DNA from: Schistosoma haematobium
Lineage: Eukaryota; Platyhelminthes; Trematoda; Strigeidida; Schistosomatidae
Assembly (NCBI RefSeq): GCF_000699445.3
Contig: NC_067202.1
Location: 19,005,760-19,069,759 of the forward strand
Direction of reading: 5' to 3'
DNA length: 64,000 bases
Part shown: piece by piece, positions 1-64,000 of the stretch
How the letters are laid out: every line of letters begins with the position of its first letter
Position numbering within the stretch: the first letter of the stretch is position 1
Notes under the pieces: generated by a model
Told to the model about the DNA's origin: nothing
The model's input: the letters and a program-made list of their open reading frames with translations, nothing else
Database searches by the model: none
Translations under genes and position numbers: made by a program

Positions 1-384
1 AGCGGGGGAGATTAAGAGATAAAAGAAAACAAATGGTTTTCACATAAATGATTCATTTTAATGAAATTAATTAATTAGAAGTATATATATATATTCATCA
101 CTTTATCAGGGGTCAAACTCTTTAGTTTATTCACCATATTACGCATTATTACTATTATTTATTGGCGAGACTATGGACGAGACAATCAGGAGCGTTTGAG
201 AGGTTTCAAGTTGAAGGCGCCAATATTAGTACGATTGGTTCACAGAGGATTTTAAAGAAGATATTATAATTGAGCGGCTACAACAAATGGGATTGCTAAG
301 AAGTTCTTTTCATTTGTGATTGGGGTAATCAGATGATTGCCGGAATTTGTGTGGACAACCGTAATGAAGTTGTGTGGTGTGTTA

Positions 385-630
385 CTTATATTGACATAAG
401 TAGTAGATGATGTTAATTGTGAACAGGATGTCTGGAAGCAGAGAGCCCAAAGGATCGAACAGTAAATAAGAGAAACAGGATGTGATTTGTATGAAAATGC
501 TAGAACAATGAAGCCTGAATCATTTTGAGACAACTGGTAGGCATTTTGCAAATTAAGCATTTATTTGATGATTGTTAGATTTTATTAACAAGTCCTGTAA
601 TTTTGTGTTGAATACATTCAATTTTCCCAC
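385..630 (-). repeat. Gypsy-type LTR-like repeat fragment (family R1)
   Basis: A diverged copy of a dispersed repeat also seen near 5.85, 14.0, 39.1, 54.9 and 58.7 kb. Shared words are the 'ataagtagta' segment, 'ggatcgaac', 'gaacaatgaag' and 'cattttgcaaat', in the same order in each copy. The 58.7-kb copy lies directly downstream of an integrase relic, so I infer the family is the 3' end or LTR of a gypsy-type element; the strand follows that sense. Nothing coding is visible here. Confidence 0.45.
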
Positions 631-769
631 GGATGTTCTGTTCACTACAATTGTATTTCGCTGTTACTTATATTGCAGGAAGAAGACTTCTAAAACAGCA
701 AATTTTTTCGTTTGATCTAGATTAAGATTAAGGCAAATGATGAAAATTGTTGCGAACTGGATAATAAAA

Positions 770-1075
770 ACATCATTGGTGAGACTATAATTTCTGGACG
801 AACCAATCAGTTATAAAGTAACAGGTCTCGGATTTCGGCGTGAAATTCACTCATCCATTTGGCTAAATAGAGTTTTGGCTTTATAGCTAATATCAGTTAG
901 TGATGAAGACCCGAAATCTAATTCCTAACTCCTAACCATCAATTGTAAATCATATTTCTAATTCCCCACACAGGTTTATAACCCTCATTTGATTACAGTC
1001 ATTAGATGGGCACTCCCAAGTTTAGTTTAGTGTAGCTCAAATATCATCCATAAATTATAGTCTCACCACATCATT
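770..1075. mobile_element. MITE with 8-bp TSD, probably Merlin-mobilised
   Basis: The element proper is 778-1067 (290 bp). Both ends read ggtgagactataattt inward, a perfect 16-bp terminal inverted repeat with weaker similarity beyond. It is flanked by a perfect 8-bp direct repeat, acatcatt (770-777 and 1068-1075). Target duplications of 8 bp are typical of Merlin elements, and a Merlin transposase relic lies 250 bp downstream. There is no coding capacity. A decayed copy in the other orientation sits at 3885-4115. Confidence 0.7.
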
Positions 1076-1321
1076 CACACTAGCTGCAATGTTTACAGAT
1101 GTTAGCAAAACTACGACAGTTCAGTGGAATGAGTATTGTATATGTATAAAAGCAGTGAAAATGACAAGCTTACAAGAGTCATCTGAGGGAGTCTGAATAG
1201 CCCATGAAATAGGCGAAAAATTAGCCAAACGGCGAAAATCCAACAGAAAACTTAGTTATAAAGAAGACTGAGTAAGTTGCACTCCCATAAATATGCTTCA
1301 TAGTTCATTGCAATATACTAT

Positions 1322-1564
1322 ATGTCAATTCCAAAGGAACAATTCCAATGTGTTAGAAACCCACAGGCTAAAACAATAATACCAATTATACGGGAATGTG
1401 TACAGCCGGCGTACCGATGCCTACATAGAGATGGTTTTGTGCATCGTGTCGTCGTCCAAAAGAGGCATTTTATGGATCCAACAACCGGAGCACACACAAA
1501 AAATATTGAAATTATGTGGTCGAGGCTGAAAGTGTTTGCGGCTATTATGGAGTCATATGGATAA
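1322..1564 (+). pseudogene. Merlin (IS1595/ISXO2-like) transposase C-terminal fragment
   Basis: An 80-codon open frame matching the C-terminal part of the ISXO2-like DDE domain of Merlin transposases. Visible signatures are FMDPTTGAHTKNIEIMWSRLK-type spacing (about residues 50-70), where the E in NIEIMW fits the last catalytic acidic residue. The expected second Asp (family pattern I-x-x-D-C-W) appears as IIREC, so this acidic site is altered. The N-terminal half and the first catalytic Asp are missing. Family membership is established knowledge; inactivity is inferred from truncation. It may have belonged to the element that mobilised the nearby MITE. Confidence 0.7.
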
Positions 1565-1679
1565 CTTCCTCTATTGTATGCATTATGATTTAAGAACCTC
1601 GGAACCTCTTTCTAACCTCTATGTTAACTGTTTTCTAATTGACTAATATTTACCAAGGTCACTTAAGATTTGTCCAAAG

Positions 1680-1762
1680 GTCGTGGACAACAGGACGAAA
1701 CAGCCGTTCAGTGCTTCCAGGTTTTCCATGGCGATCTAGCTTCAATTGACCCATGATCATAA
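1680..1762 (+). repeat. Hammerhead-SINE 3' remnant
   Basis: Contains 'aggacgaaacagccgttcag' followed by 'tgcttccaggttttccatgg' and 'gatctagcttcaattgac', the 3' half of the type-2 hammerhead SINE seen at 3.4-3.8 and 54.4 kb. The CTGANGA core is absent, so no ribozyme is expected. Confidence 0.6.
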
Positions 1763-1802
1763 CCATTGAAATGTAATATTCACAACAAAACATACAACAT
1801 AG

Positions 1803-1985
1803 TATTGCTTACTTGTATATTTCCAGTGTTGTTTAGGACTGCAATTGATGAGTCTATTATTGGCATATGTGCATACTGAATGGACTGCCTTTATACTTCT
1901 TTAATTCACAAGCATTTTAAACTTGGATGGATAGTGACTAACTGTGGAATTCAGCAGGCGTGTTTTGTTCTACTTGTGACACATC
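1803..1985 (-). repeat. Type-1 hammerhead element, 3' body (minus strand)
   Basis: The reverse complement matches the body downstream of the 9.72-kb hammerhead: a 'gaattccac' cleavage arm, then 'gcacatatgcca', then 'gactcatcaattgcagtcc'. The hammerhead 5' half is missing. It abuts a plus-strand hammerhead at 1986, giving a head-to-head junction. Confidence 0.6.
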
Positions 1986-1987
1986 AA

Positions 1988-2075
1988 TTGGATGTACCTG
2001 CATCTCACAGCTGATGACGAATCCGTAGTAGAACGAAACGCGAGTCCTTGATTCCACCGCCAATCACCATCTATT
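1988..2075 (+). ncRNA. Decayed hammerhead ribozyme (Sm-alpha type 1)
   Basis: The order 'ggatgtacctgcatctcaca', 'gctgatga', 'acgaaacgcgagtc', 'cttgattccac' is that of the schistosome Sm-alpha hammerhead. CUGAUGA and CGAAAC survive. The usual stem II (GUCC/GGAC) is replaced by a mismatched segment, so self-cleavage is doubtful. Confidence 0.6.
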
Positions 2076-2343
2076 CTTGATGATAAAATATATAACCCTA
2101 GAACTTAACAGATAATAGCTATATACCTGATATAATTGAATTTCACTGATCATGAGTCTCAATAATACATTGAATATTCTTTCTAAAGCCTAGCATTATT
2201 GAGTACATGTATTTCAAGGTCAAAATTATAATTTATCATAGAATAAGGTATGTTTTATACGATTGATTGTTCTTTATTTTGATTTGTACGTAACAAATGA
2301 ATAAAACTTGATATAATTATCCTTAGTAAATCTTGGTTATAAC

Positions 2344-2735
2344 AATTGATTGATCACTGGGTGGTGACCAATGTTATGTTTGTCAAGTCCTTATTATCTC
2401 ACAATAGTGCACGCAGTGTCGAGTCACCTAGACTGGTGGCCACATTTTATCTTGGTCGATAGCATTCGATCTGCACCAATAAGGATTTGACATGCATGAT
2501 ATTGGTCACCACCCAGTGATCAACCAATTGCGATTACATCTCAGTCCTACAGGAGGTTGGTCGCGGCCCGGACAGCTCAGTGGTAACGTCTCTGACTGTG
2601 AAGCTAGGTGACACGAGATCGAATCCATCATGGAGCATCAGTTCCCTCACGATTACAGGCACACCATGCTGACGAGTGCCAAGTAGCACGAAACCTGGGT
2701 CCAGGGTTTCCTGTCGACTACCTTCAACCACTATC
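2344..2735 (+). mobile_element. Composite SINE: TIR module, tRNA-like head, hammerhead
   Basis: Three modules in a row. At 2344-2529 a 186-bp module has imperfect inverted ends around 'gatcactgggtggtgaccaa' and its reverse complement. At 2560-2640 a tRNA-like head has an A-box-like 'acagctcagtggtaacg' and a B-box-like 'gatcgaatcc', suggesting Pol III ancestry. A hammerhead follows at 2660-2722. The same order recurs at 12.95-13.30 kb, so this is one composite family rather than a chance nest. Confidence 0.65.
2660..2722 (+). ncRNA. Hammerhead ribozyme, apparently intact core
   Basis: Core CUGACGAG, stem II UGC-caagua-GCA, then CGAAAC, a short stem III (ACC/GGU) and cleavage triplet GUC. Stem I pairs ACCAUG with CAGGGU with one mismatch. 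All core elements (CUGANGA, GAAA, NUH) are present, so self-cleavage of a plus-strand transcript is plausible. Confidence 0.65.
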
Positions 2736-2744
2736 CAAATCTTG

Positions 2745-3405
2745 GTTATAGTATAATATAAAGCACTTGGTCAGGTAGTAAGTCCTATTTTAGAGTTCAT
2801 CAAAATTCTATAGACATAACTCTATACATAAGTGAACTTATGATATTCGTATTAGTTTTCATCACATATGGGATATAATTAAAAAAAGAGGAGTATCTAA
2901 GAGTCGTTTCACCCGGAAACAAGACTAACTATCTCTCTACTGATCAAAGTTAGAATCTTCAGATTTTAACGGTTCAATCATTGAACTACTGAGTTGATTT
3001 CAAAACGTATTAAATTATATTTTCAATCATTTCATAAAGTAATTTGACTATCCTCTAGTATAATTTGTCAGTTAAACTTCATCAGTTACCACTTCTTACT
3101 ACAATAACCGGTACTCATCTTGAACTGCTTCAATAATAAGCTTACATTTATAACTTTGGTATAGTGGTTAGGAGAATATTTGTTTAATTTTTTTATATAT
3201 CCATACGAGAATAATGAATGGTAACCTTTGGAACCTATTTCTAGACTAATAGGATATATATATATCCTTTTATTGTATAATTGTTATGTAACTACACTAT
3301 GTATATCCTTGTTCCTCTTATTGTAAGCTTTATTTTGATCTATAGATAATTATTAATCATTAATCTATGAATGACCTTTGAGCGACACGAAAATGATCTT
3401 TAGAG
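2745..3405. other. AT-rich spacer, nothing recognised
   Basis: AT-rich sequence with short AT runs near 3250 and poly-A near 2880. I see no coding pattern, tRNA or known repeat. Confidence 0.5.
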
Positions 3406-3406
3406 T

Positions 3407-3590
3407 TTTTGATTGAGATCACGAACCGATTGATGTTAGATCACGTTTAGAGACCTGGAAGCACTGAAAGGCCGTTTCGTCCTATTGTGGGACTCTTCAG
3501 CAGTGCGAATTCACGATCCGGCTCGCAAGATTCGAACCCAGAGCCTTCGGTCTCGAGTAGAGACAGGTATCTACCTTAGTACAATGAAAG
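3407..3590 (-). mobile_element. Type-2 hammerhead SINE, minus strand
   Basis: On the minus strand: a tRNA-like B-box 'gggttcgaatct', then 'gcactgctgaagagtcccac', 'aggacgaaacgg', 'tgcttccagg' and the tail 'gatctaacatcaatcggttc'. CUGAAGAG, stem II UCC/GGA and CGAAAC are kept, but the cleavage segment is changed from CCGUC to CCUUU, which breaks stem III. Paired head to head with the copy at 3630-3830. Confidence 0.7.
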
Positions 3591-3830
3591 ATGGTCGCGC
3601 GATTTCGTGGATTGACTGGTGTTCGACACTATCACCATTGGATGCCGGCTCAGTGGTCCAGTAGGTTAAGCGTTCGCGCGCGGGACCGAAGGCCCTGGGT
3701 TCGAATCCCGTGTGCGAGATCATGGATGCGCACTGCTGAGGAGCCCCACAATAGGACTAAAAGGCAGTTCAGTGCTTCCAGGTTTTCAATGGTGGTCTAA
3801 CATCAATCGGTTCATGATCTCAATCAAAAA
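3590..3830 (+). mobile_element. Type-2 hammerhead SINE, plus strand
   Basis: The 5' leader 'gatggtcgcgcgatttcgtgg' precedes a tRNA-like head (A-box-like 'ctcagtggtccagtaggtta', B-box 'ggttcgaatcc' near 3698) and a hammerhead at 3730-3785. The core GACGAAAC has become GACTAAAA, so the ribozyme is dead. The tail 'tctaacatcaatcggttcat' mirrors the leader, giving inverted ends. The longest frame inside has no recognisable protein. Confidence 0.7.
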
Positions 3831-3884
3831 CTTAATAATGTCCAAAATCCCCGTACTAGTGATCTTTAGAGTGTCTACTTAGTG

Positions 3885-4115
3885 ACCAGGACTAAATGAG
3901 TTTCATGAACCAAGTATGAAGAATTAGAATTATGATTTACAATTGATAGTTAAGGGTTATGAACTAGATTTATGGTTTTCATCACGAAGTGCCATCAGTT
4001 ATCATGTTGAAATAGTAGTTAGTCATGTGAATGGATGAATTTCTTGTTAAAATCCGAAACCTATCATCTGAAATCTGATTGATTCGTTCACAAACTATAA
4101 TCTGACCGTTTTGAT
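3885..4115 (-). mobile_element. Decayed copy of the 778-1067 MITE
   Basis: The reverse complement follows the 778-1067 element in order: 'cagattatag', 'gaacgaatcaatcag', 'tttcggatttt', 'aactatcaattgtaaatcat', 'ctcattt'. The terminal ggtgagac is degraded and no target duplication is clear. Confidence 0.6.
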
Positions 4116-4185
4116 ATACGATGCCTGAGAGTTGATACTGATAACGATACACGAACTTAACTGAGTCGACATGTGTTTGTACTTA

Positions 4186-4187
<2 letters not shown>

Positions 4188-4218
<31 letters not shown>
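4188..4218. repeat. (AT)n microsatellite
   Basis: About 15 uninterrupted AT dinucleotides. Confidence 0.95.
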
Positions 4219-4220
<2 letters not shown>

Positions 4221-4417
4221 TTTGGAAAATAAACTAGCAATGGTGTATATGCTATAGCTAAAAGCTACTTCTTGCTCTATCACATGGACTTATTATCTGG
4301 CTAATTTCCAGTTGACTCAGTTATTTCAGTTTTGTATGATACTTCTGGATAATATTGAACATTTCATATTGATTATTTAATCTGATTATTTTCAAAGGAT
4401 AGTGGTTGATATTTTCT

Positions 4418-4970
4418 TACTTACGCCTGCTACACATAATGGAGCATACACCAACCACTCTCCAACTCACTCTGTGTCTTCGGCCTAATTAAATTACACT
4501 GTGATCATTCCATTATAGGGAATAGCCGTGTATCTCTTACTTAATTACTTACTTACGCCTGTTAGTCCTCGTGAACGAGCATAGGTTGCCCACTAGCACT
4601 CTTCTTCCAACCCTATCCTGGGCAATCCTTTCCAGTTGTTATTCATTCTTTTCATATTTGATTCTATTTCCCGACGTAATGTGTTCTTTTTGGCCTTCCT
4701 CTTTTCCGCTTGCCTCATGATGCAGTTTGATAATTTCTTCAATGTATGTCCTATCTATTTTCATGGTCTTTTCCTAATTTTCTCTTTAGTTAGAAGTTGG
4801 TTTGCCCCCGCACAAAAGGCTGTAACTGATGGTATCTTGTCAAAGGATGTTGGATATCTTGTTTAAACAATAGTTCATAAATATTTGTACTATTACGTTA
4901 AGAGTTGTAGTAGTTCTCCAACGTTTCAGCTCCCGTACAATGAAACGAATTGTCTTGACATTCATTCAAT
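4418..4970 (-). pseudogene. RTE-like LINE 3'-end fragments
   Basis: Two adjacent minus-strand fragments (4418-4505 and 4546-4970). The larger covers the C-terminal tail of an RTE-like ORF2, homologous to the longer copy at 43.9-45.5 kb, and ends in a (CTTA)-rich 3' terminus at 4540-4557. RTE elements characteristically end in short tandem repeats rather than poly(A). No catalytic domain remains and the frame is broken. Confidence 0.65.
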
Positions 4971-5845
4971 AGTCAACTTAAAAGTCAGGACGTAAATTGC
5001 TGGTTTTGTTGTTGTTATGACGGTGGAGGTTATGGCGGCTCGTTAAAACATCTAAATGTAACTATTTCTGTCTGGTGTTACCGGGGAAAAAAATCACCAT
5101 ACGGTTATTCATATAGATTATGATAATGTTTGTACAAATGGATCATATTTTATATTCATAAAACTGTCTAGTTTTTTATTTTGTTCTTGTTTTTATTCTT
5201 ATTCTAGGTAAGAATCCACTTATAAATCATTCAAAGTTTCTACCCTTTTTTCATTTCCTGTATCATTGAAATATAAGGCTGGAACAGATATAAAACGTTA
5301 ATTGTAAACACGTCTGAATGATCATTTTATCTGGTGTTGTTAGATAATGATGAGTTTGTCAGTAACAATGTAGAACTTCGTATGTATATACACCAGTTCA
5401 AGTTACCATACCATATTAGCACAGAGATACAATTATCGATTCAAATCCCGTAGTGGTGGAGGTAGTAAGAGTATAAGCAGTAATGGTAAAGACTAGGGTT
5501 TGAAGGTTTTATATATTTGGAATGAGAAAAAGGGACAATAATTCAGAAGATTAGGATTTTGGAGAACACAAAGAGTGGATACACCAGAGCCATGTAATTC
5601 AAGGTCTCTAAGCATTGGTTGCTATCGCCTAGCGGATCCCAACGAGGTAATCTACACATACCAATATGGCTCAATTCACTTGTCAGTGGCTTCATGAGTT
5701 TGATGAAATCATGAATCCCTTTGATATTTATTGTCGTTGAATCAAGTGGAACGAATTCATGATTTGTATCAGAGCTCTTATAACCAGGTCAGTTATTATA
5801 AAAGCAGTTATATTGTAGTCAAGGAGAACAAAGGCAGGGAACAAT
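4971..5845. other. Unassigned repeat-like sequence
   Basis: No coding pattern. Wording near 5530-5780 ('cctagcggatcccaacgagg', 'tcagtggcttcatgagtttg') looks like the 3' untranslated part of some retroelement, but no second copy in the window proves it. Confidence 0.35.
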
Positions 5846-5848
5846 CAA

Positions 5849-6130
5849 GTGTATTTGAATATAAGATTACAAAACATCTTAGTAAAGTCTAAGAACCATC
5901 CAGTGAACAATTCATTTACAAAATATCAATCAATCGTGTCAGGCTTTCATGTGCCTTCGTTTTGCACAACAACCAATTTCTGTTCTTGTTCTCTTTTCTT
6001 CGATTTCCTTAAGCTTCTGCCACTAGGTATTTCGTTGTATATTGAAGATACATACTACTTATATCAATCGACAACAGTAGTACACATCATAAAAGGTTCG
6101 ATCGTGTTCGAGGTTATTGTTGACTAGTCT
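5849..6130 (+). repeat. Gypsy-type LTR-like repeat (family R1)
   Basis: A well-preserved R1 copy: 'atcaatcaatcgtgtcaggc', a C/T-rich middle ('ctcttttcttcgatttcctt'), then 'catactacttatatcaatcg'. It has the same order as the minus-strand copies at 14.0 and 58.7 kb. The 92-codon open frame inside is part of the repeat and has no recognisable domain. Confidence 0.55.
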
Positions 6131-6329
6131 CAAATGAAGATAAGATAATAATTATTTATGCTTTATTCACATTTCTAGTTAGAATGTATTAACTTGGAGA
6201 CTGAATAAAAAGCAAAAGTGAATATAGCAATTGTTTGTCTCCTCAAGGACACATAACATATCTTTAGATTATAGGATAAACACATTTCATCTACAATAAT
6301 GTTCAGCAAATTGATTATTCATCTTTCTG

Positions 6330-6560
6330 ACACCAATGTATGTCGACCTCAGGTGGATCAACATTGAAAACCTGGGAAAAACTGGACGGAAGTTTCATCC
6401 TGGTGCGAAACTCTACGGTAGTGCGCATCCACCATCCAGAACGACAGAACCGAACTCAATATCTTCAGTCTTATGCATGAAGAATCAACCTTCAAACCAA
6501 TAATCTGACATTCAACGATGTTAATCTCTAACTCCAATCAATCCATAACCTTGGGTAACC
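6330..6560 (-). repeat. Diverged hammerhead-SINE remnant
   Basis: Minus-strand type-2 SINE traces: 'attgaaaacctgggaaaaac', 'actggacgg', 'gtagtgcgcatccaccatcc'. The core 'tttcatcctggtgcgaaact' is strongly mutated, so no ribozyme is expected. Confidence 0.5.
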
Positions 6561-6779
6561 ATTCATTCATTGTCTGAGATGGATACCTATTTAGTGATTG
6601 TAAGCTTTCAATGATGTTCTAGCTTAGATTAACTCATAAATTCAACTAGTGAACATATTACAATCTCTATAAGCCCCCATTTTTTTGTATTGTGATATAC
6701 CGATTACATTTATTTAATAATAAGCTTGAACTTTATTTCAACATTAAATATTGAAGTAGGTGGCTTTTTATCGTAATAG

Positions 6780-6863
6780 CATGAAACTCGAGTCCAGGGT
6801 TTCCTATTGACTACCTCTATCCACAATCTAATCTCAACATAGTGCACGTTATATCGAGAGTGG
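6780..6863 (+). repeat. Composite-SINE pieces flanking the LTR insertion
   Basis: 6783-6830 matches the hammerhead 3' arm ('gagtccagggtttcctattg'). 6838-6863 is the left part of the TIR module of the composite SINE ('atagtgcacg'). The module resumes on the other side of the LTR element at 8808 ('tcgagtcaactagattagtg'), so this was the target of that insertion. Confidence 0.65.
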
Positions 6864-8812
6864 TGTTTGAATGGACTAATGATACCATTGTACTGGTTGA
6901 ATGTTTGATTTCGAATTCTAAATACAATACATTCGTTGGTGCCTGTGTCTTCTTAATTCAATTGCGTTAATCCTGAAATTCCTAATTCATACGACAATTA
7001 GAATACTATATTGGCGTCGTGAGGGAACCTGCAATGGAAAAGTTGGATATTCATTCAACTCCTGAAGCTATTGAGGATTATTTGGAAAGGTTCGAAATTT
7101 GGAGCATGACCAAAGAAGATGATGAGGATGTTAATATTGTGGTACACTTCCTCACATTCATTGGGAGAGAAGCGCACATCTTATTAAAAACTCAGGCATA
7201 TCCAGAGAAACCTATCTCACTCCCTTATGCATCTCTTAAAGAGTTATTGTTAGGTCATGTAAAATGCGCCAGTTTTGAATGCCATGAAAGGGCGAAGTTT
7301 CATAAGATGGTTCGTCAAAATGACCAAAAGGTTCGGGAATTCATCCTTGAATTACAGAAACAAGCTGCCAAGTGTAATTTTGGTGATCAACTTCATGTGC
7401 AACTGAGCGATCGATTAATTGCAGGAATTAACATACCGAGTTTGGAAAGAGAGCTGTTAAGAATGCCAAACTGTTCCTTTCAAGATGCTAGAACTGCGTG
7501 TATTAACTACGAAGCAGTGAATGAACCTGATATCCAGTCGATGAAGATTTCTAATACTTTGCTTAGTCGTCGTGATGATTTACAATCTCAGGGTCAATCA
7601 AACTTGCGTTCATTTAACAGTGATTCCTATTCTCGTGTAAATATGAAAGGTGTTTCAACGAGGAATTACAAAGCAAATCACAAAGGTGAGATGAAGTTTG
7701 GTAAATGTTTATCATGCGGAAAGTTTCATGCTCGCAATCCATGTGTATTTCGTAATGGTGAATGTTTTAAATGTGGTAAGGTAGGACACATTCAGTCAGT
7801 ATTCAAAGCTATTGTCCATTTTGCTTCAAGCTGTACTAAATCTTGTAATTTAAATTTAAATAATTCGGATGTTTCTAATGATCATTTATCTTTATCAACG
7901 ATTTCAAAAGACAGTGCAGAGTCATATGACAGTTCAGAGTTAGATGAAATCCAGAATTCTTGTGAGACAACAGTTCCTAATCAACCGATTTATCAGAATT
8001 CTCATGCTATTGTACCAGGTATGACTTTTCCTAATGATTCACATATTTCTAGTGAAATTACTTGCAATACTGAGGAAAATATGTTAAATGAACCCAATCA
8101 TGATCGGAAACCTGATGTGGTTTGGATAGATGCTGGTTTTTCTAACGATCCTACGCTCTGCAATGACAGTCCTAATGAATTTATTGAGAATATTTCAGAA
8201 GAATCAAATCCTGATGTCATATCATATATTACCTCTCCTCATAATGCATTCGATCCTTGTGAAAAACCTGCTCAATGCGAAGCACGAGTACTAAGTCACC
8301 TCGAGTTTGATTACATTTCAGATGATTTCATATCAACTGCTGTTTACCCTTATCACAAAAACAGTTCTAATGTTTACTCTAAACAATGTGAGAAATATGT
8401 TTTAAATGAAGCCTCATTATTCACAACTTGGGGATATAGAGATCCAACATTATTTCGTGGGGGAGGATAGTGTTGAAAAATCTATGGTTGGAATTCTAGA
8501 TATAATTTATTTCGTTACAAAACCGACATGCTGATTGCATACAATTCCAGATACTACAAAGTTTTCTTCTTATACAGTGTCGGACGGACTCAGGATGAAC
8601 TTAACAAGCAGACGTACAACCGATTACAAACACTTATACTTCTATTTAAGCTGTGGCGGATGTGGTGTTTGAATGGACTGATGATACCATTGTACTGGTT
8701 GAATGTTTGATTTCGAATTCTAAATACAATACATTCGTTGTTGCCCGTGTCTTCTTAATTCAATTGCGTTAATCCTGGAATTCCTAATTCCTACGACAAT
8801 TAGAATACTATA
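6864..8812 (+). mobile_element. Gag-only LTR retrotransposon (non-autonomous)
   Basis: A 147-bp segment at 6864-7010 is repeated almost exactly at 8664-8812. The 3' LTR probably starts TGTTG at 8471, right after a polypurine tract (ggggggaggatag-like, 8458-8470), and is about 342 bp with a TATA-like 'tatttaag'. The 5' LTR therefore lacks its U3 part. A primer-site-like 'ttggcgtcgtgaggg' follows the 5' LTR. The only gene is gag; no protease, RT or integrase is present. The flanks share tcgag (6858-6863 and 8813-8818), a likely target duplication, and splice back into one broken composite-SINE module. Confidence 0.75.
7034..8470 (+). CDS. Gypsy-type Gag polyprotein with zinc knuckles
   Basis: A 478-codon frame. 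The open frame extends five codons upstream through a GTG, but the first ATG is at 7034 (MEKLDIHS), so I start there. Residues 1-160 form an alpha-helical Gag-like region (pattern YLERFEIW ... FLTFIGREA ... LKELLLGHVK ... VREFILELQKQAAKCNFG ... RLIAGI), as in Ty3/gypsy Gag. Residues 230-265 hold two knuckles: CLSCGKFHARNPC (C-x2-C-x3-H-x4-C) and CFKCGKVGHIQSVF, whose last Cys is replaced by Phe. The C-terminal half is Ser/Asp/Asn-rich with no protease DSG motif seen. The frame ends at the polypurine tract. Gag would package element RNA; pol functions would have to come from elsewhere. Exact clade is uncertain. Confidence 0.75.
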   Translation: MEKLDIHSTPEAIEDYLERFEIWSMTKEDDEDVNIVVHFLTFIGREAHILLKTQAYPEKPISLPYASLKELLLGHVKCASFECHERAKFHKMVRQNDQKVREFILELQKQAAKCNFGDQLHVQLSDRLIAGINIPSLERELLRMPNCSFQDARTACINYEAVNEPDIQSMKISNTLLSRRDDLQSQGQSNLRSFNSDSYSRVNMKGVSTRNYKANHKGEMKFGKCLSCGKFHARNPCVFRNGECFKCGKVGHIQSVFKAIVHFASSCTKSCNLNLNNSDVSNDHLSLSTISKDSAESYDSSELDEIQNSCETTVPNQPIYQNSHAIVPGMTFPNDSHISSEITCNTEENMLNEPNHDRKPDVVWIDAGFSNDPTLCNDSPNEFIENISEESNPDVISYITSPHNAFDPCEKPAQCEARVLSHLEFDYISDDFISTAVYPYHKNSSNVYSKQCEKYVLNEASLFTTWGYRDPTLFRGGG

Positions 8813-8935
8813 ATCGAGTCAACTAGATTAGTGTCTACATTGTAATTTGGTCAATGGGATTCGATTTGCACTAAGAACGATCTGACATACATGGCATTGA
8901 TCATCATCCAATGATCAATCCATTGTGAAGTATTC
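8813..8935 (+). repeat. Right part of the interrupted composite-SINE TIR module
   Basis: Continues the TIR module broken by the LTR element: 'tcgagtcaactagattagtg' through 'catccaatgatcaatccatt', matching 2420-2525 and 13010-13105. Confidence 0.65.
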
Positions 8936-9605
8936 TTATATTGTTTCTATGTTACATAATCAATTTTTAACACCATTAATGTGTACATCATTGATTACAT
9001 TTCATTTTATCAGTGAAATATTTAAATGATTACTATATTTCTGTAGACTGAAGTGTGTATATGTATGTATGTATGTGTGTGTGTGAAACAGGTTATTGAT
9101 ATCGTTTGGGGAATTGTAAAATGTCAGTTGTTGTTCTTGTTGTGGTTGTTACAGTTAGATTCCGTAACAAACATTAGCACTTTTTCTTCCGAATACAACA
9201 AAAAGAAAAGAACTTATTAGATTACTATTATGACAATACAACTATCTTCTGAAATAATTCTATGGTGCTAAACATATTTTACATATGTAAATATATACAT
9301 CTATAGAGGAATGTGTTTCCATGGTGAATAAATATGGAGACAGTAGTTAAGATACTATTGGATCAATATTTCACACTATTTGATACTTGTCAAAGGTGTA
9401 ATAACTTCCAATCAATTGTATCCAATTGCCTGATATTATAATTTTTAAAAAATGAACACAGTACATTTAACTTTAAGTAAGATTCTACATTTTATTCATT
9501 ATAGAATGTTTGTCAAAAGAAAGAAGGTAGACAAATATTGTACTGGCTAATACCTAGTAATCGATCAGTATAGATAATATAACTGATAATTAATTTATAC
9601 ATTCT
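8936..9605. other. AT-rich spacer with a (GTAT/GT)n microsatellite
   Basis: A simple (GTAT)n-(GT)n run lies at about 9053-9085. Otherwise AT-rich with no coding signal or recognised repeat. Confidence 0.6.
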
Positions 9606-9607
9606 AA

Positions 9608-9935
9608 ACAAAGATAGATAGTGAATAGCAATGGAATTCAGGACGTTATGTGAACAATGCAATGACGTATTAGGTTCAAGTCTCAGAGTGAATATCAACT
9701 CTGAGATTCAGGTACATCTAACTGACGAGTCCCAAATAGGATGAAACATGCATACTGAATTCCACTATTAGCCATCATCCGTTTTTGCTTTGAATGCTTA
9801 TGGCTTAAGGGGAATTTTGAAGCAATCCTCACAGGATGCATATATGCCAGTAAGAGACTGATCAATTTACAGTCCTATACATCAATGGGAAGATTCAAGT
9901 AAACAACAATAACCAAGTGAATTGAATTTACACAA
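9608..9935 (+). mobile_element. Type-1 hammerhead SINE (Sm-alpha-like) with body
   Basis: A decayed tRNA-like head at 9610-9695 (B-box-like 'aggttcaagtctcagagtga'), then a hammerhead at 9705-9765: CUGACGAG, stem II UCC/GGA, UGAAAC, with the cleavage triplet changed from GUC to AUA. The body follows ('gcatatatgcca', 'gagactgatcaatttacagt', 'catcaatgggaagattcaag') and is shared with 57.09-57.18 kb. AUA is formally allowed by the NUH rule but stem III is weak. Confidence 0.65.
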
Positions 9936-10139
9936 TAGTTTGAATTGTGTCTCAGTTATTTTACATTCATCTTTGAATGTGATAACATTTTAGGTGGTTT
10001 CATAGAAAAAGAAAATTCCATATCTCTTAATGAGTAAATTGTAGGAATCAATGGTCTTCGTTGCTTTTTAGATCTTACAACCAACTGTACTATGAGTTCA
10101 ATTGAACATATATGATATATCTATTGATTTATAAACTAT

Positions 10140-10480
10140 AGTAATTATTATTATTTCAACATATAAATATTAGTACAAGGGGTTACAGCACAAGTCACTT
10201 GATTCGTGTGTGTGTGTGTGGGGGGCAATTGTATTGCCCGGGTACCCAAACCGATGCAGGTAGTTTACATAGCGAGAGACACCCGGAGTCTTCGACCTAA
10301 AGGTCAGATCAACAAGATAATTGAGCAACGTAAGGAGATGAAGTATCATGGTAACCACTGATCAACGATTGGTTCGTACGCTATTTGTTCCTTCACAATC
10401 CTGGAGTCCATGTGCACCACTGGTTTGGAATAAGGGTTTTCCAACTTCTCTTGGTGGACACTTTGTTCTCTCAATTTCGT
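10140..10480. repeat. Dispersed repeat R2 (second copy at 58.34 kb)
   Basis: Shares 'aaatatt', 'gtaaggagatgaagt', 'catgtgcaccactggtttgg', 'tccaact' and 'ggtggac' in the same order with 58340-58655. Contains a (GT)n-G run near 10207. Family not recognised. Confidence 0.55.
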
Positions 10481-10539
10481 AAATAACACTCTTTTCGTGT
10501 GAAGGCAGTGAGTAGCACTTTCCCGGTAGTGGTTTTGTT

Positions 10540-10890
10540 CACGTGGCTATATGAGGGCATTTGGGGAGAGAGAGCTGACTATCCTCACCCTCGGTCGTAC
10601 CAGAGCATTTGGAGGCCAAAAAGTTTACTCAACAGATAATCATAGGATTTTACCTATTCGATTGAGTATCTTGTGTAGACAATTGTTTATAAATACTTGC
10701 ACCCTTTTGATGATGATTGCAATAGCTCTCCAAGTATCAGCTCTGTACTGTATGGGTTGTCACGTGAAAGTACGGATGCTGTAAAATTACCCTGGTCAGC
10801 AAGGATTTATATATATATATATATAAATTTGATCTCTGATCATCGAATGTTCATTAGTTTTGTTTAATTAATTAAACCAATTTCTATAAA
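10540..10890 (-). repeat. RTE-like LINE scrap joined to repeat R3
   Basis: 10660-10765 matches, on the minus strand, the RTE ORF2 segment seen at 44270-44370. The following 10750-10890 ('tgtatgggttgtcacgtgaa', 'attaccctgg', an (AT)n run, 'gatcatcgaatgttcattag', 'tttaattaattaaacc') recurs at 15490-15660. The open frame across it is not a real gene. Confidence 0.5.
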
Positions 10891-11314
10891 TCCAGTTAAT
10901 TAATTTTAGAGTGAATACATGTCTTGAATCTCTGACCAGCAAGGAGACGGGTCCATTTATTAGAACAGAACCAATTGATTGCGGCTTCATCTGTGCGTCT
11001 TACATTCTGTGACGACTCTGGATAACTTTACTGATCGCAGTCGGCCTTGTATCGATGATGGATCTTTCAAATATCTGCTCTATCAATTTGTTTGTAGGTG
11101 ATTTGTCTACCATATATTACTTATATTAAAGGTATGTATGTATGTAAAAGTAGTAAACAAATGAGTGAAATACTTTTATTGAACTACGTTATTATTGATT
11201 TTTCACTTGATATTATATTAGGTGTTAATTTTATTGATTATTTTATTGTTTCCAGGTAGCTTTAATTACTAACCTACTTTAATTATAGAATGATTTAAGC
11301 GTTGAATTTATGAG

Positions 11315-11470
11315 TCAATTCTAGCTAGATCACCATTGAAAACCTGGAAGCACTGGATAATCGTTTCGTCTCAATATGAAACTTCTCAACAGTGCCTATC
11401 AACGATCCCGTCACGGTCACTAGTGACTGTCTCTAAAAGATATTTTCTGGAGTTCTAGTGAGATGCAGTG
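11315..11470 (-). mobile_element. Type-2 hammerhead SINE remnant, minus strand
   Basis: Signature 'accattgaaaacctggaagc' and 'cactggataatcgtttcgtc', then 'aacttctcaacagtgc'. Stem II and the core are mutated. Head to head with the next copy. Confidence 0.6.
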
Positions 11471-11559
11471 ACTAGTGGAGTTCAACCTGATTGTCTGTGA
11501 TGTAGTTACTCATTAAAGACAACGATGGACGGTGGTGCAATATTGTGGATTGGTTAAAA

Positions 11560-11768
11560 TTAAACATTAACAAAGTTGGATACCGGACCAATGATCTAGA
11601 GATTAAGCGTTCACACGCGAGACTGAACGTTCTGAATTCGAATCTTACATGCGGGATCAATAATGTGCATTGATAATGAGTCTCATACTGAGATGAAATT
11701 GCCATCTAGTTTTTCTAGGTTTTCCATGGTGATCTAGCTTTAATTGATCCATGAACTCAACTAATAAA
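11560..11768 (+). mobile_element. Type-2 hammerhead SINE remnant, plus strand
   Basis: tRNA-like head 'ggataccggaccaatgatct' with B-box-like 'gaattcgaatctt', then a degraded core ('gataatgagtctcatactga') and the 3' tail 'aggttttccatggtgatcta'. The ribozyme core is lost. Confidence 0.6.
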
Positions 11769-11902
11769 TTAGATTGTAAAATAGTTCACATGTAATTTGA
11801 AATTTCATCTTAATTATTATTGTAGTTTAATTCAACTGACATTGTTTTCTACATGAATGAAAGGTAAATGTTTTTCAATACAATTTAATAGTGCATAAAA
11901 GC

Positions 11903-12375
11903 TAACTTACTTACGTACTTACTTACTTGCTTACTTGCGGTTGTTTCTCCTCGTGAAGGAGCATAGGCCGTCTACCAGCATTCTCCATCAAACCCCGTCC
12001 TGGGAAATCCTTTCCAGCTCCTTCCAGTTGTTATTCATTCTTCTCATATCGGCGTTTATTTCCCGACGTAATGTGTTCTTTGGCCTTCCTGTTTTCCGCC
12101 TTCCTTCAAGATTCAAAGTTAGGGCTTTTCTCCTGATGCGGCTTGACGATTTGCGTGATGTATGTCCTATCCGATTCCATCGTTTTTTCTTAATTTCCTC
12201 TTCAGCTGGAAGCTGGTTTGTTCTCTGACACAGAAGGCTGTTACTGATGATATCCGACCAATGGATGTTGAGTACCTTGCGTTGACAGCTATTTTTAAAT
12301 ACTTGTACCTTCTTGATGATGGTTTTGGTACTTGTGCAAGTTTCAGGTCCATACATTAGAACTGTCTTGACGTTC
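11903..12375 (-). pseudogene. RTE-like LINE ORF2 3' end, truncated
   Basis: The minus strand encodes about 120 residues of the ORF2 C-terminal tail, with recognisable [35 protein letters not shown] and [11 protein letters not shown] blocks. The same blocks occur in the copies at 43.9, 56.1 and 4.6 kb. The 3' terminus is an irregular (CTTA)n array at 11903-11935. 5' truncated within the RT C-terminus, as usual for LINE insertions, and not functional. Confidence 0.75.
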
Positions 12376-12379
12376 GTTG

Positions 12380-12945
12380 GATTGTGATTAGCAAAGAAAT
12401 CTGGTATGTGTGTTTCACTCTATTTCGAACCCTTCAGGTGGATGAAACGCTTGTTTTGGGTCGTGCAATTAGCGACAGTTGAACTACATCAAATTTTGTA
12501 ATCAAAGACAGCCGATGCACTTAAATTGTCCCCTGAATTTTTAGGGAATGAAAGGGATTACAAAGTATTCTAGTGCTATTTTTGGTTCACTATTAAAGCT
12601 ATGTCTGTACTTTTATAAGAAGTGATAATTTCACGGAATTCTAACCCAGATTACTCAATAGCTTAATCAGAGTCGTTGAGTTATCTCAGTCTTAACTGAA
12701 CACTTCTTGGTCTGTTGACATTGAACGAGCATTGATTTATCACTGATTATCAGTTGATGTCTTATTTATTTGTTCTTTATTGCTGAAATGATCGTGTCGT
12801 TACAATGCGAACATTCATTTATTGCAATTTGAAATAAATTTTTGATTGGAACCTTTATTTTGTGGATTGTATCAGGATAGAATAGAATAGAAACTTATAA
12901 CAGTAAATGACTATCTCAACGTAATTTCAGTTGTCACTGGATTGT
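12380..12945. other. Spacer, nothing recognised
   Basis: AT-rich with no coding pattern; a short purine run 'atagaatagaatagaaac' lies near 12880. Confidence 0.5.
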
Positions 12946-12949
12946 GGTA

Positions 12950-13305
12950 GTGTCTAAAGATGTCAACTACCTCCAACCATCAAAATGGTGCACACGTTGT
13001 CGAGTTAGCTAGATTAGTGGCTATATTTTAATTTAATCGATAAAATTCGGTCTACATTAAGACTGATCTGACACATATGACATTAGTAACTAGAGAGTAA
13101 TCAATCAATAGCAAATACATTAGTCCTACAGGAGATCATTCGCGGCCCGGATAGCTCAGTGTTCCCATCTCTGGCTGTGAAGCTGAGTGACACAGCATCG
13201 AAATTGTCGGAGAGCATCAGTTTTCTCAAGATTTCGGGTATAATTTGTTGTTGATAGTCAAATAGCACGGAACTTAGGTTCAGAGTTTCTTTTTACCTTT
13301 ACCTT
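12950..13305 (+). mobile_element. Composite SINE, second copy
   Basis: Same modular order as 2344-2735: TIR module ('ttgtcgagttagctagatta', 'gatctgacacatatgacatt'), then 'gcggcccggatagctcagtg' tRNA head, then a ruined hammerhead ('agtcaaatagcacggaactt'). The CUGACGAG core is missing and GAAAC reads GGAAC. Confidence 0.65.
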
Positions 13306-13429
13306 TACCTCGAACGAACACCTTGAACATACCTTGTGTGTAATGAGACCTTAAAAGTTACAATGGAAGGTATGTACCCAATATTTCATAATCGATTCTG
13401 CTTTGCTAACTGATACCAGTATTTGATTG

Positions 13430-13622
13430 GGATCATGAATTGATTGATGTTAGACCGCCATTGAAAACCTGAAAATACCAGACGACCGTTTCGTTGTGGG
13501 ACTCCTCAGCAGTGCGCATTCATTATCCCACTCGCAGGATAAGACGAGACAGCCGTCCAGTAACTCCAGGTCTTCAATGGTGGTCTACCATCAATCAGTT
13601 GATGATTTCAATCAGAAACTTA
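13430..13622. repeat. Head-to-head pair of truncated type-2 hammerhead SINEs
   Basis: 13430-13541 is a minus-strand 3' half whose stem II loop is deleted ('gtttcgttgtgggactcctc'). 13542-13622 is a plus-strand 3' half ('gacgagacagccgtccagta', 'atggtggtctaccatcaatc'). The tRNA heads are missing. Confidence 0.6.
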
Positions 13623-14004
13623 TTGATTTCGTCAACCCTATACCGATGAATCAGTATATCATGAGGAATTTACTTCAAGATCAAAACAAAACATTTGCTA
13701 GTTTGTTAGTCAATTGTCAATACCAGCATGTGACGATTATCACCTTCAGATTTGAAGATCCGTTCAGATCATACGGTCACCTATTTTATAAATAGGTAAA
13801 TTTAGATTGATAATAACCATATTATTATAAATCCTGACTGGATATACTCACTTTATATCAATAACAGGTAGCACTGTCTATCACAGTATAAAGTTACGAT
13901 AATCTTGAATGGATACTCTGTATATGTCAGTGAATTTCTCTGCTTGTCTACTCTTTTGAAACTAGTTAGGAAATTAATTGATGGGAATTTATATTTTCAA
14001 TTTC

Positions 14005-14275
14005 TTATATATAGGAAAATATATAGTCGTTTCACATTATGTTCTACTGATATCGATAAATATAAGTAGTATGTATTATCAATCGAAAGTGAAATACCTG
14101 ACAGCAGAAGGCTAAGAAGATCGAAAGAAAGACAATGAGAAGAGAAAATAATTGGTGTGGAAATGAAAGTACAATGAAGTGTGAGACCATTGATTGACAT
14201 TTTGCAAATGAAGTACTGTTCTCAGATTTGACTAAGATGATCTGTAATTTTGTACTCAAATATATCAGGTCGTTG
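14005..14275 (-). repeat. Gypsy-type LTR-like repeat (family R1)
   Basis: A good R1 copy: 'ataaatataagtagtatgta', 'tcaatcgaaagtgaaatacc', 'gatcgaaagaaagacaatga', 'cattttgcaaatgaagtact'. Minus-strand open frames here are part of the repeat. Confidence 0.55.
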
Positions 14276-14279
14276 CCAC

Positions 14280-15440
14280 TTGTGTTCTTGTTCTGGGGTT
14301 GTTAGATCCACAGAACTCACTTGACAAATATTTTATTTTTGTAATTTTATTTTAAAAATTTGAATGGCTTGTTTTCGCGCCAAAAGCTCTCATTTTCATC
14401 TTCATGTCATATTTCCCACATGAGAGAATCTTAAACGCTATTCGTTCGTTATATTTTTTAGTATGATATTTTGTGACGCTTCCCATGGACAACTATATGC
14501 TGTATATAGACGTTTGATCTGTGCCTATTGTTATTGCTTGTGGTTCTGGCTGCTTGCGGAATATTTTCTCCATTTTGAATTTGGACATCTCTCTCTAGTT
14601 AGCAAGGTTGGGACGCGTCAGAATAGTTGCTTATTGGTGTTTGGTCACAGAGTCTTTGTTCCGTTCCCAGACTAGGTGAATTCGTAATCGCTTCAAACAT
14701 AGCTCATTAGTAGTAGTGTAGTAGTAGTAGTATATTACTATTATCCATATTAGTAGTATAACTATTACTATTAGTAGTAATCGAATTGTTGGATAAAATT
14801 TCAAGCATGAAAATCCCATAAACCACATTTGAATAAGAAAAGCAAAATCTTTTACAAATTCAATAATTCTTCTTCATCCCTTGAAAGACAAAAAAGCATA
14901 TGAATTAGCTACATTCTATATCTGATAGCCGGTATTATCTTTTTATTGTTAATTCTGTCGAAAGATCTTTGTGTTTTTGCTTTTTTGTTTTCTTTTTTAA
15001 TGATTTCTCCAGAATTCTTTCTTTTTTCACAATTTCTTCTCTTTTTTCTTTCTTTTTTCTACATAATGTCCAAGATGAATTTTATTCTATGGTTTATTCA
15101 TTAGAATTCGATTGTTGATCCGTTAGCACATTTTTCTGCTTTTTTTCTTTTCTTTTCTTTTTTGTTGTTGTTGTTGTGGTTGTTGTTAAGACATACTTAC
15201 CGGTATAGTTCGATTTGGTAACTCAACTGTTTCGATAAAAAACAAAAAAAGAAAAGAAAAGAGGGTTGAATAATTTACGACTAATATGAATCTGTCAACA
15301 AGTAATGAATCAGTGATTTATTCATATACTAAAAGATTTTAGATGATTATAAATTTGAATGAATGATCTAAATGGATTGATAATTATAGAAATAGATTTT
15401 TCCGATGGAGGTTTGTTCTCTGTGATTGAACTGTACTACT
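14280..15440. other. Low-complexity region: (TAG)n, poly-pyrimidine, (GTT)n
   Basis: 14700-14790 is a degenerate (TAG/TTA)n patch. 14970-15185 is T/C-rich and ends in (GTT)n. 15235-15265 is a purine run complementary to the pyrimidine tract at 15138-15162, so the two could form a hairpin. No gene seen. Confidence 0.65.
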
Positions 15441-15670
15441 CAGGTTAAGCCTGCATGTTGTCTATCTCTCCTGTTACACGGGATTGAGCTACACTGTATG
15501 GGTTGTCAAGTGAAAGACTAGATGGTATCTAGTTCTCCTGAAAACCAATGTTACATTACCCTGGCCCACAAGAGTATATTATATATAAATTTGATCGCTG
15601 ATCATCAAATGTTCATTAGATCTGTTTAATTAATTAAACCAATTTCAATACGTCTATTTAATTACTAAAT
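15440..15670. repeat. Dispersed repeat R3, second copy
   Basis: Shares 'tgtatgggttgtcaagtgaa', 'ttacattaccctggcccaca', 'aaatttgatcgctgatcatc' and 'tttaattaattaaaccaatt' with 10750-10890. Possibly a LINE 3' region; not identified. Confidence 0.5.
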
Positions 15671-15839
15671 TTCTGGTATTGACTGTGTTGTTTGAGACAA
15701 TAGGATCAACATTATTATGTCATCTAATTCATAGAAACTAAAACAAACACAAATTCCTTCCTAAACTCATGATTTTTCTTTATCATTTTTACATGAACTG
15801 TTATAGATAAGCACCAGTTACAAAGTTTACGAGCATTAA

Positions 15840-15930
15840 CGACGAGTCTTATACTAGAACGAAACAGTCATCCAATTCTTACAGATTTTTAGTGCTGATC
15901 TAACATTGATCGGTTCATAAAGTTCAACAA
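15840..15930 (+). repeat. Hammerhead-SINE 3' remnant
   Basis: 'acgacgagtcttatactaga', 'acgaaacagtc' and 'tctaacattgatcggttcat' are 3' type-2 signatures. The core starts ACGACGAG rather than CUGANGAG. Confidence 0.5.
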
Positions 15931-16299
15931 CCTTCACAACTCTATACTGATAATCATCAATTGTAATCAGTTTTTGTTTTCAATGAATATAAGAATTTGA
16001 AATCAATATTTAACATAAGATGGTGGAGAAGATTTATAGCTCAGGTGGATGATTTTGATAGAGTTTTGTTCTTTGAGCTGAATAGTTTAGTCGAAGAGCT
16101 TGTGTGGTTATTCTGAATGATATCATCAGCATACACTTCATGTAGTTTGTACTGATGATATCGGATCAGAATAATAATAAAATCTTCATGAACAAACCAT
16201 CCAGCACAGAGAGCTTATGTCCGGGTTGAATATCTTTACTATCTGTACCTGTCATCTAGAGATTTTAACAAGTTATTTTCTTTGTTTGTTTTAATACAT

Positions 16300-16525
16300 C
16301 ATTATGTTCATGAGTTGCATAACCTATTCAGATACGTTTGTGAAACGTTCACGATCTTTCACTGTACAGTCTATAAAAGAGCCCAATCAGAGACATCGTG
16401 GTTACTGGCAATGTACATTCAAAAGCATGAACATCATTCAGACGTCAATTCCTGAACTGTTAACATGTAACTGGCGATCACTCAATATGTTATCGTCAGA
16501 ATTGATCAAAATATAATATGGAATA
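16300..16525. repeat. Direct repeat R4 (partner at 21.86 kb)
   Basis: Shares 'agagcccaat', 'cattcag', 'actggcgatcactcaatat' and 'atcgtcag' in order with 21860-22040. The 70-codon frame inside is not conserved in the partner, so I do not call a gene. Confidence 0.55.
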
Positions 16526-17095
16526 CAGCCATTAATAATCATGATAATCCGCTTGAGCTACACATTTTCTCCACTATTTCAATTGATTATTCTGACTGTT
16601 TACAAGATTTCAAGTGTAAAGGGGATGTTTAGGTTTCCATAATCCTATCGACCACCATTATTAGCTGCACACAGCTTGAAATCTTGAAACCTAGAAATTT
16701 CTAACTTGGATCATAATATACCTCCCATTGATCACAATATGACTTGATCAGAAGAATTCCATTGGTCGTAAGGAATACAATATGACACTATGCCACGGTA
16801 AACGATCAGTTAATATCTGATAATATATTTTTCAAATTAAGTAAAATTCCCTATCACTAAAAACTAATAATCCTGTAATTCTGGAGTGATTGTACAGGCA
16901 AACAGTTGAAATCCAGATTTAAATGGTGGTCTAAAGTTGATCGTTTCATGTTTTCGGTGGTATTCAGCAGTCTTTACAATCCTGATACTGAAAAACATCA
17001 TGTACTCACTAGTGATTAGCCTCGAGAGAAAATTTCAAAACTTATGGTGAGAGGTTGGAACCAGTGCAGTTCAATCGTGTCAGGTATGAGGCAGC
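16525..17095. other. Spacer with a faint SINE trace
   Basis: 16860-16960 ends with 'aatggtggtctaaagttgat', a faint type-2 3' tail. The remainder shows nothing recognisable. Confidence 0.4.
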
Positions 17096-17099
17096 TACT

Positions 17100-17475
17100 C
17101 ACTAAAGGTTATGGAAGACGTTCGCGTTCGTTGTGGACCGATTGAAGGTGTTCATTAAGGTCGCTGGATTGTGAGTTAGTGGTCTTGATGTGAGGCATTC
17201 TCTTTCGAGACTGAAGATTATGGGCTCGATTCTGGCGTTCGGAATGGTGGATGTGCACTGCTGAGGAGTTTCATACTAGGTTGAAATGACCGTCCAGTGA
17301 TTGGAGGTGTTCAATTTTGATCTAAAATCGACCGGTTTATGACTTCAACGAAGTTAGAGCTTTTTTAGGCTTTAATATATAATAATGTTGATATACAGGT
17401 AAACCTTGCTAACGAGTGCCAACTAGCACAAAACCTGGGTCCAAGGTTTCCTGTTGACTACCTCTAACCACCACC
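17100..17475 (+). repeat. Two plus-strand hammerhead SINE remnants
   Basis: 17150-17355 is a type-2 SINE: 'gtgcactgctgaggagtttc', 'gttgaaatgaccgtccagtg'. CUGAGGAG, GAAA and the GUC site survive but stem II is mismatched. 17390-17475 is a composite-type hammerhead with CUAACGAG in place of CUGACGAG and ACAAAAC in place of ACGAAAC, so it is dead. Confidence 0.6.
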
Positions 17476-17879
17476 TTAGGTTAAAATCTTTCCGTTGTTT
17501 ACATTTACATGTGAATTCATTAATTGATTATCTGTTTTGGCCAAGTGTGAAATTCATTACAAGGACTCACTTATCACTCTACTAGGGTTCAGACTGATGA
17601 TTTTTATACTAAAAATAACTGAGTTGACTTCCGATTGTTTATGGATAATTTCTTATTTATTACCGATCGATAGTAGATGCTAATTTCAAGTTTAGCTAAT
17701 GTTTACAAACGTTTTGTTCAATTCTATAGATTATGAGTTTGATCTATAGTTAAGTTGACAAGATCCAAGGTACACTGAAGTACATATCTACTACTTTTTA
17801 ATTTACATCGTCTAATTCAATTAAACAAACAAAATTAACTTTAAAACATTATAACTAATAGATTATATCAAGTATTGAA

Positions 17880-18095
17880 TTAGTTGATCTTAGATGTTGA
17901 CACCGTTGGATGCCAGATCATTAGTCTAGAGGCTAAGCGTTCACGCGCCAGACTTAAGACTCCGTGTTCGAATCCTGCTAGCGGGATCGTGAATAAACAT
18001 TGTCGAGGAGCTCCAAATGGGATGAAACGGCTGTTCAATGCTTCCAGGTTTTCATTGGTCGTCTAACATCAGTCAGTTGATGATCTAAACCAAAA
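17880..18095 (+). mobile_element. Type-2 hammerhead SINE with decayed core
   Basis: tRNA-like head 'ggatgccagatcattagtct' with B-box 'gttcgaatcctg', then 'tgtcgaggagctccaaatgg' (CUGA changed to UCGA), 'gatgaaacggctgttcaatg' and tail 'gtctaacatcagtcagttga'. It ends nine bases before the inverted-duplication arm. Confidence 0.65.
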
Positions 18096-18103
18096 ATTTA
18101 ATT

Positions 18104-19872
18104 TATTGTCAAGAAGATAAGTTTCTTCATGAAACATCTTCATTAGTTTTATTGACAATTAGTGATATTCAAAGATACAGCGAAGCATGATTTCAGTTCC
18201 ACAATGATTATCATTGATTGCTTGTTGGTTTATCTATTCGTATTTCGTCTTCTCTACATTGATCAAGCGGGCATTCATGTTTCACTTCTCTACTTCATTT
18301 GAGACCACAACGTGATTGGTAACTAAAAGATATAGTTGGACGGATTTGGAAGATAACATCGGTCGACAAGAACACATTATTCTCGATGAACAGTCTTTAC
18401 TTGGCTTCAACACACCATGTACTTCTAACGTCCTCATAAATCTCATCGGGGTTAGGAACTGTCACTTGACGATTCAGTCAAGATTACTTAGTTGAATATT
18501 GCACATGATCATCGCATCTACTTCAACTTTAATCATCTAATATGCGTTAACTCACAAGAAATATTCTTCTAAAAAAACAACGAAATAATAGTGAAAAACA
18601 TCTGAATATGTCTGATGACCTCAGTTGTTTGTAGAAATTTCAATGATTAAACTTTCTTTTCATCTATCACTTCATTATATTTAATTATTCAAATAATATG
18701 GTATTGTCTATTTTGTAGTGGGCGTGATATGAAACTTTGTTAGAATAATGAATACCGCTTTCTAATTATGTGTTTATGTGTCTGACAGTCATCTACTCAC
18801 ACTGAACAGAGATGAACGGAAGTCTCATTTTACAAAACATTCGTGCTTTTGTGAAAAGCAAGTAAATTGAAAGCAAATATTTTGTCAGTCAATTCATAGT
18901 TAGTCTTGTTTCAGCTATGAATAAACACTGTAACCATTTACTATCTAAATTTAAGTAAGTTTTATGGTCGTTTTCTTCTAGCATCAGTTTGTTTTCACGT
19001 CCTCACTTTCTGAACCGATGGAACGCCCATTAGTAACCACAATTCTATTCTATTAAGACAGTCTATAACATGCTAACTCGCACTTTCAATTAGGACTGTA
19101 TGGCAGGCATTGGGTGGAAAATAGAAAGGAAAAAATCATACAATAAAGGATATAGTTATTAGTTTTATTAACACTTTACTATCTTTATGCACTATCTGTT
19201 CTGATAAAACAGCCTTCCTCATTCCAAACGTGACTTCCACTCCTTCATTTGAACTTACTCCACCTTGATCAGTATCACAACTCATTGTTCTTTATTACTG
19301 CATTCTCTCATCTGGAGCCACTGATCACATTTCACTGTGACAACAAGAGCTAGTATGAATTTGATCCAATAATTTATCATTCCTATATCTGTTCCAATAT
19401 AAAAGGTTAAGCATTGTTTATCGTTTATATCCAAGTGCTTTGCTGCTCCTCGGTTTCTTATTTTCAGAATCTTGCTCTGAGAGCACCGACTATGGAACTA
19501 ATGACATTTGCAACAAACTCGATGTACGCGATCCAACGTCATAGTTCACGCCAAGCGCTCTGCAAGTCTAATTTATAACGACTACAAACTTAAGAAGTTG
19601 CGTTGCATAAATGATTAGCACGACCAGCATCCTAACACAATTATGCCGTGATTCGATCTGGTGTATAACGTGGACGCCATGCCACTTCGGAAAATAATTT
19701 TAAGACTACTCCGTATATCTAAACGAATGAACTGATCTTCACTTTTATAGATTATATTTATTGAACATCCCTGCTTGAGATGCGTACTGTGAAACAATGA
19801 ATGTCGTAAGTTGTATATCATGCCTGTAGAAATGGCGTGTACCTGCCATAGCAGAAACATATATCATTATTT
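18104..19872. repeat. Inverted duplication block A, left arm
   Basis: Starts 'attgtcaagaagataagttt' and is near-identical, as the reverse complement, to 40624-42395 over about 1.77 kb. A partial third copy lies at 23005-23800. A minus-strand 81-codon frame (19615-19860, MFLLWQVHAIS...) differs by one residue from its partner at 40631-40876, but no domain is recognisable. The block contains no other credible coding region. Confidence 0.85.
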
Positions 19873-20614
19873 TTGAATAATTAATTAAGAGCATTAGAAG
19901 AATGTATCTACAATTAACCTACTATGTTTACACAATCCAATGTCTGTGCCATGATGAAATCAGAGCTGGGACATCTCTAAGATCTTTATTCAGCTTCGCT
20001 GAAATTTTACTTTACCATTACCAAAATAACAAAGCGATTGAATTTCCTCTAGCAAATCGTATTGCTGTTCAGCTTTTCACATTTAAACCGGCAATCAATC
20101 ATTTTTTGTGCATGTCTAATCTCACCGTTGTTTGTTTCATTCAAGTTCTCTTTTCAAATTTACGATTATTCTAATGCTGAGATTTACTGCTCTAACGTTT
20201 AGTCAAAATAACCGTTTCGCATCTCATCTGTTCAAATGCCTTATTAGTTATGACTTCTGAAAATCTACATAACACTTGAACCAGTATTATTATCATTACT
20301 GTTGTCACCATTATTATGATTACTTAACAGTCGTGTCTGCAATTACAGGTAATTGTGTCTTTTAGTCAACCCGATGATTAACAAATTGAACTTGTTCACT
20401 GCGATTGATTGTCTACTGCATGTTATGTCTTAATATATAAGCAAACTTGCATGGTTTTGTGGAGAAATTACAATTGATAAATCACTGAATGTTAGCCAAC
20501 TTTTTATTTGTCTTCTCTTTTAGTATTGATCAGATTTCAACGATTAATGTATTGTGATGAACCTTATTGAGTTGTAAACATCTAAAAAGTACCAGAAGCC
20601 AGTTATGGGTCTAA
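19873..20614. other. Left-arm-specific insert, nothing recognised
   Basis: No counterpart in the right arm. A 90-codon plus-strand frame at 19902-20174 has no recognisable motif and is probably chance. Confidence 0.4.
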
Positions 20615-21310
20615 ATAGCTCGATGACTACCTGTCAGACTGTTAATTTGAATAGTACGAGTTTGAATATGTTTGGGAGCGTTAGACATTCACCACAATTT
20701 CAGATCGATACAATATGTGATATGTATATTTGTCTGGAACTCATAATCTTTCCGTAGTTCTATGAATTGTTGTATGGCAAACATTTTATTGTAGGTAATA
20801 ATTACATTATCCACAAACTCCTACACTTTCTTATCGTATGGCTCGAGCTCATGACATACATTCTCGCGCGCCATTGATTATCCTCAAATCATTGAGCTGG
20901 TATCTTATAGTGATAATATCTGACTTCAACCAATCTACGAAATTTTGCGACTCTCCTCCATTGTCTTGGGTGAGTAACTGGCCCATACCTGGCACACACC
21001 AACCACAATGATCACGGCATCTCAATCGAACTCATCAAATTATCTCCTACTTTGATTGGTTCTTCTGAAATGAAACTCGACAAACTACGCAATCCTTTAC
21101 TAACTATTATGATTACATCTGCCGATACCATCATTAGATTCATTATCATTGTTGCTAGTTCTACAAATTCTACCATTCGTGCCATAATTAAACCGCTTAC
21201 CAGTAATGATCGTAATACATAGATACAATTACTCATAATATTAATACCACTGACATTATTGCCGCTTCCATTATCGATACTATGTTTATTACCATTGTTA
21301 TTACTACCAC
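20615..21310. repeat. Inverted duplication blocks B and D, left arm
   Basis: 20617-20690 ('tagctcgatgac', 'gtacgagtttgaat') matches 40550-40610 reversed. 20690-20820 ('tctggaactcataatctttc', 'attacattatccacaaactc') matches 39265-39410 reversed. 21100-21310 is a degenerate ATT/ACC-rich patch like the reverse complement of 38740-39100. All are colinear with block A. Confidence 0.7.
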
Positions 21311-21599
21311 AGTGAACGAAGACATGGTGAGGCCAACCAATTTAATTTTAAATGCGAAATCACAGTGTCTTCGTAAAATATGAAAACCGTACATGAAATA
21401 CTTCACTTGCACATCTTCCGTCAGTTGTCCTTCATAAACTTCATCATTCCTTAGTCCTTTTTCGTTACAATTACTCCTTATTATGTATATACGTTATCTT
21501 CAACTCGATTTTCACATTATTCTGTTGCCAGACATTTTGGTTTTGATTTGTGTTAAATACTACTCATATCAGCCAGCATAGGTAGTATACATCACAACA

Positions 21600-21870
21600 A
21601 TACAACAACTTCCGAGTAATCGGATGTACAATGTGGAATATAGCAATGTTGTAAACAATCTATGAGTCTTAACAATTATTTACTTTAACATCATTATCAT
21701 CGCTGTTAATGCACATATTAGCTTTTGCATACCAGATACATTTCACACTTGATTTTGTCGCATTTTGGCATTTTTCAATGGAATCGTGTTTTGAACAACT
21801 TACTGTGAAAAAAATTAGAGAGACGGCATTTCAAGTTATCAAACAAAAGATATGTGAATAAGAAAACGTG
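21600..21870. repeat. Inverted duplication block C, left arm
   Basis: Reverse complement of about 34590-34855, with only scattered differences. It carries an exon of the plexin-like gene plus flanking intron. Similarity fades at 'aaaacgtgt' near 21868. Confidence 0.85.
21684..21802 (-). pseudogene. Orphan PSI-like exon, paralogue of the exon at 34651-34769
   Basis: The minus strand has a polypyrimidine acceptor ending CACAG, a 119-nt exon and a GTAAAT donor, the same length and phase as exon 34651-34769. In phase it reads ISCSKHDSIEKCQNAT, then KCIWYAKANMC. All four cysteines, the Trp and the Asn-Ala-Thr glycosylation site are kept; substitutions are T to K, EE to AK and a final E to K. Neither the transmembrane exon (expected below 21600) nor the repeat or plexin exons (expected above 21870) are seen on this strand. 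It is either a relic of a partly duplicated gene or an exon of a gene diverged beyond what I can recognise. Confidence 0.7.
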
Positions 21871-22040
21871 TCAAAGGTACAAAGAGCCCAATAAGAGGTA
21901 ATGTGGTCGCTGTCAATATGTAGAGAAAAGAATATACATTATTCAGATGTTCATTTACTGGACTGCTAACACCCAACTGGCGATCACTCAATATTTATCG
22001 TCAGGATCGACCAAGAAGTAAAGAACGGAAACTTGTTGAA
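21860..22040. repeat. Direct repeat R4, second copy
   Basis: See 16300-16525; same word order, same orientation. Confidence 0.55.
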
Positions 22041-22985
22041 ATACCACATCCTGAGAATTCTATATTGTACCAAAAACATAATATTGAATAAAGATTGTAA
22101 TAATAAAAACACACCTTGTACCTACCGACAATATTCCTCTCCTTCTTTGTGTAAAGTTATGCCAGTGTCACTTCCAGGTGTAACAATTCCACTTCATCAA
22201 TTTCAAACTGTTTTCTGTGAGCTTGCTTTTATACAAACTAACCTAACTAGAAATCCCTGTGTTAAATAGGAAGAAATGAAGAATATTGTAGTGGAAAGTG
22301 TTTCCGATAACTTCATCATCACACTCTACAGTTACAAGTTCACAAACAAAGTGTGAGAAAGACTAACATTGAGCATTCAAGTGAATTAGACAATGTTGTG
22401 TTAAAACGTGACGACTCTGTGTATCAGTTGTGTGATAAATGCCTCAAAAATGTGCCATCTGTAAGCTGGATTGGTTATTCTCAGAAGATTGAAGTGATTG
22501 GGTGTGAGGTGCCTAATTGTAATCAATGTAATAATCAAACGAATGATATGCAAAAAATGCATGTCAGGAGAATATAATTTGATCAGTGGAGTAAATAATA
22601 ATTGCGATAACAGTAATAAAGATAAAAATTGTTATTATTATTATTATTGTTCGAGTGCCAATACCAATGATATTAGTTGTAATATAATTATTAATAAAGA
22701 AAACGCACTGTGAAGATAATGTACAATAAGACCGGGTGTCATCAAGGTAAATGTGTTAAGAAAGTCATGCGGATTGAGAAAGTTGAATGTGCAGACTGAG
22801 AACGGTATAAGGCAGATGAGAACACTAAAGAAATTAAGGGGATACATAGCACACGATATGCAGTTAAGATAATATCCCGAAGTTATTCCACCACGAGTGT
22901 TTTGGGAAGATAATGGCATCTTCATGGGTTTCACTCACAAATTGATTTTAGCCAGATCACCGCTAGAATCATGGGAGTAAGAATT
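22041..22985 (+). other. Cys-rich coding-like relic, unidentified
   Basis: Two overlapping plus-strand frames (22353-22577 and 22498-22713) give Cys-rich text: YQLCDKCLKNVPS, GCEVPNCNQCNN, then in the other frame NNNCDNSN and CYYYYYCSSANTND over an (ATT)n patch. CxxC spacing suggests a former extracellular or zinc-binding cysteine-rich protein. There is no convincing start, splice sites or long frame. I do not recognise a family; a pseudogene or a chance pattern are both possible. Confidence 0.25.
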
Positions 22986-23004
22986 GGCTGCTTTGATCTT
23001 GTAT

Positions 23005-23800
23005 GTACCTCCTCATCATCGATTTTTGTTGATTCAATTGTTTGTATTTCGTCTTCAATATTTTGATCGGGCGGACAATGTCGTTTCACTTCTGTACTTC
23101 ATTTGAGACCACAATGTGTTTGGCAACTAGAAAATCTGGTTGAATTGATTTGGAAGATATTATTGAACCATAGGAACGTATTATTTTCGATAAACGTTCT
23201 TTGTTTGGCCTAAACATACACATGTTTCTTACGTGCTCCTAAGTCTGTTTGGATCTTCCAGACTGAAACTTGACGATTTAGTCAGGATGATGTGGTTGAA
23301 TATTACATATAATCATCATGTCTACCTGAATTCTACTAGTTTGATATACGATTTCGCATAAGAAGTATTTTTTGAAAGATAGTAACAATAGTGTAGATTA
23401 TCTGAGAGTGGTTTTGCAAATATCTGTCTGTTAACCTCAGTTGTTTGTAGAAATTTCAATGATTATACTTTCTCTTCATCTATCACTTCATTATATTTAA
23501 TTATTCAAATAATATGGTATTGTCTATTGTGTAGTGGGCGTGATATGAAACTTTGTTAGAATAATGAATACCGCTTTCTAATTATGTGTTTATGTGACTG
23601 ACAGTCATCTACTCACACTGAACAGAGATGAACGGAAGTCTCATTTTACAAAACATTCGTGCTTTTGTGAAAAGCAAGTAAATTGAAAGCAAATATTTTG
23701 TCAGTCAATTCATAGTTAGTCTCGCTTCAGCTATGAATAAACACTGTAACCATTTACTATCTAAATTGAAGTGAGTTTAATGGTCGTTTTCTCTTAGAAT
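23005..23800. repeat. Partial third copy of block A
   Basis: Same orientation as 18225-18990. The first half is clearly diverged ('tgatcgggcggacaatgtcg'), but 23435-23790 is almost identical ('aatatggtattgtctattgt', 'gaatgaataccgctttctaa'-type text). Identity is uneven along the copy. Confidence 0.75.
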
Positions 23801-23849
23801 CATCAATATATGCAACTGTATTCGCAGTATGGTATTGTTATGCTATCGA

Positions 23850-24312
23850 TTGAAATCATGGGTCGATGAATATTAGCCTATCATTGAAAACGTAGAGCAC
23901 TGGACCATTATCTAACATCTATCGAATCTGATATCTTTGGAAGACTTATCAATCCTAACAACCCTACCTTGGTGATTATCATGTGCTCACTGTTAACTAG
24001 CTCCTTCTGGGGATTCTCGGAGTTCTTGTGAGCAACTGTGACCAGTCGAGCTATTTCTTTCAGGCAGAGACAGGTATCTATCTCAGACATTGGTGGGTGG
24101 TTGCACATCCTCGTGGATTTGTTGAAATTAGTCACCGACACTATTGAATGCCAAATAAGTGGTCTAGAGGTTAAGCTTTGGCGCGCTAGACCAAAGACCC
24201 TGTGTTTGAATTCCGCGTGCGGGATTGTGGATGCGCACTGCCGAAAAGTTTCTCACTAAGACGAAACAGTTGTTCAGTGCCTCCAGGTTCTCAATAATAG
24301 TCTAATATTCAT
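23850..24312. repeat. Head-to-head pair of hammerhead SINE remnants
   Basis: Minus-strand traces at 23865-23915 ('tcattgaaaacgtagagcac'), then a plus-strand type-2 copy at 24080-24312 with tRNA-like head, 'gatgcgcactgccgaaaagt' and 'agacgaaacagttgttcagt'. CUGAGGAG has become CCGAAAAG, so it is inactive. Confidence 0.55.
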
Positions 24313-24429
24313 CAAATAATATTCTCAATTGAAATAAAGTTCAAATGTTAGTGCCTTTTTGACATCCAATGGAATCAGTTTGTGCCACTTTGATCTTAAC
24401 CAATCAAGTCAAATTAATGCGTCATTGAC

Positions 24430-26510
24430 AGCTCATTAACAGATTATTACACGCCGACGACGAACGCAACGCAGCAAGCTACGCCGCTGAAAGAAACTTC
24501 TGCACTCTATACCTTCGACGGACAAATTCAGCGAAGCCAGCGCAATATCCGATCCGATGCAATAAGCAAAGCCTGTGCATCATGGTATGGACATGCTCAA
24601 GTCGTATTATCTTATAGATACTTTGTTCTCATGTCAACCATTCTCATTGATCCATTCGTCGGTTTGTTCTATTACGATTGAAATTATCATTATATGCTTA
24701 TTATTACATTATTATCAATACCATGACCGAATGTGGAATTATTAATCTTGTTCGTGCTGTCACTAAATTGACATTTTAGCAATCGTATCACACACCGAAC
24801 AAATTATCATTTTATGAAAATTCCACTCCATTTTGTGAGAACTCATTGGGATATTTTTACTATTCAAAAACGTGAAATTTTCCTGCTCTAAGTGAGTTCG
24901 TCCCAATTTTTCATTTCATTTTGATCTAATATTACATTCATTCACTTAGTCGAGGTCATTATTTTATGTTATCACAACATACATTTTTCATTTCGAAATC
25001 GCCTCCTATTATGTCTGTGGATGCCTTTAACTAGCTGATTAGTAACCATTACGTTCATTTTATCTATTTTTACACGTGCATATCTGCAAGCCGCATCATT
25101 TATCAACCAAAAACGCTATTCGAGTACTGCAACTACTATTCTATACCCATCGCACGGTATATCAGAACATAGAGTTTAGAGCCAGTCTCTCAAAGATACA
25201 CTCTTGTTCATCACATCCAAGTCAGTCTCATACGTCGCAATCGCTAACCATATGTATTGGTATTTTTGTCATGCCTTGGTACGGTTTTGTAACAAACGAG
25301 ATCGAGCGCATCTCCCTCAAACCACACAAACCACTCTAGGCTTCATGACCAAAAAAGGAATACGACTCTACGCACCTCGTCTACTCAGTCACTATTCTGT
25401 TCCTCTGGTCATTCTTCTACTAATACATATTTGACGATAACTCAATGCATGTCATAACGCAGACGACAACGTTCACTGACTTCAAATTTTATGATTATTA
25501 TCAACTGTAGTACAGCAACGAATATAGCCCGTCGAGGCAGTTATCATTTCACAACTTGTCTATTATTATCCTACGAACGGGAACTACGCATTTAAATTCG
25601 AATTCACTCGTCTCTAGTCGATGCTATTTATTCTGCTGCGGCTCAACAGAACATATTTTTAACGTATTTCACTATTTCGTCAGCATCACAGACCAATTTC
25701 TGTCATATTCTACTATACTCATTTTGACGATTTATTTCCCTGTCATACCCACAAACAATTTATTACTATTTTCACGATAATTTGAATCACTCATACAAAC
25801 GTGTTATTTTATTGTTCAGACAGTCATAGAATTAGTACACGTTAATTTTTTGTACGCTCATCAATTTGCTCATATTTGCATGCTAACGTTTCCATTTTTT
25901 GTCTGCGTCTTTTCTATATTCATGTATTCTTTTGCATAAGTATAACATTTTCATATAATACACTCACCCCTCATGTGACACTGTACTTTATCCAGTGTTG
26001 TACTTTTTTTGGCTACTTATTGTTAAAGTTAACTTCATATCACTTGAGTATTATTTTCGAAAACAGACATTTTTTAAATGTGCTATTTTCTACGAGGGGG
26101 CTATGTAGTGTCAGTTATTATGCCAAGCCCATATACCTTATTCTAGCTTCCGGACATTCCATTTTATTCATTCTACTCGAGTCATACTTTGACCTTGTTA
26201 TTTATTCGCTTATCAATCTAGACTGTTTTTATATGAGCGTATATGTGAGTGCCCTTCTTATTCTATTAATCACATGTCTGTAGCTTTATTTTGTCTGACT
26301 ATAAATATTGAGTAACGCTTGACTAAAATGGGAGTTGGCTTCCCCACCATCTTCCCTGCGCGTCATTTTGCTCTGTTCTATTACATTCACTTTACATACA
26401 AAATATATCTATTCAAAATCCCATTCTCGTTATTTGACTTATCTAAATTCCGTTATTGATTAACGTGATTTAAGTCGACGATGATATACGAGAATTGGCG
26501 ATAACAAACA
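24430..26510 (+). mobile_element. Probable LTR-retrotransposon 3' region with LTR
   Basis: At 26090-26101 a purine-rich 'acgagggggcta' is followed by TGTAGTGTCAGTTATTATGCC-like sequence, the layout of a polypurine tract and LTR start. The putative LTR (about 26102-26510) has 'ctataaatattg' as a TATA-like box and ends near 'ttggcgataaca'. The pyrimidine-rich 24430-26090 would be internal sequence, starting with an Arg/Gln/Ala-coding-like patch near 24450. No RT or integrase motif is seen; a 135-codon hydrophobic frame at 25876-26283 runs into the LTR and is unlikely to be a gene. No second LTR copy in the window confirms it. Confidence 0.4.
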
Positions 26511-26850
26511 TCCATACAATCTAAAAGGAGTCGAGAACAAAGGGCCACAAAAAAGTGTTTGTTCGTGAACACATGAGCATATATTTTGAACTACAAATAA
26601 ACCAATCACTTATTTTAAAGTATTGCCAATCATATGCAAAAGCATTTTAATCAACGGAGGTCAGGAATTTCAACCAATGATGGATACATATCTGCCTATG
26701 TCCTCGATAGCTACAAAGATATTGGATAATAATGGGTTCATCTACCGAAATGATTGGTTAACAATGAAGAGATGATTTTATGAAATTAAATCTTTGCAAT
26801 GGTTACTTCGAATCATAGAAAATCAGAAAGAAACAAACATACACCTGAAA
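26511..26850. other. 5' flank of the plexin-like gene
   Basis: AT-rich, no repeat recognised; likely contains upstream regulatory sequence of the gene starting near 26.88 kb. Confidence 0.4.
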
Positions 26851-26854
26851 AATC

Positions 26855-26862
26855 TATATAAA
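26855..26862 (+). promoter_or_regulatory. TATA box
   Basis: tatataaa lies 46 bp upstream of the ATG at 26908. A start site about 30 bp downstream (near 26885) would leave a 5' leader of about 20-25 nt. Confidence 0.55.
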
Positions 26863-26907
26863 CCTAACAAGTTCTGGTAAGATTGTTATACTATTTTGAA
26901 CGGAAAG

Positions 26908-29900
26908 ATGAGGTGAGTGTTGACTGAACACACGAAGTTATTGTATGTACTATATGAATGTCGGTCTGATTCAACGAGATAACATTGTTTTGTTCATATC
27001 AACCATTTTAGATATACTTCTCTATCTAGTCTATTGACACCGGTTTATTTGGTCGTCATTGTGCTTTCCAATTTCTTCGACTGTCAGGATATCTGCGAAA
27101 ACCCTGAATTAGCGACATATGAAAATGTGATTTCGGAAGACTTTTTACATAAAATTGTAAGTATACAGTCAGATTCTAATGCACATACACAGTCTCATCA
27201 TTATCACTACTCACGAACAATACGTCACTATCAGAAGTATCCAGTTGTTAGTGACAGTTTTAAAAAATTTAGTACCACTCAGGTGAGTTGACTACATTTT
27301 GTAATGGAACTACTAATTCTTATGTTTGCATCTTTTAAGGATGTTACACCGAAATTTTCGTTTAAATATTACGGTAATGACGTCACTAGATTTGGGATTT
27401 ATAGTTATGGTAAGATAATTTTTTCTCTTTCACTTGAAATTGTTATTGAGTTTTGTTAATCACAATTCATTCCATGAATCAAGTTTGCTAGAATTTCTTC
27501 AATGAATCAGTTTTATGCTTTTTCTGACATTCAAAACTTTTGATAGATTCCTTTCCTTCTTGTTGAACTGATCAAACGTTCGATGTCTTACAGCAAACTA
27601 ATTACAGTTCATGAAATTCATTTTTGTCTCCAGTTCATTTCAAACTATTTCATTCATCCACTATAGAATTTCAATTAAATTGTATGTTTTCATTAAATAT
27701 AGGCAAAATAGAAATACTCGGAGAAAAAAAGTACTTCGGAAAAATATTTAATTATGTTTACGGCGATTCTTTGCCTGAATATGAGATGATAGACAACAGT
27801 GAGTTTTTCTATTATCCCATAATGTTTTCTTTTGTTTGTTCACACACACTTGTTGTGCATAAATGGTTCAGTATTTAGCTTGATTATTACACGAAAGCTG
27901 ACCAGTTCACTGTGATTATATGGTTTCTGTGATTTGGTACCAGAACATGTGTTCACAGAACGTATTCATTACTGGCAAGTTAAAATATCAAATAAACACA
28001 GGGATTCACTACAAAATAAACACAAATCGATTCAGTAGAAATTATAAACCAAGTGATGTGGTTGCTGAGTGAAAATCAACTGTTATCCAGTCTATTTAAA
28101 CAACAATGCGAAAGATGTCTCACCGACCGGATACGTCTTTCTAGATTGAATGAATCAAATTGATCGCATGTGCAACACTAAGCAATGTTGTTCAACAGGT
28201 CAAATGAGTCATTAACTTTATGAACTGTCAAATTATACTTGACGTCTTCCATTTCTTTTCTGACACTTAGTTGATTCATGAAAGTTAAATATCTCTTAGT
28301 CGCTATCTGTGGACCATTAAATGTTTAACACTTTTTAGATTATCCTGTTTATAAAATAATGACATTAAAACACACGCCCTTCCTTACACAATCAATCACC
28401 GAATGATGATTGTTCACTTAAATGCACCAGTTCACTTAAATCTCGGAAGGAAGGAAGGAAGGTGATAACTCGTCTGCCAATACATTTTTTGTTAGAATGT
28501 ATATATATTAAAAGAGGCAGATATTCATTATGCAGATATACAAATATCTTTTCGATTTTCATTTCTTTCAGATGATTTCATTGCTGTCAAATGGCATTTT
28601 CAGATGTTTATTGGAGGTACATATAAGTGAACATTGAATGATCATTTGATATCATATGAAATCTTAACACTTAAATCTACTCATCGTGTTTGCTCACACC
28701 TGCCTGTTCAGTTTGTGTAATTCAATTTTTCCCAATGACTGACAGAAGTAGGAATACATAACGCTTTTGCAAAATGAGGGTGGACTTGCACATGCAATCC
28801 ATTGATCAATTGATCACGATGATTAGGACTCGAAAAACAGTTAATATTGACTGAAAGAGACTAGACTTGACGAGTAATAAATGGATGAATGAAGTTACAA
28901 TCCCATCTCACATGCGGAAACACTGATGCACAGATTCATCATCGTTGACCGGCTTCAATGGAACTTGATGTGAAGTCTGTTTATTGTAACAAATAAATTG
29001 TGTTATATGTTCGTCCCAAAGTCATTTTCTGCACGGACCACATTCGTCGACACAGTCATCCTTAATTGTTGCCCGATAAAATCATTAAATCCTTAGGACA
29101 ATATGTCTGAAACTATTCACTTCACATCTTAAACAAATAAATCTGTGTTCTTTGTAAACGCCATGGTCGGAGTCAGTCGACTGATCGATTTGCCAGTGTG
29201 GTTAATGAGTAATTAAATTCTCAAGTTCCATTTGTGAACACACACTCCACAACACAAGTAATGTGTTCTTAGGGTCGATTGATTTGGGAGTAATGATAGA
29301 AAATATTACGCAGAATTGTATTCTTCTCGGGTTCCGATGACCAAACAGCTGACACTCATTTTGAATAAATTGTGTTCGTGTGTTTTCCATGAGGTCCACT
29401 TGATATTCTTCATAACGAATTCAACGAAGGAAAACCTTTGAGATAACACGGTATATGTTTGCTTAATTTGGATATTTTTTGTAAGTAGGCATATACAGTG
29501 TCAGAACAAACAGAAGCAAGCTCATCATCATTCCCTAAGAATTCTAAATATCATTAGTCTTTTGTTTGCAGGTATTATAGTCAAGATAACTAGTGTGATA
29601 CATTCCAATGGGAAGATATCCCTTTATTATGAGAACGTAAGTTGTACAATTGAATGGAAATAAAATTTTGTTTGAAGTACTATAGCTTGGTCCACTCTTT
29701 CTTGCGTATCAATAATGTCAAATGTATCAAGATACATTGAATACGACAGAAAGAGATGAACTTTTGTAATGTGCAAACGGACTATGTGACACTATTAATA
29801 ATCATTTAATGACACACAATTTAATGTACCACCTACTAAAAACAGTGAATAATAAGAAGAGTCATCAAAAGATAAGGACAAACGGTGTACTGTAGAGTAC

Positions 29901-32900
29901 AGCACGTAAACAGTCATATTATGACAAGATTTATTTCGTCTTCTGGAGATAAGCTGTTCGATAAGTACATTGCAGAATATTCTGAGGGATTTAGTGTTTA
30001 AACTGTTGATCGTTTCACAGTGTGTATATTTTTGAATGCCAGTATTTGATACTTCCAGTACTTCTTTTCAGATCCCCACGGGACAAACTGAAGGTCCAGT
30101 GACCTCTATAATTGAAGGTGTAATTCGGTGTGGAGGTAACAATTATTGCTGGTATTTTGATGTAGAGTAAACCCGTCAACAGTTTTCTGTTAACGTAATA
30201 TTACTTTCCGTTCGTACACGGTTATCTGCATGTCAACATAGTAACCTGCTGTTTCCGCTCACAGTGATCATATATAACTGTATTACAGTCTACAATGATT
30301 AGTTGATTTGAATGTAAGACAAATCGATTGAAGTGCAATTAAAGTGTTGAGGATAATCGTGAGGGATAAAGTCGAAATACTTTTCGTAAAATCACTGTAC
30401 AAAAATTACTGTATACTGGATATTCAACGTCAATTATATGTTAACAATTCTTGAATAGAATTTTAGTAGTTACACCCGATAAAGAATCTTAGTGAAACCC
30501 AATAATGAAAATGTCTAATGTCCTTGGAACAATGGAACACTGTATTGAAATCAAAGTACATGTGTATTCAATTCAACAACGGTCATCCTTATCACTGTAA
30601 CAAATTAGATTTGAGTTGTTGTGATGAACTTGTAATGGTTCTGTTTCAGTCTTTAGTGATAAATTACACAGACAATGAATTTCGTGATCCACATTTTCTG
30701 ACGTTTTCTTAACCGAATATTCCGAGTGATAGAACCATGATGTGTAGATATCATTACAGTAAATTTGTGGATAACTATTGAAGAATGCTTACACATACAT
30801 TTAACGACGGACTGATCACGACAGGGATATGTGAACGACAATATTTGACAGACCATATATCTACTGATTTATTTACTTGCTCACTCACTCACCCGCTCAT
30901 TCACTCACAGACCAATCAGTCGCACTTGTAGTCCTCAGTCATATGACTACTCAAACAGAAACAAAAGAGTGATGCTTGTAACTGATAGTGGTTTTATACA
31001 ATGCTCAATCTTTATGCCATACCGAAGTGATCATGTGTTGTCTTAAGATCAAGCTGAGTTTCAAGATAAGCGTTTAGTGAAAGCGATTCGGTGAAATACA
31101 ATGTTTTGTCATTAAATGTGAGACAATGCACTAAATATTTGGTCAAACGGTATACATCGATCGGTTGAAATATGTTACTTAGTCTTGAACAGTAAATCTC
31201 AATGTTGACTATGTGTAATTTGAAAAGGTCGAAAGAATTGTACCGAGTTGAACATGTTTCTTGAAGATGTTGCACTGATAATGTTTTAAAATGAATCAGA
31301 ATATCAACATTATTATTTTTCATTTACTAGTTAAACACTGGCCGCTTTCAATATCAGTAATTATGTAGAGCATGTTTTGTGAGGATTTTGTATGAAAAAC
31401 ACCATATACCTAAACAGAAATTTTTAAGTCTTAATTTTACGGTACAAGAAATGATGAAACAAATCGTTATTTAATTAACCAGAAATCAAAATTTTAAGTG
31501 TTTTTTAAAAATATATTTCAGATGTGAGAAAAGTTGAAATAGAAATTCCTCGACGATGGATAACAAGTGACACGTTAGTGAACATTGAACCTATCGAGAG
31601 TATGTTAAACCCTATTTAATCTGCATCGAATATTTCCGCACTTGAATATATCACTTCTGTTTCATCATATTATTAATTCCAAGTGTAATTTTATTTAGCC
31701 ATTTCACGATATCCAGTATTGTTTCTCTGTTGACGCTTCCCTTGCTATTAATAATTACACGTCGATTTACTGTTGGATATTCAAAATGATTAAGGACTCA
31801 ACTTCAACTACTACAGAAGTCTTAACTTTCAAAAATTTACAGATGTGAGAGAACCTGAAATAACAACTACTGCAGAATTGATGATAAGTAACACGTCAGT
31901 GGAGTCTGAACCTACCGAGAGTATGTTAAACCTTATTTAATCAGCATTGAATATTTCCGCACTTGAATATATCACTTCTGTTTCATCATATTATAAATTC
32001 CAAGTGTAATTTTATTTAGCCATTTCACGATATCCAGTATTGTTTCTCTGTTGACGCTTCCCTTGCTATTAATAATTACACGTCGATTTACTGTTGGATA
32101 TTCAAAATGATTAAGGACTCAACTTCAACTACTACAGAAGTCTTAACTTTCAAAAATTTACAGATGTGAGAGAACCTGAAATAACAACTACTGCAGAATT
32201 GATGATAAGTAACACGTCAGTGGAGTCTGAACCTACCGAGAGTATGTTAAACCTTATTTAATCAGCATTGAATATTTCCGCACTTGAATATATCACTTCT
32301 GTTTCATCATATTATAAATTCCAAGTGTAATTTTATTTAGCCATTTCACGATATCCAGTATTGTTTCTCTGTTGACGCTTCCCTTGCTATTAATAATTAC
32401 ACGTCGATTTACTGTTGGATATTCAAAATGATTAAGGACTCAACTTCAACTACTACAGAAGTCTTAACTTTCAAAAATTTACAGATGTGAGAGAACCTGA
32501 AATAACAACTACTGCAGAATTGATGATAAGTAACACGTCAGTGGAGTCTGAACCTACCGAGAGTATGTTAAACCTTATTTAATCAGCATTGAATATTTCC
32601 GCACTTGAATATATCACTTCTGTTTCATCATATTATAAATTCCAAGTGTAATTTTATTTAGCCATTTCACGATATCCAGTATTGTTTCTCTGTTGACGCT
32701 TCCCTTGCTATTAATAATTACACGTCGATTTACTGTTGGATATTCAAAATGATTAAGGACTCAACTTCAACTACTACAGAAGTCTTAACTTTCAAAAATT
32801 TACAGATGTGAGAGAACCTGAAATAACAACTACTGCAGAATTGATGATAAGTAACACGTCAGTGGAGTCTGAACCTACCGAGAGTATGTTAAACCTTATT

Positions 32901-35393
32901 TAATCAGCATTGAATATTTCCGCACTTGAATATATCACTTCTGTTTCATCATATTATAAATTCCAAGTGTAATTTTATTTAGCCATTTCACGATATCCAG
33001 TATTGTTTCTCTGTTGACGCTTCCCTTGCTATTAATAATTACACGTCGATTTACTGTTGGATATTCAAAATGATTAAGGACTCAACTTCAACTACTACAG
33101 AAGTCTTAACTTTCAAAAATTTACAGATGTGAGAGAACCTGAAATAACAACTACTGCAGAATTGATGATAAGTAACACGTCAGTGGAGTCTGAACCTACC
33201 GAGAGTATGTTAAACCTTATTTAATCAGCATTGAATATTTCCGCACTTGAATATATCACTTCTGTTTCATCATATTATAAATTCCAAGTGTAATTTTATT
33301 TAGCCATTTCACGATATCCAGTATTGTTTCTCTGTTGACGCTTCCCTTGCTATTAATAATTACACGTCGATTTACTGTTGGATATTCAAAATGATTAAGG
33401 ACTCAACTTCAACTACTACAGAAGTCTTAACTTTCAAAAATTTACAGATGTGAGAGAACCTGAAATAACAACTACTGCAGAATTGATGATAAGTAACACG
33501 TCAGTGGAGTCTGAACCTACCGAGAGTATGTTAAACCTTATTTAATCAGCATTGAATATTTCCGCACTTGAATATATCACTTCTGTTTCATCATATTATA
33601 AATTCCAAGTGTAATTTTATTTAGCCATTTCACGATATCCAGTATTGTTTCTCTGTTGACGCTTCCCTTGCTATTAATAATTACACGTCGATTTGCTGTT
33701 AGATATTTCAAATGATTAAGCACTCAATATGAACTACCACAGAAGTCTTTACGTTCTTCAAATTTACATAGAAATCACGCCACGAAACGATGGGTGAGAT
33801 GATTTAATGCTCGAAAACTTTAACCGTCTTTTGACAGATTGTGTATTTACGAGGAGGTGTTCGTTAGTTTTTCACTCAGTATATACGATATCCAATTTAT
33901 CTGAGTTATTGAAATCACTGAAACACTACATGTTATTGTGGTCATCTTGAAGGTATTAGTTTCATTTCTAAAATCTCTGCTTTGTCACGCTTGTTCGATA
34001 AATCCAAGGTGTAGACAAGTCACGCGTTCAAATTGCAATTTATCATAGTCGATATATATGTACAGTAACAAAATTACCGACGATTTACACAATATAAGAT
34101 TGTTTCCTTACTCATGAATGTGTAAAGTGAGTGTCTACAGACACTTTTCAGTTCACCATGTAATAGACTATTGAAATACCATTTCGACTACTAAGAGAAT
34201 CATTCGATAAATCATTGTTCGGATCGCCTTCAGTATTTGTCGAACAAAATATTATTTTCACTAATCCAATAAGTCTGATGTGCTAACTGACGTTAAACAG
34301 ACTGAACGTGGCCACATATTTTGAAACCTTCTATCACATAATGTGTTAGTGAAAAGATTTTCGTGGAAGCCAAAATGATGATTTGAAAAACCAAGTCACT
34401 CTTCCTTTGTCTTTCCATCGAATCAACAACATTGAAAATCAGTTTTCGGCCTGAGAACTGCTGACGTTCATGCACTGATTTCGAAATAGTCAGTGCCAGT
34501 GAGCTCACGAATTGATTGTGCACTTCACACATGCAGAAACGGTATACAAGATGTAGATTGATGATAACACTGATGTCAGTTACACGTTTTGTTATTCACG
34601 TATCTTTTGTTTGACAACTTGAAATGTCGTCTCGCTAATTTTTTTCACAGTAAGTTGTTCAAAACACGATTCCATTGAAAAATGCCAAAATGCGACAACA
34701 TCAAGTGTGAAATGTATCTGGTATGAAGAAGCTAATATGTGCATTAACAGCGATGATAATGATGTTGAGGTTAGTAATTGTTAAGATTCATAGATTGTTT
34801 ACAACATTGCTATATTCCACATTGTACATCCAATTACTCGGAAGAAACGTTCATTACAACGAATACGTTTTCATTTCATAGTAACAACAAACAATGTACA
34901 GAAACGTTGTTTAACACAAATTCATGTAGTCATATTAGTTTTTGAGCTCACTGAGCTTGTAGTGACTTCAGAAATTAAGTATGTAACCGTATATCCATGT
35001 GAATTGCCATGAATCATTGATGAAATCGGTTTGAGTGATGAAGCGTATTCCGTTGGAAATTGTATATTATGTTTGAATAATTATTGAAAGTTAGTAGACT
35101 CTCGTTGTTAAAGTGCAGAACAAAGGAATCACTGAAATTCACACTGAAGAAACATTTCGGAAAAATACCGCAAAAACTGAACCCTGTTTGGTGAATATTT
35201 AATATTTAGTATTAATGCTACCGTTTCGTTTCTCCTTCAGGACACCACTTCAGAAATAAATGGAGACAGTAAACATGATGACACACCTCGTTACTTGTAT
35301 ATCGTGATACCAGTAGTCGTCGTCGTCGCTTTCTGTGTCATATGCATCGGTTATGCTATCTGGATGTATAAGAGAAAGAAGAGTAATCTATGA
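26908..35393 (+). CDS. Plexin-domain-containing (TEM7/PLXDC-like) membrane protein, many small exons
   Basis: Spliced model, all GT-AG, phases consistent: 26908-26912, 27012-27282, 27340-27409, 27703-27798, 28572-28616, 29572-29636, 30072-30135, 31522-31599, six 78-nt exons from 31843, 32164, 32485, 32806, 33127 and 33448, then 34651-34769 and 35241-35393. Total 1434 nt, 477 aa. Exons 1-2 join ATGAG with ATATAC to give MRYTSLSSLLTPVYLVVIVL, a signal peptide. Residues about 93-205 (FSFKYYG, DDFIAVKWHF, HSNGKISLYYENIP) resemble the TEM7/PLXDC beta-rich domain (FPFYG, VQW, DGRIVFAYKEIP). A Thr/Glu-rich stalk follows, then a PSI-like Cys motif (SCSKHDSIEKC, KCIWYEEANMC), then helix YIVIPVVVVVAFCVICIGYAIW and tail MYKRKKSNL. 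Introns are short at the 5' end (99 and 57 bp) and longer later, as in schistosomes. The exon model is strong; the PLXDC assignment is by motif only. Function unknown; a surface or secreted-pathway role is inferred. Confidence 0.7.
31522..33525 (+). repeat. Tandem array of seven 321-bp units, each with one 78-nt exon
   Basis: Each unit has a 78-nt exon and a 243-bp intron. Exons start at 31522, 31843, 32164, 32485, 32806, 33127 and 33448, exactly 321 bp apart. All are phase 1-1, so any number can be skipped without changing the frame. The last six exons read as identical (NVREPEITTTAEL, then SNTSVESEPTE; one Asn-Thr-Ser sequon each). The first encodes a different 26-residue segment (VRKVEIEIPRRW, TLVNIEPIE) that aligns with the region just before the PSI domain in PLXDC proteins, so it is probably the ancestral exon. 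After the last exon the unit decays and its acceptor 'tttacag' has become 'tttacat' (33762-33768). Confidence 0.85.
34590..34855. repeat. Inverted duplication block C, right arm
   Basis: Spans the PSI exon (34651-34769) and flanking intron of the plexin-like gene; the reverse complement is at 21600-21870. Confidence 0.85.
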
Positions 35394-35598
35394 TTTACAG
35401 AAACGTCTTATAGTTTGTTTTTATTATTTTGATCGATATGTTTTATTCCGTATTTCATCTGGAAACGTCTTTACATTCTGTTAACCGTTTCAATTATTTG
35501 AACAAGTTTTATACAATTTTCTGTTTGTTAACTTATCGACTGAAGTAATTCGGTTGATTAAATAACTGAAATATTGACGTGAATTCTTTTTCTCAGTT

Positions 35599-35604
35599 AA
35601 TAAA
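35599..35604 (+). terminator. Polyadenylation signal
   Basis: First aataaa after the stop codon, 206 bp downstream of it; suits the 3' end of the plexin-like gene. Confidence 0.55.
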
Positions 35605-35619
35605 AGCTGAATTATATTA

Positions 35620-37270
35620 GAAGAGTTTTACAGCATTTAGTTTAGAAATTAACAGTATTCTGTATATGTGATTATGTGATCATTGCAATCAATAATGAAT
35701 CCGTTGTGAATGTTCATTATGATGTTGTCTCACCACGGGAAAATATTATTTGAAATTTACAACGATCATTGTTATAAACTGATCAGTCTAAATACCATAC
35801 TAGTTGAGCGTATACTCACGTAAGACTGAAGAACAGTGTGGATTGAATAAAGTAGTAACAGTCCGACCGTAGCATTGCTAAGATGACAGATTTGAAAAAG
35901 AAAAACACTACGGTGTTTCTACCAGTTGATGATCACTTCATTATACACTATTTATTTAATAATTATTCTCACTCACACGTAATTATGAGAAAGGATATTG
36001 CAAATATTCATTTGTCTTGTTTGGCTGAGTGTTCCCGTTGATGTTTAGAACTGCAATCACACGGTATGGCTCAACCTTGCAGAAGTGGTTATTCTGTATA
36101 AGTTGTCTTTAATCATAGTAATTATATTATTCTATATTTAGTCTAAATGTTTTCTTGACAAGCGCCAAACGTAAGATCGTGCATTGTTACCATGCGACTA
36201 GTCAGAGTAGACAATGATGTGACTCCATGTAAGATCATATAGATTAGGCAGTCAAATCATGACATATCCACAATTTTAGGATTCGGTCCATTATTGTAAT
36301 GGTACCAATAAAAAATTAGATCATAATTCCACACACTGTGTAACTTAACTGAACAAACCACATCTCACTGTCACATTACACGTTCAGCATAACCCAAATG
36401 TGACTGATAAACTAGATTGAACACAAGAAATCAATCTATTCCGCGGTTGAACATACAATTACCTAATACGTCGTATGCAAGTGGTTATGACATTTTTCTC
36501 CACCTTTTCAATCATGTACAACAACGACTATTAGGCTATACATCATTTACTGCCTAACAATATTGAGCAAATATTTAACCAACATATGAGTCTCATTGAC
36601 ATGAACATTCCAATCCCTCAACGGAAATCCATTGTTCTTCTTGCGTTGTGTGGTAGTGTTTACGAATTAAACGTAGACCTCATACACACTAAATAGGATA
36701 ATCAGTAGAATAAAAGATAAGACCGTAAGGAACATAAATACGAAAACAAAAATGAAACAACGATGAGTTTTCTGAGTGACAACTTAAGGAAGATGGGTAA
36801 ATTGTGTATTTAGTGTATTGTTTACAAATAATGAAATTAGATCGTCATCAGGCTTTCCTCGAATATACATGAATGTTTATACGAAAACGTAAACCAAGCA
36901 AGGCAATATGGGTCAATAATCACAATGAAATAGAATAAGTCTCTACACATAATAGGTAAAAGTACAAGATGATAGTAGTAGGAAGACAGGTGAACTGAGA
37001 GTAGTAAGAATAATAAACTACAATAACATAACTCTTATCAATAGTTAATTGTTGGAAATAGGTCAAATAAACATGGGTAAATAGACTAGGAATAGTCAAC
37101 ACCAAAACATTAAAATCATTACGTAATAAGATGTGTGTAACTAATTAGATAGTGAAGAATACAAAGAGGCGGATAATTACAAAACAATAATGGATGTAGA
37201 AATAAGGTTAACGATAACACAAATAGAATAAAATAAATAATGATAATAATAAAATTTAAAACAAAAAAAT
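35620..37270. other. 3' flank and probable Penelope-element 3' sequence
   Basis: No gene seen. 36840-37270 is A-rich on the plus strand and abuts the minus-strand Penelope ORF, so it is probably that element's 3' untranslated region. Confidence 0.4.
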
Positions 37271-37276
37271 TGTTTG

Positions 37277-38690
37277 TTAACTTATAACTGGCCATGGAAG
37301 GGATAGGGGGGTCACGTATTTATTCTGTACACATAAGTTGAGGTTGTATGTACGAATTCCAATGGCTTCAGCTATATATAGGAGACGGGAACAGACTCCG
37401 TCGGGAAATGATGGAGGTATACGATAGATAACTCGAAATGATTTCGACTTATCTACTGCATGACCGATATCAATAAGATGTGCCAAGATAGAACTGCTAA
37501 TAGATTTTCTCTATTTCTTCATGTACCAAGTTGGTAGATGTTTACTCATTCGTTGGTTAAGTTGCCTGGTAGTACGCCCTATATAGCTCTCTCTACAGGA
37601 GCAGTTGATTTTGTAAATGCACATGGAAGAGGCCAACTCAGGCAACTTATCTTTCGTTTGAGTAGACATCGCTGGTCGACAAGAGAAATTCAACGCAAGA
37701 TTGGCTGCGTAGAATGTCCTGGTGATTACTTTGGTTAACCTATATTTCAGAGTGTCACTAGCCACATCCCCGTTGAATTGCACTTTCATGTATAAAGGTT
37801 TCTTACGAACAGTCGAAATCTCGGACTTCTTTATTATATCATGCATGTACTTCTTAATGAACACGCTGGGGTAGGGGATCTCGGTCAGTGAGTTGTTGAT
37901 GAATTCAAGCTCCTGACGTAGAATGTCTACTGTACAGATCTTTTTTGCTCTGTTTGTGAGACAACTGACCAAATTTCTTTTGTAACGGATGGGTGTGAAA
38001 CTGCGGAAGTGAGTATATTGGCATGAAGAGGGGTTTCTTCCATACACGCTTCTACTTAGTGTGCCGTCACTTTGTCTGCTTAGTGTGACGTCAAGGAAGT
38101 CCAGCTTATTGTCATACTCGCTGTCACCAGTGAAAGTGATCGCTGGGTGAACACTGTTGAATTGGTCTAGGAGTTCCCCTTTACTAGTGTTTTGATCTAC
38201 GATGATGAAGGTGTCGTCAATGTATCGGCAATATAAATCAAGTTTCTTAATAGTCTCATTGAGAGGTCCATTTTCTAGCTTTGCTAAGAAGAGATCAGCT
38301 AAAATCGGGCCTAGAGGCGAGCCCATGGCTATCCCGTCTATTTGTCTATAGTAAGTATTGTTGAAGACAAAATATACATTCAGAGTGCATCTTAGGAGCA
38401 GTTCCCTAAGGTTATCGTTAGGCAAGCCAGTGTTGATTTTTGTTTCTGATATTTGCTTGCATATAAACTTAATAGTCTCTATAAGCGGTAAGTTGGTGAA
38501 CAAAGATCCTACATCCAATGAGATCATACTTTTCATACTAACAGTAATATTTTCTACTTCGGAGGTGAAGTTGAAGACATCCTTTACAGTATTTCCAACA
38601 ACTGATGACGATTTAATTGAAAACGATTGTTCGCTTATACGTGTTGTTCTAATTTTCACAATGGGAATCTTTAATATTCTAAAATGATGA
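37277..38690 (-). pseudogene. Penelope-like element: reverse transcriptase plus GIY-YIG-like tail, 5' truncated
   Basis: The 37511-38659 minus-strand frame (382 codons) encodes RT palm and fingers: ISLDVGSLFTNLP, GIAMGSPLGPILADLFLAKLE, catalytic YCRYIDDTFIIV and KLDFLDVTLSR. After a linker comes a GIY-YIG-like endonuclease start, YKINCSCRESYIGRTTRQL, followed by QRMSKH. After a frameshift near 37500 the C-terminal tail continues at 37277-37486 (HLIDIGHAVDKSKSFRVIYR ... LPW). RT followed by GIY-YIG is the diagnostic Penelope order. The RT N-terminus and upstream region are missing (truncated near 38690). Penelope elements are known in Schistosoma (Cercyon); identity to that family is not proven. 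Confidence 0.8.
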
Positions 38691-38735
38691 AATGTTTTGC
38701 CGTAACAAAGTCTTCATTCATGACAGATGTTATAT

Positions 38736-39100
38736 TGGTAGTTCTGATAGTAGTAGAAGTTCCAGTAGTGGTTCGATTGGTGCAAGTATTGTAATGCGTA
38801 GTAATATCATTAGTCTTGTTAGTGCTTTTAGTGATATGAGTATTAGAAGTATTAGTAATGGTAGTAATATTACTGGTAACGTCAGTAGTATTATTATTAA
38901 TAGTCGTAGTATTAGTGTGTGTTGTTGTAAGAGTATTAGCATTGTCACTTTTAATTATTGCACTTGTTTTAGTAGTATTGGTAGCACCAATTTTATTAGA
39001 TTCATTACAAGTGGTGGTTGTAGTAACAGTATACGTGGGACTATTGATTTTGGTAGTTTTACGATTGTTATAAGCAGTAGCATCGTGATGTGTGCTACTG
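38736..39100. repeat. Degenerate (AGT/ATT) trinucleotide patch, block D right arm
   Basis: A long low-complexity run of TAG, ATT, AGT and GGT triplets, open in three frames only because of its triplet nature. The reverse complement resembles 21100-21310. Not coding. Confidence 0.65.
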
Positions 39101-39264
39101 ATGTCGACAGATGTAAGTTTTATGTATCATCAATCGAAGGTGAAATGCCTGTAGTCTGAAGGTTGGAGTCATTGAATAGAAGAGAACGAGAACAGTGATT
39201 GATTATTGTGGAGATGAAAGAACTATAAATTCTGAGACAATTGATTTACATTTTGCAAATCAGT
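39100..39264 (-). repeat. Gypsy-type LTR-like repeat (family R1)
   Basis: 'tgatgtcgacagatgtaagt', 'tatcatcaatcgaaggtgaa', 'gagacaattgatttacattt' and 'tgcaaat' match R1. It directly abuts block B of the inverted duplication at 39265. Confidence 0.55.
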
Positions 39265-39410
39265 TTGTGGATAATGTAATTATTACCTACACTAAAATGT
39301 TTGCCATACAGCAATGCATACAACTACGGAAGGATTATGAGTTCCAGACAAATATACATATCACATATTGAATCGATCGGAAATTGTGGTGAATGTTTCT
39401 TCTAAGACAG
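39265..39410. repeat. Inverted duplication block B, right arm
   Basis: Reverse complement of 20690-20820. Confidence 0.75.
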
Positions 39411-40549
39411 TTATGATCTAATGAATGTCTGAGTTGACTTGATAACATTATCTGGCTACAAACATTTCAGTAAAATGTTTCAATGACATCTTCCACATCT
39501 AGATTCGGTTCAATTTGAAGTGCGTTGAAATGTTGTGATGAATATATTCAACAGTGCTGTGTCTTCATGAAAACCAACACGTAATGGAGTTCCACTGATA
39601 ATAATCTTCAGCTCTCTTTTCATGTCTGTTTTGTTAATGATCTACAGATGATGTCATAGTCGTTTGTTTTGGGTTGTTCTTTTTCATATCATGATGAACT
39701 GTCCTCCGTAACGATGATCAAGTAGTATTGTTGACTCTCGAAACGCCATTCTTCTTACGCTTTCATTGAGTTTTTCCACAATCGTTGCACCACTCGTGTC
39801 ATGAATATTTACGCTGGCTTGCTCGTTACGTCAATAAGATTTTCCAAACTAAGACTTCCATTGCACTTGCTGTTGTCTTTCATCATTCGTATTGTCATCG
39901 TTATTGGAATCCCTGTCAGTTGATCAAGTAATTTGACGAATCGATTTTTATGTGTCATCGGAACCCATTTCTGTCCTTGATTCTTTCAGGTTTGGAAACA
40001 TTGTCGTGCATTGAGTTTTAAACATACAGGAATCTAGATAAACGTGAACTCGTAAATAAATTAGAATATTTAGCATTCATTAGAATAAAACGTCATCATT
40101 GCTCTGTAATGAGTCACTCAGTGATGCCCCATATGAGGATTCGCAGTCAGCCACTCGAAATAAACATATGATTTCGAGTCGATTTCTGAGAAACAAGAGG
40201 TGGATGAAAAACTTAGCACTACACCTTCTTGTTTAACACGTTCTAGTAGACTTATAAAGAAACCTTAACGTTATGTACATTTTGTAGACTAATAAAATCA
40301 AAAACATTCAATGATACAAATTACAAGGTTAAATCAACTCAATTTTCAAATAAAAACTATTTCTTTTGTTCACATGTAATGCTTGGATCTACACTTGCGT
40401 CTAATAATCACTCTCATTCATCAGCATTACTTTTTGAACAGAATAGAACAAAGAGACATTTGCCGAAACAACTGTTTCAAATCGACTGATGCTGAACGTA
40501 ATTCGTGTTAGTCTACACTAATGAACAAAGTGTATCTACATGTTATAGA
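39411..40549. other. Right-arm-specific sequence, nothing recognised
   Basis: No coding signal and no counterpart in the left arm. Confidence 0.4.
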
Positions 40550-42395
40550 GGTCCAACTCTGCCAAATAGATTCAAACTCGTGCTATCCAAATAAACAGTC
40601 ATCGAGCTATAATGATGATAATAGTAATATATGTTTCTGCTATGGCAGATACACGCCATTTCTACAGGCATGATATACAACTTACGACATTCATTGTTTC
40701 ACAGTACGCATCTCAAGCAGGGATGTTCAATAAATATAATCTATAAAAGTGAAGATCAGTTCATTCGTTTAGATATACGGAGTAGTCTTAAAATTATTTT
40801 CCGAAGTGGCATGGCGTCCACGTTATACACCAGATCGAATCACGGCATAATTGTGTTAGGATGCTGGTCGTGCTAATCATTTATGCAACGCAACTTCTTA
40901 AGTTTGTAGTCGTTATAAATTAGACTTGCAGAGCGCTTGGAGTGAACTATGACGTTGGATCGCGTACATCGAGTTTGTTGCAAATGTCATTAGTTCCATA
41001 GTCGGTGCTCTCAGAGCAAGATTCTGAAAATAAGAAACCGAGGAGCAGCAAAGCACTTGGATATAAACGATAAACAATGCTTAACCTTTTATATTGGAAC
41101 AGATATAGGAATGATAAATTATTGGATCAAATTCATACTAGCTCTTGTTGTCACAGTGAAATGTGATCAGTGGCTCCAGATGAGAGAATGCAGTAATAAA
41201 GAACAATGAGTTGTGATACTGATCAAGGTGGAGTAAGTTCAAATGAAGGAGTGGAAGTCACGTTTGGAATGAGGAAGGCTGTTTTATCAGAACAGATAGT
41301 GCATAAAGATAGTAAAGTGTTAATAAAACTAATAACTATATCCTTTATTGTATGATTTTTTCCTTTCTATTTTCCACCCAATGCCTGCCATACAGTCCTA
41401 ATTGAAAGTGCGAGTTAGCATGTTATAGACTGTCTTAATAGAATAGAATTGTGGTTACTAATGGGCGTTCCATCGGTTCAGAAAGTGAGGACGTGAAAAC
41501 AAACTGATGCTAGAAGAAAACGACCATAAAACTTACTTCAATTTAGATATCAAATGGTTACAGTGTTTATTCATAGCTGAAGCGAGACTAACTATGAATT
41601 GACTGACAAAATATTTGCTTTCAATTTACTTGCTTTTCACAAAAGCACGAATGTTTTGTAAAATGAGACTTCCGTTCATCTCTGTTCAGTGTGAGTAGAT
41701 GACTGTCAGACACATAAACACATAATTAGAAAGCGGTATTCATTATTCTAACAAAGTTTCATATCACGCCCACTACAAAATAGACAATACCATATTATTT
41801 GAATAATTAAATATAATGAAGTGATAGATGAAAAGAAAGTTTAATCATTGAAATTTCTACAAACAACTGAGGTTAACAGACAGATATTTGCAAAACCACT
41901 CTCAGATAATCTACACTATTGTTACTATCTTTCAAAAAATACTTCTTATGCGAAATCGTATATTAAACTAGTAGAACTCAGGTAGACATGATGATTATAT
42001 GTAATATTCAACCACATCATCCTGACTGAATCGTCAACTTACAGTCCCTAACCCCAATAGATTTAGGAGGACGTTAGAAGTACATGATGTGTTCAAGCAA
42101 ATTAAAGACTGTTCATCGAGAATAATGTGTTCTTGTCGACCGATGTTATCTTCCAATTCCGTCTAACTATATCTTTTAGTTACCAAACACATTGTGGTCT
42201 CAAATGAAGTAGAGAAGTGAAACATGAATGCCCGCTTGATCGAAGTAGAGAAGGCGAAATCAAATAGATAAACCAACAAGCAATCAATGATAATCATTGT
42301 GGAACTGAAATCATGCTTCGCTGTATCTTTGAATATCACTAATTGTCAATAAAGCTAATGAAGATGTTTCATGAAGAAACTTATCTTCTTGACAA
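40550..42395. repeat. Inverted duplication blocks A and B, right arm
   Basis: 40624-42395 is the reverse complement of 18104-19872 with few differences. 40550-40610 matches 20617-20690 reversed. The plus-strand 81-codon frame at 40631-40876 matches the left-arm minus-strand frame except for one residue (I for V). Similarity ends at 'attgtcaagaagataagttt' (reverse complement, near 42395). Confidence 0.85.
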
Positions 42396-42845
42396 TATCG
42401 ACTCCTGAATTTGCACGATTGTATTTCCAGATTATGTTTTCGCATGTATTAGTGTGTGATATAAGAGATGAATGTTGCAGAATTGTCGCAGATGACCAGA
42501 CTTATTTATCTGGGGTTCAATGGAGAGGAAATTGTGTTGCGCATATAAATAGTCGAGATAATCAGGAACCTTCAAGTATTTGAAGAAATAATTTATAAAT
42601 AGAGGGGTGTTATTTAATGGTAATCTAAGTCTTTGAAAGCTGAATAAAATAGGTTTCGTCATTTGTCGACGTAGCAAACAGTCAAAAAGAGTCCACGTTG
42701 TGTAGTAATATTGGCAGAGCTCAAAACAACAATCTATGGAACAGAAGATGGAGATAACTGTCTACTCAGTAGATGATGATGAATTGTAGGAGATGAATAG
42801 GAAGACGAAGGTAATAATCAGCAATTCTGATTTGTAACATTCTAT
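42396..42845. other. Spacer outside the right arm
   Basis: Short open frames on both strands (for example 42371-42583 plus) have no recognisable motif. Confidence 0.35.
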
Positions 42846-42849
42846 GTGG

Positions 42850-43640
42850 TGCTAAGGCCGTTGACGAATAATAGATTAAACGTGAGTCCTCTCCTCCTGC
42901 TATAGCTTCGGCTTCATCCAGAGCTTTTTGAGCCTGTTCTATTTATTGTGTAAGGGAATTTGAACGGAGATTCGCGTGATGGATGTGAACTGAATCGACT
43001 GTGTTTGACAACTGAGTTGTTGATTGATTTGTTCATCCCTTTAGATAATCATACAGAGTGGTGCTTGGATATTCGTTCATCAGGTACAGCCACAAACTGC
43101 TTCACGAGAGTAAGCAAACTTGTTGATCAATATTGAGATGGCCAGAGGTAGCAAATGAATCTTAAGACTTCCCTGAATGACTTTCATGGTAGATAAACAG
43201 TTTGAAGCTGTGTATTAGAAAAGACTTATTTCAAGGTTTTGTACGTTTGTTCGTTGGTGTCTTAGATGCCCTGTCACCCCTGAATTCAATATTCAAGAAC
43301 AGAACTTTCTTTGGATCAGTGGGGGATATTCTGACTTAACATCCCGGTTTGAGATTGCTTTCAATGCACATGGGTTGGAGAAAATATTTCAGAAGCGTTT
43401 GTCGGATTATATTCAGTTCATCATCAATTTCGTCTTCATTGCATATTCTGCGTCTCACGAAGATAGAGAATGGATTGAATTCCTCCTCCAACTCACAGCG
43501 CCTTTCTCATGAAAGTTTGTATATAGCTCGTTCGGCTTCATTTCGATTGACTTCCACTCAAGCAAGTTTGACTATCTTCGATAACTTAATCAACGCACTA
43601 TACTTTACCACAGAATACTACATACAAAATAGTTACCTAT
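42850..43640 (-). pseudogene. Decayed protein-coding relic, unidentified
   Basis: The minus strand reads from about 43620: KYSALIKLSKIV, then (after an in-frame TGA) VEVNRNEAERAIYKLS, TGA, ERRCELEEEFNPFSIFVRRR, ICNEDEIDDELNIIRQ and TLLKYFLQPMCIES, then a stop near 43345. Another coding-like block further along reads IEQAQKALDEAEAIAGGEDS (about 42940-42880). The charged, helical text and the two in-frame TGAs suggest a processed or degraded gene copy. I do not recognise the parent. Confidence 0.4.
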
Positions 43641-43644
43641 AAAT

Positions 43645-43910
43645 GGGTTTGTACAACTTCAAAAATTGATATTGTTGAAAAGAAAAATTTCTTCACCTAA
43701 ACGTCTTCATTCTATTTGTTTCAGCGAATCACCATTAGTTCTAACATTTTTTGTTTGGTGTCTTCTCTTAATTGATACTGAAGTAGCTCTTATTCTATCG
43801 TTACAAGAGTGACATTCCTGATCAGTTAATCATTCAATTTCACTACTTTTCATACTAGTCTTCCATCTCTACTTCATCACTGATCTCAATGAGAATGTTG
43901 GTTCAGTCAA
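43645..43910. other. Short spacer
   Basis: Nothing recognised. Confidence 0.4.
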
Positions 43911-43914
43911 TCGA

Positions 43915-45545
43915 AAAGATACCTTACTTAGTTACTTACTTACGCCTGTTACTACGAACGGAGTATAGTCCGCCGACCACCATTCTCCAACCCACTGTGT
44001 CCTGGGCCTTCTTTTCTAGTTCCATCCAATTCTTGTTCATTTTCTCGTGTCTATTTCCATTTCCCGGCGTAATGTGTTCTTCGGTCTACCACTTTTCCTT
44101 TGGCCTTGAGGATTCCATGTGAGGGCTTGTATTGTGACGCAGTTGGGTGCTTTCCTCAACGTGTGCCCTATCTACTTCCAGCACTTCTTCCTGATTTCTC
44201 CCTCCTAAGGGATCTGATTTGTTCTCTCCCACAGTTGGTTGTTGCTAATAGTGTCTGGCCAACGGATCCGAAGTATTTTGCGTAGACAACTGTTAATAAA
44301 CATCTGTATCTTCTGGATGATGGCTTTCGTGGTTCTCCAGGTTTCAGCCGCATACAGTAGAACTGTCTTAGCATTTGTGTTGAAAATCCTGACCTTGGTG
44401 TTGGTTGACATTTGTTTTGAGTTGTACATGTTCTTCAGCTGTAAATATACCGCTCTTGCTTTGCTGATCTGCACCTTCACATCTGCATCAGATCCACCAT
44501 GTTCATCAATGATGCTGCTCAAATATGTAAAGGTTTCTACATCTTCCAAATCTTCTCCGTCAATTGTGATTGGATTGGTGCATGCTGTGTTGTATCGGAG
44601 AATCTTGCTTTTCCCTTTGTGTATATTGAGACCTACTGCTGCTGAGGCTGCTGCTACACTGGTCGTCTTCTTCTGCATTTGCCGTTGCGATTGCGATAGA
44701 AAGATCAGATCATCTGCGATGTCTAGATCGTCTAACTGCATCCTAGATGTCCACTGTATCCCGCGTTTCCCTTCAGATGTTGATGTCTTCATGACCCAGT
44801 TGATCATCAGGAGAAAGAGAAAGGGTGAGAGTAAGCAACCTTGCCTAACACCGGTCTTCATTTCGAATGACTTTGTCAACTGTCCTCCATGCACAATTTT
44901 GCAGTGTAATCCACCACAGGAATTCTGGATGGTACTGACTATGTTCTCGGGTACGCCGTAGTGCCGAAGAAGCTTCCATAGTGTTGTTCTGTTCACTCTA
45001 TCAAATGCCTTTCCGTAGTCAATGAAGTTGATGTAGAGTGATGAATTCCATTCAATTAATTGTTCCACAATGATCAGTGGAGTTGCGATTAGGTCTATAC
45101 ACGATCTATCCTTACGGAATCCTGCCTGTTGGTCTCGAAGTTGGGCGTCTACGCGGTCCTTCATTCCGTTTACCAACACCCTGTTGAAAACGTTTCCTGT
45201 AGTTATCACAGCTGTTGAGATCGCTTTTCTTTGGTTTCTTGATCAAATGTCCTTCTTTCTAGTCTGTTGGTACATGTTCTTCATGTCAGTTCTTGATGAA
45301 GAGAATGTGGAGTATCCTTGCAGTCACCGCTACGTCTGCTTTCAGTGCCTCTGCTGAAATTTTGTCTAATCTTGCTGCTTCGCCACTCTTGATATGCCTG
45401 ACGGCCATGCTGATTTCTCCCATTGTTGACGGGCAAACATCGATTGGGACGTCCGTGGGTGCTGCTTCGATGTTGGGCGGGTTCAGTGTGTCTGGTCGAT
45501 TCAATAGTTCTTCGAAGTGTTCAACTCACCTGTTTCGTTGGTAAT
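43915..45545 (-). pseudogene. RTE-like LINE reverse transcriptase, 5' truncated and frameshifted
   Basis: Minus strand. 45286-45504 gives the start of the RT domain (MAVRHIKSGEAARLDKISAE). After a frameshift near 45210-45285, 44205-45209 gives the main RT: DQQAGFRKDRSC, YINFIDYGKAFDRVNRTTLW, GVRQGCLLSPFLFLLMINW, catalytic LDIADDLIFLS and NSCLRKILRIRWPDTISNNQ. The C-terminal tail runs on to about 43980 in another frame ([14 protein letters not shown]). The catalytic A/VDD box reads IADD. The 3' end at 43924-43943 is (CTTA)-rich. The endonuclease domain is absent. The motif set resembles schistosome SR2/SjR2-type RTE elements; exact family unproven. Dead by frameshifts. Confidence 0.8.
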
Positions 45546-45559
45546 CAAGCAAACGGACT

Positions 45560-46600
45560 AGCGCGCTACGGACTGAACGTTACTTTCAGGCCGAGACCTT
45601 TATTTTTATTTTTCTAGGATTCTCGCAGATCTGGATGTATTTTTTTCTTGTAATTATGGAAGATAACCTCATTCTGAATTATTAACATATAAACTGTGAA
45701 TTTCATGCCATATGATAAGATCTGAGTTAAACTTATGGTATTTATGATCATATTTATACAATAATTCATAATCATATAAATACATATATTCATTTTGACT
45801 ATACGATCAAACTATACTCTGTCACTTTGAAACCATATATAATCATATTTGACGAAGATTTGCATTTCATATCTGTATTCTATTTCTTAAGGAATATACG
45901 GTTATATCATATTTGGATGCTTTAACCCACATACACGATCTATTCAAATCCCTACCTAATATCATGAAATATATATAACGGTGTATGTTAAAGGACTGTA
46001 ATCACTATTTTATGAACTATCATTTAAATCGTATTTGGATACTATAAATTATTTAATTTCCGAAATTACCTGTCCAGTTCGGTGAGCCTGTCATAGTTTT
46101 TTTGACAGTATATTTTTTCCCAAAAAGCTGTTTCATATCTTTGTTCATGAAGCAGCCTAATAATCTTGGACGGTAATAATCTTCTAATCTACTTATCTCT
46201 GCACCTCCCTTTTTTTCTAATACGCAATTTCAGTTTATATATGTATCACATACCGTACTCCCTTTGATTGTTTGATACTAATTATCGACATTTCTTAATT
46301 ACTTTACTATATAAGGCTATATTTCGTGTCATATTTATGTTAAAATTTATACAACTTGCTCCTTTATATTCTATTTCGCCTCCACACAGATACTGACATA
46401 AATACTTCATCTCCACTACTATCTTCCTGCCATTGTCATCTTTTGTTTTTGACACCAATAATCCTCACAATACATTCACTCTTGGTTAAAGCATAAATTT
46501 TGATTTTAAGACTAACTTGAGCCCTCGGAATTGATTTTTTTCATCCCTTTCTATTTCCAACATTCTGTTCAATCCACTTGCTATACGTCACTTTCGTATC
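45560..46600 (+). other. Probable 5' untranslated region of the CR1-like LINE
   Basis: T/A-rich and non-coding; leads directly into the CR1-like ORF1. Where the LINE begins cannot be fixed from one copy. Confidence 0.4.
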
Positions 46601-47968
46601 ATGTCACAAAAGAAAATGAAGACTCCTGCTTCTAGGCGTCCAGCCAAACGTAGGAAAACGACACAATTTAACACCACTACTGACACGATTTCCGACAGTT
46701 TCAACGAGACGAGCCACTCCGTTCATCCGCAAGCAGACAAGCTTTTACCAGTTGTCTCCATTCCAGACATGTTGAAAACTCTGCTGGTAAACAGTGATGA
46801 TAATTGCAACTGCAACCATATGGATGCTATAAAAAAGTTGCAAGTAGACATGAACATTCTCAATCCGCTTAAATATCTCATCAACTCTAACCTCACAGAG
46901 ACTCCAGATCAAATGAATGACATAAATATTTTCCTAGATCGTGTTGCATCAGAGGTATTTGAAAAAATAAGACGATCTAGCAATGCAATTGTGTTTAATA
47001 TACCGGATACACATGCCCTTAGAAATATCAAATCTAGTCTGCTTAGAGCCAGCAATATGACACACGTACCATGTGTATGCACACGATTAAAAAGAAGTCA
47101 TCCTGGTAGGCACTCAACGATATTGTTCAAATTCAACTCATCTGTAGACGCCAGTGAATTTTTGACTTCCTCCAAGTCATTAAGACAAAAACAGATTTTC
47201 AAGGATATTAAGACTCTTCCGGATAAAACACCATGCCAGCGAAAAGCAGGACAAGATAGGTACAGACCACCAGCTTCAAACTCTCAAACGCATCACAATC
47301 CTAATGGTCGTAAAGGTAAGTCCAATTCTAAGAGGACGTCTAGCTTTACAAGTATGCCGCCACCGAAAAACTCTCCTGAATCTTCTGAAGTTCAAAACCT
47401 AGAAGAAAGTAATCCCGATGTAGGTGGTGTCCATCCTCTTAAGAATGTTGACTTAGACTCAACCCGGAGTAGTTGTGCTCATGACGAACGGGATAACACA
47501 GTCCAAACCCCTGTTAGTGCAACACCCCGTAACAGTAACTGTGCAACGGATAACAGGAAAACTAATCATAACATTCATATAACTGACCACGCACTTAACG
47601 TTGATATATTCGAATCTCGCAAATCATCACAAGTATGTTTAGCAGCACACAATCCTCTCCATTTTATGAAGAAGCCAAAATCAACCACAAACCTTGGAAA
47701 TAAACGTCCTAAACACGTTACCCATACGTCAGGTATAAATAGTTATCTGAATTGTAATTGGCCACTCGGCCGCACACATAGACCTGATAACCTTCTTGGT
47801 CCGGCTTCCAATATGTACACTATGCCTTTATCAGATGTTGTATCCAATAGCAATGAGAAGACTATTTTTGTAATTCCGCCGGCTTTCCTGCCGGCAACGG
47901 TAAACATATTTCACATGATGACAAAGTGGTTGAATCTATTTCCCCTCGCAACACAACTTTTACCTTAG
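46601..47968 (+). CDS. CR1-like LINE ORF1 protein
   Basis: A 455-codon frame beginning ATG (MSQKKMKTPASRRPAKRRKT). The N-terminus is basic (nucleic-acid binding or nuclear signal). Residues about 120-200 (RSSNAIVFNIPD, LRASNMTHVPCVCTRLKRSH, STILFKFNSSVDASEFL) form an RRM-like block usual in schistosome CR1-type ORF1. The C-terminal half is Ser/Asn/Pro-rich and probably disordered. ORF2 remnants follow at once in another frame, the usual LINE order. It is intact as a frame, but its element is dead because ORF2 is broken. ORF1 would bind element RNA as a chaperone (family knowledge). Confidence 0.65.
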   Translation: MSQKKMKTPASRRPAKRRKTTQFNTTTDTISDSFNETSHSVHPQADKLLPVVSIPDMLKTLLVNSDDNCNCNHMDAIKKLQVDMNILNPLKYLINSNLTETPDQMNDINIFLDRVASEVFEKIRRSSNAIVFNIPDTHALRNIKSSLLRASNMTHVPCVCTRLKRSHPGRHSTILFKFNSSVDASEFLTSSKSLRQKQIFKDIKTLPDKTPCQRKAGQDRYRPPASNSQTHHNPNGRKGKSNSKRTSSFTSMPPPKNSPESSEVQNLEESNPDVGGVHPLKNVDLDSTRSSCAHDERDNTVQTPVSATPRNSNCATDNRKTNHNIHITDHALNVDIFESRKSSQVCLAAHNPLHFMKKPKSTTNLGNKRPKHVTHTSGINSYLNCNWPLGRTHRPDNLLGPASNMYTMPLSDVVSNSNEKTIFVIPPAFLPATVNIFHMMTKWLNLFPLATQLLP

Positions 47969-50428
47969 CTAATCCTACGAGTATTCATGGAACTACCAAT
48001 TGCGATTTATACTCTAACTTGCTTCACTATGATCACTCTGAGTTTCTTATTCTTTCGTTCAATGCCCGCTCTCTGTCCAATAAAATTATTCATCTTAAAA
48101 CTCTTTTATTCCTTGTAAATCCAACCATTGTACTTATTACGGAAAAGTGGTGTAATTCATCAACTGCATACTTTTAAAATCATCGGAAGTGATTTTAATC
48201 TGCCAAAAATTACATGGGGCTTGGCTCCGGTACCAGGTCGATATAACAAGCTGGTTGAAACATTAGAAATTTGTGGATGGGTTCAACAGGTCCGAAAACC
48301 GACCAGGGGGAATAATACACTTGATTTAATGTTCACAATCAACATAGACTCTATCTCAGTGCATACCAGTCATGAGTTTTTCATGAGTGACCATAGAGTT
48401 GTACTGAGCATTATTCACCCTTTAAACGCCATACAATTGATTTGTAAAGCTTCATTGATGTACCGAAGCAGACATTTTGATCAACAAACATGGAAACGGA
48501 CTGGAACTCTCATTCAATGTTTACCATGGGAAACTTGTTTTACCACAAATAATGTTGACATTGCGCTTTCCAATCTATACCACAACCTGTTATATTGTCT
48601 TGACTACAATGCTCCAGTCATTGGCCGTGTGGCTAATAATGCTAATAGGGGACAAAATACTTTTAAAAGAAAGCTGAGGAAATTAAAATGCCGCTACTAC
48701 GAGCAGAATGATGTGTATGCACCTCAGAGTATACTTACATTAATCAACAGAAATGCTTCATTTAAACGTAAGTATTTTATGAATATAGAAAATAAATCTG
48801 TACGTAGTAAAAGCCCAGAATTATCAATAATTCGGCTTTTTAAATCCCGTGTAAAGTCTAATTCCCTTGGCACTACTAAATTCTTCATAATTAACGGAAT
48901 CGTTGTTAACGACGCGAATACTATAAGCGAACAAATCAGCAAGCACTTCTTGCAGTGCTACAAAACGGGAACTGAAAACTCCATCATTACATTTACAATG
49001 CTGACATCCAGACATCTGTCAAAAATTGATTTTACACCATCCATCATCAAGCGGGCCACAGCTGCCCTGAAAAAGTCTTACGATGGTGGACCTGATGGGA
49101 TACCTTCATCATTTGTGAAATATAGAATTAGAGAATTCCCACTATTTTGTTTGAAACTTTTCAATCTATCCATGGAATATGGGACCTATCCATTTGTATG
49201 GAAAACATCCCTTGTCATTGCTAGATTCAAAACAGGACCACGTAATGATATTATTAACTATAGGCCAATTATGTTGACATCCGTGCTCTCAAGAACCATG
49301 GAAAAAATCATCCACAAACAGCTATTATCATTTTTACTTTCGGCTAGTCTGATCAGCCCATCCCAACACGAGTTTATGACTAAACGCTCATGTTTCACAT
49401 CGCACCTGCAGTTTTTTGATCAAATTACCCAGAAAAGATATGTTGGTCACTCAGTGATAATTCTTTACTTTGATTTTAGTAAAGCCTTCGACAGTGTCTC
49501 ACACAAACTTCTTCTTTTAAAACTCTCTTCATTTGGCATACAGAATCCCCTTTTACCTTGGCTCAAATCTTTTTAAGAAGAACGTAGCCAAATCGTTCGC
49601 TTTGGATCTTGCTACTCTAAACCTGTGAATGTAACCAGTGGGGTTATACAAGGAAGTGTGGTTGGTCCATTACTCTTTCTCCTTTTTATCAATAACGTGT
49701 GTTCCCTTTTTCAGTATGGTGAGCCTTTCCTTTTTGCTGATGACCTGAAAGTAGTATATTCATCCTCTTCTCCTACGAAAGAATGCTATATTTCAGCGGT
49801 AATCCAAGAGGAAATAAACAAGTTGTACGGATGGACTGTTTCGTGGACTATGACACTTAATGTTGACAAAAGTGGATTTATGCACATTGGTCGCTGCCTT
49901 AACATAAATGTGACTGAATACACACATACACTCAAACCTCTCAACACTGTTCGTGACCTGGGTTTAAGAAATAGCAATAGTCTGAACTTTTCTGAGCACA
50001 TTATATCTCAAGTATCCAAAGCTAAATTCTGATCAGATTGATAATGATAAACTTTAAAAATATCGAATCGAGATTGTTATTATACAGAAAATGTATCTTA
50101 CCCATTCTTGAATATGGTATTTTAGTTTACAGTAATTGCAGACATAATGACCTGATTAAAATTGAAGGAGTTCAAAGAAATTCACCAAAGCTGTTCTGGG
50201 ATATTCTGATAACAAAGACTATCACCAAAGATGTCAACAACTCAACTTAGAACCTCTTTGGATCAGATGTATCAAATTAAATCTTGTCTTCATCTACCGG
50301 CTTATTAACGGTATTTCCTACTCTTCGGTATCCATCCCTTCATACCTTATGATATCATCCCACAATCTACGTAAATGTCAAGTATCTGCACGATACATAC
50401 AAAAGAGAACAAATTGGAAATAGTCATT
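47926..50428 (+). pseudogene. CR1-like LINE ORF2 (endonuclease-reverse transcriptase), broken
   Basis: Pieces in order: endonuclease N-terminus at 48040-48165 (LILSFNARSLSNK, PTIVLITEKWCNSS), then an abrupt jump to the endonuclease C-terminus from 48180 (GSDFNLPKITWG, LDLMFT, SDHRVVLS), implying loss of roughly 90-100 residues. RT follows: NYRPIMLTSVLSRTMEKIIH, LYFDFSKAFDSVSHK, a stop at 49574-49576, then in another frame GVIQGSVVGPLLFLLFINNV and catalytic LFADDLKV (about 49735). After a further frameshift near 50217 the tail YHQRCQQLNLEPLWIRC runs to a stop at 50428. The motifs fit the CR1 clade. At least three lesions make it non-functional. Confidence 0.8.
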
Positions 50429-50429
50429 T

Positions 50430-53400
50430 GTCATATCACCTGTACACACATAGATAAAACTTAAAATGAATAACTTTAAAGTACTCCTTTACCAATATCA
50501 TTTTTATCTAACGTTCTCGACAGTTGAATACTTCGTTTTTGCGAATTTGCTTGGTGGGTAAACAAGTGAGTTAAGGTTACAAAATCTCCCAAGATGCTCA
50601 ACAACATGTCTAACGAATGGGTAAGATTCATTCTCAGATAAACATGGAGGGTCATGTTTCGAAATATGTCCAAAAATTGAAAAATTGATGGACTTAATTG
50701 GTTTGCTATTAGTTGACAGTAATCATATTTGCTTTCAATGTAATAGTCACAATGTATTCATCAAAATTAAAAAATGGATAAACTCGTTTCAATTCGTTTC
50801 AAGGTCGTGTTGACATTTTGCCGTATATCATCAGTTATAAAACTGTCGTTACCATGTAAGACATAGTTTTGATGTGACATATATGAAGAGTAGCTTTTGG
50901 AGATGCAAATGTTTGCCTGAGTAGGTGAAAAGCCATAAAAATGTCACATATGATTTTAGCACATTAACTGACATAGACTGTGTTTTGAACGAAATGATTT
51001 TAGGATGCCTGTACAATATTGGAATATCAAGTTTTCATTGAACGTCTTGCTTATGCACACCGTTGATCATCAACTTTGACCGTCTTCAAATTATCTAGAT
51101 GAATCAAAATACCATTGTGTTGTAAGTCAAATGTGCACTATTTTCATTTGAGGAAAATACATACATGAATGACGTAAGTCCAAATTGATCACTTACATCT
51201 ACATAAGCATGCTGGAATAGTGGAATAGAATAAATATGATTAACAATATATTTGAGTAATAGAATATTGATCAGGTATTCACTGAAGGATTTCAATTGGT
51301 AAATTTGAATGAGTGTGTTCTTGTTTTCAGAATGGAGACTTTGATATGTGTGTAATTTGTATGGACGTTCAACCGATCTTTCAATTCATGAGGAAGTCTC
51401 TTACCTCTTACTTCTTTCAAATATTTGAGATCGTCGATCGTGTCATCGTTTTTGATAAACAACTGATGACGAAATCTCACTTCTTATAATTGTTATTTAT
51501 TTGTAGATTTGAACTGTGTTATCCAATCTCAACGATCTCCCTATTTCATCCATTTATTCTCTTCAACAATGTGTTTCATATTGTGAAAGAGGCGAGCATG
51601 TTTTGATTGGTGAATGCAGTTGATACATTTCAATCCTCTTCCTCCTCCTCCTCCCCCGTCCACTGTTGTTCTCTTAATCATGGTTGTCATGAATTGTACC
51701 TCACATAAACTCACTTCACATATACATCGCATTCATCATTCCATTTGTAAAGTTATTCTTGTCTAAGCATTGTGTAATACATTAAGTACGTTGTATGTTT
51801 CAGCTGTGATAAATTCATCATGTTAATTGTGAATTGATGATTCACTATTGTCAGCAAATATTTGTCATGTTAATGCAAATGTCAATTTGATGTTATAATT
51901 AACCATTCAATGTGCAGATTTAGTAAAACTTCTCAATTAGTTAGTTCTAAACTTCATGCTTTCCCTAACTTACTGACCAGTCAATCGATCAATTGAAATC
52001 CTTGATATGTGTATAGATCTGGTTAGTTGAGTGAGTGCCAACAGTCCTGTGATGAGGTAGATCAGTCTCGACAATCTTTCTGCCTTTCATGATGTTAATC
52101 TGTTTGTGAAAAAGCGAATTTGCATGGACGTGTTGTGTGTAGATGTAATTTCTGGTATAAAATTGTTCATTTGAATATGTGTAATAATTCTGTGTGATCG
52201 AATGGCATTGTCTTTTAAGGATAATTCTCACATATGGTGTCGATGTGTATTTATTAATGCTGAGATTCACCATTTCGTTGGTGTTTAGTGTTTCGATACA
52301 TGAGTTGATAAATCGACGATTATCATATTCTTTGTGAGATGAAGTGAACTATAGTGTAATATTTAGTGATGGAAAATTCCTTTGATGAATGGAAGAATGT
52401 TGCATATCGTTTGTTACTATTGTTTAAGACCCTTGTAAATCTGTGAATCATACAATTAATTGAATCCAGTTGAGTTAACATAGAACTTCAAATGGAAAAC
52501 CGAAACATTCCATTTGTTAAGATTTGTCTTGTTTACTGGAACATCTATATGTTGGTCGTTTCCTCATATTAGTTGTATCTCTAGTTTCTAATCACTAATC
52601 ATTTGTATTCATTCATCTATTCGATGTTCCCTTATCATCTTTACAATCACTTCCAAACATTACTTAACAAGCACAATTGAACACTGTTTACCATGGACAA
52701 TAAGACCAGAGAACATTATGTGTCCATTTCTTAATCACAAACTGATATCAATTTGAAAATCAATGAAGACTAATGATTTGTTTTGTCGTTGTGTGAATGT
52801 CCTTAACATAGTACACATGAAGAACATCTGATACTTGAAGATCCAACAATTGATCTGAGGAAAAGTTGAACTCTTTCATTGACGACCGATCATTGGAGAG
52901 CACTAGTTGTATTTGTTGTATTCCATAGCAATCTGTGATGTATTCAGAAAGCGGATACACTTTTTTTTTCTCTTAACTCAACAATTTTTATTTGAAGTTG
53001 TACACTTCACGTAACGACTTCATGTACAGTTTATTCTGTACGTTTTTCCTCAAATGAAGTGTGATCTGATGTTTGATATTGGTGATGTAATTTGGGAGAG
53101 TGTTTGATCGTTAGACAGTTGATTTCACAGTTAAATGAATAGCACATTTATTGTTTGAACTGCATGTTCATGTTACATTTAGATACTCAGTATAGGACAG
53201 CTCATTTTATTTGGAAAACTGTACACTGTTGACAACCTTGAGTGATTTAATAGCCATTCTGGAAGCGTTGTTACAAATCCGTTACAATATAGCGAAATTT
53301 AATATCCGTAACCGAACAACTTTCTTTGCATTAATTAAACGTTACATATCACATTATCGCGTATGGTAAATGGAAGTAGTCGTGTTTACATAGGCTTATG

Positions 53401-54350
53401 TATAAATAAATAATAGGAGTTGTGTTAGTTTTGTGACTTAAGGTTATCATTCCATTGTGTTTTGAACATCAACTGATATCTGCTATAATTCAAAATGTTT
53501 GAGGTTATGTTCTAACAGTTCGTTCTGTAAATTACGGTCAATACCTTCCCACTTTCACATCTACGAACTGAAGGATCTTGTGATGAGTATTACACAAAAC
53601 ATGAGAAATTAAATTAAAGACAAAAGAAAGTTGGAAAATAAAACTAATTTTATACAATAATACTGCACATGAAACAAATTCCCTGATTATTTATTTAGCG
53701 CATATAATTGATACTACTGAATACTTATAAGCAGATGCGTGAATCCCTGATATTTTCATAAACATTATTATCCTGACAGATAAATTCTGTTCCTGTGAAC
53801 ATTTATTGATTGACTTTGAATTGTCCTATAATAACTTTACTCATTTTTTCTGTTGATCGGTCGATTTTTCACTGTTTCCTCCCTCTTTTAACGTGATATC
53901 ACCTTATACCCGATTGTAAACACGCAAAAATCATTTATGATAAGACTTTGCTACCTTAACTTTAATTTTGGAACTATAGTCGTCTGGAATCCCAGTCAGT
54001 TTGTCAATAAGTCAGCTTTACAGTGATTTCAACTCAAGCGTGGTGACTTTTTCTGTAAAGTGTCCAAGATGTAAAATCAGGTTTTTGTAGCTCTAGCCAA
54101 ACAAACGTTTGAACCCGATTTATGTGTTTACTATCCATTTGTACTTTCAACCAACTTATCTTATTACCATTGATTTATCTAGTGGATTGATATGTTTCAC
54201 AGTGCTTTATTTTTTATCTTTGAGCATTCTTATTTATCTACTTATCGAAACTCGTTTAAATATGAACCCCTTAACAAATGAATATATGGTTTGAATTTTC
54301 GAGATGTGTTGCGCCAATATGACAAAGTTGAGATAAAATTTTGTATCAGT
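50430..54350. other. 3.9-kb AT-rich stretch without recognisable genes
   Basis: Only short frames without motifs on either strand, and no SINE or LINE signatures. A (CCT)n patch lies at 51636-51660. Parts could be introns or intergenic sequence of an unseen gene. Confidence 0.5.
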
Positions 54351-54379
54351 ATAGGAGTTGTAGAGACTGGTCATTTTTG

Positions 54380-54645
54380 ATTGAGATCACGAACCTGTTG
54401 ATGTAAGACCACCATTGAAAACCTGGAAGCACTGAACAGCCGTTTCGTCCTATTGTGGGGCTCCTCAGCAGTGAGCATCCACGGTCCCGCTCGCGAGATT
54501 CCAAGTCAGGGCTTTCAGTTTCGTGCGTGAACATTTAACGTACTGGACCACTGAGCTGGCATCTAATGGTGATGGTGTCTAACATCAATCAATCCATGAA
54601 ATTGCGCGACCATCTTCTATTTTACCGAGGTAGACACGGCTTCTC
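54380..54645 (-). mobile_element. Near-complete type-2 hammerhead SINE with inverted ends
   Basis: Minus strand, 5' to 3': leader 'gatggtcgcgcaatttcatg', inverted end, tRNA-like head with A-box-like 'gctcagtggtccagtacgtt' (the B-box is mutated, 'cttggaatctc'), hammerhead at 54420-54480, then the other inverted end. The two ends (54388-54413 and 54574-54598) are imperfect reverse complements ('gttgatgtaagacc' against 'gtctaacatcaatc'). The ribozyme keeps CUGAGGAG and CGAAAC; stem II has one mismatch and the cleavage triplet is GUU. Confidence 0.7.
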
Positions 54646-54879
54646 ACCAGAACCTAAAGAATTTTCCCGCGATCTGATCACATTATCTAAACGCCAAAAG
54701 CTGTTAAAATTAAAGACAATTGAGTGGATGACATAGGACGAGCTCAATTCACAAGGCTTATATCAACCTCTTATTTATGGAGAAGGAAAATCACATTGAA
54801 TACATTATTTGCACATCATCCTTTAATTGTGGTTTACGTGCCACATGATTCTCTTAATTCAGTTGTTATGACAATGGCT

Positions 54880-54995
54880 TATTGTATCCTTTTCTATCCT
54901 CTTCAATTCATTCTTCTCTTGGCAGACATTCCACATCTGAATGCTGCTGCATACTACTTATATCAGTCGGTAATATCAGCATGTACCACATAATG
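54880..54995 (+). repeat. R1 LTR-like fragment
   Basis: 'tatcctcttcaattcattct', 'gcatactacttatatcagtc' and 'ggtaatatcagcatgtacca' match R1. A smaller R1 scrap in the opposite sense lies at 55130-55172. Confidence 0.45.
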
Positions 54996-55254
54996 ACCAT
55001 TATGGTAATTAGTATAATTTGTGTGTCTAAATGTTGTACAATTGAAATTTCGCAAATATACTGTTGAATATGTAAAGCTAACATGAATGCTACAAATGTA
55101 ATCAGTTATTCATATTGTATTGTGCGTTACTGATGTTGACAGATATAAGTAGTATGTCTCATCAATCGAGTGCTCAAATAAATAATTAAAATAAATAAAA
55201 ATTTATCAGATAGGTTTAGTGGTTATGATAGTAGTTTCAATGGTTAAGATCATG

Positions 55255-55420
55255 ATTCAGTTGAAGCTTGACCATCATGGAATCTTGCAGGGGGCGAGGT
55301 CAAGAATGCGCACTGCTGAGGAGTTTCACAATGAGACGCAACGGCCGTCCAGTGTGTCCAGGTTTCCCTAGGTGGTCTAGCTTCAACTGTCTCATGATCT
55401 TAGCCATTGGAATAAGTATT
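55255..55420 (+). repeat. Type-2 hammerhead SINE, 3' half
   Basis: 'gcgcactgctgaggagtttc', 'acaatgagacgcaacggccg', 'tccagtgtgtccagg' and 'ggtggtctagcttcaactgt'. GAAA of the core is GCAA, so it is inactive although the GUC cleavage site is kept. Confidence 0.65.
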
Positions 55421-56025
55421 TATTAAACTGTATTTCAGATATTCAATGGTGACGTATTACGTAACATCACTATTTCGACTACTTGTGATTCGATGAAGTG
55501 AACCAGAAGATAATCATCCCTCACTTCTCGATATCCAGTGCACTGATGAGTAAGAACGTTTTGTCAAATAATCATCAAAGCATGTTTGACTGAATAAATA
55601 CGAAACAAGAAATAAGACGATTCAATTTTCAAGCATTCTGATATCAATACTTATTGATAGTTCACTTGCAGATCACGTTTCGCATGATCTGTGATCTAAA
55701 TTTAGAAAGTTCACCTCAAATTCTATAAGTTTGAATGAAGTAATTTCAAAAGAGTATTGTCTTCAGAAGACTGTTTTGAAACTCTACTTCTGTTAATTAT
55801 CATGTTTTGTTAAGCGGGAATAGTTAACTTGATAACATTAAAATTGAAATCAGAAATGAGATGAAAATGGTTCCATTTTGATGGTATGTTAACAAACAAA
55901 AGAGAAAGAACCAAAAAAATATTTAGATCATAATAATAAAACAGAATAGAAATTTCATAATAGATCCATCTTATCAAACAAGCGAATTGATCCTATCAAG
56001 TATTTGATCAGAAAACAGTCTGGTA
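55421..56025. other. Spacer, nothing recognised
   Basis: AT-rich, no coding or repeat signal. Confidence 0.45.
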
Positions 56026-56029
56026 TACA

Positions 56030-56370
56030 TAACTTACATACTTACGTCTGTTACTCCTCGTGGAGTAGCACAGGTCCCCCACAAGTATTCTTTTTCAAAC
56101 TCTGTTCTGACCAATCCTTTCTAGTTCTTTACAACTGCTAATCATCCTTTTTGTATCTGCTTCTATTTCCCGTCGTAATGTGTTCTTTGGCCTTCCACTT
56201 TGCCGCTTCTCTTCAGAATCCAAAGTTCGGACTTGCCTCGTGATGCCGTTTGGTGTTTTCCGTAATGTACTTCCTATCAATTTCCATCGTCTTTTCCTAT
56301 TTTGCTTATCAGTTGGAATCTGATTTGCCCTCTGCCACAGAAGGCTGTTGCTGATAGTATCCGGCATACG
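56030..56370 (-). pseudogene. RTE-like LINE 3'-end fragment
   Basis: The minus strand encodes about 90 residues of the ORF2 tail ([40 protein letters not shown]). The 3' end is CTTA-rich at 56030-56045. The 5' truncation is near 56368. Confidence 0.75.
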
Positions 56371-56930
56371 TATTATTTATGTAACTCACATTTGTCATTG
56401 TAACTGCAACCACTGCCTGCGAAGTCTTACTTACTCCCCTCTTATGGCCAGGATGTCGTTTACGAAAGCGAGAGGGTGAAAAGCGAATGTCTGGCTCCTT
56501 ATCCGTGTTGGTGGATATGGAGGATCCATCCAGGTGAGTTGGAAAACCAAAAGTGCACATGAGTTCCAAGATCCTAAGGAAACAAATGGCACATGAAACT
56601 ATCGTTGGTCGCCGTCTACCGTGAGATTGCATCTTCTTAAGATCCTCGACTGTATCATGGATTAAACGTTTAAGTGGGATGCTTGGGGCGGGGCTTTTTA
56701 TGTAAACAATCTACTTCAGTTTGGGCAGCTAGGCAGTATCCCAGCCCTCACATTAATCATGAGGTTGATGTGGTTCATATGTATTTAGTGCCTTCGTGTA
56801 CCAATGTTCATATGTTTAAATAAATAAATATACTTAGTGGACTAATGACAATGTTCTTTATGTGTGGTTATATAATTGATATTGATAGAGTAGAAGAAAA
56901 TATTCAGGATACAAAGTTATTTAAATGTTA
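56371..56930. other. Unassigned
   Basis: Minus-strand text from a 107-codon frame (56309-56632) starts outside the LINE and runs into it; no domain seen. 'taaataaataaata' runs near 56817 suggest a retroelement tail. Confidence 0.35.
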
Positions 56931-56935
56931 AGATG

Positions 56936-57180
56936 GATAGTGGTTAGCAGTGGAATCCAGGACGCACGTTTCGTCCTGTTATGGACTCGTCAGCTGGATG
57001 TACCTGCATCTCAGATTTGATGTTCACTCTGGGACTCAAGATTATACAAGCTTATACAAGCTTATAATACTTGTAAATTAAGGCAATATCGAGGCATACG
57101 CACAGAATGCACATATGCCAATAAGAGACTGATCAATTTCAGTCCTAAAACATCAATGGGAAGATTCAAGTAAAACAATA
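56936..57180 (-). mobile_element. Type-1 hammerhead SINE (Sm-alpha-like)
   Basis: The minus-strand hammerhead (56950-57012) is preceded on that strand by 'gagtcccagagtgaacatca', the end of the tRNA-like head. Plus-strand body sequence at 57090-57180 ('gcacatatgccaataagaga', 'catcaatgggaagattcaag') belongs to the same family in the opposite orientation. Confidence 0.65.
56950..57012 (-). ncRNA. Hammerhead ribozyme with intact core and stems
   Basis: On the minus strand: stem I AUCCAG/CUGGAU, core CUGACGAG, stem II GUCC-auaaca-GGAC, CGAAAC, stem III ACG-ug-CGU and cleavage site GUC. A 'gcaggtaca' stretch on the 5' side of stem I could supply the tertiary loop contact of natural schistosome hammerheads. 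No core mutation seen; the best ribozyme candidate in the window. Confidence 0.8.
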
Positions 57181-57394
57181 CCAAGTGAATTATTTAAACG
57201 TTGTTTTCAGGTGACAGATACGAGGAAGATACTTTGAATTATTCATAATTGTTCATTTACTCATTCATAATGGTATGTAATATGAAATAATTGAACAAAC
57301 TATGATTGCTCATCTATTCACTTCACTTGGTGCTGTTTTACTTTATCTTCTCATTGTTATTTAGGACTGAGATTGATCAGCCTCTTTCCGTCAT

Positions 57395-57565
57395 ACGTGC
57401 ATCCTCAGTAGCTGAGTGGATAAAGCGATGGCATTTGAAGCGAATGGTACTGAGTCGGAGTCCCAGAGTGAGCATCAACTCTGAGATGCAGATACATCCA
57501 ACTAACGAATCGCAGATAGGTCGAAACCCGTGTCCTGGATTCCACTACTAACCACTATTCATCTT
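57395..57565 (+). repeat. Type-1 SINE with tRNA-like head and dead hammerhead
   Basis: Head 'tagctgagtggataaagcga' (A-box-like) and 'tactgagtcggagtcccaga' (B-box-like), then 'catccaactaacgaatcgca', 'taggtcgaaacccgtgtcct' and 'ggattccactac'. CUGACGAG has become CUAACGAA, so it is inactive. The 81-codon frame over it is not a gene. Confidence 0.65.
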
Positions 57566-58335
57566 TACTTATCAAGCTCATATATTCAGTTTGAATAACA
57601 CTACTATACTATTGTATATTCCTGAGAGTTGGCAAATATCTATCCAATATAAAATATGACTTGATTTAATTTAAACGAATCATTTTCTTTTGTTTTATTT
57701 CACTAATCATTGGTCAATCAATAATCTTCACTGATGACATAATAAAAGCACGGGAACAATGAGAGAGAGTACCGACAGAACCGATTGATCGATCGAGGGA
57801 GGTTCCATTAACAATATACTTTTCAATATTACTCTGCATAAACATGTTCTTCCTGTCTATTTATTCACTTACATCATTTTGTAAGTCGAAAATGATCTTT
57901 TATTGTATGTTTGAAAAACAGTTATTTGTTGTTGGTATTTTATCCAAACTCAATGTAATTGAACACACCATTACAGAATGTCTTAATGAAATCTGAATAG
58001 TATACAGTAAATAATTCATTTAGGAAATCTCAATCAACCGTCCTTCAGTTTCATAACGATCACATTCTGTTGACATTTCATTTTTGTTTGATGGTATATA
58101 CTACTTATATCTGTTGACATTAGTAGTATACAGAACAGTTTGTCCAGTTTATTTCTATCATTGGGTCATTGATCCTATAAATTTTGAAATAGTGTATTGA
58201 CTAAACTAACCTGTTTAATTCAATATCTGAAATATGTGATGGGTAGATGCATGAAAGAAAAATAATCACGCACGTTGTACATCATCACAAATTCGTAGTT
58301 CGGAACTAATAGGGATTATAAGTGAACCATTGAGA
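57566..58335. other. Spacer with a small R1 scrap
   Basis: 58090-58140 ('actacttatatctgttgaca') is an R1 scrap. Otherwise nothing recognised. Confidence 0.4.
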
Positions 58336-58339
58336 TTTA

Positions 58340-58655
58340 TACATTGATTTATTTGAACACATAAATATTGGCAAAAGAGGGGCATAAAGTCGCTTGATTT
58401 ATGAGTGGACTGTGATATTTCCCGAGTGTTGTGACAGGAGCAGACGGTTTTCCTAGGGGAACACATCTTCAGCCTTTAACCTACAGGTTTAATCCACATT
58501 ACAGTGGAGTAATGTAAGGAGATGAAGTTTCGCCGTAGACGGTGGCTAATAATTGGATCATATGCCATTTATTACCTCAGGATTCTGAAGACCATGTGCA
58601 CCATTGGTTTAGAATCAGGGTCTTCCAACTCCCCAAGGTGGACTCTCCGTGTCCA
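58340..58655. repeat. Dispersed repeat R2, second copy
   Basis: Same word order as 10140-10480 (for example 'taatgtaaggagatgaagtt', 'accatgtgcaccattggttt', 'ttccaact'). Confidence 0.55.
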
Positions 58656-58664
58656 CCAACCAAC

Positions 58665-58870
58665 CCAATTAAATTAAAAACATAACTGTTTTGTATGCTA
58701 CCGACATCAACAGATATAAGTAGTGTGTATCATCAAGCGAAAAAGAAATAACTGACATCAGAAGGTTAAGAGGATCAAACAAAAGCGAAAGAGAACAGAG
58801 GATGACTGGATTTGAGACGAAAGAACAATCAAGTCTGAGACAATAGATTGACATGATGCAAATGAAGGAT
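58665..58870 (-). repeat. Probable LTR (family R1) downstream of the integrase relic
   Basis: On the minus strand it follows the integrase C-terminus directly and begins near TGTCAATCTATTG, with the R1 signature 'tacacactacttatatctgt'. Its position supports R1 being the 3' LTR of this gypsy-type element. Confidence 0.5.
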
Positions 58871-59345
58871 TTACTGTATGGTGTATCTAAGATTAACTCC
58901 AACGGAAAATTCGGCCGGTTATTTCGAGACTGCATCGTTCTTTTGTCTATATAAATTTGATTTAAGTGTCGAATACGAGATCCGAAAATTCCTCGGACTG
59001 TGTACAGAAGGTTTCCCAAGTTTGTACACCTTCTACTTGCTCCTATCGGTTCTTCACGATATATCATTTAATGAAAACTTTGTCACTAACATTAAAAATC
59101 CGGATATTTGGAATGTGATTAACCTCATCCACTAATTTGGATCGCAACATGACGTTGAAGACAGTTCGAATACGCCTTCCGAACATAGATTCAGCAGGAG
59201 ACTTCCTGTCTCGAATATTCGGGTTCGGGCTGGGTCTGTACGATATAAAAATTTTGTGATTGCCTGTCCGGTCGTCCGTTTGCTCCACCGTTCCACAAAT
59301 GCACGCATAAAGGTGTCCACAAGGCGTTCTGTCTGTACACAAGAA
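58871..59345 (-). pseudogene. Gypsy-type integrase C-terminal relic
   Basis: The minus strand gives, across frames: CVQTERLVDTFMRAFVERWS, ITKFLYRTDPARTRI, then SPNPNIRDRKSPAESMFGRR with IRTVFNVML, then HIPNIRIFNVSDKVFIK, and finally GNLLYTVRGIFGSRIRHLNQ with NNRPNFPLELILD. These match the end of the Ty3/gypsy integrase core (E-R-x-V-x-x-F, Y-R-x-T-P-x-P, SPAE-x-x-x-GR-x-x-R-T) and its C-terminal beta-barrel. At least two frameshifts; the catalytic N-terminal part is absent. Confidence 0.7.
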
Positions 59346-59509
59346 TGCGGAAGACAGAAAGGAGGAAGAAAATAATAAATTCTGCTCATACTACACAAAA
59401 AGTTAGAAGATTCTCCGGAGAAAAACGACCAAACACTAAAAATAAACAAGGATTCTCGTACTAAGAAACTATCACACAGACTAAGAGATTGAAAGGATTC
59501 CTTATACAA

Positions 59510-62500
59510 AATGGCGATTAAGAGCAGGTGTAAATCGTCAATTACAAATCTCCATGTACGTGTACACATTATACATCATTGAATAGCACTCAATTAGATA
59601 AGTAAGACAAAGCACGCCTCATTGAAAAATATCAATCCGTTCAATAGTTATGAAAGAAAATGTGACCCGGAAACATCCTATAGAATGTGCGCGAGTCAAA
59701 ATCCTATAGAAATGCCCGAGACAGCCAAGTTCGTCAACACACTTTTCACCATAACATTTGAACAGCTCAACCGATTTCGCTCATTCACTTTGTGTGGGAT
59801 TTCTCTTGCAAATATCTGTTTGACAACTTACAACACATTGTCAGATGTATCAGTCAAATGCAAGATGTATCAATGAAATCGGTTAACCAGCAAACCAACT
59901 TTACGTATGAGCAGTGAGCAAACTTGCCAAAGTAATCATGCTGAAGCATTCTCAGTATCAATGGCGAACCTGCAGTGTGATATGAGACGTTCCGCTGTAC
60001 ATAGCAATTTAGCTTATACAGTATACCACACACATGTAGGCTAGTAAACGAAGTAGCCCAGTCTGAAGCGTCAGGGATTGAACAACGCTTAAAACCCATT
60101 GTCTGCTGTCGGGATACTACCACAACACCACCAAGATCACATTCATCGCATTTGCGAGAATTTCATTTGTCCGACTTTTCAGACTGAGAGTTAGGGGTAG
60201 TATCCCTATATAACATGGCGAGTAAGAGCAGGTGTAAATCGTCAATTACAAATCTCCATGTACGTGTACACATTATACATCATTGAATAGCACTCAATTA
60301 GATAAGTAAGACAAAGCACGCCCCATTGAAAAATATCAATCCGTTCAATAGTTATGAAAGAAAATGTGACCCGGAAACATCCTATAGAATGTGCGCGTGT
60401 CAAAATCCTATACAAATGCCCGAGACAGCCAATTTCGTCAACACACATTTCACCATAACATTTGAACAGCTCAACCGATTTCGCTCATTCACTTTGTGTG
60501 GGATTTCTCTTGCAAATATCTGTTTGACAACTTACAACACATTGTCAGATGTATCAGTCAAATGCAAGATGTATCAATGAAATCGGTTAACCAGCAAACC
60601 AACTTTACGTATGAGCAGTGAGCAAACTTGCCAAAGTAATCATGCTGAAGCATTCTCAGTATCAATGGCGAACCTGCAGTGTGATATGAGACGTTCCGCT
60701 GTACATAGCAATTTAGCTTATACAGTTTACCACACACATGTAGGCTAGTAAACGAAGTAGCCCAGTCTGAAGCGTCAGGGATTGAACAACGCTTAAAACC
60801 CATTGTCTGCTGTCGGGATACTACCACAACACCACCAAGATCACATTCATCGCATTTGCGAGAATTTCATTTGTCCGACTTTTCAGACTGAGAGTTAGGG
60901 GTAGTATCCCTATATAACATGGCGAGTAAGAGCAGGTGTAAATCGTCAATTACAAATCTCCATGTACGTGTACACATTATACATCATTGAATAGCACTCA
61001 ATTAGATAAGTAAGACAAAGCACGCCCCATTGAAAAATATCAATCCGTTCAATAGTTATGAAAGAAAATGTGACCCGGAAACATCCTATAGAATGTGCGC
61101 GTGTCAAAATCCTATACAAATGCCCGAGACAGCCAATTTCGTCAACACACATTTCACCATAACATTTGAACAGCTCAACCGATTTCGCTCATTCACTTTG
61201 TGTGGGATTTCTCTTGCAAATATCTGTTTGACAACTTACAACACATTGTCAGATGTATCAGTCAAATGCAAGATGTATCAATGAAATCGGTTAACCAGCA
61301 AACCAACTTTACGTATGAGCAGTGAGCAAACTTGCCAAAGTAATCATGCTGAAGCATTCTCAGTATCAATGGCGAACCTGCAGTGTGATATGAGACGTTC
61401 CGCTGTACATAGCAATTTAGCTTATACAGTTTACCACACACATGTAGGCTAGTAAACGAAGTAGCCCAGTCTGAAGCGTCAGGGATTGAACAACGCTTAA
61501 AACCCATTGTCTGCTGTCGGGATACTACCACAACACCACCAAGATCACATTCATCGCATTTGCGAGAATTTCATTTGTCCGACTTTTCAGACTGAGAGTT
61601 AGGGTAGTATCCCTATATAACATGGCGAGTAAGAGCAGGTGTAAATCGTCAATTACAAATCTCCATGTACGTGTACACATTATACATCATTGAATAGCAC
61701 TCAATTAGATAAGTAAGACAAAGCACGCCCCATTGAAAAATATCAATCCGTTCAATAGTTATGAAAGAAAATGTGACCCGGAAACATCCTATAGAATGTG
61801 CGCGTGTCAAAATCCTATACAAATGCCCGAGACAGCCAATTTCGTCAACACACTTTTCACCATAACATTTGAACAGCTCAACCGATTTCGCTCATTCACT
61901 TTGTGTGGGATTTCTCTTGCAAATATCTGTTTGACAACTTACAACACATTGTCAGATGTATCAGTCAAATGCAAGATGTATCAATGAAATCGGTTAACCA
62001 GCAAACCAACTTTACGTATGAGCAGTGAGCAAACTTGCCAAAGTAATCATGCTGAAGCATTCTCAGTATCAATGGCGAACCTGCAGTGTGATATGAGACG
62101 TTCCGCTGTACATAGCAATTTAGCTTATACAGTTTACCACACACATGTAGGCTAGTAAACGAAGTAGCCCAGTCTGAAGCGTCAGGGATTGAACAACGCT
62201 TAAAACCCATTGTCTGCTGTCGGGATACTACCACAACACCACCAAGATCACATTCATCGCATTTGCGAGAATTTCATTTGTCCGACTTTTCAGACTGAGA
62301 GTTAGGGTAGTATCCCTATATAACATGGCGAGTAAGAGCAGGTGTAAATCGTCAATTACAAATCTCCATGTACGTGTACACATTATACATCATTGAATAG
62401 CACTCAATTAGATAAGTAAGACAAAGCACGCCCCATTGAAAAATATCAATCCGTTCAATAGTTATGAAAGAAAATGTGACCCGGAAACATCCTATAGAAT

Positions 62501-64000
62501 GTGCGCGTGTCAAAATCCTATACAAATGCCCGAGACAGCCAATTTCGTCAACACACTTTTCACCATAACATTTGAACAGCTCAACCGATTTCGCTCATTC
62601 ACTTTGTGTGGGATTTCTCTTGCAAATATCTGTTTGACAACTTACAACACATTGTCAGATGTATCAGTCAAATGCAAGATGTATCAATGAAATCGGTTAA
62701 CCAGCAAACCAACTTTACGTATGAGCAGTGAGCAAACTTGCCAAAGTAATCATGCTGAAGCATTCTCAGTATCAATGGCGAACCTGCAGTGTGATATGAG
62801 ACGTTCCGCTGTACATAGCAATTTAGCTTATACAGTATACCACACACATGTAGGCTAGTAAACGAAGTAGCCCAGTCTGAAGCGTCAGGGATTGAACAAC
62901 GCTTAAAACCCATTGTCTGCTGTCGGGATACTACCACAACACCACCAAGATCACATTCATCGCATTTGCGAGAATTTCATTTGTCCGACTTTTCAGACTG
63001 AGAGTTAGGGTAGTATCCCTATATAACATGGCGAGTAAGAGCAGGTGTAAATCGTCAATTACAAATCTCCATGTACGTGTACACATTATACATCATTGAA
63101 TAGCACTCAATTAGATAAGTAAGACAAAGCACGCCCCATTGAAAAATATCAATCCGTTCAATAGTTATGAAAGAAAATGTGACCCGGAAACATCCTATAG
63201 AATGTGCGCGTGTCAAAATCCTATACAAATGCCCGAGACAGCCAATTTCGTCAACACACTTTTCACCATAACATTTGAACAGCTCAACCGATTTCGCTCA
63301 TTCACTTTGTGTGGGATTTCTCTTGCAAATATCTGTTTGACAACTTACAACACATTGTCAGATGTATCAGTCAAATGCAAGATGTATCAATGAAATCGGT
63401 TAACCAGCAAACCAACTTTACGTATGAGCAGTGAGCAAACTTGCCAAAGTAATCATGCTGAAGCATTCTCAGTATCAATGGCGAACCTGCAGTGTGATAT
63501 GAGACGTTCCGCTGTACATAGCAATTTAGCTTATACAGTTTACCACACACATGTAGGCTAGTAAACGAAGTAGCCCAGTCTGAAGCGTCAGGGATTGAAC
63601 AACGCTTAAAACCCATTGTCTGCTGTCGGGATACTACCACAACACCACCAAGATCACATTCATCGCATTTGCGAGAATTTCATTTGTCCGACTTTTCAGA
63701 CTGAGAGTTAGGGGTAGTATCCCTATATAACATGGCGAGTAAGAGCAGGTGTAAATCGTCAATTACAAATCTCCATGTACGTGTACACATTATACATCAT
63801 TGAATAGCACTCAATTAGATAAGTAAGACAAAGCACGCCCCATTGAAAAATATCAATCCGTTCAATAGTTATGAAAGAAAATGTGACCCGGAAACATCCT
63901 ATAGAATGTGCGCGTGTCAAAATCCTATACAAATGCCCGAGACAGCCAATTTCGTCAACACACATTTCACCATAACATTTGAACAGCTCAACCGATTTCG
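59510..64000. repeat. Tandem satellite-like array, 703/704-bp units
   Basis: The anchor 'catggcgagtaagagcaggt' recurs at 60214, 60918, 61621, 62324, 63027 and 63731; a slightly mutated first unit starts near 59510. Spacing is 704, 704, 703, 703, 703 and 704, the single-base change being ttagggg against ttaggg before the anchor. Units are nearly identical, with few scattered variants. Each has an 11-bp inverted repeat (gggatactacc and ggtagtatccc, about 85 bp apart) followed by 'ctatataac' and an ATG. Short open frames on both strands recur only because the unit is repeated. The array runs off the window. I cannot match it to a named satellite. Confidence 0.9.

Follow-up and report, generated by a model that had tools for sequence, protein, structure and literature searches.

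A Schistosoma haematobium gene of the plexin domain-containing family with a tandem array of 78-bp exons between its TEM7-like and PSI-like regions

Results

Gene structure and chromosomal setting

The forward strand of the window, the whole 64,000-nt stretch of Schistosoma haematobium DNA analyzed here (NC_067202.1, positions 19,005,760 to 19,069,759), contains a real gene of 17 coding exons at 26908-35393, which looks intact. The coding chain, read from the sequence and checked by script, runs from an ATG at 26908 to a TGA stop at 35391-35393; all introns in the model are of the GT-AG type, and the phases are compatible throughout. The predicted product of 465 aa comprises, in this order, a hydrophobic N-terminus (read in the sequence and signal-peptide-like), a beta domain, repeats, a degenerate PSI motif, a predicted transmembrane helix, and a basic tail. 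The features of the locus are as follows.

26855-26862, +: TATA-like box TATATAAA, read directly
26908-26912, +: exon 1, coding part (ATG AG); ATGAG followed by GT also lies 5' of exon 2 in 7 of 8 paralogues (not L033)
27012-27156, +: exon 2, hydrophobic N-terminus (signal-peptide-like) and start of the ectodomain, from the sequence read
27157-27192, +: 36-nt mini-intron GTAAGT...CAG, from homologue and paralogue comparison
27193-27282, +: exon 3, HHYHYSR motif region, from homologue comparison
27340-27409, +: exon 4, TEM7-like domain (PKFSFKYYG), from homologue and profile comparison
27703-27798, +: exon 5, TEM7-like domain, frame-neutral, 96 bp, phase 1-1, from paralogue comparison
28572-28616, +: exon 6, TEM7-like domain (FIAVKW), weak donor, from donor comparison
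29572-29636, +: exon 7, TEM7-like domain (SNGKISLYYEN), from profile comparison
30072-30135, +: exon 8, TEM7-like domain, conserved cysteine at the end, from homologue comparison
31522-31599, +: exon 9, A-type 78-bp cassette IPRRWITSDTLVNIEPIE, last two TEM7-like strands in the P0001 model
31843-31920, +: exon 10, B-type cassette 1 NVREPEITTTAELMISNTSVESEPTE
32164-32241, +: exon 11, B-type cassette 2, identical
32485-32562, +: exon 12, B-type cassette 3, identical
32806-32883, +: exon 13, B-type cassette 4, identical
33127-33204, +: exon 14, B-type cassette 5, identical
33448-33525, +: exon 15, B-type cassette 6, identical
31565-33768, +: 321-bp exon-intron tandem array, 6.9 copies (TRF)
33769-33795, +: putative remains of one more cassette, gaaatcacgccacgaaacgatggg, lacking an open exon (by eye, unscored)
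34651-34769, +: exon 16, degenerate PSI, 4 of 6 family cysteines, CIWY for CIWC
35241-35393, +: exon 17, juxtamembrane segment, transmembrane helix, tail WMYKRKKSNL, stop
35599-35604, +: poly(A) signal AATAAA, read directly

The initial annotation had proposed an unbroken chain of splice sites and phases from a TATA box to a poly(A) signal, and this chain holds from 26855 to 35604, with matching GT-AG borders and phases. It goes beyond chance, because a one-B-cassette form of the product aligns over its full length with the S. haematobium protein P0001 at 61% identity and because the same exon order is found in eight fetched paralogous loci, four of them with some exons damaged or missing. The proposed frame-neutral repeated exons between the TEM7-like and PSI parts are likewise present. 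The description of the gene as micro-exon-style was not sustained: the repeated exons are 78 bp long, exon sizes after the first are 45-153 bp, and the only tiny coding exon is exon 1 (5 nt). Ten of the 15 internal exons have lengths divisible by three.

The window belongs to a 400-Mb assembly and lies toward the end of chromosome 8, stopping ~411 kb short of the contig end, in a subtelomere-like setting. The same window contains five hammerhead ribozymes, several ORFs for reverse transcriptase, and a partial family copy, a PSI fragment at 21609-21871.

The segment first read as a single exon 2 holds a 36-nt GT-AG mini-intron (27157-27192). The 12 residues that it would encode are missing from the annotated proteins P0001 and P0003, and the equivalent segment is kept in P0024. 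With the mini-intron spliced out, the product has 465 aa, not 477. This is also the least diverged stretch measured among the paralogues (mean p 0.026 over 28 pairs from 8 genes, L039 excluded).

Six of eight paralogues (L031, L033, L034, L035, L039, and L040) have a GTAAGC donor 6 nt 3' of the exon 6 end, and this exon end agrees with the annotated proteins P0001 and P0003. In the window gene, as in L036 and L038, the downstream site reads ATAAGT, and exon 6 of the window gene is left with only the weak donor G/GTACAT. Since exon 6 is frame-neutral, a 6-nt shift or a skip would preserve the frame. The weak donor is the chief doubt about this copy, whose function is for that reason not assured. 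A simple check found stops, lost exons, or shifted exon lengths in four of the nine genes compared; given this damage and the weak donor, the window copy could be decaying. Elsewhere in the family, P0022 is without ~31 aa of the exon 5 region that P0019 has.

The cassette array

Exons 9-15 are each 78 bp long, phase 1-1, and frame-neutral, and they recur within a 321-bp exon-intron unit. The array consists of one A-type copy (exon 9) followed by six identical B-type copies: exons 10-15 show 0/78 differences, and the introns after exons 10-14 show 0/243. The introns at the array edges differ from these, with 19 positions near the end after exon 15 and 4 after exon 9. Between exon 9 and exon 10, 21 of 78 positions differ, and all of these differences are nonsynonymous (0 synonymous on 17.2 sites). 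The A copy encodes the last TEM7 hairpin and keeps the domain motif, whereas the B copies form a Thr/Ser/Glu-rich spacer, six of them adding up to 156 aa between the TEM7 core and PSI. Each B copy of the window gene carries one N-glycosylation sequon, NTS, which occurs in none of the 16 B copies from the five further genes where such copies are clear. Among 35 aligned family members, 25 span this region; the B-repeat insertion is missing in all 25, and the cassette exon itself is absent in four of them (P0006, P0023, P0024, and P0028).

The TEM7-like domain, PSI motif, and membrane anchor

A 15-member family profile was compared with an 11-member PLXDC2 profile (hhalign), with 200 column shuffles as the control. 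The TEM7 part without PSI scored 31.7 against a shuffle mean of 12.9 and a maximum of 21.0, so that 0/200 shuffles reached it, while the probability given by hhalign itself was only 36. The TEM7 and PSI parts together, without the membrane part, gave a probability of 95.8, an E of 8e-9, and a score of 62.9 against a shuffle maximum of 26.1 (0/200). The PSI-only profile scored 27.2 against PLXDC2 and was matched by 1/200 shuffles. A comparison that included the membrane region (E 4e-26) was discarded, as 1/200 shuffles beat its score. By BLASTP, P0005 matched shark PLXDC2 with an E of 0.013, which is at most suggestive. The TEM7-like domain sits N-terminal to PSI, as in the PLXDC/TEM7 family order. 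At the level of sequence profiles, a TEM7/PLXDC-like identity of the main domain of the family is supported.

In the predicted model of P0001 (mean pLDDT 83), the cassette residues correspond to strands 204-207 and 216-222, and helices are seen at 5-24 and 281-310. A PDB sequence search with the window protein and the family profile gave no relevant match. Foldseek and VIA-align, applied to the P0001 model, gave no clear match to a solved structure and weak ones to unrelated beta domains; beta-galactosidase and galactose mutarotase were rejected as fold relatives, their weak matches being read as a common arrangement only. The predicted model of PLXDC2 has a mean pLDDT of 36.7 and was hence left unused.

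The PSI motif of the window gene scores 15.4 bits against Pfam, under the cut-off of 23.1, and has four of the six family cysteines, the missing ones being the second of CxWC (which reads CIWY) and the last one. The Pfam PSI profile is matched by 15/35 relatives at E <= 0.01, the best at 1.1e-5. All six cysteines are kept in 22 of 25 members, and P0001, P0002, and P0031 have the same loss as the window gene. These two cysteines would pair in PSI folds, so their loss looks like the loss of one disulfide. The CxWC motif with flanking cysteine pairs, a characteristic of the S. mansoni family and not a clustering criterion there (PMC10900676), is not found in the window gene. The earlier reading of the protein was supported for the TEM7/PLXDC-like ectodomain (0/200 shuffles for the TEM7 part and for TEM7 with PSI), for a PSI-like motif in degenerate form, and, as a prediction, for a transmembrane helix followed by a short basic tail (WMYKRKKSNL; helix 281-310 in the P0001 model).

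Schistosome family membership

The protein search was run with a 347-aa form of the product, with one B cassette and the mini-intron kept, and its candidates were limited to ~190-607 aa. The nearest protein is S. haematobium P0001 (61% identity over 100% of the query). No protein equal to the window gene is among the 10 matches at E up to 0.01, the best values being 61% at full length and 71% over 59%. The named CP391S-like relatives P0007 and P0008 have 31% and 37% identity, and P0008, an Egg protein CP391S-like of S. mansoni, aligns over 86%. All source-named relatives, both in these 10 matches and in the 30 matches of a wider search (E up to 0.1), come from Schistosoma, and several bear the name Egg protein CP391S-like. 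The window gene passes the published 30% identity clustering level against family members. Judged from sequence, it is a member of the schistosome plexin domain-containing/CP391S-like family and falls in a chromosome 8 sub-cluster.

One annotated relative, P0003 (S. haematobium MS3_00009755), matches paralogue L035 piecewise at 94-97% and L036 at 91-97%, L035 being its best paralogue match. Its model stops inside the intron after exon 8, ahead of the array. Other S. haematobium relatives are P0019 (MS3_00000699, C6) and P0029 (MS3_00004839, C4).

In S. mansoni the family comprises a 49-copy cluster, 36 copies of which are subtelomeric, and 47 further genes, renamed plexin domain-containing; according to the available text of that report, the family is expressed exclusively in the tegument of intramolluscan stages, and its large core domain could not be identified (PMC10900676). 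A signal peptide was found in 35/49 cluster members and a C-terminal membrane helix in 28 of those 35, so neither is universal (PMC10900676). One family member is enriched in a sporocyst tegument cluster (PMC10933418). A CP391B-like protein was detected in water from infected snails, and CP391B is cited there as restricted to the sporocyst stage in S. japonicum (PMC6744689). A CP391S-like protein has been reported in miracidia (PMC4723143). A literature search whose scope lay mostly outside subscription journals turned up no description of exon arrays for the CP391S-like family.

Paralogues and cassette number

Thirteen stretches with paralogous sequence were fetched. Eight of them hold the main body of a paralogue and, together with the window, give nine genes; L032, L041, L042, and L043 hold only some exons (those of PSI, alone or with TM, in L041-L043), and L037 is the continuation of L036. 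The number of cassettes is seven in the window gene, L035, and L036, three in L040, two in L033 and L039, and one in L031, L034, and L038. In the one-cassette paralogues the TEM7 domain adjoins PSI, whereas in the window gene the two do not adjoin. As evidence for an expandable stalk, this gene-to-gene difference in repeat number carries more weight than alternative splicing would. An open frame between AG and GT borders is kept in 30 of the 31 cassettes in nine genes; only in L034 does the 78-nt cut contain stops, and inspection by eye suggests that one base is missing there.

The B copies differ on average at 1.2 of 78 positions within genes (46 pairs) and at 7.0 between genes (185 pairs); the single cassette of L031 was typed as B by BLAST, but was used as its A copy and omitted from the B counts. 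Identical B copies are the six of the window gene, the two of L040, and five of the six in L036. L035 has four versions, with a mean of 3.5 differences; one of these versions also occurs in L033 and one in L036, which accounts for the 4/185 between-gene pairs that are identical. This pattern fits a process that mostly, if unevenly, homogenizes the B copies within each gene, together with a degree of exchange between genes or their recent shared descent.

A genome search with the 321-bp unit gave at least 63 matches, and those at >=85% were all on chromosome 8 except for one C4 gene. In S. mansoni P0008, PSI is followed by repeats of another kind, of about 33 aa, and in S. haematobium P0010 by ones of about 43 aa. 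On chromosome 6, L047 has three tandem copies of this post-PSI stalk exon in units of ~0.9 kb with 95-96% identity, and L048 and L049 have one each. Thus, with the pre-PSI array on chromosome 8 and the post-PSI array of L047, the stalk has been extended by exon arrays at two sites in the family.

Divergence and selection

Among the paralogues, ectodomain exons are more diverged than introns. Mean divergence is 0.108-0.201 in exons 4-8, 0.189 in cassette A, and 0.085-0.106 in exons 2-3, as against 0.068 in PSI, 0.052 in TM, and 0.050-0.093 in introns; these means include two misregistered L039 exons (3 and 5), both of which are masked in the pN/pS estimates. The ectodomain core has a pN/pS of 1.55 (bootstrap interval 1.09-2.45) for 8 genes; the 5 whose frames are open give 1.72 (1.19-2.80). 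For exons 4-8 without the cassette the values are 1.50 and 1.65, and the intervals have a lower limit of 0.99. The corresponding values for 8 and 5 genes are 0.83 and 0.64 in the N-terminal exons and 1.16 and 0.92 in PSI with TM; outside the ectodomain, no region has a pN/pS significantly above 1. A pN/pS near 1 shows little constraint on the PSI and TM exons. L034 was excluded from these sets as frameshifted; the counts are pairwise, not tree-based, and exons of unequal length were masked.

In a test on four disjoint gene pairs, the ectodomain gave p = 0.032, as against 0.70 in the N-terminal exons and 0.42 in PSI with TM. Summed over six genes, the A copy and the first B copy differ by 14 synonymous and 120 nonsynonymous changes on 102 and 348 sites, respectively; the six contrasts are not independent events, since the A/B split is probably common to the genes.

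Discussion

The explanation that we favor, at a probability of roughly 0.6, is that the gene encodes a larval surface protein with a diversifying TEM7-like head, the number of exon copies determining how long its stalk is. The phase-1 78-bp exon for the last TEM7 beta hairpin stands, with its intron, in a tandem array. In this scenario, the array would grow and shrink by unequal crossing-over between the 321-bp units, with some exchange between genes. Because the units are frame-neutral, the stalk lengthens or shortens in frame whenever copy number changes. The TEM7 domain, hairpin included, would meanwhile be under diversifying selection. By analogy with the S. mansoni members, the protein would be located on the larval tegument during the snail stages, and the snail host would face a variable head carried on a stalk that itself varies in length. 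Both the stage and the role assigned here to the window protein are taken from its S. mansoni relatives and are accordingly provisional.

Part of the evidence could also be read as the decay of a paralogue, in which the array would be a neutral exon-intron minisatellite and the fast divergence of exons would reflect relaxed constraint. The weak exon 6 donor that the window gene has in common with the damaged copies L036 and L038, the PSI motif short of two cysteines, the pN/pS near 1 outside the ectodomain, and the partial copies (the PSI fragment at 21609-21871 and L041-L043) all agree with such decay. We regard it as rather doubtful, however, because all 17 exons of the window gene are open with AG and GT borders, 30/31 cassettes are open in nine genes (although copies within an array are not independent), and pN exceeds pS in the ectodomain, beyond what relaxation alone gives. 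The runs of identical units raise the separate question of an assembly artefact, to which the 0/78 and 0/243 differences in exons 10-15 and in the introns after exons 10-14 would lend themselves; arrays of other sequence in L035, L036, and L040, and introns at both array ends that differ from the others, make an artefact very improbable.

Stalk length might instead arise mainly at the RNA level, by skipping of frame-neutral exons in a gene of the micro-exon type, rather than from copy number in the gene. The 10/15 internal exons with lengths that are multiples of three would allow this, and the annotated proteins offer possible instances in the four of 25 members without the cassette exon (P0006, P0023, P0024, and P0028) and in P0022, which is without most of the exon 5 part found in P0019. 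This origin seems unlikely, since the gene has no micro-exons among its exons after the first (45-153 bp), the annotated models may be predictions, and copy number demonstrably varies at the gene level. An ordinary signaling receptor orthologous to vertebrate PLXDC1/2 would explain the same domain order and the profile match, but is hardly tenable for a large multi-copy family with a tail of ~10 residues in place of the longer PLXDC2 consensus tail, a degenerate PSI, and a stalk inserted between TEM7 and PSI.

A wider and more tentative proposal, which we hold possible but would not bet on, is that diversifying TEM7 heads on cassette-set stalks constitute a second S. haematobium system of surface proteins variable in length and sequence, independent of SmPoMuc, and that the cassette device arose at two positions in the family, pre-PSI on chromosome 8 and post-PSI on chromosome 6. 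If this is true, copy number would be polymorphic between worms and relevant to compatibility with the snail host. The frame-neutral cassettes, which differ in number between paralogues, are a second schistosome case of the SmPoMuc principle, in an unrelated protein, and make the gene a candidate for host-parasite matching in the snail. The main part of the larval tegument proteins, which had no known domain in PMC10900676, can now be linked to TEM7/PLXDC. Current annotation can also miss exon arrays, as suggested by MS3_00009755, which ends before the array.

Comparison with known systems

The closest known relatives are the S. mansoni plexin domain-containing (CP391S-/CP391B-like) proteins, which are homologous along the non-repeat part of the protein, multi-copy, and in part subtelomeric, the window gene too lying near a chromosome end. 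A hydrophobic N-terminus, a conserved core, PSI, and a membrane helix, the last as a prediction for the window gene, are further common features. What sets the window copy apart is its reduced PSI and the run of seven cassettes that separates PSI from the TEM7 core. The available text of PMC10900676 describes a varied exon composition in the S. mansoni family and no exon arrays. Vertebrate PLXDC1 and PLXDC2 (TEM7 and TEM7R) show the same order as that read in the window gene: a TEM7-like domain, then a PSI or PSI-like region and a single membrane helix, which in the window gene is predicted. In PLXDC2, however, TEM7 adjoins PSI and the tail is longer, whereas the window gene has a 156-aa repeat between the two, a tail of ~10 residues, and an expanded family.

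The micro-exon genes (MEGs) of schistosomes have frame-neutral exons, as does the window gene, and are likewise genes of the host-parasite interface. Their coding sequence consists mostly of very small symmetric exons (PMC4350168). By contrast, the symmetric internal exons of the window gene are 45-96 bp long, its repeats are 78 bp, and it has a conserved animal domain; identity as a micro-exon gene was rejected on exon size.

The exon arrays of SmPoMuc provide the nearest parallel in mechanism. There, a 27-bp exon with its flanking introns is repeated in tandem units of ~1 kb, which are homogenized and vary in copy number (PMC2576457). In both cases, an exon and its flanking intron are tandemly repeated and their number is variable, here 1-7 in nine paralogues of one assembly. 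The SmPoMuc repeats encode 9 aa and stand straight after the signal peptide, whereas the unit described here is a 26-aa, hairpin-derived element between two domains of a membrane-anchored protein. No SmPoMuc was among the 10 protein matches of the one-B-cassette query, and no common domain was seen. Although no member of the SmPoMuc family, the window gene, to judge from its array, works like the SmPoMuc exon arrays.

Duplicated family sequences

The PSI exon of the gene has a second copy in the window, which includes flanking sequence and matches positions 34582-34844 with 94.7% identity over 263 bp. The PSI exon is open in this copy, which, judged by its sequence, is a remnant of a duplicated gene. 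Beyond it, the window outside the gene contains no further clear family exons. Another family copy, L032, lies at most 4.8 kb from the contig end; exons 2-4 alone were detected there. On chromosome 6, the post-PSI stalk exon forms a tandem array of three copies in the paralogue L047 vs. one copy each in L048 and L049. The L047 unit is about 0.9 kb, and the duplication of the stalk exon also took in the latter half of the PSI exon.

21609-21871, minus strand: PSI exon copy with flanks
G000:C8:19476400-19481189: L032 copy
L047 6586-9306 (G000:C6, about 21.319-21.322 Mb): stalk exon array

The window contains five hammerhead ribozymes of type I (Rfam family RF00163), and retroelement reverse transcriptase ORFs flank the gene.

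2663-2707: ribozyme
3461-3506: ribozyme
9716-9760: ribozyme
55310-55355: ribozyme
56955-56999: ribozyme
37514-38713, minus strand: reverse transcriptase ORF
44208-45242, minus strand: reverse transcriptase ORF
48119-50029, plus strand: reverse transcriptase ORF

Possible variation in protein structure

P0036, an S. haematobium protein annotated as "kinase suppressor of Ras 2, partial", has a TEM7-family segment at its C-terminus, the joining of the two parts being probably an annotation fusion. When paralogues are compared, the frame-neutral 36-nt mini-intron shows less divergence than the measured exons and remaining introns, and one annotated relative, P0024, keeps an equivalent segment in the protein. 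Read-through past exon 8 encodes GNNYCWYFDVE followed by a stop. Because the annotated S. haematobium protein P0003 has the same ending, a shortened, possibly secreted form of the protein is conceivable.

27157-27192: mini-intron
30136-30170: read-through sequence 3' of exon 8
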